Below are positions 1-43,750 of a stretch of 43,750 nucleotides of DNA, piece by piece. Below the pieces are notes generated by a model. The model was not told the DNA's origin and did no database searches. It saw only the letters and a list, made by a program, of their open reading frames with translations. Source of the stretch: Candidatus Methylomirabilis sp. (lineage in GTDB: Bacteria > Patescibacteriota > DYJS01); NCBI GenBank assembly GCA_020723005.1, contig DYJS01000007.1, positions 5,624 to 49,373 of the forward strand. Reading direction: 5' to 3'. Numbering within the stretch: the first letter of the stretch is position 1; each line of letters opens with the position of its first letter. The position numbers were made by a program, and so were the translations under genes.

Positions 1-189
1 AAAAATTATTTCAAATTAGAAAATACAAAAAGTAAAAGTTTTGCAAAAATTTTTTTTAAAGATTTTCGAATTTTTAAATTTGTGCTTCTCTCTAAAAAAA
101 TTTTTTTGCATGTCAAGGTTTTTTAATATTTTATAAAATTTCTTGAGTTGTTTTTTAAAAAATTTAGTAGTTTTTTGAGAAAATTTTTT

Positions 190-1134
190 GTGAAAATTAC
201 AATAAATGTTCCACTTTTTAATGAATCTGGAAATGTTCCACTTTTAGTTGGAGAGATTCACGAAGCAATGAAAGATTTGGATTATGAAATTCTTCTCGTT
301 GATGATGGTTCCAAAGATTCAACTTGGAAAGAGATTTTGGAGGAAACAAAAAAATCAGATAAAATCGTTGCTGTTCGTTTGATGGGAAATTTTGGACAAA
401 CTGCAGCTTGGAAAGCAGGAATAGATCACTCTTCTGGAGATATAATCTGTTTTATTGATGGAGATTTGCAAAATCCACCATCTGCAATTCCAGAGATGTT
501 GAAAAAATTTGAAAAAGAAGGGTTGGATGTTTTGATGGGATGGAGAAAGATGAGAGAAGAGGTTTTTATTAGAAAATGGACTTCAAAAATTGGAAATTTC
601 TTTTTTAGAAAAATTACTGGGCTTTCTATTCACGATACGGGGTGTGCTTTAAAAATGTTTCGAAAAGATATTGCAAAAAATTTTATTATGTATGGATTTG
701 GACATAGATTTTTGCCATATTTTGCTTTTGCTCGTGGTGCAAGAGTTTCGGAAATGGTCGTGCAGGATAGAAGAAGAACGATAGGAGAATCAAAATATAA
801 AAATTGGTTGAAAAAACCTTTTGAAACTATTTTAGATATGATTTATCTTTATTTTATTTTAAGAATTAGAAAAAAATCTACACCTATTAGAATTTATGGA
901 GGATTTGGAAGTTTGATAATGTTTTTAGGAGTAGTGCTTGGAATTGTTGCAATTTTTATGAAATATTTTTGGAATCTTGGAATTACAGAAAATCCACTTT
1001 CACTTGGTTCTATGGTGCTTTTTATGAGTGGAGTTCAATTTTTCGGAATTGGAATTGTTGCAGAACTTGTTCACGAAAACTTTTTTAGGAATGGTTACAA
1101 ACCATACGAAGTTCGCGAAGTCGTAAAAAAATAA
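190..1134 (+). CDS. Polyprenyl-phosphate glycosyltransferase (GT2, DPM1/GtrB-like)
   Basis: Family 2 glycosyltransferase expected to move a sugar from a nucleotide donor to a polyprenyl phosphate at the cytoplasmic membrane. Visible motifs are the N-terminal VPLFNE, the nucleotide-binding LLVDDGSKDSTW, the metal-binding region IDGDLQNPP, the DTGCALKMF segment and RRTIGESKYKNW. Two hydrophobic segments follow near the C-terminus, as in GtrB/ArnC-type enzymes. The ORF track opens at a TTG at 148, but the 14 added residues are Phe/Lys-rich, and the family usually starts just before the first beta strand. I therefore prefer the GTG at 190 (MKITINVPLF), which gives about 314 aa. The sugar and lipid are not readable from the sequence. 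DUF2079, LCP and O-antigen-ligase-like genes elsewhere in the window fit a surface polymer role. The family call is firm; the substrate is unknown. Confidence 0.9.
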   Translation: MKITINVPLFNESGNVPLLVGEIHEAMKDLDYEILLVDDGSKDSTWKEILEETKKSDKIVAVRLMGNFGQTAAWKAGIDHSSGDIICFIDGDLQNPPSAIPEMLKKFEKEGLDVLMGWRKMREEVFIRKWTSKIGNFFFRKITGLSIHDTGCALKMFRKDIAKNFIMYGFGHRFLPYFAFARGARVSEMVVQDRRRTIGESKYKNWLKKPFETILDMIYLYFILRIRKKSTPIRIYGGFGSLIMFLGVVLGIVAIFMKYFWNLGITENPLSLGSMVLFMSGVQFFGIGIVAELVHENFFRNGYKPYEVREVVKK

Positions 1135-1180
1135 TTTTATTTAAAAAATTTTATAGTTTTTTTGGAAAATTCTTTTTTCC

Positions 1181-1210
1181 TTGACTTCAAAAAAAAAAAA
1201 AAAATAGATT
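1181..1210 (+). promoter_or_regulatory. Sigma-70-like promoter with a poly(A) spacer
   Basis: TTGACT (1181-1186) and TAGATT (1205-1210) are separated by 18 bases, 16 of them an uninterrupted A run. An A-tract spacer would bend the DNA. It points toward the small ORF at 1318-1494 and cmk. Motif match only; transcription is not shown. Confidence 0.45.
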
Positions 1211-1317
1211 CAAGCTCCACAAGTCGAAAATTTTTTTAAGAAGAATTTTTAATAATCAAAACTTAGAATCTTCTTTGTTTTTTTGATTTGTGTTTTTTGT
1301 TTTTTAAAAAAATTAAA

Positions 1318-1494
1318 ATGCCTATTGTTCGTATTACTAAAGAATGTTTTTTTGGATTTGACGAAAATTTACCTGAAACTGAAATAATAAAACAGGTTTT
1401 TGAATTTTTTTTAATGTTAGTAAGAACTGGTGCTACAGGGTTTGTTTTAGAAAGATTTTGGAATTTGGTTATTGTTCCGCTTCTTCCAAAGTAA
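1318..1494 (+). CDS. Small hypothetical protein (58 aa)
   Basis: I do not recognise this protein. The ORF track starts it at a TTG (1288), but the first ten residues are low-complexity. An ATG at 1318 gives a cleaner product beginning MPIVRITKECFF. The middle has acidic and polar residues (FDENLPETEIIK), followed by a hydrophobic stretch of about 30 residues that could be one membrane segment. A promoter-like pair lies about 110 bases upstream and cmk begins 83 bases downstream on the same strand. Codon use resembles the neighbours, which argues mildly for a real gene, but in such AT-rich DNA a 58-codon ORF can arise by chance. Confidence 0.4.
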   Translation: MPIVRITKECFFGFDENLPETEIIKQVFEFFLMLVRTGATGFVLERFWNLVIVPLLPK

Positions 1495-1576
1495 TTTGTT
1501 TTTTAAAAAGATTTTGTTTTAAAAAAGTTAGACAACTTGAAAAAAGTTTTTAGAAAATTTTTGAATAAAATTTTTT

Positions 1577-2302
1577 TTGACACTTGTTATTGCAATTGAT
1601 GGGCCAGAAGCAAGTGGAAAGGGAGAACTTGCTTTTGCGATTTCACAAAAACTTAAAATTTTAAGGATTGATTCTGGTGCAATTTATCGTGCTATTGCTC
1701 TTTACTGCTTGAAAAATAAAATTTCTTGTTCAATTGAAGATGGTGTTATTGATTCACTTTCAAAAATTAAAATCTCTCAAGCTCCAAGCACAAAAGAAGG
1801 AAGAAAGGTTGATGTTTTTCTAAACGGAGAAGATGTTTCTGAAGAGATTCGAACAAGTGATGTGTCAAAATTTTCTGCTGTTGTTGCAAGATATTCTGCA
1901 GTCCGAGAGTTTTCTACGGAAATTCAAAGAAGTATTGCATCTTTTCAAGATGTTGTGAACGAAGGGAGAGATATTGGAACAAAAGTTTTTCCAGATGCAA
2001 CGATAAAAATTTTTCTCACTGCAGACATTTTGACTCGTGCAAAAAGACGATTAGAAGATTATTTAAGAAAAGGAGAAAATAAAAATTTAGATGATGTAAT
2101 AAAAATGATTCAAGAGAGAGATTCTCTTGATTATACAAATCTTGCATATGGTGGAATGAGACCAGCAGACGGCTCAATTGTGATTGACACTTCCGATAAA
2201 TCAGTTGAAGATGAGGTAAAAATTATTGAAGAACTTTTAAAAAATAAGGAATTTTTAAACTTAAAAAATTTTTTTAAAAAGATTTTACAGAAGGATTTTT
2301 AA
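1577..2302 (+). CDS. cmk: Cytidylate kinase
   Basis: Phosphorylates CMP and dCMP with ATP in the pyrimidine nucleotide pathway, in the cytoplasm. The P-loop is AIDGPEASGKGELA near residues 6-19; the usual form is GPAGSGKST/GT, so the Glu and the final Gly-Glu are variants. DSGAIYRAIA matches the conserved DSGAMYR region, EGRDIGTKVFPDA is the CMP-kinase GRDIGT block, and RDSLDYTNLAYGGMRPADGSIVIDTS corresponds to the family RD-x-x-D...SPL...DA-x-x-IDT region with the SPL element altered. Length 241 aa is close to normal (about 220-230). The start is a TTG with no Shine-Dalgarno sequence; no better start lies upstream. The C-terminal Lys/Phe-rich tail is extra. Confidence 0.9.
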   Translation: MTLVIAIDGPEASGKGELAFAISQKLKILRIDSGAIYRAIALYCLKNKISCSIEDGVIDSLSKIKISQAPSTKEGRKVDVFLNGEDVSEEIRTSDVSKFSAVVARYSAVREFSTEIQRSIASFQDVVNEGRDIGTKVFPDATIKIFLTADILTRAKRRLEDYLRKGENKNLDDVIKMIQERDSLDYTNLAYGGMRPADGSIVIDTSDKSVEDEVKIIEELLKNKEFLNLKNFFKKILQKDF

Positions 2303-2315
2303 AAAAATATAATTT

Positions 2316-4133
2316 TTACTTTTCTGTAATTACTTTTAAAAAAACATCATCAGGAATTGAGACCTTTCCAAACATTTTTAGTCTTTTTTTACCTTCTGCT
2401 TGTTTTTTTAGAAGTTTATCTTTTCTTGTTTGATCACCACCATATAATTTTGATGTAACATCTTTTCGCATTGCAGAGATTGTTTCTCTTGCAATAACTT
2501 TTGCACCAATAGTTGCTTGAATTGGAATTTGAAAAAGATGCCGTGGAATCAAAGTTTTTAATTTTTCAGCCATTCTTCTTCCAACGGTTTCTGCTTCATC
2601 ACGATATACAAGTGATTCAAATGCTTCTATATTTTTTTCATGAACTAAAATTGAAAGTTTTACCATATTGCTCTCTTCGTATCCAACAATATCGTATGTA
2701 AAACTTGCAAAACCACTTGTAACACTTTTTAGGTCATTGAAAAATCCAGAGATAAGTTTTAGAAGTGGAATTTTACAAATCACCTCCATTCTCTTATCAT
2801 CAACTTTTTGGGTTTCCAAAACTTTTCCACGATTTTCTGAAACTAGAACAGAAACTTTTCCGTAATATTCGTTTAAAACATAAATTTTTGTTCTAGTTAT
2901 TGGTTCGAAAATTTTATCAATTCTTGATTCATCTGGCAAATCGTTTGGATTATCAATAAAAATTTCACTTCCATCAGTCAGTAAAACTTTCACAGAAACA
3001 CTTGGAGTTGTTATGATTGCATCTGTTTGAAATTCTCTTATTAGTCTTTCCTTTACAACTTCCAAATGAAGCATTCCTAGAAAACCACAACGAAATCCCT
3101 GTCCAAGAGTTGAAGATCTTGTTGGTTCCATAAAAATTCCTGCATCGTTCAAAGCAAGTTCTTCTAAAGATTTCTTAAAATTTGCATACTCATCATTTTT
3201 TAGTGGAAAAATTCCAGCAAAAACAACTGGTTGAGGTGCACTATAACCCGGAAATGGAACGAGATTAGAATTTTTATCTTTTAATTTAAAAATCGTATCT
3301 CCAACACGAACTTCACGAACAGAACGAAGCCCAGTTGCAATATATCCAATCTCTCCCTCTTTTAAACTTTCTACTGAAATTCTGTTTGGTTTAAAAATTC
3401 CAATTTCAATTGAATTAAATTCACTTTCGTTGTTAAATAAAAAAAGTCGTTCATCTCTCTTTAGCTCTCCTTTCAAAACGCGAATATAACAAATTACTCC
3501 TTTAAATTCATCAAAAATTGAATCAAAGATAAGTGCTTTAAAATTTTCATTTTTTTGATCAATTTCTAAATTTAAAGAGTTTGTTGGATATGGAAAGATC
3601 TCAATAATTTTATCCAAAAGTTCATTCACACCTTCTCCAGTTTTTCCACTTGTAAAAATTATATCGTTTTGATTAAATCCAAAATTTTGAACAAGCTCCA
3701 AACCAACTTCTTCTGGATGTGCATTTGGTAGATCAATTTTATTTACAACAGGAATAATTTTTAAATTTTGTTCTTTTGCTAAATCCATATTTGCGATAGT
3801 TTGTGCTTGAATTCCTTGAGTTGCATCAACAAGCAAAATTGCACCATCGCAAGCCGCAAGAGATCTGGAAACTTCATAACGAAAATCTACATGTCCCGGT
3901 GTATCAATTAAATTTAGTTCAAAACCTTTCCAGCTCATTCTAGCAGGAGTAAGTTTTATTGTGATTCCTTTTTCTTGTTCCAATTCAAGCATATCTAAAA
4001 CCTGCTCTTTCCCTTTCATCTCTCTCTCTGTTTTTGTTCCAGTAATTTCTAACATTCGATCAGAGAGAGTTGATTTTCCATGATCAATGTGAGCTATAAT
4101 TGAGAAATTTCTAATTTTTTTGATATCGTGCAA
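2316..4133 (-). CDS. lepA: Elongation factor 4 (LepA) GTPase
   Basis: Ribosome-associated translational GTPase, 605 aa, the usual length. G1 is AHIDHGKSTLSD, the switch region includes EKGITIKL, G3 is DTPGHVDF and G4 is NKIDLP. The EF4-specific C-terminal domain is complete and ends with the family block RKDVTSKLYGGDQTRKDKL...GKVSIPDDVF. The start is TTG at 4133 (no ATG is available before the conserved IRNFSIIAHIDHGK). TATAAA ends only two bases before that TTG, and a GATAAT lies ten bases upstream, so the transcript may be almost leaderless. It is the last gene of a minus-strand run with holB and the small membrane protein, after a gap of about 80 bases. Confidence 0.97.
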   Translation of the reverse strand: MHDIKKIRNFSIIAHIDHGKSTLSDRMLEITGTKTEREMKGKEQVLDMLELEQEKGITIKLTPARMSWKGFELNLIDTPGHVDFRYEVSRSLAACDGAILLVDATQGIQAQTIANMDLAKEQNLKIIPVVNKIDLPNAHPEEVGLELVQNFGFNQNDIIFTSGKTGEGVNELLDKIIEIFPYPTNSLNLEIDQKNENFKALIFDSIFDEFKGVICYIRVLKGELKRDERLFLFNNESEFNSIEIGIFKPNRISVESLKEGEIGYIATGLRSVREVRVGDTIFKLKDKNSNLVPFPGYSAPQPVVFAGIFPLKNDEYANFKKSLEELALNDAGIFMEPTRSSTLGQGFRCGFLGMLHLEVVKERLIREFQTDAIITTPSVSVKVLLTDGSEIFIDNPNDLPDESRIDKIFEPITRTKIYVLNEYYGKVSVLVSENRGKVLETQKVDDKRMEVICKIPLLKLISGFFNDLKSVTSGFASFTYDIVGYEESNMVKLSILVHEKNIEAFESLVYRDEAETVGRRMAEKLKTLIPRHLFQIPIQATIGAKVIARETISAMRKDVTSKLYGGDQTRKDKLLKKQAEGKKRLKMFGKVSIPDDVFLKVITEK

Positions 4134-4212
4134 AATTTATAAAATTATCAAAAGAAAGCTAAAGAAGAATTAAAAATTTTCAAAGAGAAAATAAAAATAG
4201 TTTTTTAAAATT

Positions 4213-4467
4213 TTATTTTTTATCAATTTCATTCTCTTTTGATTTTTTTTCTAAATTTTGAAAAAATCTTCCATAATCTAGTTTTGGAATTTGTAATTTT
4301 GGAAGATTTTTTAAATTTAAATTTTTATCTTTATCTTCTTTCTTATCTTTTAAAATTTTTTCATTTTTTCCAAAAAATCCAATTTCAATAAATTTTCTCA
4401 AAACAATCAAAAAAATAATTAGAAAAGAGATGATAGTTATTAAAATTTTTCCTTGAAAATATTCCAT
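4213..4467 (-). CDS. Small single-pass membrane protein, unknown function
   Basis: 84 aa, not recognised. Residues about 8-24 form one hydrophobic segment (ILITIISFLIIFLIVL). A Lys/Asp/Glu-rich hydrophilic tail follows, with LPKLQIPKLDYGRFFQNLEKK near the end. This looks like an N-terminal membrane anchor with a short charged domain. Its ATG lies three bases after the TAA of the holB-like gene, so the two are almost certainly co-transcribed, with lepA about 80 bases further on. No cysteines, no catalytic motif and no similarity that I can name. Confidence 0.65.
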   Translation of the reverse strand: MEYFQGKILITIISFLIIFLIVLRKFIEIGFFGKNEKILKDKKEDKDKNLNLKNLPKLQIPKLDYGRFFQNLEKKSKENEIDKK

Positions 4468-4470
4468 AAA

Positions 4471-5283
4471 TTATTTTTTTAAAAAAATCTCTTTTGAAAT
4501 GTATGCTGATGCAATGCTAAGATTTCCATTTGAAGAGATAAAATCTAAAATTTCTAAAATCTTTAAAATAAGATCAAATTTTTTTTCTAATAAAAATTTA
4601 TTTGCTAAAAAATTTAAAAATTTTGTTGCTTTGGTTCTATCTGATTTTATGATTTCAATATATTTTGCAAAATCAAATTCATCTGGAAAATTTTCCTTTT
4701 TTTTGGAAAAATACCTCCCAATCAATCCGAAATTTTCAAAATATTCTTTTTCAGAATTTGATATTTCTAAAAATTTTGATAAAGGAATTTGCCCAACGAA
4801 GATTTGCGAAAATCTTGATTGAACTGTTTTGATAATTTTTGTTTTTTGACTAGTTGTTGCGATAATTGTTGTTCCAGATTTCATATCTTCAAAAAATTTT
4901 AGAAGATAATTTTGTCCATCTACACTGATTTTATCAATATCTGGAAAAAGTATTACTGATTTTTTTGACAGAATACTATTTCTTACAGAATGTTCATAGA
5001 TTGATGATTTTTCTCGTAAAAATTCCATACTTGTTTCATTTTCAGAAATTTCAAGATAAGAAAAATCTGGATGTATATTTTTTTCAAAATATTCACAACT
5101 TTTACACGAGTTGCAAGGTGACAGATCTTTTGTTGGATTTTGGCATAAAAAAAACTTTGCTAAATTTTTTGCAAAAAATTTCTTTCCAGAATTTTTTGGA
5201 CCCCAAAGCAAGATATTTGAATCTAGAGAAGAAGCAATTTTCTTGAAAATAAATTCTTGACCAAGAAAGATATCTTTTTTCAA
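4471..5283 (-). CDS. holB: DNA polymerase III delta-prime subunit (clamp loader)
   Basis: AAA+ clamp-loader subunit of the replicative polymerase. It begins with the typical GQEFIFKKIASSLDSN helix; the P-loop is LLWGPKNSGKKFFAK (GPKNSGKK, degenerate, as expected for a delta-prime). A zinc-binding module has cysteines at FFLCQNP and PCNSCKSCEYF, followed by HPDF. The Walker B-like region is KSVILFPDIDKISVDGQNYLLKFFED, and sensor-1/SRC is TTIIATTSQ...VQSRF. Length 270 aa is on the short side, and the C-terminal collar domain is small and Lys-rich. The start is TTG. It heads the minus-strand run holB - small membrane protein - lepA and is divergent from mnmG across about 190 AT-rich bases. A DnaX (gamma/tau) assignment is less likely because of length and the degenerate P-loop. 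Confidence 0.82.
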   Translation of the reverse strand: MKKDIFLGQEFIFKKIASSLDSNILLWGPKNSGKKFFAKNLAKFFLCQNPTKDLSPCNSCKSCEYFEKNIHPDFSYLEISENETSMEFLREKSSIYEHSVRNSILSKKSVILFPDIDKISVDGQNYLLKFFEDMKSGTTIIATTSQKTKIIKTVQSRFSQIFVGQIPLSKFLEISNSEKEYFENFGLIGRYFSKKKENFPDEFDFAKYIEIIKSDRTKATKFLNFLANKFLLEKKFDLILKILEILDFISSNGNLSIASAYISKEIFLKK

Positions 5284-5371
5284 ATTTTTTAAAATTCAAA
5301 AACAAACTAGACAAAAACAAAATTAAGTAAAATATGAAAAAGTTTTAACCTATTTTTTGAAAATATTTTTG

Positions 5372-5380
5372 TGATATATT
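5372..5380 (+). promoter_or_regulatory. Possible extended -10 element upstream of mnmG
   Basis: TG-A-TATATT (5372-5380) resembles an extended -10 (TGn followed by a TATAAT-like hexamer), in the gap between divergent holB and mnmG. No good -35 at standard spacing. Motif match only. Confidence 0.3.
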
Positions 5381-5476
5381 TTGAACAATTTTTAGTTTTA
5401 AAATTGAAAAAATATTTTTAAAAAAGTTTGCGAAAAAAAGTTCTTTTTTTAGGTTCTTTTTGTTTTTAAAAAAATT

Positions 5477-7360
5477 TTGGATTTTTCTTATGAAGTAATT
5501 GTTGTTGGTGGAGGACATGCAGGTTGCGAAGCCAGTTTGGCAAGTGCCAGAATGGGTGCAAAAACTTTGTTAATTTCTAGCAATTTAGATAGAATTGCTT
5601 GGGCAAGTTGCAATCCATCAATTGGAGGACCGGGAAAAAGTCAGATTGTTCGAGAGCTTGATGCTTTGGGTGGAGAGATGGGAAAAAATACTGATAAAAC
5701 TTATATTCAGATAAAAAATTTGAATGAATCTCGGGGAAGTGCAGTTCAAGCTCTTCGTGCTCAAATTGATAAAATAGAATACTCTTTTGAAATGAAAAAA
5801 ACTTTGGAAGAGCAAAAAAATTTAGATATTTTAAATTCTGAAGTTCAAGAAATTTTACTTGATAAATCTGGAAAAATTGCAGGAGTTCGAACAGATTATG
5901 GAATTTCATATTCTTGCAAATCTTTGGTGATTACTACTGGAACTTTTTTGAATGGAAGAATTTTAGCTGGAAAATGGGAAGAGAAAGCTGGAAGAATGGG
6001 AGATCGTCCAGCAAATTCTCTCACAACCTCATTTATAAATTTTGGTTTGAAAGTTGGAAGGCTGAAAACTGGAACCCCTCCAAGAATTGATGGAAATTCT
6101 ATTGATTATTCCAAAACCGAAATTCAAGAAGGTTCGAAAACTCCACTTTGGTTCTCTTTTTTGAATGAAATAAAAAATCGTGAAGAAAATAATTTTTTAA
6201 AACCTCAAGTTCCATGTCATCTGATCTATACTAACAAAAAAACTCACGATATAATTTTGTCTGAAAAAGAAAATTTACCACTTTTTGATGGAACAATTCA
6301 ATCAATTGGACCAAGATATTGTCCTAGCTTTGAAGCAAAGGTTGTAAATTTTGCTGATAAAGCTCGACATCCATTTTTTCTTGAACCAGAGGGAATTCAC
6401 ACAAATGAAGTTTATATTCAAGGTGCGAATACATCTGTTCCGTGGCAAATTCAAGAAGAGTTTGTTCGTTCAATTCCAGCACTCCAAAATGTAAAAATTA
6501 TTCGTTATGGCTATGCTGTTGAATATGATTTTGTTTTTCCAAGCGAATTAAAACTTAATTTAGAAACTAAAAAAGTTGCAGGACTTTTTCTTGCAGGTCA
6601 GATCAATGGAACGACTGGTTATGAGGAAGCTGGCGGACAAGGTTTAATTGCTGGAATAAACGCTGTAAAATTTTTGAGAAATGAAAAACCTTTTATTTTA
6701 AGCAGAACAGATGGATTTATTGGTGTGATGATTGATGATTTAATAACAAAAGATTTTCGCGAACCATATAGAATGTTTACAGCTAGAAGTGAATTTCGTT
6801 TAAAATTTCGTCAAAGCAATTCTGATTTTCGGCTTTCAAAATTTGGATTTGAGCTTGGGTTAATTTCAAAAGAAGATTTTGAATTATTAAAAGAAAAGTG
6901 GAAAATTATTGATGAAAAGGTAAAAATTTTGAAAAATTTAGTCATTGAAAAAGATAATGATCAAAAAATTAAAGTTGAAAATTTAATTAAAGACGGAAAG
7001 ACGATTTCTGAAATTTTTGAAAATTCACAAGAAAGAGAAACTTTTGAAACTGGAATAATTTCTGCAGATATAGAGATTTTAGCAAGGATCTTTTATGAAG
7101 GATATTTGCAAAAAGAGGAAAAATATGCAGCTAAAATTCTCGAGACAGAAAAAATAAAAATTCCTAAAAATTTTAATTATGATTCTGTTCCTTCTATTCG
7201 CAAAGAGGCAAGAGAAAGATTGAATGAGGTTTCTCCAGAAAATCTTGGTCAGGCATCAAGAATTTCTGGAGTAATGGATGCTGATATCTCAATTTTGGCA
7301 ATTTGGATTCAAAAATTAAAGCTTGAAAAAAAGAAAAAAAATAGTAGTATGAAACGATAG
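5477..7360 (+). CDS. mnmG: tRNA uridine 5-carboxymethylaminomethyl modification enzyme MnmG (GidA)
   Basis: FAD-dependent enzyme that, with MnmE, modifies the wobble uridine of several tRNAs. The N-terminal FAD-binding motif is VIVVGGGHAGCEASLASARMG, followed by NPSIGGPGKSQIVRELDALGG and the conserved RGSAVQALRAQIDK. The catalytic-region block CPSFEAKVVNFADKARHPFFLEPEG is intact, and so are NGTTGYEEAGGQGLIAGINA and the C-terminal YEGYLQKEE...EARERLNEVSPENLGQASRISGV. 627 aa is the normal full length. The start is TTG (5477), directly before DFSYEVIVVGG. It ends TAG with a TAA two codons later. MnmE is not in this window. Confidence 0.97.
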   Translation: MDFSYEVIVVGGGHAGCEASLASARMGAKTLLISSNLDRIAWASCNPSIGGPGKSQIVRELDALGGEMGKNTDKTYIQIKNLNESRGSAVQALRAQIDKIEYSFEMKKTLEEQKNLDILNSEVQEILLDKSGKIAGVRTDYGISYSCKSLVITTGTFLNGRILAGKWEEKAGRMGDRPANSLTTSFINFGLKVGRLKTGTPPRIDGNSIDYSKTEIQEGSKTPLWFSFLNEIKNREENNFLKPQVPCHLIYTNKKTHDIILSEKENLPLFDGTIQSIGPRYCPSFEAKVVNFADKARHPFFLEPEGIHTNEVYIQGANTSVPWQIQEEFVRSIPALQNVKIIRYGYAVEYDFVFPSELKLNLETKKVAGLFLAGQINGTTGYEEAGGQGLIAGINAVKFLRNEKPFILSRTDGFIGVMIDDLITKDFREPYRMFTARSEFRLKFRQSNSDFRLSKFGFELGLISKEDFELLKEKWKIIDEKVKILKNLVIEKDNDQKIKVENLIKDGKTISEIFENSQERETFETGIISADIEILARIFYEGYLQKEEKYAAKILETEKIKIPKNFNYDSVPSIRKEARERLNEVSPENLGQASRISGVMDADISILAIWIQKLKLEKKKKNSSMKR

Positions 7361-7385
7361 AGATAAAAAATTTTTAAAAATATAG

Positions 7386-7787
7386 ATGTCTGAAATAAAA
7401 AATGAAAAAATTATTGATGAAAAAGATTTAAGTCAAAAACTTGAATCTATTCCAACAGGTGAAGGAAATTCAGTTGAAAAATCTGAAGGAATTTCTTCTT
7501 CTAGTTCAGTTCAATCTGCACCTGTTTCTCAAACTCCAACAATTCAAATTCCAGTAATTCCAAATGTTCAATCAAATCAGAATGTTCAAATTGATCCATC
7601 TATTGCAACAATTTTTCCTCTCAAATCTGCAAATTGGGGACCAGAACAAAAGGCAATTTTTTTAGCAACATTTGCTATTAAATTTGTTAGTCAAAACAAA
7701 AATATGGAAGCAAAAAAAATTAATGAATTTGTTCGTTTGATGTCCAGTGCAAGAGCACTTTTTCAAAGTTCAAAATCTTCAGTTTGA
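7386..7787 (+). CDS. Hypothetical protein with disordered N-terminus
   Basis: 133 aa, not recognised. The first 80 residues are low-complexity: Glu/Lys-rich, then a Ser run, then Gln/Pro/Val repeats (SVQSAPVSQTPTIQIPVIPNVQ). The last 50 residues are ordered and predicted helical (NWGPEQKAIFLATFAIKFVSQNK...INEFVRLMSSARALF), so this may be a tethered helical domain or adaptor. It starts 26 bases after mnmG and is followed by a zinc-ribbon protein and clpP, all plus strand. It ends with TGA; read-through would add only about seven residues before TAG, so nothing is lost by treating TGA as stop. Confidence 0.6.
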   Translation: MSEIKNEKIIDEKDLSQKLESIPTGEGNSVEKSEGISSSSSVQSAPVSQTPTIQIPVIPNVQSNQNVQIDPSIATIFPLKSANWGPEQKAIFLATFAIKFVSQNKNMEAKKINEFVRLMSSARALFQSSKSSV

Positions 7788-7836
7788 CTTTGAAGAAAAA
7801 ATTTTTAGATTCAAGTAGAAAAATTAATTTTCAAAA

Positions 7837-8223
7837 ATGATAAATAGTAAAATGTTACAAGAGATCTTCAATTCTATTCAAAAGTCTGTTAAATGTCCAA
7901 AATGTAATGCAACCTATTCTGATAAAAATATAAATTTACTTGGTCAAATTGGTCCAAATTTTTTATTAAAACTTGATTGTCCAAAATGCAAATCACCTTT
8001 AATGGTAAATGTTTTGATTCAAGAGAACGAAAAGAAAAATGAAATTTCTGGAATTAAAATGGAGGAAATTGAGATGCCAGAAAATATGGAGGAGATTTTT
8101 GAAGCTATTGAGCGAAAAGATTTTCAGCATATAGAAAAGATCTCTCAAAATAATATAATTGATTTTGTAAATTTTGTTCAAAATTTTAGTGGTAGTGTTG
8201 GTGAATTTGTGAAAAAATTTTAA
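7837..8223 (+). CDS. Small zinc-ribbon protein, unknown function
   Basis: 128 aa. Two CPxC knuckles, CPKCNATY near residue 20 and CPKCKSPLMVNVL near residue 50, are about 30 residues apart and form a probable four-cysteine zinc ribbon. The second half is acidic and helical (KMEEIEMPENMEEIFEAIERKDFQHIEK) and ends with a hydrophobic/amphipathic segment. It lies 49 bases after the disordered-N-terminus protein and about 150 bases before clpP, but I see no proteolysis-specific motif. A zinc-binding adaptor or regulator is possible, not shown. Confidence 0.6.
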   Translation: MINSKMLQEIFNSIQKSVKCPKCNATYSDKNINLLGQIGPNFLLKLDCPKCKSPLMVNVLIQENEKKNEISGIKMEEIEMPENMEEIFEAIERKDFQHIEKISQNNIIDFVNFVQNFSGSVGEFVKKF

Positions 8224-8372
8224 TTTTCTTATATTATAAATTGTCTGATTTTTTTTAATCTATAAGTTAAAGCCCTTTTTTCTTTTATGATTTTTTCGTG
8301 ATTGATTTTAGTAAAACTTATTGAAAGATAATTTTTTTTCTTTAGTTTTATTTTGAGTAATTCTTGATAGAG

Positions 8373-9029
8373 ATGCAAAATTTTTATTTTTCAAATCAAA
8401 ATCAATTTCAAAATTCTCCAACTATGGGTGGTGGAATGGTTCCTGTGGTTCTTGAAAAAGGTCCATTTGGAGAAAGAGCATACGATATCTATTCAAGGCT
8501 TTTAAAAGAGAGGATTATTTTTTTAGATACTGCAATTGATGATCATATTGCATCTCTTTTTGTTGCTCAATTAATTTTTTTGGAAAATCAAGATCCAAAA
8601 TCAGATATCTCAATTTATATAAACTCTCCCGGTGGATCAGTTTATTCTGCATTAGCAATGTATGACACTATGCAGTTTATTTTGCCAAAAGTAAATACTT
8701 ATTGTATGGGACTCGCAGCATCTGCAGCAAGTTTGATTTTGTCGTCTGGTGCAAGTGGTGGAAGGTTTGCTTTGCCAAATTCAAGAATTATGATTCATCA
8801 AGTTTCAAGTGGAACATCGGGAAAGGTTTCTGATATGGAGATTGATCTGAAAGAAGCAAAGTTGCTTAACGAAAAATTGGCAAAAATATACGAAATTCAT
8901 ACTGGGAAAAATTACAAAGATATGATGAAAGCTATGGAAAAGGATAATTATATGAGTGCCGAAGAAGCTCAAAAATTTGGTTTAATAGATAAAATTATTG
9001 AACCAAAAAAATTGTTAAATAAAAAATAG
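8373..9029 (+). CDS. clpP: ATP-dependent Clp protease proteolytic subunit
   Basis: Serine peptidase forming the barrel of the Clp protease. [18 protein letters not shown] is the conserved oxyanion-strand block. The nucleophile Ser sits in [12 protein letters not shown] (about residue 117), the His in SRIMIHQ (about residue 142), and the Asp probably in the [17 protein letters not shown] block. The ORF track opens at a TTG (8364); ATG at 8373 is the more ordinary start and gives about 218 aa. The N-terminal leader ([23 protein letters not shown]) is about ten residues longer than the usual start near MVPMVIE. It ends in TAG. The ClpC chaperone gene follows on the same strand after about 130 bases. 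Confidence 0.95.
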
Positions 9030-9126
9030 AAGATTTTTAAATAATCAAATTTATTTAATTTTTATTTATCTAATAATGGTTTTTTGAAATATCTTTTTAA
9101 TAAATTTAGATTTGAATTTTTTAAAC

Positions 9127-9132
9127 TATAAT
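9127..9132 (+). promoter_or_regulatory. -10 box TATAAT upstream of clpC
   Basis: Perfect TATAAT about 31 bases before the clpC ATG, in the clpP-clpC gap. No convincing -35 at 16-18 bases. It suggests clpC can be transcribed separately from clpP. Confidence 0.4.
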
Positions 9133-9163
9133 TTAGATTTTTTTAGAATTTAATTAAAAAATT

Positions 9164-11677
9164 ATGTTATCTGAAAATTCTAAAAAAGTTTTATTAAAAG
9201 CTGAAAGTTTTGCGAAAGAGCTTGGAATAAAGTTCGTTGATTCAACTTCTCTTTTTTTTGCTTTATCTTCTGTTGTTAAGTCTACTTCAAAAAATATATT
9301 AACACAGAGTGGTTTTTCTTCTATAAAAATCAGAGAAGAGATAGAAAGGGTTGTTAATGAAAATAAAAAAGAACTTGATTTAACAAAAAAACCACAGCAA
9401 GATATTTTTTCAGAATCTTTAGAAAATAATTTTTTAAAAAATAATTTTTCTGACGAATTGAAAGAAATTTTAATTTCTGCATCAAAAATCTCTTTTAAAC
9501 TTTCTGCACCAGAGATTTCCACAATTCATCTTCTGATTGCGATAACTCAAAATAAAGATTTTTCTGTTAATAAAATTTTTGCTGTTTTCAAAAAAGAACA
9601 TTCAGAATTACTTAAAATTTTAGACTCATTTTTTCTTGAAATTAAAAAATTTGTTCCAAGTCAGATAGAAAATAAAAAAGATCAAAATAGAAATTTAAAT
9701 CCAAAATTTAGAGCTTTGAGACATTTTACAACTGATTTAACAATTTTAGCTTTGGAAAATTCTATTGATGAAACCGTTGGAAGAAAACGAGAGATTGATA
9801 GAATGATTACAATTTTAAACAGAAGAACGAAAAATAATCCAATTTTAGTTGGAGAGCCCGGTGTTGGAAAAACTGCAATTGTTGAAGGTTTAGCTAGAAA
9901 AATTGCACAAAACGATGTTCCACTTTCTTTGGCTGGGAAAAGAGTTCTTTCTTTAGATCTTGCATCAATGGTTTCTGGAACAAAATATCGTGGAGAATTT
10001 GAGGAGAGAATAAAAAATGTGATAAATGAAACTATTCAAGCAGAAAATGTAATTTTATTTATTGATGAAATTCACACAATTGTTGGAGCTGGTTCAACAG
10101 AAGGATCTCTTGATGCTGCAAATATTTTAAAACCTGCATTAGCTCGTGGTTCTTTAAAATTAATCGGTGCAACAACTTTTGATGAATTTAATAAAAAAAT
10201 TGAAAAAGATCCTGCCTTAGAGAGAAGATTTCAAAAAATTCAAGTTGATGAAAATTCTGTTGAAGAAACTATAGAAATTTTAAGAGTTTTGAAGGCAAAT
10301 TATGAAGCTTTTCACAAAGTTTTGATAACAGATGAAGCAATTGAAACTGCAACAAAATTATCTGACAGATATATTAATGATAGGCACTTACCAGATAAAG
10401 CAATTGACTTGTTAGATGAAACTTGTTCAAAAGTTTCTTCAAAAGAAACGGTTATTCCGAAAGAATTAAAAGATGTTGAAGAAAAAATTCGAGAAGTTGT
10501 AAAGAAAAAAAATCAAGCTGTTGAACTTGATAATTTTGAACTTGCAACCAAAATGAGAGAAGATGAGTTGAAACTTCTTGCTTTGCATAAAAAAATTTTT
10601 GAAGAAACTTTTCAAAAAGAAAAATCTACTTGGCCACTTGTTGATGAAATCTCTGTTTCTGAAACTTTGAGTGAAGCAACTGGAATTCCAATAGATCGTT
10701 TGATTTCTAAATCTAATTTAGTTTCTAATCAAAAATCACTTTTTGAAAGATTGAAAGAAAGAATTTTTGGACAAGATGAAGCTTTAGAAATTGTTTCAAA
10801 AGCAATTCTTCGTGCAGAAGCAAAACTTTCTGATCCAAAAAGACCTTTGGGAAGTTTTATTTTTGCTGGTCCAACAGGTGTTGGAAAAACCGAACTTGCA
10901 AAAGCAATTGCCTCTGAAGTTTATCATCAAGAAGATGCATTGATCCGTTTTGATATGAGTGAGTTTTCTGAAAAATTTAATTCTAGCAAATTAATTGGTT
11001 CCCCAGCTGGATATGTTGGATACGAAGAGGGAGGAAATTTAACAGAGAAAGTTCGTAGAAAACCATACTCCGTTGTTCTTTTTGATGAAGTTGAAAAAGC
11101 TCATCCAGATATTTTCAATCTTTTGTTGCAAATTCTTGATGAAGGATTTTTGATGGATGCAAAAGGGAGAAAAGTAAATTTTAGAAATACAATAATTATT
11201 TTAACATCTAACATTGGAACAGAGATTTTAAATCAAAATAATTTTGGATTTAACTTAGATTCTTCAAAAAAATTTGATGAATTGGAATCAAAAATTATTA
11301 AATCCGTTTCAGAAATATTTCGTCCAGAATTTTTAAATAGAATTGATAAAATTATCTCTTTTAAACCACTTAAAAAAATTGATTTGCAATCAATTACAAA
11401 AAAACTTTTAGAGAATCTTCTCTCAAATCTTTCTAATCAAAAAATTGAAATTGATATCTCTGATGAAGTTTTGGATGAAATTATTAAAAAAAGTGATACA
11501 GAGAAAATGGGTGCAAGATCAATTAAACGAACAATTGAAAAAGAGCTAATAGATAAAATTTCTGAATTAATAAATTCAAGAAGTATTAAAAAGGGAGACA
11601 AGATATTTGCTTATGTTTTAAATAATGAGATTTTAATTGAAGAAAAAACAAAATTAGATTTTGTTAATTCTTTATAA
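9164..11677 (+). CDS. clpC: ClpC-type AAA+ unfoldase (Clp ATPase)
   Basis: Hexameric unfoldase that feeds substrates to ClpP. It has an N-terminal double Clp-N domain (about residues 1-160), AAA-1 with GEPGVGKT (about 230) and [12 protein letters not shown], and AAA-2 with GPTGVGKTE and [15 protein letters not shown]. The region between the two ATPase domains is short and contains a UVR-like segment ([20 protein letters not shown]), which marks ClpC rather than ClpB, whose coiled-coil middle domain is much longer. A loop with [10 protein letters not shown] in AAA-2 corresponds to the ClpP-docking loop position. 837 aa is normal for ClpC. The N-terminal domain is poorly conserved. ATG start, no Shine-Dalgarno sequence. 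Adjacency to clpP supports a ClpCP complex. Confidence 0.93.
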
Positions 11678-11678
11678 T
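11673..11678 (+). promoter_or_regulatory. -10 box TATAAT 8 bases before the PAP2 start
   Basis: TATAAT at 11673-11678 overlaps the clpC stop codon, leaving eight bases before the ATG at 11687. If used, the transcript would begin within a base or two of the start codon, i.e. essentially leaderless. Motif match only. Confidence 0.35.
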
Positions 11679-11686
11679 TTTAAATT

Positions 11687-12235
11687 ATGACGAAATTTTT
11701 TTTAATTTTGGATAAAAAAATCTTTATTTTTATAAATCAAATTCCACATTCAGGATTTTTAAAGATTTTTTTTAATTTTATTGATTTTTTAGGAAATGAA
11801 ATTTTTTTATTTCTTTTTTTGTCACTGCTTTTTTTATTATTATTGTTTAAGAAAAAGAAAAAAATTAAAAAATTATCAATTCTTTCTCTTTCGTTTTTTT
11901 TAGTTTGGGGATTTAGTTTTTTTCTGAAAATAATTTTTTCAAGAGAAAGGCCATTTGAAACTATAGAAAATACAATTCTTCTTGGAACAAATAGAAGTGG
12001 ATATTCATTTCCATCAAGTCATACAACAGCAATTTTTGGTATTTTTTTTATTGTTTTAGAAATTTTTAATAGTAAAATTTTGAATTTATTCTTTTTTTCC
12101 TTTGCAATTTTTATATCTTTTTCAAGAGTTTATTTAGGTGTTCATTATCTTTCTGATGTAATTTTTGGTGGTTTTTTAGGTTTTTTTGGAACAAAGAATT
12201 TGAATAAATTTTTTTTGAAAAACTTAAAATTCTAA
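11687..12235 (+). CDS. PAP2-family membrane phosphatase
   Basis: Integral membrane phosphatase of the PAP2 (phosphatidic acid / undecaprenyl-pyrophosphate phosphatase) superfamily. The three-part catalytic signature is complete: K-x6-RP as KIIFSRERPF, PSGH as FPSSHTTA, and SR-x5-H-x3-D as SRVYLGVHYLSDV. About five or six hydrophobic segments in 182 aa. A lipid carrier recycling role (BacA-independent Und-PP phosphatase) is plausible given the wall-polymer genes in the window, but the substrate is not readable. Ten bases after clpC, same strand. ATG start. Confidence 0.9.
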   Translation: MTKFFLILDKKIFIFINQIPHSGFLKIFFNFIDFLGNEIFLFLFLSLLFLLLLFKKKKKIKKLSILSLSFFLVWGFSFFLKIIFSRERPFETIENTILLGTNRSGYSFPSSHTTAIFGIFFIVLEIFNSKILNLFFFSFAIFISFSRVYLGVHYLSDVIFGGFLGFFGTKNLNKFFLKNLKF

Positions 12236-12287
12236 ATTTTTTAAGAAAATTAGACAATAAAAAATTTCTCTATATTTCTAAATCAAG

Positions 12288-14063
12288 ATGAAAGGAGATT
12301 TAGAAACAGGAAAAATTCGTGATTTGGCAGATGAAATTTTTTATTCTATCTGTTCTAGAATGAATTTATTAGAAAACTCAAAGGGGTTTTTTTTACTTAA
12401 AAAAGCATATGAAATTTCAAAATTTTTTCATCAAGGACAACTTAGAAAAGATGGCAAAACTCCTTATATTGTTCATCCGATGAGTGTTGGGCTTTTGCTT
12501 GCCGAAGTTAATTCTGATCTTGAAACTGTGATTGCTGGAATTTTGCACGATACAATTGAAGATACAAAATACACTTTAGAAAATTTACAAAAAGATTTTG
12601 GAAAAGTTGTTGCTCGTCTTGTTAATGGTGTGACTTTTCTAAGGCAAAGCATAAAAGATTCTGGAATTTCAAAAGATGAAGCTAGTGTTTTTAAGTTGTT
12701 TTCTTCAATTCCAAATGATTACCGAATAATTTTAATCAAAACTGCCGATGTTTTGCATAATGCAAAAAATATACAATTTTTGTCTCCAGAAAGACAAGTT
12801 CAAACAATAGAAAAAATTAAAAAATATTATTTAAAACTTGCAGAGTATCTTGGAGTTAGCAAATTTTGGACAGAGATTTATGAAATTATTTTTAAGTTTG
12901 AACATCCAAAAGAATATGAAATTTTTTCATCTTATAGAGATTTTGTTTTTGAGAAATTAAGAAAATTTTCTTTTGACAGATTGCAAGAGGAAATTGAATC
13001 AAAATTTAAAACAAAAATAGATATTTTTAAATTAAAACGAGAATTCAGGAGAGCTAGTTTTTCAGATTCTGTTGTTTCTCTTGCAATAGTTTTTGATTCA
13101 AAAGAGAGATTAGCATATGAAATTTTGAATTTTTTGAAATCAAAATTTTTAGATCGTGGAATTGAAAAAGATGTTGATTATATAAAAAATACAAAAGAAA
13201 ATGGTTGGATCTCTCTTAATTCAACTCTTATCGTTCCAAAAGTTGGAGAAGTTCGCTTTTTAATTATTCCAAAATCTCACTATCTTGTTAATATGTTTGG
13301 AATAAATGCAATTTCAAACTCAAAAAATTTTCCTTGGAAACTTCAATCTATTCGTGATTTTATAAAGAAAGGTTTTGAATTACAAAATTTGACACAAGAA
13401 TTTTTAGTAAATCAGATAAAAGTTTTTTGCACAAACACTGGAATGTCATATTTGTTTCCAAAAAATTCATCAATTTTAGATTTAGTAGCAGAAAATTATC
13501 CAAACCAGTTCATAAATTTTGATTTTGCTTTTATCAATAGAAAAAAATGTGACTGGAGCTATGAATTGAAAGAAAATGATTTGATAGACTTTCTTAGCTT
13601 CTCTGATAAAAATAAAGTTTCTTTTTTTTGGATACAAAAAATTAAAACAGAGGGTGCTAAAAGAATTTTACAAAATCATTATGGTGAAGCAAATTTTGAA
13701 TTGATGCAAAAAGGTTATGAGTTTTTAAAAAACTCGTTGCAACTTTTAAATGTTAATTTAGACCAAATGTCTGATGATGATTTAAAAATAATTTTATCAG
13801 AATCTGGTTTTGAAAATTTTGACGATTTAATAAAAAATATAGGCAAAGATTTTAAGCAAATTAGTAAAATTTTTTTAGAAAAAGTTTTAACACTTCAATT
13901 AAACATTAAAAAGCAAGATAATGAAAAATTCTTAAATTCAGCTGTAAAAAATAATATAAATTTTTTGGATGTTATTGCATCAGAAAATGGAGATGTTTCG
14001 ATTGTTTTAAAAATTTTAAATTTTTATGATTTAATAAATTTTATAAATATAATTAATAATTAA
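12288..14063 (+). CDS. Divergent RelA/SpoT homologue (HD hydrolase, degenerate synthetase, TGS)
   Basis: RSH-family protein, 591 aa, shorter than the usual 700-750. The (p)ppGpp hydrolase HD domain is well conserved: QGQLRKDGKTPYIVHPMSVG with His about 63, then GILHDTIEDT (His87-Asp88), and TADVLHNAKNI. The region where the synthetase should be is weak. The family GRPK-type substrate loop is not visible, and the DYI-x-NPK-x-NGYQSLHTTV block survives only as DYIKNTKENGWISLNSTL. A recognisable TGS domain follows (IKVFCTNTGMSYLFPKNSSILDLV...). The ACT region is not evident. I infer a hydrolase-only or regulatory enzyme. EgtD-like gene follows two bases after the stop. Confidence 0.82.
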   Translation: MKGDLETGKIRDLADEIFYSICSRMNLLENSKGFFLLKKAYEISKFFHQGQLRKDGKTPYIVHPMSVGLLLAEVNSDLETVIAGILHDTIEDTKYTLENLQKDFGKVVARLVNGVTFLRQSIKDSGISKDEASVFKLFSSIPNDYRIILIKTADVLHNAKNIQFLSPERQVQTIEKIKKYYLKLAEYLGVSKFWTEIYEIIFKFEHPKEYEIFSSYRDFVFEKLRKFSFDRLQEEIESKFKTKIDIFKLKREFRRASFSDSVVSLAIVFDSKERLAYEILNFLKSKFLDRGIEKDVDYIKNTKENGWISLNSTLIVPKVGEVRFLIIPKSHYLVNMFGINAISNSKNFPWKLQSIRDFIKKGFELQNLTQEFLVNQIKVFCTNTGMSYLFPKNSSILDLVAENYPNQFINFDFAFINRKKCDWSYELKENDLIDFLSFSDKNKVSFFWIQKIKTEGAKRILQNHYGEANFELMQKGYEFLKNSLQLLNVNLDQMSDDDLKIILSESGFENFDDLIKNIGKDFKQISKIFLEKVLTLQLNIKKQDNEKFLNSAVKNNINFLDVIASENGDVSIVLKILNFYDLINFINIINN

Positions 14064-14065
14064 CC

Positions 14066-15067
14066 ATGCAAAACAAAGAAAGTAAAATAAAAATTATAAA
14101 TTTAATATCAGAAATAAAAAAACAGGAAGATGTATTAGTTGGTTTAAAAACAAGATCCTTAGATCATAAATTTTGTTATGTTGGAACTAAGGGTGCAGAT
14201 AAGTGGTTAGCAATGTTGAATGATCCAGAATACAGACAGATTGCAGAAGCTAATAGAGAAAAATTTTTCCAAAATAATTTAGACGATATATCAAAAAATT
14301 TTCCCAAAAATGGGCTTAATATTATTGCACTTGGTGTTGGAGATGGATTGAAAGAAAAAGTCATTATTGAGTTTTTAGAAAAAAATGATTTTACAAACAT
14401 TCATTATTATCCTGTTGATTTTTCGAAAGAACTTCTTGATGTAGCGATTAACAATGCAAAACATTTGAAATGTAAAATTACAGGAGTTTTAGCAGATATA
14501 AAAAGTGATGATTTTGCAAAATTTATCAGAGATAATTTTAGTGATGTAAAACAAACTTCTCTTTTTTTGATGCTTGGAAATACATTTGGGAATTTTCATG
14601 ATCAGTATGGAATTTTAGATACTTTATATGGAGTTCTTAAAACACAGGATTATTTTTTGTTTGATGTAGTTATAAAACGTCATAACAACAAATTAGATTA
14701 TATGAGAGATTTTGAAAAAAATATGCAGACTATACAGAATCCTAAAAGGGTTGATCATCATCAAAATTATTTAGTAGAAGAGCTTGGGTTTAAAAAGAAC
14801 TATGGTCATGCTGAAGTTAGAGTTTTCTCGACAGATATGAATAATAATGTTTTAAAAAGAGAACACTACTTTGTTTTTGATAGAAATGTTTTGGTTGATT
14901 TTGGTGGGGAAAAAATAAATTTTGCAAAAGGAGAGAGAATAAAACTACAAGATGTGTCTTGGTATGAAGAAAACTATGTAGTGAGTTTTTTTGAAGGACA
15001 TGGATTTGAAGTTTTAGGAAAATATAAAATAGGTACATCTGGTTTTTTCCTCGTAAAAATCAAATAA
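14066..15067 (+). CDS. EgtD-like histidine-specific SAM methyltransferase family protein
   Basis: 333 aa class I methyltransferase resembling the histidine-specific family (Pfam Methyltransf_33, the family of ergothioneine EgtD). Visible features are an N-terminal helical region with NDPEYRQIAEANREKF, the SAM-binding glycine motif ALGVGDGLKEKV, YPVDFSKELLDVA, and the family-typical block SLFLMLGNTFGNFHD, followed by a C-terminal barrel-like domain. In EgtD the product is trimethyl-histidine, but the family also contains members of unknown substrate. No EgtB-like sulfoxide synthase is in this window, so ergothioneine synthesis is not supported. Two bases separate it from the RSH stop, so it is probably translated from the same transcript; a hairpin with a T run follows the stop. 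Confidence 0.75.
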   Translation: MQNKESKIKIINLISEIKKQEDVLVGLKTRSLDHKFCYVGTKGADKWLAMLNDPEYRQIAEANREKFFQNNLDDISKNFPKNGLNIIALGVGDGLKEKVIIEFLEKNDFTNIHYYPVDFSKELLDVAINNAKHLKCKITGVLADIKSDDFAKFIRDNFSDVKQTSLFLMLGNTFGNFHDQYGILDTLYGVLKTQDYFLFDVVIKRHNNKLDYMRDFEKNMQTIQNPKRVDHHQNYLVEELGFKKNYGHAEVRVFSTDMNNNVLKREHYFVFDRNVLVDFGGEKINFAKGERIKLQDVSWYEENYVVSFFEGHGFEVLGKYKIGTSGFFLVKIK

Positions 15068-15083
15068 GTAAGGAATAAATTAA

Positions 15084-15118
15084 ATTTATTTCTGCGAAAT
15101 TAAATAAATCTGCTTTTT
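15084..15118 (+). terminator. Intrinsic terminator after the EgtD-like gene
   Basis: ATTTATTT (15084-15091) and AAATAAAT (15102-15109) form an 8-bp AT stem, followed by a run of six T at 15113-15118. It lies between convergent genes. Confidence 0.45.
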
Positions 15119-15170
15119 TACAAAATAAATGTTTATGTAAAATTAATTAAACAATTAAGAGTATGAAGTT

Positions 15171-15926
15171 TTATTTTCTTCCTAGATAAAAAATACTTGG
15201 GCCAAAATCTATTTTTGCAAAAATTTTTTGAGTTAAATCTTCTAAACCTAAAAGTGGTTTGAGAAAAAATTTAATTTCAGAAAATTTACTACGAAAATTT
15301 GAAACACTTAAAGTTTTTTCTGCATATTTGAATCCTGCTTTTTTTAAATTTTCTAAAACAAATTTTGATGAATAATTTATAAAAAGTCCCTCTTTGCTGA
15401 TTGGTTGTACAAATTTTTCTTCTTTTGAAAAATGAAAATTTCCTTTGAGAGCATTTTTAAAAATTGCTTTAAAATGATTTTTGTTTGCTACTTCTACCAT
15501 AAAAAAACCATCTTTTTTTAAAACTCTATGAACTTCTTTGAATAAATTTTCTAAATCTTCAATATGATGCATAACTCTAACTGACGAGACAAAAGAGAAA
15601 GTTTCATTTTCAAAAGGGAGTTTGTAAATGTCTGAATAAACTAAATTTGGGCAATTTTCTTTATGAAGTTCTTTTGCTAAATCCAAAGATTTTTGAGAAT
15701 TATCAACAATTGTTCGATCTTTGAAAAATTGTCTGTATGTTGAATCAAGCCTTCCAAAACTTCCACCAAGATCAACTGCACGACCCTCGAAAATCTCTTT
15801 TGGCAAACTTCTGAGAATTTTTTTTATTGCAATTCTTTCAGAAATATCTGAGTATTCACGATTAAATTTTTTCCAATAATCAAAATAATTATATCCTTCT
15901 TTGTCGTAATCGGTTGTTTTTGGCAA
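15171..15926 (-). CDS. Class I SAM-dependent methyltransferase (Methyltransf_11-like)
   Basis: 251 aa. The SAM-binding motif is AVDLGGSFGRLD (motif I; Gly-Gly replaces the more usual G-x-G-x-G). NLVYSDIYKLPFENETFSFV corresponds to the acidic loop and post-II region, and VMHHIEDLENLFKEVHRVLKKDGFFMVEVANKNH is the family post-II/III region. The C-terminal third (INYSSKFVLENLKKAGF) is typical of small-molecule, lipid or sugar methyltransferases. The start is TTG. It stands alone on the minus strand between convergent and divergent plus-strand genes. The substrate cannot be told from sequence. Confidence 0.82.
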   Translation of the reverse strand: MPKTTDYDKEGYNYFDYWKKFNREYSDISERIAIKKILRSLPKEIFEGRAVDLGGSFGRLDSTYRQFFKDRTIVDNSQKSLDLAKELHKENCPNLVYSDIYKLPFENETFSFVSSVRVMHHIEDLENLFKEVHRVLKKDGFFMVEVANKNHFKAIFKNALKGNFHFSKEEKFVQPISKEGLFINYSSKFVLENLKKAGFKYAEKTLSVSNFRSKFSEIKFFLKPLLGLEDLTQKIFAKIDFGPSIFYLGRK

Positions 15927-16009
15927 TTTTATTTTTTTCCAAAATTAAGTTAAAAAAATTTAAGCAGAAAGCAAAAATTTATTTAAATTCTTGACCTCTC
16001 TCTTCTAAA

Positions 16010-16330
16010 ATGAAGTTTGAAAAGTATTCAAAAACTTTTCCAAAAATTTTAGAATTAAATAAAAATATTATGGCAAAGTTTTATCAGGGAAATCAAGAAG
16101 TTAAGAATCAATTTAATTCTGGTTCTTTTATACCTCAAAAAAATCGACGAGGAAAAGTGGTTGAAAATGTATATTCATCAAAAACTTTTGATCAAATTGG
16201 TGATGGTGAAAAATTTTTATGGTTGGAGGGGGATAAAAGAGATTTTTATACTACAAAAAATGCACCTACAATCATCGTTTTAACAAATAGATACTCAAAA
16301 GAACAACTTGCAGAACATTTTTTTATGTGA
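16010..16330 (+). CDS. Hypothetical protein (106 aa)
   Basis: Not recognised. Soluble, Lys/Phe/Asn-rich, with one internal patch of moderately conserved look (KTFDQIGDGEKFLWLEGDKRDFY) and a final NAPTIIVLTNRYSKEQLAEHFF. ATG start, TGA stop; read-through would give eight more residues before TAA. It is followed by a second short ORF that is itself interrupted, so the locus may be the remains of a larger gene. No signal peptide or membrane segment. Confidence 0.5.
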   Translation: MKFEKYSKTFPKILELNKNIMAKFYQGNQEVKNQFNSGSFIPQKNRRGKVVENVYSSKTFDQIGDGEKFLWLEGDKRDFYTTKNAPTIIVLTNRYSKEQLAEHFFM

Positions 16331-16331
16331 T

Positions 16332-16421
16332 ATGAAAATAAAGAAAACTATTTTTAAATATGTTTTAGCTGAGAGTAAAATGGGTGATGGTTTATATTAT
16401 AAAAGGGAAGATGGTGAGTAA
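16332..16421 (+). other. Short interrupted ORF between the 106-aa gene and typA
   Basis: An ATG one base after the preceding TGA opens a 29-codon frame (MKIKKTIFKYVLAESK...) ending in TAA. The same frame stays open for about 60 further codons after that TAA, so this could be a gene broken by a nonsense mutation, or chance. The rest of the 290-base gap up to typA shows no tRNA or clear hairpin. Confidence 0.25.
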
Positions 16422-16620
16422 TTTGAAAACTTTCTTAAGCAGTTATTAGATATTTTAAAAGTTGAATTTTTTGTTTTTTGCATAGATACAAAGCTAAAGT
16501 GTTTTCTGTGCTTTTTAGAAGAAAGTTTTTTAATTTTTAAAAATCAAATTTTTTTTAATTTTCACATTTATTTTATTTTTTCCTTTTCTAGATTGCGAAG
16601 GAATTTAATTTTTTTACAAA

Positions 16621-18435
16621 ATGACAAATATACGAAATGTTGCGATTATTGCTCATATTGATCATGGAAAGACAACTTTGGTTGATGCACTTCTTCGACA
16701 AAGCAAAACAAAATTATCAAGAGAGGTGAATGATTCGCAAAATTTGATAATGGATAACAATGAACTTGAAAGAGAGCGAGGAATTACGATTTTTTCAAAA
16801 AATGCGAGTGTTGTTTGGGGAGACACAAAAATTAATATCATCGATACTCCTGGGCATGCTGATTTTGGTGGAGAAGTGGAAAGAGTTTTGAAAATGGCAG
16901 AAGGTTGTTTACTTCTTGTTGATGCAAAAGAGGGACCAATGCCACAAACGAGATTTGTTTTGAAAAAAGCCTTACAGATGAAACTTAAAGTTATTGTTGT
17001 TGTGAATAAGATTGACAAACCAGATGCAAGAATAAATTATGTTCTTGACAAAACTTTTGATCTTTTTTTGGAACTTGGTGCAGATGAAGAATCTGCATAT
17101 TTTCCTGTGATTTATGCTTCTGCAAAAAATGGTTTAGCTGGAGAAAAGCCAGATATAAATTCCATGAAAAATATTGACTATGTTTTTGAGTCAATTGTTT
17201 CACTTATTCCAGAACCAAAAGGAGATCCAAAAAATCCACTACAAATTTTAGTAACAAATTTTTCTGGAGATAATTTTAAAGGAAGAATTGCAACCGGAAA
17301 AGTTATGGAAGGGGTGGTAAAAGCAAATCAAGAAGTGATTCTTATCAATCGAAGTGGAAGTCAAAAAAAATATAAAATTTCTTCTTTGATGGGTTTTGAT
17401 GGACTTGATCGTGTGAATATCTCTGAAGCAAAAGCAGGAGATCTTGTTGCAATCGCTGGAATTCCTGATGTGAATATTGGAGAAACTTTAGCTGATATCA
17501 CAAATCCAATTCCTTTACCACTTTTAGATATTGAAGAGCCAACTGTTAAGATGACTTTTGCTGTTAATGAATCTCCTTTTGCTGGAAGGGAAGGAGATTA
17601 TTCAACTTCCAGACAAATTCGTGAAAGATTGATGAAAGAATTAGAAAGTGATGTTGCATTAAGAGTTTCTGATAATCCAGATGGAACTTGGGAAGTTTCT
17701 GGAAGAGGGGAATTGCACTTAGCAATTTTGATTGAGAGAATGAGGAGAGAGGGTTATGAGTTTCAAGTTTCAAAACCTCAAGCAATTGCAAAAAAAGTTG
17801 ATGGAGTTTGGCTAACACCATATGAAAAAGTTTTTATTGAAGTTCCTGAAATTTATGCTGGAAATGTAATCCAAAATTTAGGTAGAAGAAATGGGGAGAT
17901 GAGGGATATGAAAACGGAAAATGGAATTACATCTTTGGAATTTTTTATTCCAACTCGTGGACTTTTTGGTTATCGTAGTGAATTTGCAACAGAGACTCGC
18001 GGACTTGGAATTATGAATTATAATTTTTTGGATTATCGACCAGATCCGGGAAAATGGAAAGATAAAGAAAGAGGTTCCTTACTTGTTCACGAATCTGGAC
18101 AAACTTCAGCTTATGGACTTTCTGGAGCAGAAGAGAGAGGAATTTTATTTATTGGACCTGGTGTAGAAGTTTATAAGGGTCAGATAATTGGAAAAAATTC
18201 TCGACCAGAAGATCTCTCTGTAAATGTTTGTAAAGGAAAACAGCTCACAAATATGAGATCAGCTGGAAACGATGACATGATTCAATTGAAAGTTCCAAAA
18301 ACTTTAACACTTGAAGAATCTTTGGAATATATTTCCGATGATGAATTGGTGGAGGTAACACCAAAAAATATACGGATGCGAAAAAAAGTTTTGGATAAAA
18401 AAGAAGCAAGAGCAAAAGCACAAGGAATGAAATAA
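16621..18435 (+). CDS. typA: Ribosome-associated GTPase TypA/BipA
   Basis: Translational GTPase of the BipA family, involved in ribosome assembly and stress adaptation. G1 AHIDHGKTTLVD, switch I RERGITIFSKN, G3 DTPGHADFGGEVERVL, G4 VVNKIDKPDAR. The family-specific blocks are present: RGELHLAILIERMRREGYEFQVSKP, GYRSEFATETRGLGIMNY, and the C-terminal VCKGKQLTNMRSAGNDD...ITPK-like EVTPKNIRMRKKVL. 604 aa is full length. ATG start (16621) without a Shine-Dalgarno sequence at proper spacing; an AAGGA is about 20 bases upstream, too far. Single-gene unit followed by a 740-base gap. Confidence 0.97.
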   Translation: MTNIRNVAIIAHIDHGKTTLVDALLRQSKTKLSREVNDSQNLIMDNNELERERGITIFSKNASVVWGDTKINIIDTPGHADFGGEVERVLKMAEGCLLLVDAKEGPMPQTRFVLKKALQMKLKVIVVVNKIDKPDARINYVLDKTFDLFLELGADEESAYFPVIYASAKNGLAGEKPDINSMKNIDYVFESIVSLIPEPKGDPKNPLQILVTNFSGDNFKGRIATGKVMEGVVKANQEVILINRSGSQKKYKISSLMGFDGLDRVNISEAKAGDLVAIAGIPDVNIGETLADITNPIPLPLLDIEEPTVKMTFAVNESPFAGREGDYSTSRQIRERLMKELESDVALRVSDNPDGTWEVSGRGELHLAILIERMRREGYEFQVSKPQAIAKKVDGVWLTPYEKVFIEVPEIYAGNVIQNLGRRNGEMRDMKTENGITSLEFFIPTRGLFGYRSEFATETRGLGIMNYNFLDYRPDPGKWKDKERGSLLVHESGQTSAYGLSGAEERGILFIGPGVEVYKGQIIGKNSRPEDLSVNVCKGKQLTNMRSAGNDDMIQLKVPKTLTLEESLEYISDDELVEVTPKNIRMRKKVLDKKEARAKAQGMK

Positions 18436-18530
18436 AAAAATATTAAATTTCAGATTTTAAAAATAAAAATTTTCTTAGAAAATTAAAAAATTCATTTAAG
18501 AAGATTTAAAATTTTTTTTATATATTTGTA

Positions 18531-18835
18531 TTGACTTTTATTAAAAAATCTTTTACCAAATCATCCAGAGATTTTAAAAATGTTTAACAAATCGAAAAAC
18601 AAGACGACAAATTTATTTATATTTTTGTTGTTTCCTCGTTTTTTTACAAAAAGATTTTGCAAATCTGAGGGTTTGAGGTGATTTTTTAAAACATTAAACT
18701 TAAAATTCTCAAAAAATTGGGAGTTTGTTTTTCAAAAAATTTTAAGCATTTAAAAATTTTATTCACATAGTCATCGAGGGGAAAATTTTTATCGATAAGA
18801 ATGTGCCGAATAGAATTTTAGATGCTTTTTTGTTT
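18531..18835 (+). ncRNA. Candidate structured non-coding RNA locus (unidentified)
   Basis: The 742-base gap 18436-19177 has no convincing protein gene but contains a compact run of hairpins unlike the surrounding AT-rich spacers. A TTGACT at 18531 could be a -35, with only a weak -10 downstream. Stem 1 is AAAAAC...GTTTTT enclosing ACGACAAA/TTTGTTGT (18595-18643). Stem 2 is AGATTT-tgc-AAATCT (18652-18666). Stem 3 is AATTCTC/GGGAGTT with two G-U pairs, then TGTTTTTC, like a terminator. Stem 4 is a long imperfect hairpin AAGCAT...ATGCTT (18744-18827) followed by TTTTTTGTTTT. I could not match it to tmRNA, RNase P RNA or SRP RNA. One or two small RNAs are plausible. A 34-codon ORF at about 18580 is a weaker alternative. 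The remainder of the gap (18840-19177) is featureless AT-rich DNA. Confidence 0.4.
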
Positions 18836-19177
18836 TAAGAAATTTGTAGTTAGAAAAATAAAAGCTAGACTTTATTGAGAACAAATTTTTTTGAAAAGTT
18901 AATAAATTAAAAATGTTCTATTTTTTAAAAACTTAAAATTCTATAGTTGTTTTATTAAATTTTTTCTTTTGGATTTTTGTCCAATAAATCAATTCGACAA
19001 AATTATCAAACTGATAAATAAAAAAAATTATTATGAGAAAAAATTCCTAAAAATATATTGATAAATTGCAGTGAATATCTTTTTAATTTTTTTTGAAAAA
19101 CATATAAAATCAATACATAATCATTATGTAATGAAACATTGATAAGAGAATAATTATGAAATTTTAGCAGAATTCTT

Positions 19178-19672
19178 CTATTTTATTTTTGCAAATTTTA
19201 TAATTTTTTTATCAATATATTTTATCAAAATATTTACTCCTAAATATCCCCAACCAAAAAATAAATCACTTAAAAAAGTCATCTTGTAAAATGGTAAAGC
19301 AAGTGTGTAGCAAAGAGCTAAACCTTCAAAAGTTTGTGGATACCAAAAAAGAAAAACTCCAAAATTTGAAATTAAAAAAAAGAAAAAACTTGCAATTGGA
19401 AGAAGTGTAAATTGTAATTTGAGAGAATTTTTTGCTAACTTTCCAAGAAAAAAATAACCTAAAAATCCAATGTATGTGAAAATTGCACCTTTATAAAATC
19501 CTCCATAAATATAGTCAAAACCGATTGTAACAAGTGCAAAAAGTGGAAGATTTCCAGAAAAAAATCCAAAAGAACCAACTGGAGAAAAATTTGGTGGCAA
19601 AATTTTGAACCGAGAAATCAAAATGGGCAGGGAAGAGAGAAATTGAAAAAACTGATTTTTTAATTTTTGCAT
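19178..19672 (-). CDS. DUF6580-like integral membrane protein (possible uptake component)
   Basis: 164 aa with about five hydrophobic segments. The pattern NFSPVGSFGFFSGN near the N-terminus, then SFFFFLISNFGVFLFWYPQTFEGLALCYTLALPFYKMTFLSDLFFGWGY, matches my recollection of the DUF6580 family (NFSPVGA..., TNFGVW...YP.T..GL..CY..A.PF...TL..DL). The function is not established; similar multi-span proteins include substrate-binding components of micronutrient transporters. The gene lies downstream of a DUF4430-like lipoprotein on the same strand, with an 11-bp inverted repeat between them. ATG start, TAG stop. Confidence 0.65.
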   Translation of the reverse strand: MQKLKNQFFQFLSSLPILISRFKILPPNFSPVGSFGFFSGNLPLFALVTIGFDYIYGGFYKGAIFTYIGFLGYFFLGKLAKNSLKLQFTLLPIASFFFFLISNFGVFLFWYPQTFEGLALCYTLALPFYKMTFLSDLFFGWGYLGVNILIKYIDKKIIKFAKIK

Positions 19673-19730
19673 ATTTGGATTTTAATTATTTTTCTAAAAA
19701 TATCTAAATGTTTTTTGTATACTTCTAATA

Positions 19731-19783
19731 ATACCGTTTTCAAATTAAAATTTTTTAGAAAAATCTTAAAGTGAAAACGGTAT
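19731..19783. repeat. Inverted repeat ATACCGTTTTC / GAAAACGGTAT
   Basis: Eleven-base perfect arms separated by about 31 AT-rich bases, in the gap between the DUF4430-like and DUF6580-like genes. The arms contain CCG/CGG, unusual in this AT background. The spacer itself can form a small inner hairpin (ATTTTT-ag-AAAAAT). Candidates are an mRNA hairpin controlling the second gene, a protein operator, or a minimal mobile-repeat relic. Confidence 0.6.
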
Positions 19784-19885
19784 AAAAATAAATTTCAAAA
19801 TTTATATTTTATTTGACGAAATAAGAAAATTTAGATTAGATATTTTTGTTTTCAAATTTAAATTAGGGAATATCTAGTAAAAATT

Positions 19886-20290
19886 TTAATATTTCATTTT
19901 TTCGAAAACCCATTCAACTTTATCTCCTTTTTTAAGAGGTGTTTTATCTGCACCAGCGTTGGAGAAGTCGCCATTTACATAAAATGCCCAAAAATTTTTA
20001 TTATCTCCAGCAACTCCGTTTATAGATTTTATGAAAACTCCAAAATCGTATTGTTGAAAATCTATTTTTGCATTTTTTTGAAGAAGGGTGAAAGCTGTTT
20101 CAGTATCGTTTTCTGCAAAAAGTGTTAATTTTTTTTCTGTAATAATATTTTTTGATGAAGATTCCGAAGTAGTAGTTTTCGAACTAGAACTTGATGAATC
20201 TTTTTTGTCATTCTTGTTGCAAGCAGTAAAGTTGAACAAAAATGATGCTACGAATATTGTAGAGAAGAGAAATTTTTTAAATTTTTGCAT
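19886..20290 (-). CDS. DUF4430-like (transcobalamin C-terminal-like) lipoprotein
   Basis: 134 aa. A signal peptide MQKFKKFLFSTIFVASFLFNFTAC ends in a lipobox-like FTAC with Cys 24, then a Ser/Lys linker (DSSSSSSKTTTSESSS). The C-terminal domain YDFGVFIKSINGVAGDNKNFWAFYVNGDFSNAGADKTPLKKGDKVEWVF fits the DUF4430 / transcobalamin-C-terminal beta-grasp pattern (Gv.....g....WafyVNG......g.....l.dGD.vew.f). Proteins with this domain are often surface ligand-binding proteins, cobalamin being the best-known case. Paired here with a multi-span membrane protein. The ligand is not shown. Confidence 0.75.
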   Translation of the reverse strand: MQKFKKFLFSTIFVASFLFNFTACNKNDKKDSSSSSSKTTTSESSSKNIITEKKLTLFAENDTETAFTLLQKNAKIDFQQYDFGVFIKSINGVAGDNKNFWAFYVNGDFSNAGADKTPLKKGDKVEWVFEKMKY

Positions 20291-20395
20291 AAAATTATTA
20301 ATTGCAAAAATCTTCTAAAATTTTAAAAAGAAAAATCAAGATTTTGTATATTCAAAATTTTTTAAACACAATATATTGAAATTTATATTGTGAGA

Positions 20396-22018
20396 TTATC
20401 GTTTTCTTGAAAACCATCAATAAGCGATCGACAAACCGTCTCCATCAGCAGAATAGTTGCAGTATGTGTATTTTCAACCATTATAATTTATATCTTGATA
20501 GATATCTAGACAAACTCTTGGTGCAATCTTGAATGCAGAAACTTTATCGTTTCCAATTGGGAAACTTGCATCTCTTGCATCAGATAATGAACAATTTGCA
20601 ACAACCTCAAAAGATGCTCCAGTTTCATTTCCGTGTTCAAAAAATTTAACTTTTTTATTTGAAGAAATTGGTTTTTGTGTGATAAAATAACTTTTTAAAC
20701 TTGAGAGTTGATCGTTTTCAAATTGTCCAGCTCCAAAAGAAACAACATCTTTTGTGTTTGAGCTGTTGCAGAATTTTCGCATAATTCCTTGGTAATCTAT
20801 ATGTTGATATAGTTCCAAGCATACATCAGCTGGAAGATTAAAACTTGAGATATTGCCATTTCCAACTGATAAAATTTTTCTATCCCTTACATCAGAGATG
20901 TTTGTTCCAACATTTATAGCAGAAGAATATCCTTCTCCATTTGTGTCAACATAGAAGAAAATTTTGTTTTGGTTGTAAATATCTCCAGAATAAAATTTTA
21001 AAGATGAAATTTTATCGTTAAAATATAATAATTTATCAACTGGTTTATTTAGTAAATTTATTCTTAAAGGTTTTGCTGTTAATAACCTTCCACAAAATGT
21101 AATTTTTTCTTCAGAAAAATTTTCATCCATAAAAACATCAACACATTTTGTGTTTGGAATAACAAGAGATGTAATATTGTCATTAAAATTTTTTGAACAA
21201 TAGCTTAAATCAGATAGTTTTGGAATATCAATATTTTCTGAAATTGTGCAATAGTTTCCATTCATATTAGAGTTTGTAAATAATAGTAGTGAATTTTCTC
21301 CATGTTGAACAAGTGTATTAACAGATCCTTGATTTATTCCTTTTTTTGGAATATATGAGTTAGCTGGGTGCATAAAATCAATTCCCATAACCATTTGACT
21401 ATTAACATTTGCAATTCCAAATCCAAGAAAAATTGTTCCATCTTTATCTTTTAAAATTGCATCTCTGTGTGCCCAATTCCAATTTTTATCATTATACATC
21501 CATTCATAAACTGCTCCGGCAGGATGTAAATTTTGAGCTAAAATTTCTGAAACATATGTGTATTTTCCAGAAATATCTGGATCTTCGCTCATTCTTTGTG
21601 AAAAAGTTTTTCCTGTGATTGGGTCTTTGTGTGGATCTGTTGGATGAAACCCATTTGATTCAATATGATTTACGAAATTTTGTGTAATTTCTGATACATT
21701 CAAATCTTCAGAGAGAAATCCACCTGTTCCACGAATTTCTCTTTCATTTGCTAAAAGCTAAATTAGTTTTTCTTTTGTATTAAGAAAAAAATACGATTTT
21801 GGAACTTGAAGAGCTTCGAGATCTTCCAAATTTCTTGCATAATTTATTGCTTGCAGAGCCTTTCTTTCGGAATCTTCTGTGGTTGAAAAATTGGAGAGAT
21901 AATTTGGATTAGGTGGAGTATTTTCTGGATATCCTGTTGAATCTGCAACAGAATATGAAGTGTTTGAGAATGAGAAGAAAAGAACCGTTCCACTAAAAAA
22001 GTTTAAAATTTTTTTTAT
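20396..22018 (-). pseudogene. Secreted CAP-domain plus beta-gamma-crystallin-like repeat protein, interrupted
   Basis: One continuous minus-strand frame from about 22018 to a TAA at 20396, interrupted by TAG (21758-21760), TGA (20474-20476) and TGA (20417-20419). N-terminus: hydrophobic, signal-like (LNFFSGTVLFFSFSNTSYSVA), then a CAP/SCP-like domain running through the TAG (NTKEKLI-stop-LLANEREIRG) with VSEILAQNLHPAGAVYEWMYND...WAHRDAIL...GFGIA. C-terminus: about five beta-gamma-crystallin-type calcium motifs (NDNITS, NDKISS, GNGNISS, NDQLSS, NDKVSA) alternating with strands such as VCLELYQHIDYQG and VCLDIYQDINYNG. The last repeat clearly continues past the TGA (KYTYCNYSADG). No ATG/GTG/TTG is found before the signal region. 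The ORF track shows only the 409-aa middle piece from a TTG at 21703. Probably a recent pseudogene; read-through cannot be excluded. Confidence 0.7.
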
Positions 22019-22186
22019 AAAATTTTTTTACCGAAGAGAATTTATGAATCTAAAAAGTTTTATCAATAATAATTTACGAGATTTTTTAATTTAAATATTT
22101 TAAAATTTAAGATTATTTTTTTAAAAATAGCTTTAAAAAGTTAAAAATTAAAATTTTTTAAAATATAAATTCTAAATCAAAAAAAT

Positions 22187-22969
22187 TTAAGATTTAAAAA
22201 ATTTTTTAAAATCAATTGTAAATTTTATTTTTTCAAAAAATGAATCAGAGGATTTTTTTGCAAATTCAAAAATTTTATCAAATCCAAGAAATTCTAAAAA
22301 ATTTGCGATAGTTCCGTTTAGTTCTCCAAAGAGATTTAACATTAAGATCCAGCCAATAAAAATTAGAAAATAGTTAGAAAAATTTTCAATTTTTTTCCAG
22401 ATTGGTTTTTCTAAAATTTTTTCATCTTTTGTTGCAAAAAATCCTATTAAAATCATTGGAAAAATCATTCCAAAAATAAAGGATCCCATCAAAGAATAAG
22501 TTTCAAGTTTGTTTGATTCTGTTTGAATGAGAAGTGCAATTGTTGCAACGAAAGGTCCTTGACAGGGTGTCCAAAAACTTCCTAGCAAAATTCCAAAAAC
22601 AACTCCATTAAAAAAATTTGAAAATCCGTCGCTTTTTGTGGATAATTTTGGATTAAGATTTATTTGAAACGGTAATCTTATTTTTATTCTAAAAATTCTT
22701 AAAGTTCCAGTTAGAGCAAGTGCAAAACCACCAACAAGACGAATATAATCGTTAATTTCTATAAAAAAATTTTTTAGTGAAAAAATTCCAAAACTGAGAA
22801 TTGAAAACATTGCAGAAACTCCAAAAAGTATTCCAAAAAGGAGGTAAAATTTTTGAGATTTTTTTAGTTTGCTTGAGATAAAAAAAGAGAGGAAAAATGG
22901 AATCAAAGTGATTGTGCAAGGAGATGCAAACGAAAAAAATCCAGAAAGAAATGCATAAAAATAATTCAA
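22187..22969 (-). CDS. CcdA/DsbD-like thiol-disulfide transmembrane protein
   Basis: 260 aa, about six hydrophobic segments. The two half-repeats each carry the conserved Pro-Cys: FASPCTITLIPFF near residue 18, and GSFWTPCQGPFVATIALL in the second half. These cysteines relay electrons from cytoplasmic thioredoxin to the extracytoplasmic side. TrxB, encoded elsewhere in the window, would be the cytoplasmic reductant source. The start is TTG (22969), with no upstream alternative. Stands alone; its 3' side faces the broken CAP gene across about 170 AT-rich bases with no visible feature. Confidence 0.88.
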   Translation of the reverse strand: MNYFYAFLSGFFSFASPCTITLIPFFLSFFISSKLKKSQKFYLLFGILFGVSAMFSILSFGIFSLKNFFIEINDYIRLVGGFALALTGTLRIFRIKIRLPFQINLNPKLSTKSDGFSNFFNGVVFGILLGSFWTPCQGPFVATIALLIQTESNKLETYSLMGSFIFGMIFPMILIGFFATKDEKILEKPIWKKIENFSNYFLIFIGWILMLNLFGELNGTIANFLEFLGFDKIFEFAKKSSDSFFEKIKFTIDFKKFFKS

Positions 22970-23073
22970 AATTTTAATCTTACTTTTGCAAACTATATTT
23001 AAAAATCATTTTTGCAATTTTTTAAAAAACTTCAAAAAGTTTTGTTTTTTTATTTTTTTTCTAGAAGTTTTCT

Positions 23074-24603
23074 ATGTTTAGATTCCTTTCAAAAATTAGA
23101 AAATTTGTTGATGGAGATTTTGCAATAATTCTTTCTATTTTTGCTTTTTTTTCATATTTTTCAATCTCTCTTTTAAAACACTATTTTTTGCAAACAAATG
23201 CTTTTGATCTTGGAATTTTTTCTCAAACAGTTTGGAAATTTTCAAAATTTGATTTTTTTGCTTTCAATTCCATTCGAGAAAAAATTGCTCTCGGAGATCA
23301 TCTTGATTTAATTTTAATTCCTTTTGCAATTATAAAAATTCCATTTTTTTTCATCAAAACATCAACTTTTCTTCTCTTTCTTCAATCTCTTTTTCTCGCT
23401 ATTGGATCTGTTGGAATCTATAAATTTTCAAGAATTTTTTTTGATAAATCAATTTCATATTTTTTTCAATTTCTCTTTCTTTTTCTTCCGGGAACTCAAA
23501 CAGCGATGCTTTTTGATTTTCACACATTAACAATCTCTGCAACAATTTTTCCTTGGCTTTTTTGGTCACTTTTTTCAAAAGAGATTTCAGAGAAAAAATC
23601 AAAATTTTTGATTTTTATTTTGACAATTTTGATTCTTTTTTGCAGGGAAGATCAGGGAATTGTTCTCTCCCTTTTTTTCTTTTCAACTGCAATTTTTCAA
23701 AAAAATTGGAGACTTCTGAGCCTTTCATTTTTTTCTGGAATTTTTAGTATTTTTGCAATTTTTTTCATAATTCCAAAAATTTTTGGAAGTGGCTATATTT
23801 ATGATTCTATGTATTCTGGTGGTTTCTCTCAGGTTTTAGAGATAACAATTTTTAAACCAAATTTGTTTTTGCAAGAGATAACAAATTCTTCTGTAAAAAT
23901 AGAGTTTTTAACATATTTTTTGATTTTTGGTGGTGCTTTTCTTGTTTTTGTTCCAGAATTTTTTCCACTTTTTTTAATTCTGATTGCACAAAAACTTCTA
24001 ACAAAATACGAATCAACATGGGGATTAAAATTTCACTACTCTTCAATTTTTTCACCATTTTTAATTCTTATAATTGTTCTTTCATTCAATAGATTGAAAA
24101 ATTTTTTTTATGAAATATATCTTTCGCTTTCACTTTTAATTATCAAAATTTTTCATAAAGTTTTAAACTTTCAAAATTTTTTTAAAATTTTTTCAAAATC
24201 ATTTTCAATAAGTCTTTTAGTTTTTTTCTTTTTCTTCTCTTTTTCTTTTCGTTCTCAAATTTTTTTAGATCTTAATCTTTCTCTTTCAAAAATTTTTATC
24301 ACAAAAACTTCCGCAACAGAATCAAATTTTTTCAAATCTATTGATAAAATAATTCCAAAAAATTCTTCAGTTTCAACTCAGAGCAACCTTGTTCCTCACT
24401 TTTCTGAAAGAAATAAAGTTTATCTTTTTCCAGATGGAATTTTTTTTGCAGAATTTATTGTTCTTTCAAACACAAACGGAGAGTCTTATGTTTGGCCCCT
24501 TTCTCCAACGGAAAAAGATAAATTAACAAGAGAGTTGATTCAAGATCCAAGATTTTCTGTTTTATTTGTTGATGATGATTTTTTGATTTTAAAAAAAGTT
24601 TAA
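23074..24603 (+). CDS. DUF2079 multi-pass membrane protein
   Basis: 509 aa with roughly ten hydrophobic segments. The N-terminal signature NAFDLGIFSQTVWKF...LGDHLDLILIPFAIIKIPFF matches the DUF2079 pattern (FDL-x3-Q-x-W ... GdHf-x2-l-x2-P). LLFDFHTLTISATIFPWLFW and RED in CREDQG follow, typical of this GT-C-like family. DUF2079 proteins are thought to be membrane-embedded glycosyltransferase-like enzymes, but no activity is established. ATG start. Terminated by the strong hairpin at 24754. Base composition is very T-rich, as expected for a membrane protein in this genome. Confidence 0.8.
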   Translation: MFRFLSKIRKFVDGDFAIILSIFAFFSYFSISLLKHYFLQTNAFDLGIFSQTVWKFSKFDFFAFNSIREKIALGDHLDLILIPFAIIKIPFFFIKTSTFLLFLQSLFLAIGSVGIYKFSRIFFDKSISYFFQFLFLFLPGTQTAMLFDFHTLTISATIFPWLFWSLFSKEISEKKSKFLIFILTILILFCREDQGIVLSLFFFSTAIFQKNWRLLSLSFFSGIFSIFAIFFIIPKIFGSGYIYDSMYSGGFSQVLEITIFKPNLFLQEITNSSVKIEFLTYFLIFGGAFLVFVPEFFPLFLILIAQKLLTKYESTWGLKFHYSSIFSPFLILIIVLSFNRLKNFFYEIYLSLSLLIIKIFHKVLNFQNFFKIFSKSFSISLLVFFFFFSFSFRSQIFLDLNLSLSKIFITKTSATESNFFKSIDKIIPKNSSVSTQSNLVPHFSERNKVYLFPDGIFFAEFIVLSNTNGESYVWPLSPTEKDKLTRELIQDPRFSVLFVDDDFLILKKV

Positions 24604-24753
24604 AATTTTGAAAATTTTTATTTTATAACATTTTTTGAAACAAATTTAGAATAGAAAATAAAATCTTTTATTTTTTAATTTTAAATAGAGGTTTTTGATT
24701 TTTTTAGATTATTTTAAATTTATTATGTTTTTTGTAGTAAAATATTAAAACAA

Positions 24754-24806
24754 AAGAGTCGAAGGTTTGAAAACTTTCGACTCTTAAGATAATTTTTTAT
24801 CTTTTT
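24754..24806. terminator. Bidirectional terminator between convergent genes
   Basis: AAGAGTCGAAGGTT (24754 onward) pairs with AACTTTCGACTCTT (to 24785): a 14-bp stem with one G-U pair and a tiny loop. A second hairpin, AAGATAA-tttt-TTATCTT (24786-24803), followed by T-rich sequence, abuts it. This is the most GC-rich non-coding hairpin nearby and lies between the DUF2079 gene and slipin, which converge. Confidence 0.75.
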
Positions 24807-24835
24807 ATATTTTGACTTTTATATTTTGTATTTTT

Positions 24836-25708
24836 CTAACTTTTCATCATTCCGTAAAGTTGTTTTGTAATTTCATCTAAATTGCTTGGATTTGAATTTA
24901 AGAAAACAATTTTTGAATTTTCTTGTCCACCAACAGATTTTAGCATATCCAAATATTGGGTTAGCATCACAACATTCATCACAGCATTAGTATCAACTCC
25001 GATTGATTCTTTCATATTTTCAATTGAAACTTTAAGTCCATTAACAATTGCTTCTCTCTCTTCTGCAACACCCATTCCAGAAAGTTTTCGAGATTCCCTC
25101 TCTGCTTCTGCTGCTTTTACAACTTTTATTTTTTCTGCATTTGCTTCAAATTCTGCAGCTTCTTGAAGTCTTTTTGAAGCAATAACTTGATTCATTGCGG
25201 ATGTAATCTGTGTTGGAAGAACAACATCTTTTACTTGAAAAGCAATAATTTCTCGTCCCCAATTTTCAAATTTGTCTCTCAAATGATTAATTAAATATTC
25301 TGTCATTTCGTCTCTTTTTTGTAAAATCTCTTCGTGAGTTTGCATTGCTGCAAAACTTCTAATTGAGTTTTCAATTGTGGATTTCATTACAGAAACAGGG
25401 TTTGAAAGTGTGTAAAAACTTTCTGAAACTTTTGATTCCATAACTTTGAAAACAAGTGTTGTATCAAGTGTAACTGTTACTTTGTCTGATGTTATTGCAA
25501 CGATTGAAAATTCTAAATTTTGGACAAAAAGAGAAACTTTTGCACGAACACGTTGAATGATTGGAACAATTATATTAAATCCAGGTTTTAAAACTTTACT
25601 AAATTTTCCAAGTGTTTCTATGATTAAAACACTTTGCTGTTCAACAATTTTAATTCCAGAAAGTAAAATTATTATTCCGATTGCAAATAAAATTTTAAAA
25701 AATTCCAT
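24836..25708 (-). CDS. SPFH/band-7 protein (slipin/stomatin-like)
   Basis: 290 aa. An N-terminal membrane hairpin or anchor (FFKILFAIGIIILLSGIKIV) is followed by the SPFH domain, including VEQQSVLIIETLGKFSKVLKPGFNIIVPIIQRV, then DKVTVTLDTTLVFKV and RSFAAMQTHEEILQKRDEMTEYL. A coiled-coil region with the family QEAAEFEANAEKIKVVKAAEAERESRKLSG comes next. These proteins oligomerise on the membrane into microdomain scaffolds. No NfeD partner is adjacent, so the function remains general. ATG start, TAG stop. Two tRNA genes lie just upstream on the same strand. Confidence 0.9.
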   Translation of the reverse strand: MEFFKILFAIGIIILLSGIKIVEQQSVLIIETLGKFSKVLKPGFNIIVPIIQRVRAKVSLFVQNLEFSIVAITSDKVTVTLDTTLVFKVMESKVSESFYTLSNPVSVMKSTIENSIRSFAAMQTHEEILQKRDEMTEYLINHLRDKFENWGREIIAFQVKDVVLPTQITSAMNQVIASKRLQEAAEFEANAEKIKVVKAAEAERESRKLSGMGVAEEREAIVNGLKVSIENMKESIGVDTNAVMNVVMLTQYLDMLKSVGGQENSKIVFLNSNPSNLDEITKQLYGMMKS

Positions 25709-25765
25709 AAATTTTTTTATTCAAAATTCTTTTAGAATTAAGTTTTCTTTTTGCAAATTTTTTTG

Positions 25766-25839
25766 TGGACAATGCAGGATTCGAACCTGCGACACTTGCA
25801 ATGTGAATGCAATGCTCTAACCAACTGAGCTAATTATCC
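25766..25839 (-). tRNA. tRNA-Val (anticodon CAC)
   Basis: 74 nt. Acceptor GGATAAT/ATTGTCC with discriminator A; D arm GCTC-AGTTGGTTA-GAGC; anticodon arm TTGCA-TTCACAT-TGCAA with CAC at positions 34-36; T arm GCAGG-TTCGAAT-CCTGC. The 3' CCA is not encoded. The ORF track line overlapping it on plus (ending CGQCRIRTCDTCNVNAML) is a tRNA shadow. Confidence 0.96.
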
Positions 25840-26013
25840 AAACTTTTTTAAAAAAATTTAAAAATTTTTAATTTTAAATGAAATATATTTTTAAACTAAA
25901 ATCTTTTAAATATTGCAATTTTTTAAAATTTTATCTCAAAAAAATCTATTTTTTACTTCGTTTTAAGTTTATATTTTTCTCTCTTTATTTTTTTATAAAA
26001 TTTTAAAATCTTG

Positions 26014-26097
26014 TGCCCCAGAAGGGAATCGAACCCTTATGATATTGCTACCACTGGTTTTTGAGACCAGCGCGTCTACCAATTTCGCCACCGGGGC
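26014..26097 (-). tRNA. tRNA-Leu (anticodon CAA)
   Basis: 84 nt class II tRNA. Acceptor GCCCCGG/CTGGGGC (one non-standard pair) with discriminator A; D arm with GGCGAAATTGGTAGACGCG; anticodon arm CTGGT-CTCAAAA-ACCAG with CAA; a long variable arm (TGGTAGCAATATCATA region); and T arm AAGGG-TTCGATT-CCCTT. It reads TTG, used here also as a frequent start codon. CCA is not encoded. Confidence 0.96.
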
Positions 26098-26110
26098 AAA
26101 TCCAACTTGC

Positions 26111-26138
26111 AAACTACGAAAAAAAATTATTAAAGCAA
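26111..26138 (-). promoter_or_regulatory. Possible promoter for the tRNA-Leu/tRNA-Val pair
   Basis: On the minus strand TTGCTT and TAGTTT are 16 bases apart, 13 bases before the tRNA-Leu 5' end. Plausible sigma-70 match; not decisive. Confidence 0.35.
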
Positions 26139-26238
26139 GAAATTTTTTAATGATATTTTTTAAAAAAATTTTTGGGAAATAAAAATAATTTTGTGAATTT
26201 TTTTAAAACTTATATTTATCGTTTGAAATTTTTATTTT

Positions 26239-26823
26239 ATGAATCAAGTTCAAAATCCTCTTGTTCCACAAAATGCAATAAAAGTTTTTTCTGGAAAAAT
26301 TTTTGATGTTTGGCAATGGGAACAAATTTTATTTGATGGTTCAAAAGCGACTTTTGAAAAAATTACTCGTCCAGATAATGTTCAGCTTTTGGGTGTAACA
26401 GAAGATAAAAAAATTATTTTTTTGGAAGAAGAACAACCCGCAAGAAAAAAAGAGATTAAATTACCTATGGGAAGAAGAGATCATGGAGATGAAACCGCAG
26501 AAGAGTGTGCAAAAAGAGAATTTTTAGAAGAGACAGGTTTTCTGCCTGAAAAAATTTTTCTTTGGACAAAAAAACTTTTTCATAATAAAATTGCCTTTTG
26601 GGTTTGGAGATTTATTGGACTAAATTGCAAAAAAGTTGGAGATCAAAATTTAGATAAAGGTGGAGAAAAAATAAGATTAAGATTTTTGACTTTTGAAGAA
26701 ATGCTTGAACTTCCAAATGATGAAGGTTTTTGTGAATACTCTCCAGACTTTGCAATAGAGCTTTTGAAGGCAAAATTTATTTTTGAAAAAAGAGAAAATT
26801 TGAAAAAAATACTTGGTTTATAA
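26239..26823 (+). CDS. Nudix hydrolase (ADP-ribose pyrophosphatase-like)
   Basis: 194 aa. The Nudix box is visible as GRRDHGDETAEECAKREFLEETGF, with the catalytic REFLEE core. The spacing between the first Gly and Glu appears one residue longer than the classic G-x5-E. The preceding strand VQLLGVTEDKKIIFLEEEQPARKKEIKLPMG resembles ADP-sugar pyrophosphatases (P-x-G before the box). The substrate is probably a nucleoside diphosphate linked to another group; not more precisely readable. ATG start. A second, broken Nudix gene of a different subfamily follows 20 bases downstream. Confidence 0.85.
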   Translation: MNQVQNPLVPQNAIKVFSGKIFDVWQWEQILFDGSKATFEKITRPDNVQLLGVTEDKKIIFLEEEQPARKKEIKLPMGRRDHGDETAEECAKREFLEETGFLPEKIFLWTKKLFHNKIAFWVWRFIGLNCKKVGDQNLDKGGEKIRLRFLTFEEMLELPNDEGFCEYSPDFAIELLKAKFIFEKRENLKKILGL

Positions 26824-26843
26824 AAACTCTTTAATTAAACTTT

Positions 26844-28159
26844 ATGATGAGAATAATAGTTGTTGATGAAAATAATAATCCAATCGGAACAAAAGAGAGA
26901 TCAGAAATTACAAAAAATGATATTTATTGAGCTTTTGTACTTTGGATAGAAAATAGTAAAGGTGAAATTTGTTATCACAAAGAGATTTTAATAAGAAAAA
27001 TGATTCGGGAAAATGGACAGTTGCAGTTGTTGGAACAAATGATGTAGGTGAAACTTACGAAAAAAATATCATAAAAGAGGCAAAAGAAGAGTTGGGTTTA
27101 GATTTAGATTTGAAAAATTTAGAATCAGATAAGCCTAGAATTTCTACTGGAAAACATAGGTATTTTGGAAAATTGTTTTTTGTAAAATTAGATGTAGAAA
27201 TTTTTGACTTAAAAATTCAAAAGGAAGAAGTTGAAGATGTTCGCTGTTTTTCTCGAGGAGAAATAGAAAAAATTTTTAAAGAAAATCCAGATTTTTTTTA
27301 CACCAACTTTTCCAAAGATTTTACAAAATGTTGATGAGTTTAAAATTTCTAAAATTTCTGAAAAAGTTTTTGTAAATCAAACAAAAAACGAAAACTCAAA
27401 AATTTTCAAAGTTTTAAATTCTTCTGGAGAAATGCTTGATACACTCGTTGAGGGAAATTTTGAAAGTGACGAAACAATAATTTTTGTTCATGGTTGTGGA
27501 GTTAATAAAGATGATGGAGATAAAATTTTTGTTGATGTTTCTAAAATTTTAGGAGAAAAATTTCGTTGTGTTCGATATGATGCATCTGGTTGTGAAAAAA
27601 GTGAGGGAAAAGAAGAAGATATGAATCACCAAAAATTTGCAAATGATTTTAAATCAATTTTAAATTTTGTTCAAAAAAATTTTGGAAAGAAAATTTCAGT
27701 TGTTTGAATGTCGCAAGGAACAATTGTTTTACCATTTGCAAATTTTCAAATTGAAAATTTTGATTTACAAAAAATTCTTTTGATTAGTCCTGTTAATTCA
27801 AATGCAGTTGAGGGAATTGAAAGAAAAAAGAAAAAATTTTGTCTCGTGGTGGAACAGTTGACGAAGAGGGAATTTCTTTCTCCCCTAGAAGTTCTGGAAA
27901 AATTGAAAAAATAGGTTCTGGGTATTGGAAAACTTTGCGAAACATAAATATAATGAATTTGATGGAAAAATTTTCTGAAAAAGCAAAAATTGCAATGATT
28001 CGAGGAAGTGAAGATGAATTTATTCCAAAGAGCAGTGTTGAAGATTATAAAAAAATTGAAAACTTTGAATTTATTGAAATTCATGGAAGTCATACTTTTA
28101 AATTGATAGAAGATAGAAAAACTTTACTTGAAAAAATTAAAGAGATTTTTGAAGTTTAA
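26844..28159 (+). pseudogene. Nudix hydrolase fused to alpha/beta-hydrolase, broken by frameshifts and TGA codons
   Basis: The reading frame goes 0-2-0-2 from ATG 26844 to the TAA at 28159. Part 1 (IVVDENNNPIGTKERSEITKNDIY-TGA-AFVLWIENSKGE) is the N-terminus of an IDI/YfcD-like Nudix protein. A missing T near 26965 shifts to LLSQRDFNKKNDSGKW...GETYEKNIIKEAKEELGL (Nudix box). An extra T in an eight-T run (27292-27299) shifts to FTPTFPKILQ, the expected Nudix C-terminus, which runs on without a stop into an alpha/beta-hydrolase domain (IIFVHGCGVNKDDGD..., VRYDASGCEKSEG). There a TGA at 27705 stands where the nucleophile elbow G-x-S-x-G (stop-MSQG) needs its first Gly. A further T loss near 27835 leads to RGSEDEFIP (acid) and HGSHTFK (His). 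Three separate ORF-track entries are fragments of this. A real two-domain fusion, now probably inactive. Confidence 0.7.
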
Positions 28160-28288
28160 AAATTTAATTTTAAAAATTTTTAAATTTTTCGTAAAAAACT
28201 ATAAAATTATATCTTTGTTAGCAAGTTGATTTTAAAATGTTTAACAAATTTCTTGCAAAGTCTTGAAAAGGTTTTACTTATTTTTTTG

Positions 28289-28813
28289 ATGAAAATTTTT
28301 ATGATAAAAGTTAGAGATTTTATGAGTGCAGATCCAATTACAACAACTCCAGATGAAATTGTTGAAAATTTGGTTCGCAAAATGGTTCTTTGTGGAATAA
28401 CTGGAATGCCAGTTGTTGATGAAAACGGAAAAATTTTAGGAATGATTTCCATTGTTGATGTTATTGAAAGTAGTTATCCAACAGCAAAAGATTTTTACGA
28501 AGATCCATTATCTTTTAAAGATTTTTCAAAAATGGAATCAGAAATTATTGATCTTACAAAGTTCAAGGTTTCAGATTTTATGCAAAAAAATGTTATTTCT
28601 GTTTCCCCAGATGATTCTTTGCTCAAAGCATTTTCACTTATGAAAACTAATAATGTTGGAAGAATTCCAGTTTTAGAAGGGAAAATTGTTGTTGGAATGA
28701 TTGATACAAGTGATATTTTTCACGGGACAATTGTGGAAAAATTAAATCTTCAAGTTCCAATAAAAGATTTGTATCACAATAGAACAAAAAGTGTAAAACA
28801 TAAAGTTGAGTAG
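28289..28813 (+). CDS. Two-CBS-domain protein
   Basis: Tandem CBS domains, about 174 aa from the ATG at 28289. First: VRDFMSADPITTTPDEIVENLVRKMVLCGITGMPVVDENGKILGMISIVDV. Second: VSDFMQKNVISVSPDDSLLKAFSLMKTNNVGRIPVLEGKIVVGMIDTSDI. Such pairs bind adenine nucleotides and act as energy or ligand sensors. The ORF track extends to a TTG at 28226, but the added residues are not CBS-like; ATG 28289 or 28301 is more likely. No catalytic domain is attached. Converges on ftsA. Confidence 0.85.
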   Translation: MKIFMIKVRDFMSADPITTTPDEIVENLVRKMVLCGITGMPVVDENGKILGMISIVDVIESSYPTAKDFYEDPLSFKDFSKMESEIIDLTKFKVSDFMQKNVISVSPDDSLLKAFSLMKTNNVGRIPVLEGKIVVGMIDTSDIFHGTIVEKLNLQVPIKDLYHNRTKSVKHKVE

Positions 28814-28826
28814 AAGTTAAAAAATT

Positions 28827-30080
28827 TTACGGCAAAAAACTTTTTATCCAACTTATTATCCCATTTGATCTTTTTGATTTTCCAAGCGTTCCAATTTTAG
28901 GATTGTTAGAAAAGCCTGTATGTGCAAAATCTGTTATAGAATCAAAATACCAATTTAAAAGTCCAAGATTTGTTGAAAATTTTGGATCGGAAACTTGATC
29001 AGTTAAGCCAGAAAGATTTTTTGTTTGAAAAAGTATAGCTGATGTGTTTAAAACTCTTCTCGCAACTGATCCAATTCCTGTAAGATTTGATCCACCTCCT
29101 GTCAAAATTATTCCAGCTGGAAGAATAAAATCTTTTTGTGGAGTTTTTGTTGATTGAAGGACGAAACTAAAAATTTCTCGTATTCTTGCATTTATAATTT
29201 GAGAGAGATATTTTTTTGAAATTGTTCTGTTTTCGTATGGGTTAATCTCGGAAAGTGAAAATGTATCGTCATCAGAAATTTGCGTTGGATCTGCATTTCC
29301 AAAACGAATTTTAATTTTCTCTGCATCAGAATATGAAACTTTTAAACCAATAACAATATCTTGGGTGATAAATTCTGAACCAATTGGAATAAACGAAGTG
29401 TGAATAATTTCTCCTTCTTCAAAAATTGCAATGCTTGTTAAATCTTTCCCAATATCAACAATCATGCTGCCAAGCTCTTTGTTTTGAGAAGGAATTGAAT
29501 AATAACCATTTGCAACAATGGAAACTACATCAAGATCAGATTTTATTCCAACCTTTTCAAGGCTTTTATGCATATTTTTTATCACAGGTGTTATTCCAAC
29601 CAAAACATGATTTTCAACTTCCAATTTCATTCCACTCATTCCAATCGGGTTTCTGATTCCAAGCTGACCATCAATTGCAAAAGTTCTTGGCAGAACATGC
29701 AAGATTTCATTTCCTTGCTGAAAGTTTAATTTTTTTGAACTTTCAACAGCACGAGCAACATCTTCAAAATTAATTTCATCATCAATGCTAGAAATTGAAA
29801 CTTGACCATATGAGTTTACGGATTGAAGAAATCCACCATTTAAACCTAAAACAACCTCTCTGATTGAAATACCGCTTGTTTGTTCTGCTTCAGAAATTGC
29901 TTTTGAAATTGATTCTGATGCATGTTCAATATCTATGACTATTCCTTTTTTGATTCCATGAGATTCATTTGTTCCAATTCCTAAAATATCCAAAGTTTGA
30001 TTTTTCGATTTTTGTCCAACAACAACAGAAGTAGTGCTACTACCCAAATTTAAACTAGCTATTGTTTTGGATCTAGACAA
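28827..30080 (-). CDS. ftsA: Cell division protein FtsA
   Basis: Actin-like protein that tethers FtsZ to the membrane. Phosphate-1 region ASLNLGSSTTSVVVG, the SHS2-inserted 1C domain (GIKKGIVIDIEHASESISKAISEAEQTSG..), phosphate-2 SMIVDIGKDLTSIAIF, and adenosine motif AGIILTGGGSNLTGI. The C-terminal tip NGIISWIKSFLP is the expected amphipathic membrane-targeting helix. 417 aa, normal. The start is TTG (30080). ftsZ is not adjacent; the genes 3' and 5' are a CBS protein and bS21, so the usual division cluster is dispersed here. Confidence 0.92.
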   Translation of the reverse strand: MSRSKTIASLNLGSSTTSVVVGQKSKNQTLDILGIGTNESHGIKKGIVIDIEHASESISKAISEAEQTSGISIREVVLGLNGGFLQSVNSYGQVSISSIDDEINFEDVARAVESSKKLNFQQGNEILHVLPRTFAIDGQLGIRNPIGMSGMKLEVENHVLVGITPVIKNMHKSLEKVGIKSDLDVVSIVANGYYSIPSQNKELGSMIVDIGKDLTSIAIFEEGEIIHTSFIPIGSEFITQDIVIGLKVSYSDAEKIKIRFGNADPTQISDDDTFSLSEINPYENRTISKKYLSQIINARIREIFSFVLQSTKTPQKDFILPAGIILTGGGSNLTGIGSVARRVLNTSAILFQTKNLSGLTDQVSDPKFSTNLGLLNWYFDSITDFAHTGFSNNPKIGTLGKSKRSNGIISWIKSFLP

Positions 30081-30133
30081 TTTTCAAACTTAAAAATCAA
30101 AATAAAAAATTAAACAGAAAATCTATAAAATTC

Positions 30134-30337
30134 TTAGACTTTCAACCAAACTTTTTGATTTCTTTTCTTTGCATTTGCTTTAAAAATTGCTTCTCGTTTT
30201 CTATGAACTCTAGATAAAATCTTTGTTCTTCTGTTGTTTGCAGATTTTGTCTGAATATTGCTCGAAATAACTTGATTTCTAAAACTACGAAGCAATGCTT
30301 CTAACGATTGGTTATCGTTTCTTTCAACTTTTGGCAT
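30134..30337 (-). CDS. rpsU: Small ribosomal subunit protein bS21
   Basis: 67 aa, basic. N-terminus MPKVERNDNQSLEALLRSFRNQVISSNI follows the bS21 pattern (E-x2-SLE-x-LR-F-x3-V-x2-SGI). The C-terminal half is Arg/Lys-rich (RVHRKREAIFKANAKKRNQK). It is longer at the C-terminus than some bS21 proteins. bS21 sits near the 3' end of 16S rRNA on the platform, by the anti-Shine-Dalgarno sequence. Unlike its neighbours it has a clear Shine-Dalgarno sequence (see the separate entry). It is 54 bases upstream of ftsA on the same strand and may be co-transcribed. Confidence 0.85.
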   Translation of the reverse strand: MPKVERNDNQSLEALLRSFRNQVISSNIQTKSANNRRTKILSRVHRKREAIFKANAKKRNQKVWLKV

Positions 30338-30344
30338 AGAAAAT

Positions 30345-30349
30345 ACCTC
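30345..30349 (-). promoter_or_regulatory. Shine-Dalgarno GAGGT of the bS21 gene
   Basis: On the minus strand the sequence reads AAAAGAGGTATTTTCT before ATG: GAGGT with seven bases to the start codon, textbook position. I looked upstream of the other starts in the window and found no comparable site, so this is an outlier. Confidence 0.8.
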
Positions 30350-30512
30350 TTTTAAAAATTAATAATTTTCCTTCAGTCTTCTAGAGATATTTTTTTTATT
30401 TTACAAGTTTTTTAAAAATTTTTGTAAAATATTTTGTTATAAAAATTTATAAATTTTTTTCTTGCTCAAAAAAAACTTTATTTTAGTTTTTTTTCGAATT
30501 AAAATTTTAAAT

Positions 30513-31499
30513 ATGGAAAAATTGGTAATCATTGGCGGTGGACCTGCTGGACTTTCTGCAGGAATTTATGCAAGTCGTGCCTTACTTTCTCCAACTATTG
30601 TTGAAGGTGCTTTACCCGGTGGACAGCTTACACAAACAACAGAAGTTGAAAATTTTCCCGGATTTTCAGAAGGAATTTATGGAATTGAATTGATTAAAAA
30701 AATGAGAGATCAAGCAGAAAAATTTGGTGCAAAATTTATTACAGAAGATGTTTTGTCTCTTCAAAAAATTGGTGAAAATTTTGAAATTGTTTTGGGAAAT
30801 GGAGAAAATATTTTATCTGAATCTCTTCTTGTAGCAACTGGTGCAAAAGCAAATTGGTTAAATTTACCAAATGAACAAAGATTGATTGGAAGGGGTGTTT
30901 CTGGTTGTGCAACTTGTGATGGATTTTTTTTTAAAGGAAAAACAATTTGTGTGATTGGAGGTGGAGATTCTGCGATGGAAGAAGCAACTTTTTTGACAAA
31001 ATTTGCTGAAAAAGTTTTTATCATTCATAGAAAAAGCGAGTTTAGAGCAAGTAAAATTATGCAGGAAAAAGTTTTTAAAAATCCTAAAATTGAAGTTATT
31101 TGGAACAGTCAAGTTGTTGATGTTTTAGGAGATCAAAAGGTTTCTGGAGTTTTATTAAAAGATACAATTTCTAGCGAAGAAAAAATTTTAAATTTAGACG
31201 GAGTTTTTCTTGCAATTGGCCACACACCATCAACAAGTTTCCTTAAAAATTCTGGAGTTTTGTTAGATGAGAAAGGTTATGTTTTAACAGCAGAAAGGGT
31301 ATTTTTTGAAAATTTAGAAAATTTAAAATCTCAATTTTCCAATAAATTTCGTTATCAAACAAATATAGAAGGAATTTTTGCAAGTGGCGATTGTGTTGAT
31401 CCAAATTATCGTCAAGCAATTACAGCAAGCGGAATTTCAGTTTCAGCAGAGATTGAAATTGAAAAATTTTTGAGTGAGAAAAATAATAGAAGAGCTTGA
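30513..31499 (+). CDS. trxB: Thioredoxin-disulfide reductase
   Basis: NADPH-dependent flavoenzyme reducing thioredoxin. FAD motif LVIIGGGPAGLSAGIYASRA, then PGGQLTQTTEVENFPGF, redox-active GCATCDGFFFKG (Cys-Ala-Thr-Cys), NADPH motif VIGGGDSAMEEATFL and the final ASGDC...RQAITASGISVSAEIE. An insertion of about 15 residues (VFFENLENLKSQFSNKFRYQ) precedes IFASGDC, where typical proteins have a short loop. ATG 30513 is preferred to the TTG at 30462, which would add 17 irrelevant residues. 328 aa. The stop is TGA at the end of the family length, direct evidence that TGA terminates a core gene here. Confidence 0.95.
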   Translation: MEKLVIIGGGPAGLSAGIYASRALLSPTIVEGALPGGQLTQTTEVENFPGFSEGIYGIELIKKMRDQAEKFGAKFITEDVLSLQKIGENFEIVLGNGENILSESLLVATGAKANWLNLPNEQRLIGRGVSGCATCDGFFFKGKTICVIGGGDSAMEEATFLTKFAEKVFIIHRKSEFRASKIMQEKVFKNPKIEVIWNSQVVDVLGDQKVSGVLLKDTISSEEKILNLDGVFLAIGHTPSTSFLKNSGVLLDEKGYVLTAERVFFENLENLKSQFSNKFRYQTNIEGIFASGDCVDPNYRQAITASGISVSAEIEIEKFLSEKNNRRA

Positions 31500-31625
31500 A
31501 AAAGTTTTTGATTTAATTTTGATACAGAATGGAATTTTTTATGAGTGGATGTAGAAAAATTTTAGAAATTTTATCTTGTTTGCAAAATTGCTAAAAGATT
31601 TTAGGAACTTTTCAGTAAAATCTTT

Positions 31626-31895
31626 ATGAGAGAAAATCAACAAATTGAAATCAAAAACTACTTTTTACAAATTTAAAAAATTTATTTGAAAAGTAGAGGA
31701 GAAAAATCTGAATACTCTTTTTGAACCTCATTTGAAAATTTCTTGAATCAATTTTCTGAAAAAAAATTTGAAATTATTCACGAACCAAAAAAGAAAGATT
31801 TTGGAAAACCAGATTTTATCGTTCGCAAAAACAATTTGCAGATCGAATTTATCGAAACGAAAGATATTGGAATTGATCTTGATAAAAATTTGTAG
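31626..31895 (+). pseudogene. N-terminal remnant of a type ISP/IIG restriction-modification enzyme
   Basis: One frame from ATG 31626 to TAG 31893-31895 with internal TAA (after NYFLQI) and TGA (31722, inside EYSF-stop-TSFENF). The translated pieces match the N-terminal nuclease part of single-chain type ISP/IIG enzymes: EYSF-x-TSFENFL corresponds to the EHSYRPALE-like region, and FGKPDFIVRKNN...FIETKDIGIDLD to G-x-PDF-x-V...IE-x-KD-x-G-x-DLD, which holds the PD-(D/E)xK nuclease residues. The large methyltransferase and target-recognition middle is missing; the C-terminal end reappears at 33598. Three stops in 90 codons show it is dead. Confidence 0.7.
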
Positions 31896-31936
31896 AAAAA
31901 GAAAAATAATTTATTTAAAAAGTAAGAAGCTAAGAA

Positions 31937-32737
31937 ATGATAACAAACTGGAAAGAACAAACAGATATAATTACGGAATCTCTTTGGGTAATTGGCGAGA
32001 GGGACAAAACAAATGGACATAAGAATGTTTATCATGGTAATTTTATACCCCAAATTCCTAGACAATTCATAAAAAGATTTACGAACGAAGGAGATGTTGT
32101 TTTGGATACATTTCTTGGAAGTGGAACAACTTTAATTGAGTGCAGAGAACTTAACAGAATTGGTTTTGGGATTGAACTTCAAGAAAATGTCGTTACCCTT
32201 GCAAAAGAAATAATTTTGGGGAAGAAAGATGGGCTTTTTCTAAACACTTTAGAAAAATTTAATTTAAAAATTTGGCATGGTGATTCTACAGACAAAGAAA
32301 CTCATAATTTTGTTGAAGAAGAACTGAAGAGGTTAAATAAAAAAATCAAACTCTTAATTTTACACCCACCTTATTTTGATATTATAAAATTTAGTAATTC
32401 AGAAAAAGACTTAAGCAATGCTGAAAATATTGAAAAATTTAATGAAATGCTTGGAAGTGTTGTTGATAATTTTTTGGATTTAATGGATAAAAACTCTCAT
32501 ATAATTCTTATAATTGGGGATAAATATCAAAACAGTCAATGGGTTCCTTTGGGATTTTATGGAATGCAAGAAATCTTGAAAAGAAATGAACTAATTTTAA
32601 AATCTATAATTGTTAAAAACATGTCTGGAAATCGTGCAAAACTAAATCAAGAACAACTTTGGAGATATAGGGCTTTAGTTGGTGGGTATTATATCTTCAA
32701 GCACGAATATATTTTTTTGTTTAAGAAAATTAAATAA
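31937..32737 (+). CDS. Type II DNA methyltransferase (N4-cytosine/N6-adenine)
   Basis: 266 aa, intact. SAM motif I VLDTFLGSGTTLIECRELNRIGFGIEL is near residue 55; catalytic motif IV LLILHPPYFDIIKFS is near residue 135 (HPPY in place of D/N/S-PPY). Motif order I then IV differs from the beta class. LIIGDKYQNSQWVPLGFYGM and LWRYRALVGGYYIFKHEYIFLFKK at the C-terminus are typical of stand-alone DNA-methylase N-4/N-6 family proteins. It probably methylates the target of the adjacent (broken) nuclease; the sequence recognised is unknown. ATG start. It sits between the two halves of another restriction-modification gene. An intact methylase with a dead nuclease is a common end state of such cassettes. 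Confidence 0.85.
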   Translation: MITNWKEQTDIITESLWVIGERDKTNGHKNVYHGNFIPQIPRQFIKRFTNEGDVVLDTFLGSGTTLIECRELNRIGFGIELQENVVTLAKEIILGKKDGLFLNTLEKFNLKIWHGDSTDKETHNFVEEELKRLNKKIKLLILHPPYFDIIKFSNSEKDLSNAENIEKFNEMLGSVVDNFLDLMDKNSHIILIIGDKYQNSQWVPLGFYGMQEILKRNELILKSIIVKNMSGNRAKLNQEQLWRYRALVGGYYIFKHEYIFLFKKIK

Positions 32738-32742
32738 TAACT

Positions 32743-33601
32743 ATGGAATACATAAATCAAAGATTGACAGAAGATTTGGCTAAGAAAATTTTAGGAAATA
32801 AAGAAACAGCAATTTTGTATCTAAAAGAATTAAATATCAAAGAAGTGTCTCAAATCAAAAAAAGCACGAAAGCAGATTTTGTTTGGAGTTTACAGTTGTG
32901 AAATATTGGAATTACAAAGTTTCAAAAAATATAATTAGAAATCTTTTTAAGAAAACAAAAAAATACCAAGAAGGGAAGATCGTGCTATTGATTCAATCTC
33001 TATTTTAATTAAAGAATGAAAAAGTTTAAATTTAGGGGAAATAAAATGGCCTTTTAGTCAAGACAAGTTTGATGCTTTTGTTCAATCTTTAAATTCTGAA
33101 AATTCCTCAAGAACAGAAAAAGACGAAAAAGTAAAGATCGCAGCTGTTCGATACAGGAGGTTGAAAGAAATAAATACTGTAAGAAATGACTATATTGAAA
33201 CTTTAATTTTTGAAAAAAATGAAAATATTTTGCCAACTTTAAATCATAGAAAAAATGTAGATTTTTTTATTGATGGTATTTCTTTTGATCAAAAAGTAAG
33301 CAGAAGTGTTACGGGTGAGTTTATGAAAGATTTTGGTGAAAACTGGAAAGATTTCGCAATAAAAAACCCTTTAAAAGTTGCAGAGTATCTTTATAAATAT
33401 CAAAGCGAAGAAAGGTTTGGAGCAGATCCAAGGCTTTATGTGGTTTATTTGGATGAGGAAATTTCAATAAATTCCATAAAAGAGCAGATTGATAAAATTG
33501 ACTTAAACAATCCTGCAGAAGTTGTTTTTGAATTTAAGCATAAAAATACCGGAATTAAAACTTATAAAACATCTTGTTTTGTAATTTTGTTGAGTAAATG
33601 A
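32743..33601 (+). pseudogene. Probable partner type II restriction endonuclease, broken
   Basis: Starts five bases after the methyltransferase stop. Frame 1 encodes MEYINQRLTEDLAKKILG...KADFVWSLQL-TGA-NIGITKFQK, then TAA. A frameshift in an A run near 32960 leads to frame 2: IPRREDRAIDSISILIKE-TGA-KSLNLGEIKWPF..., continuing as the 146-aa ORF of the track to the TGA at 33599-33601. VDFFIDGISFDQKVSRSVTGEF has the spacing of a PD-(D/E)xK-like catalytic core (D...(D/Q)xK). I recognise the pattern of a type II endonuclease from this and its position beside a methylase, not a named family. Two in-frame TGA, one TAA and one frameshift make it non-functional unless recoded. Confidence 0.6.
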
Positions 33602-33766
33602 AATTATTAGGATTTGATAAAATTTATATTTTTGCATGGATATGCGAAGAAAAAAAGAAAAAAGCGAAGACAAAAGCAAAGATGAAAATGTTTTTGATAT
33701 TATGCAAGGTATTGCGATTTTATTTTTTGTGAAGAAAAAATGTTATGGTGAGCCTGTTAAACCATA

Positions 33767-33793
33767 AAAAATATCCTTAATAAAAATATCCTT
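33767..33793 (+). repeat. Short direct repeat AAAAATATCCTT
   Basis: AAAAATATCCTT occurs at 33767-33778 and 33782-33793, a 15-base period directly before and into the GC-rich repeat, possibly a target or slippage duplication. Confidence 0.5.
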
Positions 33794-33812
33794 CGACAAG
33801 CTCAGGATGACA
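33789..33812. repeat. GC-richer TCCTTCGACAAGCTCAGGATGACA motif
   Basis: This 24-mer stands out against the AT background, and its ends can pair (TCCT/AGGA). From memory it belongs to a dispersed palindromic motif seen in intergenic DNA of unrelated bacteria. It lies inside the decayed C-terminal remnant. Confidence 0.55.
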
Positions 33813-33974
33813 AGTGGAATGAGCAAATTTCTCTAGAACAAATTCTTGCCTATATTTATAGAATTTTATACAGCAAAAATTATCGCGGAAAATATGCAGA
33901 ATTTTTGAAAATTGATTTTCCAAGAATTCCTTTTGTTGATAATTTTGATGATTTTTTGAAAAACTTTTTTTATT

Positions 33975-35375
33975 TTAAAAATCTTGAATTAAAATTTCAT
34001 TTCTTTTTTTCAAAATTTCTTCTTTCGTTACAGAAATTTTTGTTGGTTTTCCTTTTCTCCACCTTTTCAGTTCTTCCATTAAAAATTCTTTTGTGTTTCT
34101 TTTTGGATCTTCAATCACTAAATTTAGAAAATGTTCTAAAATCTCTCCAACTTCTTTGCTTGGATTGATTTTCAAAATTTTCATAATTTCATCACCTTTT
34201 AATTTTAAATCGTGTGTGGAGATTGGATGGTGACGAACTTCAAAAGCTCTTTTTTCAAATTCTTTTAGTCTCCAACTTTTTGCCTCTTTAATTCCAGAAC
34301 CCAGACGATCGCTAACACGAAGATCGATAAAATCTTGAAAATTTTCAACACCAATTTTTTTTAAAACTCTACGAACTGCAGAATCTGTTACATTTTCTTC
34401 GTAAAAAAACATATGATTTCTGACTAAATGAGTTGTGTAATCAATAAATTTTTTTGGAAATTTTAATCGTTCCAAAATCTGTTTTGTGATCTTTGCTCCC
34501 AAAAATTCGTGACCATAAAAACTTGAATTTTTTCCATCACCAGATTTTGTTTGTGGCTTTCCAATATCGTGGAGTAGGGAAGCCATTCGAACTTCTAATT
34601 TTTTGCTTGGACAAAATTTTAAACTATTCAAAAGATGGTTCCAAACATCGTATATGTGATGAAAATTTTGATCAACACCTTTACAAATCAAAAGTTCTGG
34701 AGAGATGAAAAAAAGAAGATTTAATTCATCTAAAAGTTTTATCCCTTCTGCTGGTGAATCTGAAAGAAGTATTTTTGAAAATTCATCTCGAATTCTTTCT
34801 GCAGAAACAGCACCAAGTTTTGAAAAATTTTTTAAAATTGAAAGTTTTGTTTTTTCGTCAATTTTAAAATCTAAATAAACTGCAAACCGAACAGCACGAA
34901 GAAGACGGAGAGCATCTTCAGAAAATCTATCATCTGGATTTCCAACGGTTCTAATCAACCTTTCTTGCAAATCTTTTTGACCACCAAACGGATCAATAAT
35001 TTTTCCATCTTTATTCATAGCAATCGCATTTATTGTGAAATCTCTTCTTTCCAAATCTTCATTCAAATTTTTTGAAAATAAAATTTTTTTTGGATGACGA
35101 TTGTCAAGATATTCTCCATCTATGCGATAAGTTGTGATTTCTAGAATTTGATCTTCAATTATCACACCAACTGTTCCAAAATTATTTTCATAAAAAGAGT
35201 TTGGAAAAATTTTTTGAATTTCTTCGGGTTTTGCATTTGTTGTTATGTCCCAATCTTTTGGAGTTCTTTTTAAAAGTAAATCACGAACACAACCACCAAC
35301 CAAAAAACTTTCAAAACCATTTTTTTCTAGCATTTCAAGTGCAGTAAGAACATAAGTTGGAAAATTTTTTTTCAT
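33975..35375 (-). CDS. cca: CCA-adding tRNA nucleotidyltransferase / poly(A) polymerase family
   Basis: 466 aa class II nucleotidyltransferase. VGGCVRDLLLKRTPKDWDITTNA carries the catalytic DxD region, RRDFTINAIAMNKDGKIIDPFGGQKDL the flexible loop, and RLLRAVRFAVYLDFKID and the EEISAERI-like AVSAERIRDE the neck. An HD domain follows (HHIYDVWNHLL...RMASLLHDIGKP...HEFLGAKI). A PcnB role is possible, but neither tRNA gene in this window encodes CCA, so a CCA-adding enzyme is needed. ATG start at 35375. The 3' end faces the type ISP remnant. Confidence 0.9.
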   Translation of the reverse strand: MKKNFPTYVLTALEMLEKNGFESFLVGGCVRDLLLKRTPKDWDITTNAKPEEIQKIFPNSFYENNFGTVGVIIEDQILEITTYRIDGEYLDNRHPKKILFSKNLNEDLERRDFTINAIAMNKDGKIIDPFGGQKDLQERLIRTVGNPDDRFSEDALRLLRAVRFAVYLDFKIDEKTKLSILKNFSKLGAVSAERIRDEFSKILLSDSPAEGIKLLDELNLLFFISPELLICKGVDQNFHHIYDVWNHLLNSLKFCPSKKLEVRMASLLHDIGKPQTKSGDGKNSSFYGHEFLGAKITKQILERLKFPKKFIDYTTHLVRNHMFFYEENVTDSAVRRVLKKIGVENFQDFIDLRVSDRLGSGIKEAKSWRLKEFEKRAFEVRHHPISTHDLKLKGDEIMKILKINPSKEVGEILEHFLNLVIEDPKRNTKEFLMEELKRWRKGKPTKISVTKEEILKKRNEILIQDF

Positions 35376-35455
35376 AGTTTTTCTCTAAATTTTATTTTAG
35401 GTAAATTCTTAATTAATATATTTTTAAATTTTAAAAAAATTTTTTTCCAAACTTT

Positions 35456-36985
35456 TTACACAAAATCATTTCCAACGATTATAATAAAATCAATTTCAGA
35501 TATTGAAATTTTTTCTAAAATTTTTCCGTCTAAATCATAAATTGTTTTTGGCAAAATAAATTCTGTTGGCATAACTTCCGCAGAGACTAGTGTTTTTGTT
35601 TCGGTTTTTAAGCGAGTTTCCAAAAATCCTTCAGTATATTTTTTTACTCCAATTTTTTTTGCAAGAAGGATTGTTTCGTTGTATTTTTCTTCACTTGTTG
35701 CAATTCCCAAAATATTGTATCCATTTTCAGATAAAATTTCTGACATAGTTCCAGCAAGACCAGAAATATTAGTTCCATTTAAAACTAAAATTTTTGCATT
35801 CTCTTTTTTGATAAAAGGTTCGTCAAAAATTGTTTTTACAAATTTTTGAATCTCTTTTCCAGATCGATCTTTTGGGTAAAGATGGTAACCATTTGTCCAA
35901 TCATCTACCAAAAAACTATCAGGGCTATTGCTTAAAACATGTGTTGCAATTGTTGAAGAATTGATTTTTAAACCAATTTCTGCAAGTTTTTTTATATGTT
36001 CAATGCTTTCAAAATCAGTTTTTATATTTTCTCCCAAAATATCTAGCATTTTTTCAATAAAACTAAGCGATAAAAAATTATCTATCTGTGAAACTTTTTC
36101 TTTTCCAGCCATAATAATTTCTTGCTGTCTCTTTGCTCTGTCAAAGTCCGATGTTGAATATCTGCTTCTTGCATATTTTAGTGCTAACTCTCCATCCATT
36201 TGATGACAAATTTGCTCTCCGTTTGCATCTGTTCCACCCAAAATTTTTAGATATTGATAGCCATGAGTTTTTTCGTTTGGATACATAGAATCGATTAAAG
36301 TTTGTTCTGGACAAACTTTTATACCACCAATTGCATCAATTCCATCAACAAATCCTTGAAAATTTATTTTTACAATATAATTTATGTTGATATCTAAAAA
36401 ATTTCCAACAGCATTTTTTAAAGTTTTATTTGCTCTTTCTTCAATCTCCTCTTCTTTCAGGCTTCTGTTGCATTCTCTCATAACAGGATAAATTTCGTTG
36501 ATTTTTCCTTCTCTTTTCCCTTGATAACCTTTTGTACAAAAACTTTGATCATAATTTATTGTTAAATCTCTTGGGATAGAAAGTGCAGTCGCTGTGAAAT
36601 TTACTGGATCTAACGAGCCGATCATAATTGTATCAGTCAAATATCCACCCTCATGATCTTCTCCTCCATATCCAAGCATTAAAATGTTTATTCTTCCACT
36701 TCCTTCTCCGTTTAGTGTAATTTTCTCTTTTCGCTCCTCCTCAGTTCCAGAAAAAAAATTTATTCCATCATTTTTTTGAACAACTTTTTTATATGTATCG
36801 TAAATTCTTCCACCAAAAAATCCAGCTGTCAAAACAAGCGCAGATGAGATTAAAATAAGAAAAAATTTTATTGCTGAACCAAATAAACTATTTTTTTGAA
36901 CAAATTTTTGTTCATTATTTTTCTCACTTTCTTTAAGTAAATAATCTGGTTTTTCTAAATTTGACAAAATTTTTTTTAAATGCAT
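35456..36985 (-). CDS. LytR-CpsA-Psr (LCP) family wall-polymer ligase with LytR_C domain
   Basis: 509 aa. A cytoplasmic tail of about 35 residues, one membrane segment (IKFFLILISSALVLTAGFFGG), then the LCP catalytic domain: RINILMLGYGGEDHEGGYLTDTIMIGSLDP, SIPRDLTINY, VKINFQGFVDGIDAIGGI, and LKYARSRYSTSDFDRAKRQQEII with the conserved Arg and Asp residues. A C-terminal LytR_C domain follows (AKILVLNGTNISGLAGTMSEILSENGYNI). LCP enzymes attach polyprenyl-linked polymers to peptidoglycan or proteins outside the membrane. The O-antigen-ligase-like gene lies upstream on the same strand about 60 bases away, supporting a shared surface-polymer role. ATG start. Confidence 0.92.
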   Translation of the reverse strand: MHLKKILSNLEKPDYLLKESEKNNEQKFVQKNSLFGSAIKFFLILISSALVLTAGFFGGRIYDTYKKVVQKNDGINFFSGTEEERKEKITLNGEGSGRINILMLGYGGEDHEGGYLTDTIMIGSLDPVNFTATALSIPRDLTINYDQSFCTKGYQGKREGKINEIYPVMRECNRSLKEEEIEERANKTLKNAVGNFLDININYIVKINFQGFVDGIDAIGGIKVCPEQTLIDSMYPNEKTHGYQYLKILGGTDANGEQICHQMDGELALKYARSRYSTSDFDRAKRQQEIIMAGKEKVSQIDNFLSLSFIEKMLDILGENIKTDFESIEHIKKLAEIGLKINSSTIATHVLSNSPDSFLVDDWTNGYHLYPKDRSGKEIQKFVKTIFDEPFIKKENAKILVLNGTNISGLAGTMSEILSENGYNILGIATSEEKYNETILLAKKIGVKKYTEGFLETRLKTETKTLVSAEVMPTEFILPKTIYDLDGKILEKISISEIDFIIIVGNDFV

Positions 36986-37048
36986 ATGAAATCTATTTTT
37001 TTTGAGGAAAAAGCAAATTAAAAATTTTTATTTTTCTCCTAAAAATTT

Positions 37049-38602
37049 TTATTCTTCAAAATTTTTTATTATTGCTATCATCATCCCAAACCAAAACCAG
37101 ATCCAAAATGTCCAAAGTGTAGAAAATGTGTTCCATTGAAAAATCGTTCCAAAAAATCCAGAAAAAATTCCAAGAAGAAAATTTAACTCTAAATTTTTTT
37201 TAAAATCTCTATCTTCTTTTTTCCTATAAAAATTTTGAAAAAGGGTTTTAAAAGATTTTTGAAGCCAAAAAAAGATAAAGAAAAAAAAGAACAAAAAGCC
37301 AATTACTCCATTCTCTGTTAAAATTTCAAGATATTGATTATTAACTGTTTGAAATCCATTTATTTGAGAAATTCCTGTTATCTCTGCATATGAAATTCCA
37401 AAATTTCCAGTTCCAATTCCAGTTATTGGATTTTCAAAAAAAAGTTCTTTTGCAATATCCATAGATAAATTTCTTTCATCCACAGATGTTCCAGAAACAA
37501 AATTGAAAAGTTGATTAGAAAATTTTGTTGCACTTTCTCCAAAAATTATTTCAATAAAAATTATCAAAAAAATCAAAACGGAACTAGAAATTGAGAAGAT
37601 TTTTAAAATTTGCGAAAAACCATTTTTGAAAATAATTTTGAATTTGAAGAGAAAAACAGAGAAAACTGAAATTAGAAATGCAACGATTCCACCACGAGAA
37701 AGAGAGAGAAAAATTGAAAAAGTTCCAAGAAGAAAAGAGATGAAATTTATATTTTTTAAAAAATTTATTTTTCTCTTTTTTTCTTCTAAAAATATTTTAT
37801 CCAAAAGGTTTGCGAAAGAGATTGAGATTGGAAAAATTAAAAAATTTGCAAAAAAAAGCGGTTCAATGAGTGTTCCGTGTGGTCTTGGAAATCCAAAAAC
37901 AATTTTTGTATATCTTTCCTGAAGACCTGTAAATTGAGAAGGAACTCCGATCATATCTAAAAAAAATTGTAATATCGCAAATAGAGAGAGAAAAATAATT
38001 AAAAAATTTGAAAATTTTGTATATTCAGAAATTTTTTCTTTTTTAAAAAAATATGGAATAACAAAAACTAAAGTGAGTGTAAAAATTTCAAAAAATGCAA
38101 CAAGGAGAGATCTTAAGAGGTTTTCTGTTTTGTTAGAAAAAAGTGGTGTGAAAAGTATGAAAAGAAAAAATATGAAAAGTGAAAGATTTCCAGATAAACT
38201 TTTTCTGATCTTTTTAAAATTTTTTAAAAAAAGTGTTTCTAAAAAAATAAAGAGCAGGGAAGAGAGGAGAATGATTTGAGAAAATCTTAATGTAAAATTT
38301 AAAACAGAGATTGATCCAACTCGTTCAAATGGCAAAAAAAGAAAAAAGAGCGTGATAAAATTTTCTGGATTTCTTTTAATTTTTTCAAAACCAAAAATTA
38401 TTAAAAAAAATGGAATCCAAAGAAGAGAGAATAAAATTTTTAGATAAAAACTTTCTATTTTAATAAAGAAAAAACCAAGCACAGATGCAAGAAAAAGAAA
38501 AACACCAAAAAAATTTTTATATTTTTGCAATTTAAAATCTTTCACTAAAATTTCTAAAGTTTTTTTCAAAAATTTACAAAGAGAAAAAAATTTTTTAATC
38601 AA
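37049..38602 (-). CDS. O-antigen ligase / Wzy-like polymerase family membrane protein
   Basis: 517 aa, about 11-12 hydrophobic segments. The Wzy_C/WaaL signature is in the large loop: DERNLSMDIAKELFFENPITGIGTGNFG, then NNQYLEILTENGVIGFLFF. Another family region is FSIFLSLSRGGIVAFLISVFSVF. Such enzymes join or polymerise lipid-linked glycans on the outer face of the membrane. TTG start. Divergent from the nucleotidyltransferase gene that begins 18 bases away and probably operonic with the LCP gene. The glycan is unknown. Confidence 0.88.
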   Translation of the reverse strand: MIKKFFSLCKFLKKTLEILVKDFKLQKYKNFFGVFLFLASVLGFFFIKIESFYLKILFSLLWIPFFLIIFGFEKIKRNPENFITLFFLFLPFERVGSISVLNFTLRFSQIILLSSLLFIFLETLFLKNFKKIRKSLSGNLSLFIFFLFILFTPLFSNKTENLLRSLLVAFFEIFTLTLVFVIPYFFKKEKISEYTKFSNFLIIFLSLFAILQFFLDMIGVPSQFTGLQERYTKIVFGFPRPHGTLIEPLFFANFLIFPISISFANLLDKIFLEEKKRKINFLKNINFISFLLGTFSIFLSLSRGGIVAFLISVFSVFLFKFKIIFKNGFSQILKIFSISSSVLIFLIIFIEIIFGESATKFSNQLFNFVSGTSVDERNLSMDIAKELFFENPITGIGTGNFGISYAEITGISQINGFQTVNNQYLEILTENGVIGFLFFFFFIFFWLQKSFKTLFQNFYRKKEDRDFKKNLELNFLLGIFSGFFGTIFQWNTFSTLWTFWIWFWFGMMIAIIKNFEE

Positions 38603-38620
38603 AATATGTAGTATAAAAAT

Positions 38621-39046
38621 TTGAAAAAAGTTCTATGTTTTGGATCTTTTGAGATCATTCATCTTGGGCATATAAAAATGTTTGAGTTTGCAAAAAAGTT
38701 TGGAGATCACCTTTCTGTTGTTGTTTCTCGTGATGAAAATTTTGAAAAATTTAAGAAAAGAAAACCAGTTATATTAGAAAACCAAAGAGTTGAAGTTGTC
38801 AGAGCTTTAAAAAATGTTGATGATGCAATTCTTGGGAAAAAAGATGATATTTTTGAAATAATTTTTGAAATTTCTCCTGATGTAATTGTTTTGGGATATG
38901 ATCAATTTTTGAAAAATGAGGAGGAATTACGAAAAAAAATTTTTGAAAAAAATTTGAAAATAGATATTATAAGGGGAGAGAAATTTGAGTTTGGAATATC
39001 ATCAGTCAGAAAAATCATTCAAAAATTTAAAGAACAAAATTTTTGA
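38621..39046 (+). CDS. Cytidylyltransferase-fold nucleotidyltransferase (archaeal-type FAD synthase-like)
   Basis: 141 aa. The CTP-transferase motif is GSFEIIHLGHIKMFEFAKKFG (HxGH). VVVSRDENFEKFKKRKPVILENQRVEVVRALKNVDDAILGKKDDIFE and PDVIVLGYDQFLKNEEEL follow the pattern of archaeal FMN adenylyltransferases (RibL-like; LGYDQ) as well as glycerol-3-phosphate cytidylyltransferases. The GYDQ block and the ENQR motif favour the first. ISSVRKIIQKF is the terminal ISST-like motif. TTG start. It ends at the family's normal end with a TGA, and the next in-frame TAA is one codon later. Confidence 0.8.
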   Translation: MKKVLCFGSFEIIHLGHIKMFEFAKKFGDHLSVVVSRDENFEKFKKRKPVILENQRVEVVRALKNVDDAILGKKDDIFEIIFEISPDVIVLGYDQFLKNEEELRKKIFEKNLKIDIIRGEKFEFGISSVRKIIQKFKEQNF

Positions 39047-39098
39047 ATTTAAAATTATTTTTAGCAAAAAAGTTTTATTTTATTTAAAATTTTTTATT

Positions 39099-41273
39099 TT
39101 AAATTTTTTTAACTTTCAGAAATTCTTTTGCTAAAATTTTTATTTTTCCAGAAAAATTTATTGCAAATTTATTTCCAGAAATATCTGTAATTTGTCCTTT
39201 TCCAAATTGTGGATGCTCAATCCAATCATTTATTGAAAAATCTTTGTCAAAAGATATATTTTTAGAATTTTTCATTTCATTATTTTCGCCAATCAAGCTC
39301 ATACGATCTTGATCAGAATTTGAATTTTTTAAACCTCTAAATTTATCAAAATATCCACCACGAGTTTCTTCTAAGATATTTTCGCTCAAATTTTCTAAAG
39401 CACCAATCTCTGTTAAAAATCTTGAAGGTTGCAAGAAAGAAAATGAACTTCTGCGAACCCAAGTGATGAAAAGTTCTTCTTTTGCACGAGTGATTCCAAC
39501 AAAAAAAAGTCTTCTCTCTTCATCAACATTTCCTTCGTTTATACTTCTTTCGTGTGGCAAGATCCCTTCATTAACACCAACCAAAAAAACATATTTAAAT
39601 TCTAAGCCTTTGCTTGCATGAAGAGACATCAATTTTACAGAATTATTATCATTTTCGTCAGTATCATCAGTCGTTAAAAGTGAAATTTTTTCTAAAAAAA
39701 CCTGCAAACTATTTGATACTTCATTGAAATTTTCTGCAAATTTTACAAACTCTTCAATATTTTCTTTTCTACTTTCAAATTCAAGTTTTCCATCGGAAAT
39801 TTCTTCAACATAATCTTCAAAACCTGTAATTTTAACCAGTTCACGAATAAATTCTGAAAGCAATAAATCAGAAATTAAACTTTCAATTTTATCTAATTCA
39901 TTTTTAAATTTTTTGATTTTTTCGTTTTCTTTTGCAAATTTTTCAAGTCCTTTAGAATACACACCATCTCCTGCAAATGCTATCTCTTGCAAAGTTTTTG
40001 GTCCAATTCCTCGTGTTGGAGCTTTTACAATTCGTTCGAAAGAGAGGTTGTCAAGTTTATTTCCAAAAAATTTTAAATAAGAGATCAGATCTTTAATTTC
40101 CCGTCGATCGAAAAATCTCGTACCTTTTAAAACTTTGTATGGAACTGAAGAATTTAGAAAACCTTCTTCCAAACTCCTACTTTGTGCATTTGTTCTATAA
40201 AGCACTGCAAAATCGGAAAATTTTTTTCCATTTAACTCTCCATTTTGAATTGCATATTTTATCGTCTGTGCAATAAATTTGCTTTGTTCTTCTGGCGAAT
40301 CAAATTCCAAAAATTTTGGATCTTTTCCATTTTCATTATCACAAACTAGTTCACGATCTTCAAAACTTCCAACTTTCAAAACCGAATTTGCAACTTTTAA
40401 AATATTTTTTGTAGAGCGATAGTTTTGATTTAATTTATAAGTTATTAAATTTGGAAAATCTTGTTTTAAGCGAAATAAATTTTCTGGGTCTGCTCCTCGC
40501 CAAGAGTAGATTGATTGATCTGGATCCCCAACTGCAAAAAAATAATTTGGTTCAGATAAAAGTTTCGCAAAATTATATTGTAAAATATTTGTATCTTGCC
40601 ATTCATCCACCAAAAGATGATCAATTTTTTTTTGCCAATTTTCACGAATCTCCAAATTTTTCTTTAAAATAAAGGTTGGAATTGCAACGAGATCTGTAAA
40701 ATCCAATAAATTTGCACCCCAAGTTTTTTTTTGATACTCGAGTATAAATTGATAAATAGCATTTATCTCTTCACGATCCGCAAATTTTAATTTTTCATTT
40801 AAAAATTCTTCAATTTCAATTCCAGAAAATTTTAAATTTTCTTTACTTTTTTCAACATAGTTCAAAAATTTTCGAACAACTTTTATATCTGCTTGAATAT
40901 TCATTGATGCTAAAATTCTTTTTCCAATATTTTCTATATCGTCAGAATCTAAAATTGTAAAATTTGATTTTATTCCTTTTACATCAATTTGTGACAAAGT
41001 TTTTCGAAGAAAGTGCACTCCAAAAGAGTGAAAAGTTCCAGAAAAAATTTTTTCAGAATTTTTATTCACTTTTATACATCTCTCTGCAATTTCCTTTCCT
41101 GCTTTGTTTGTAAAACTCATTGCAATAATTTTTTCTGGATTTGCACCAAGTGAAATTATGTGTGAAATTCTATGTGCTAAAACCCTCGTTTTTCCACTTC
41201 CGGGTCCAGCAATCACTAAAATTTTTTTTTCCATACTTTCAACAGCTTGTTTTTGTTCAGAATTTAAACTCAA
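39099..41273 (-). CDS. pcrA: UvrD/PcrA-type DNA helicase
   Basis: 724 aa SF1 3'-5' helicase for repair and replication restart. Motif I VIAGPGSGKTRVLAHRI, motif II LLVDEWQDTN (DEWQD rather than DEYQD), motif III VGDPDQSIYSWRGAD, motif IV LNQNYRSTKNIL, motif V SLHASKGLEFKYVFLVGVNEGILPH, motif VI EERRLFFVGITRAKEELFI. The C-terminal SH3-like tail is present (DWIEHPQFGKGQITDISGNKFAINFSG), typical of PcrA. TTG start at 41273, immediately downstream of an 8-bp palindrome. Convergent with the nucleotidyltransferase gene; divergent from the L,D-transpeptidase. Confidence 0.95.
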   Translation of the reverse strand: MSLNSEQKQAVESMEKKILVIAGPGSGKTRVLAHRISHIISLGANPEKIIAMSFTNKAGKEIAERCIKVNKNSEKIFSGTFHSFGVHFLRKTLSQIDVKGIKSNFTILDSDDIENIGKRILASMNIQADIKVVRKFLNYVEKSKENLKFSGIEIEEFLNEKLKFADREEINAIYQFILEYQKKTWGANLLDFTDLVAIPTFILKKNLEIRENWQKKIDHLLVDEWQDTNILQYNFAKLLSEPNYFFAVGDPDQSIYSWRGADPENLFRLKQDFPNLITYKLNQNYRSTKNILKVANSVLKVGSFEDRELVCDNENGKDPKFLEFDSPEEQSKFIAQTIKYAIQNGELNGKKFSDFAVLYRTNAQSRSLEEGFLNSSVPYKVLKGTRFFDRREIKDLISYLKFFGNKLDNLSFERIVKAPTRGIGPKTLQEIAFAGDGVYSKGLEKFAKENEKIKKFKNELDKIESLISDLLLSEFIRELVKITGFEDYVEEISDGKLEFESRKENIEEFVKFAENFNEVSNSLQVFLEKISLLTTDDTDENDNNSVKLMSLHASKGLEFKYVFLVGVNEGILPHERSINEGNVDEERRLFFVGITRAKEELFITWVRRSSFSFLQPSRFLTEIGALENLSENILEETRGGYFDKFRGLKNSNSDQDRMSLIGENNEMKNSKNISFDKDFSINDWIEHPQFGKGQITDISGNKFAINFSGKIKILAKEFLKVKKI

Positions 41274-41280
41274 AAAATTT

Positions 41281-41304
41281 TTTTAGTTCAAAATCAAACT
41301 AAAA
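41281..41304. repeat. Palindrome TTTTAGTT-N8-AACTAAAA upstream of pcrA
   Basis: Perfect 8-base arms with an 8-base spacer, ending seven bases from the pcrA start codon (minus strand). Could be an operator or a 5' UTR hairpin. The next 180 bases to the L,D-transpeptidase gene show no other clear feature. Confidence 0.45.
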
Positions 41305-41485
41305 GAAAATTTAATAAATTGGAAATGAATTTTTTCATTACTTTGTTTTTTGGATGAAGTATTTTTTAGATTATTTAAAAATTTTTGTTAAATTTTTTAT
41401 TTTTAAACTTTAAAAAGTTAATTTTTTTAAAAAAGTATTGCCAAAATCTCTTTTTCAGTTAGCGAAAACTTGATATTTTTTCTTA

Positions 41486-42745
41486 TTGGAAAATTTTGAA
41501 AAAAAGGTTGAAAAAATTTTAACAATTTTTTTTGTAATTCTTTTTTCTCTCACTTTTCTCGCATATATCGTTCTTTTTGGAATTGCAAATTTAAAAATTG
41601 CTTCTGCAGAGAAAAAACTTATCTTTGAAGAAAAAAATGGTTTTGAAGATTTTGAAAATTTTTCAAAAGAGATTTCAGAAAAGAAAAAGTTCTTAAAATT
41701 TCCATCTTCTTTTCCAGAATTTTTCTCTGTGATAAAATTTTCTGATGAATTTCAAAAAGATCTCTCTCGAAAAGTTTTTGATTTAAAAAGTTCTAAAAAA
41801 ATGGAATTAAATTTAGCTATTTTAGATATGGAAACAAAACTTAATTATTATGATAGTTTTGAAATTGAAAACAAAGATCTCTATTTTTCTTCTTTGGATT
41901 ATGCAAAAAAAATTTTGACTTCCGAAAATCTAAGTATCAATGATATTTCTCGAGAAAAAAATGTTTTGCAAAGAAAAAATGAAGATTTGGAAAAAGAAGT
42001 AGAGGAGATTAAACATCTTTTGTTAGTAAAAAGTTTGGAAAATTCTTTGGTTGATGCAGAAAAACTTTTAAATTATTTTTCTTCTTTTAAAGGTTTTTCA
42101 AAAGAAGTTGAATCTATTAAAAATTATCAATCTGAAGTTAAAAATTTGCTTTCTGGCAAAGCAAATGAAATGAATTTTTTGGAATTAAAAACTTTTTTAG
42201 AAAATAGTGTATATTCTTTTATCGAAGCTCCAGCAAGTAAGAAACTTGAATTGGATAAAGAATATCAAGAAAAAAGAAAAAAATGGATTAAAGAAGAAAA
42301 GGAAAAAAGAGAGAAATATAAACTTGGAGAAGCACCAAAAAATCCAAAAGAGGGAACTGAAAAAGTTATTTATGTAAATCTTAAAACTCAAAGAATGTAT
42401 CTTTATGATCAAGATGAATTGATCCTTTCTACACCGATTACAAGCGGTAGAAGTGGATTTGATACGGTTAAAGGAGATTTCAAAATTTATGCAAAAATTA
42501 CTAATAAACATTTAATTTCACCTTTTACAAAAGATAAAGAAAGTCCATTGTATTACGATCTGCTTGTAAAATATTGGATGCCATTTTTTGAAGGTTATGG
42601 AATACATGATGCATATTGGAGATCAGTTTATGGTGGTCCAGATTATGCTTGGAGTGGAAGTCATGGTTGTATAAACACCCCACTTGATGCTGTAAAATTT
42701 ATTTGGGAGTGGGCAGAAATCGGAACAAGTGTCTATATTGATTAA
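41486..42745 (+). CDS. Membrane-anchored L,D-transpeptidase (YkuD domain)
   Basis: 419 aa. N-terminal anchor (ILTIFFVILFSLTFLAYIVLFGIA), then about 240 residues of charged, helical and coiled-coil-like sequence (EKKLIFEEKNGFEDFENFSKEISEKKK, REKNVLQRKNEDLEKEVEEIKHLL). The C-terminal YkuD domain spans about residues 295-419: VIYVNLKTQRMYLYDQDELILSTPITSGR, YGIHDAYWR and the catalytic SHGCINTP with Cys. It makes 3-3 peptidoglycan crosslinks or attaches proteins or polymers to the wall. TTG start. The long stalk may span the periplasm. This is the last intact gene before a decayed region. Confidence 0.92.
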   Translation: MENFEKKVEKILTIFFVILFSLTFLAYIVLFGIANLKIASAEKKLIFEEKNGFEDFENFSKEISEKKKFLKFPSSFPEFFSVIKFSDEFQKDLSRKVFDLKSSKKMELNLAILDMETKLNYYDSFEIENKDLYFSSLDYAKKILTSENLSINDISREKNVLQRKNEDLEKEVEEIKHLLLVKSLENSLVDAEKLLNYFSSFKGFSKEVESIKNYQSEVKNLLSGKANEMNFLELKTFLENSVYSFIEAPASKKLELDKEYQEKRKKWIKEEKEKREKYKLGEAPKNPKEGTEKVIYVNLKTQRMYLYDQDELILSTPITSGRSGFDTVKGDFKIYAKITNKHLISPFTKDKESPLYYDLLVKYWMPFFEGYGIHDAYWRSVYGGPDYAWSGSHGCINTPLDAVKFIWEWAEIGTSVYID

Positions 42746-42760
42746 AAACTAAAATTTAAA

Positions 42761-43524
42761 ATGAAATTTTTCAAAAATTTTCAAATTATGAAATTTTATA
42801 AGATAATTTTAAAAATTTTTATCTCCATATATTTTTCTGTTTTTATGCAATATTCTAGCTATTTTAAAGATTTTTTTCAAAATATTACAGATCAAAAAAA
42901 TTTCCTCTTTCTACAACCCAAAATTTATATTGTGCAATTGATGATTTTAAAAAATATAATTTAAGTTTATTTTTTGGTTTTAGTGGTTTTTTGTTGTAAA
43001 GCCAATTTTCTATGAATTTGGTTCTTGCACAGATTTTACAATTGAATCAGAAGCAAATTGGTTTTTTAATTTTCAAATATTTTTTACCATATCATACATC
43101 TCCATTTCTTTTGTTTAAAGTTTTTAATAATTTTTTATAAACGAATTTTTAGAAAAGATCATAATTCTGAATATTTAAAATTTAATAAAGAAAAATTTAT
43201 CAAAATCATAAAATTTTTTGGAACAATTTTTATTATATCGTTTTTTATTCATATTTTTTTCAAAATTTTAAATATACAGAGAATGGATTTCCAATTGAAA
43301 ATAAAAAATCCATACTTTGTAAAGATGGCGAAATAAAAATTTCTAAAATATATGAAAAAACTGATTTCCCTGTGCGAACAGAAATTGAATGTTTGCATAA
43401 AGAGAAGTGGTTTTCTGTTCAGTTTCTAAATTTTGAATTTTGGTTTATTATTATTTTTTCTCTTTTTTTAATTCAAAAAAATTTTAAAAAAACAGTTCTG
43501 AAAAACGAAAATAATTTTAAATAA
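42761..43524 (+). pseudogene. Decayed membrane protein gene, family unknown
   Basis: Starts 15 bases after the L,D-transpeptidase. Coding-like pieces occur in successive frames: MKFFKNFQIMKFYKIILKIFISIYFSVF, then NLYCAIDDFKKYNLSLFFGFSGFLL, then PIFYEFGSCTDFTIESEANWFFNFQIFFTISYISISFV, then RIFRKDHNSEYLKFNKEKFIKIIKFFGTIFIISFFIHIFF. The last piece, ENGFPIENKKSILCKDGEIKISKIYEKTDFPVRTEIECLHKEKWFSVQFLNFEFWFIIIFSLFLIQ, ends at TAA 43522-43524. Hydrophobic segments alternate with Cys-containing loops, suggesting a four-span membrane protein. Frame changes fall at A/T runs. Only the first 67 codons appear in the ORF track. I cannot name the family. Confidence 0.5.
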
Positions 43525-43528
43525 TTTT

Positions 43529-43750
43529 TTATCTCCACATTTTAAATTTTTTTGCTATCTCATTAATCAATTTTTTACTTTCAAAAACTAAATCTCTGAG
43601 TAATTATATCTAAATCTTTGTTTTTTGTTCATTTATCAATTTTTCGATTATCTGCAATTTTAATCATCTCTCTCATAAAAGGAATAATTTTACTGATTTC
43701 CCATTTGTCTCTCCTTTGAAAATAAATTACTAAGCATTTTATTTAATTAA
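43529..43750 (-). pseudogene. C-terminal fragment of a decayed or partial gene at the window edge
   Basis: The minus strand reads KWEISKIIPFMREMIKIADNRKIDK-TGA-TKNKDLDIIT, then after a frame change RDLVFESKKLINEIAKKFKMWR and TAA (43529-43531). Charged, helical, coding-like composition. Not recognised. The 5' part lies outside the window or is lost. Confidence 0.35.

What the first reader, a model, noticed from the sequence alone, without database searches (positions are those of the whole stretch)
30134..30349. bS21 is the only gene here with a proper Shine-Dalgarno sequence
Seen: GAGGT sits seven bases before the bS21 ATG. I compared the bases upstream of the other starts (for example clpC, typA, trxB, the RSH gene, slipin, cca, the LCP gene, PAP2) and found no GGAG/GAGG at useful spacing. 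Known: in some Bacteroidetes the ribosome hides its anti-Shine-Dalgarno sequence using bS21 and neighbouring proteins, and the bS21 mRNA itself keeps a strong Shine-Dalgarno sequence, so ribosomes lacking bS21 translate it. Inference: this unrelated-looking, SD-poor genome may have the same autoregulatory circuit, which would be a notable parallel if it is a patescibacterium.
Basis: partly seen in the sequence, partly recalled or inferred. Interest (0 to 1): 0.75.

Follow-up and report, generated by a model that had tools for sequence, protein, structure and literature searches.

The report
Strong ribosome-binding site before bS21 gene
The gene for ribosomal protein bS21 carries an unusually long ribosome-binding sequence matched to this bacterium's own 16S rRNA end, one of a handful in its genome, and the same gene has the strongest such sequence in most sampled relatives, which suggests that a self-regulating circuit known only from Bacteroidota may be far more widespread.

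Summary
GAGGT lies 7 nt before the rpsU (bS21) ATG and is part of GAGGTATT(TT). That gives 8 Watson-Crick pairs plus 2 G-U pairs with this organism's variant 16S tail (GGAAUACCUCCUUU), -9.8 to -12.0 kcal/mol. No other window gene comes close.

Genome-wide, "only" is wrong. Among 298 sampled genes rpsU ties for 7th. rplX, rplR, rpsC, rplW and two secreted-protein genes are stronger, so this ribosome does use Shine-Dalgarno (SD) pairing. By the published Bacteroidota criterion (< -13 kcal/mol and strongest r-protein gene) this genome fails.

In 55 genomes (42 families), rpsU reaches -12.5 kcal/mol or stronger in 36, against 17 of 671 neighbouring genes. It outranks all neighbours and S10-cluster genes in 19 of 20 genomes tested, including SD-poor ones. 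Cyanobacteria show the same (18 of 28 loci). I found no report of this outside Bacteroidota in the searchable library. Several lineages (e.g. Saccharibacteria) lack it.

Most likely, bS21-deficient ribosomes preferentially translate rpsU. Anti-SD sequestration by bS21/bS18/bS6, as in Flavobacterium, is untested, and the pocket tyrosine is generally absent.

The parts
30134..30337 (-). rpsU, bS21, 67 aa, ATG start, stands alone or first in its unit; the ORF downstream on the same strand (28827-30080) looks like ftsA
   Evidence: Translation. Not found by Pfam or NCBIfam, but found first of 1,530 ORFs (E = 9.7e-8) by a profile of relatives' bS21 that excludes it. The ftsA label is my reading of the sequence, not a tool result.
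30342..30349 (-). Extended Shine-Dalgarno GAGGTATT: 8 Watson-Crick pairs with the 16S tail AAUACCUC
   Evidence: Sequence; duplex energies; own 16S tail
30340..30341 (-). TT: possible two G-U pairs with 16S GG, lengthening the helix to 10 bp; these tail bases lie near helix 45 and may not be free
   Evidence: accessibility is not known
30338..30344 (-). The seven bases between GAGGT and the ATG (overlap the extended pairing)

Best explanation
The rpsU leader is a regulatory Shine-Dalgarno element. Its extended complementarity to the 16S 3' tail, reaching into the lineage-variable 5' part of the tail, makes rpsU one of the few mRNAs whose initiation depends on a free and strongly pairing anti-SD. 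30S subunits that lack bS21 (late assembly, or loss of this loosely held protein) have a more available tail, or depend more on mRNA-rRNA pairing, and so translate rpsU preferentially. The bS21 made completes the subunits and damps further synthesis. Shown here: the pairing, its fit to the organism's own tail, the SD-poverty of the genome, and the outlier status of rpsU across the phylum. Inferred: any effect of bS21 occupancy on rpsU translation. In this genome the element is weaker and less exclusive than in most relatives.
For: Pairing and tail; SD-poor genome with rpsU one of three strong SDs among 222 unit-first genes. Phylum: rpsU -12.5 kcal/mol or stronger in 36 of 55 genomes against 17 of 671 neighbours; strongest of all neighbours and S10-cluster genes in 19 of 20 genomes, e.g. 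G063 with rpsU -16.6 and a median of -0.8; rpsR does not share this. rpsU helices reach the 5' part of the tail in 92% against 35% of other SD genes. Both genomes with an AATACC tail and an rpsU SD (G000, G014) carry GGTATT. Same signature in the proven case (PMC9976891).
Against: [quoted passage not shown] Six genomes, at least five with a confirmed TCACC tail, have GGTGTT, which fits another tail better. Saccharibacteria, a GAACACC-tail clade, part of f18 and f8 have no rpsU SD. Tyr54 of the Flavobacterium pocket is usually Arg in relatives. No same-class genome is held to test conservation. No expression data.
Confidence: 0.42

Rival explanations
1. Ordinary strong ribosome-binding site: rpsU is a short, highly expressed gene standing first in its unit, and its SD simply secures high initiation, as for rplX, rplR, rpsC and some secreted proteins in this genome. 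No feedback through bS21.
For: Other r-protein and secreted-protein genes of this genome have equal or stronger SDs.
Against: Does not explain why rpsU rather than other r-protein genes is the outlier in 19 of 20 relatives, why it exceeds what is needed (down to about -20 kcal/mol), or why SD-poor genomes keep it there alone (G063, G036, G011).
Confidence: 0.34
2. Flavobacterium-type circuit in full: bS21, bS18 and bS6 hide the 16S tail in replete ribosomes, and only bS21-less ribosomes use SDs.
For: SD-poor genome; aromatic Phe52 aligned with Tyr54 of F. johnsoniae bS21; Bacteroidia-like AATACC tail.
Against: Several operon-internal r-protein genes here have strong SDs, hard to reconcile with a generally hidden anti-SD, although some Bacteroidia orders also have r-protein SDs (PMC9976891). 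One residue is weak evidence; most relatives have Arg there. The pocket was not modelled.
Confidence: 0.12
3. Bootstrapping without sequestration: bS21 helps initiation, so bS21-less ribosomes initiate poorly, and a very long SD lets them still make bS21.
For: bS21 is involved in initiation in E. coli and sits close to the anti-SD (stated in PMC9578407); the rpsU signature also occurs in Cyanobacteria and in Patescibacteria that use SDs freely.
Against: No direct data in these organisms. It differs from the best explanation only in why the deficient ribosome prefers rpsU.
Confidence: 0.08
4. Chance: a purine-rich stretch of suitable spacing in an AT-rich leader.
For: About 0.5% of non-coding 20-mers reach this energy.
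Against: Correct spacing, fit to the variant tail, and the same gene selected in 36 of 55 relatives.
Confidence: 0.04

Closest known systems
rpsU (bS21) autoregulation by bS21-lacking ribosomes, Flavobacterium johnsoniae and other Bacteroidota (McNutt et al. 2023, PMC9976891; Jha et al. 2021, cited there, not held)
   Same: SD-poor genome, intact CCUCC in 16S, extended SD on rpsU that fits the lineage's own 16S tail; in most sampled relatives rpsU is the clear winner, as in that study.
   Different: [quoted passage not shown] Relatives mostly lack the Tyr54-like residue. Different phylum. No functional test.
Natural covariation of anti-SD and rpsU SD in Chryseobacterium-type Flavobacteriales (described in PMC9976891)
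   Same: The rpsU SD follows a variant 16S tail: GGTATT with AATACC in G000 and G014.
   Different: Here the change lies 5' of the CCUCC core, in two genomes only, with counter-examples (GGTGTT with a TCACC tail).
bS21 homologues governing gene expression in Francisella tularensis (PMC9578407)
   Same: bS21 occupancy changes which genes are expressed.
   Different: Works through alternative bS21 homologues in an SD-using organism, not through an rpsU SD.

Membership tests
Bacteroidota-type rpsU autoregulation | 16S keeps the anti-SD core CCUCC | tested here: met
   Own 16S ends GGATGGAATACCTCCTTT
Bacteroidota-type rpsU autoregulation | SDs rare in the genome | tested here: met
   10 of 298 sampled genes at -9.5 or stronger, 2 in mock windows
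Bacteroidota-type rpsU autoregulation | rpsU pairing stronger than -13 kcal/mol | tested here: not met
   -9.8 to -12.0 in the window's genome, with ViennaRNA duplex energies rather than the authors' free_scan; reached by many relatives
Bacteroidota-type rpsU autoregulation | rpsU is the strongest SD among r-protein genes | tested here: not met
   rplX, rplR, rpsC and rplW are stronger here; in 20 relatives with a strong rpsU SD, rpsU beats the S10-cluster and neighbouring genes in 19
Bacteroidota-type rpsU autoregulation | bS21 Tyr54 or equivalent in the pocket | tested here: inconclusive
   Phe52 aligns with Tyr54 of 7jil chain z; among relatives the column is mostly Arg
Bacteroidota-type rpsU autoregulation | Anti-SD sequestered by bS21, bS18 and bS6 | not testable with these tools
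   Needs a ribosome structure; own bS18 is divergent (34.6 bits against 60 to 90 in relatives)
Bacteroidota-type rpsU autoregulation | bS21-lacking ribosomes translate rpsU preferentially | not testable with these tools
   Needs translation assays
Bacteroidota-type rpsU autoregulation | rpsU SD covaries with the 16S tail | tested here: inconclusive
   G000 and G014 follow their AATACC tail; six GGTGTT genomes do not follow a TCACC tail
Ribosomal protein bS21 | Sequence match to the family | tested here: met
   E = 9.7e-8, first of 1,530 ORFs, with a profile of relatives that excludes it; Pfam PF01165 itself does not match

The most novel reading that the evidence does not exclude
Translation of rpsU through an exceptionally long SD, read preferentially by bS21-deficient ribosomes, is a widespread and possibly ancient feedback circuit present in Patescibacteria and Cyanobacteria as well as Bacteroidota, and does not depend on the Bacteroidia anti-SD pocket.
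Probability: 0.33. Interest if true: 0.8.

Novelty: new variant of a known kind. Interest (0 to 1): 0.6.

Why it matters
The 2023 Flavobacterium study presents its circuit, in which ribosomes missing one protein read one mRNA, as an unambiguous bacterial example of specialised ribosomes, and it rests on a pocket whose contacts are conserved in Bacteroidia. If the same mRNA signature marks rpsU as the top outlier across most sampled Patescibacteria families and in Cyanobacteria, the circuit may be general and separable from that pocket, and it becomes testable in tractable cyanobacteria.

Tried and rejected
Pfam and NCBIfam for the window's bS21: no match. bS21 alignment as a scan query in named genomes: not conserved enough. 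Viral contigs for relatives of the window's bS21: none. Structured leader: folding not better than shuffles (z = -0.5). Covariation in family f18 (ATTACC tail): its rpsU SDs are AAAGGAGGTA close to the start, a difference that AT content can explain, so not counted. GAGAGAGAGAAGTCAAG hits scored as SDs before TTG starts belong to a recurrent intergenic motif and are not SDs. First parse of genome-search loci took minus-strand hits in the wrong orientation and was redone. Coverage limit: the control genes come from a simple hexamer gene caller, so some starts are wrong; controls were therefore also allowed their best start.

Full report
Observation. The bS21 gene is on the minus strand at 30134-30337. 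The gene is divergent: Pfam and NCBIfam do not recognise it. A profile of relatives' bS21 proteins that excludes it finds it first among 1,530 ORFs of the genome sample at E = 9.7e-8.

The 16S rRNA of the same genome lies on contig C5 and ends GGATGGAATACCTCCTTT. The anti-SD core is intact but the tail differs from the common GGATCACCTCC. Against its own tail the leader forms GAGGUAUU as eight Watson-Crick pairs, plus two G-U pairs. The energy is -9.8 kcal/mol with a 13-nt tail starting at A, -11.1 when the preceding G is included, and -12.0 with a longer tail.

Is it unique? In the window, yes: no other gene comes near. In the genome, no. I took stretches covering about 360 kb, called genes with a simple hexamer model, and scored each start. 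Of 298 genes, 10 reach -9.5 kcal/mol against 2 in mock windows 40 nt further upstream. The genome is therefore SD-poor, but rpsU is tied for 7th. Stronger are a secreted protein, rplX, rplR, another secreted protein, rpsC and rplW (gene names in the S10 cluster are my reading of the sequences and their order). The ribosomal ones are all internal to the S10-spc cluster. Among 222 genes that appear first in their unit, rpsU is one of three. SD pairing is therefore probably in use in this organism. Published criteria for rpsU autoregulation in Bacteroidota (below -13 kcal/mol and strongest r-protein gene; PMC9976891) are not met here.

The phylum. No genome of the same class turned up; all relatives drawn are of the same phylum only. 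The own 16S is about 75% identical at best to those with long coverage. The nearest are G078 and G063, then G014 and a named Peregrinibacteria record, which fits Patescibacteria (inference). I located rpsU in relatives, read 16S tails by pattern, fetched up to 20 kb around rpsU for 55 genomes from 42 families, and scored rpsU and its neighbours by the same rule, letting every control gene choose its best start. For 15 of the 55 the 16S tail was not read and the common tail was assumed.

rpsU reaches -12.5 kcal/mol in 36 genomes of 29 families. Of 671 neighbour genes 17 do. rpsU ranks first in 36 genomes. In 20 genomes, chosen because their rpsU SD is strong, I added the S10-spc ribosomal protein cluster: rpsU is the strongest of all genes examined in 19. 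G063, one of the nearest by 16S, has a median of -0.8 and rpsU at -16.6. The bS18 gene in 30 genomes ranges from 0 to -13.7. rpsU helices run further into the 5' part of the tail than those of other SD genes (92% against 35% with at least two such pairs; Fisher p = 3e-10, nominal, because genomes are not independent). I found no report of this pattern in Patescibacteria in the paper library; that library holds only open-licence papers.

Covariation. Two sampled genomes have both an AATACC tail and an rpsU SD, this one and G014. Both have GGTATT and pair about 4 kcal/mol better with their own tail than with TCACC, while most TCACC genomes have GGTGA. Against this, six genomes carry GGTGTT, at least five of them with a confirmed TCACC tail. 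Two Saccharibacteria-type genomes and G387 with AATACC tails have no rpsU SD, and Peregrinibacteria G097 has a weak one. I count covariation as suggestive only.

Lineages without the element include Saccharibacteria, a clade with GAACACC tails, part of family f18, and f8. The element must therefore have been lost or gained repeatedly.

Outside the phylum. Pedobacter, as expected for Bacteroidota, has GAGGAGGTATTTT (-17.3). As a control I took the phylum of a Microcoleus genome: 18 of 28 rpsU loci (Cyanobacteria and presumed allies) reach -12.5 or stronger, against at most 1 of 62 neighbour genes. The common tail was assumed there. E. coli has only -8.5. I did not look further.

Mechanism. The proven Flavobacterium model needs a hidden anti-SD. 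Here Phe52 of bS21 aligns with the tail-contacting Tyr54 of 7jil chain z, an aromatic residue almost absent from relatives, which mostly have Arg. So in the phylum at large the signature does not track that residue. I therefore favour a broader form: bS21-deficient 30S subunits, whether because the tail is freer or because they depend more on pairing, prefer the long rpsU SD, and bS21 thereby regulates its own supply. The pairing and the outlier status are shown; the feedback is inferred. An ordinary strong SD remains a serious rival for this particular genome, where rpsU is not the strongest.

Noticed in passing
L348-L373 (Cyanobacteria and presumed allies): rpsU has a conserved extended SD (AAAGGTGGTGA in small genomes, GGGGGTGA or GAGGAGGTGA in others), -12.5 kcal/mol or stronger in 18 of 28 loci against at most 1 of 62 neighbour genes.
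   Followed up: partly
L047:3726-3956 (own rpsR): The bS18 of this genome is very divergent, 34.6 bits against PF01084 where 29 relatives score about 60 to 90, and it has lost the CxxC region.
   Followed up: no
window 15991-16003; L032:15012, L036:16539, L038:16047, L050:7902: TTGAC(C/T)TCTCTCT recurs between genes in this genome and in no other fetched genome; it looks like a -35 box with a CT-rich spacer, possibly a lineage-specific promoter.
   Followed up: partly
L090, L091, L106, L119, L082, L319: Six genomes have rpsU leaders with GGTGTT, which would pair better with an ACACC tail, although at least five have a TCACC tail.
   Followed up: no
L034:18606-19247; L050:3117-4534: Secreted or surface-protein genes with the strongest SDs outside the r-protein cluster (-13.8, -12.9 and -11.1 kcal/mol).
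   Followed up: no
L083-L110 (e.g. L085, L087, L098, L099, L110) and L356-L358: Many of the strongest rpsU SDs stand before TTG or GTG start codons, in Patescibacteria and Cyanobacteria alike; a weak start behind a very strong SD would fit pairing-dependent control.
   Followed up: no
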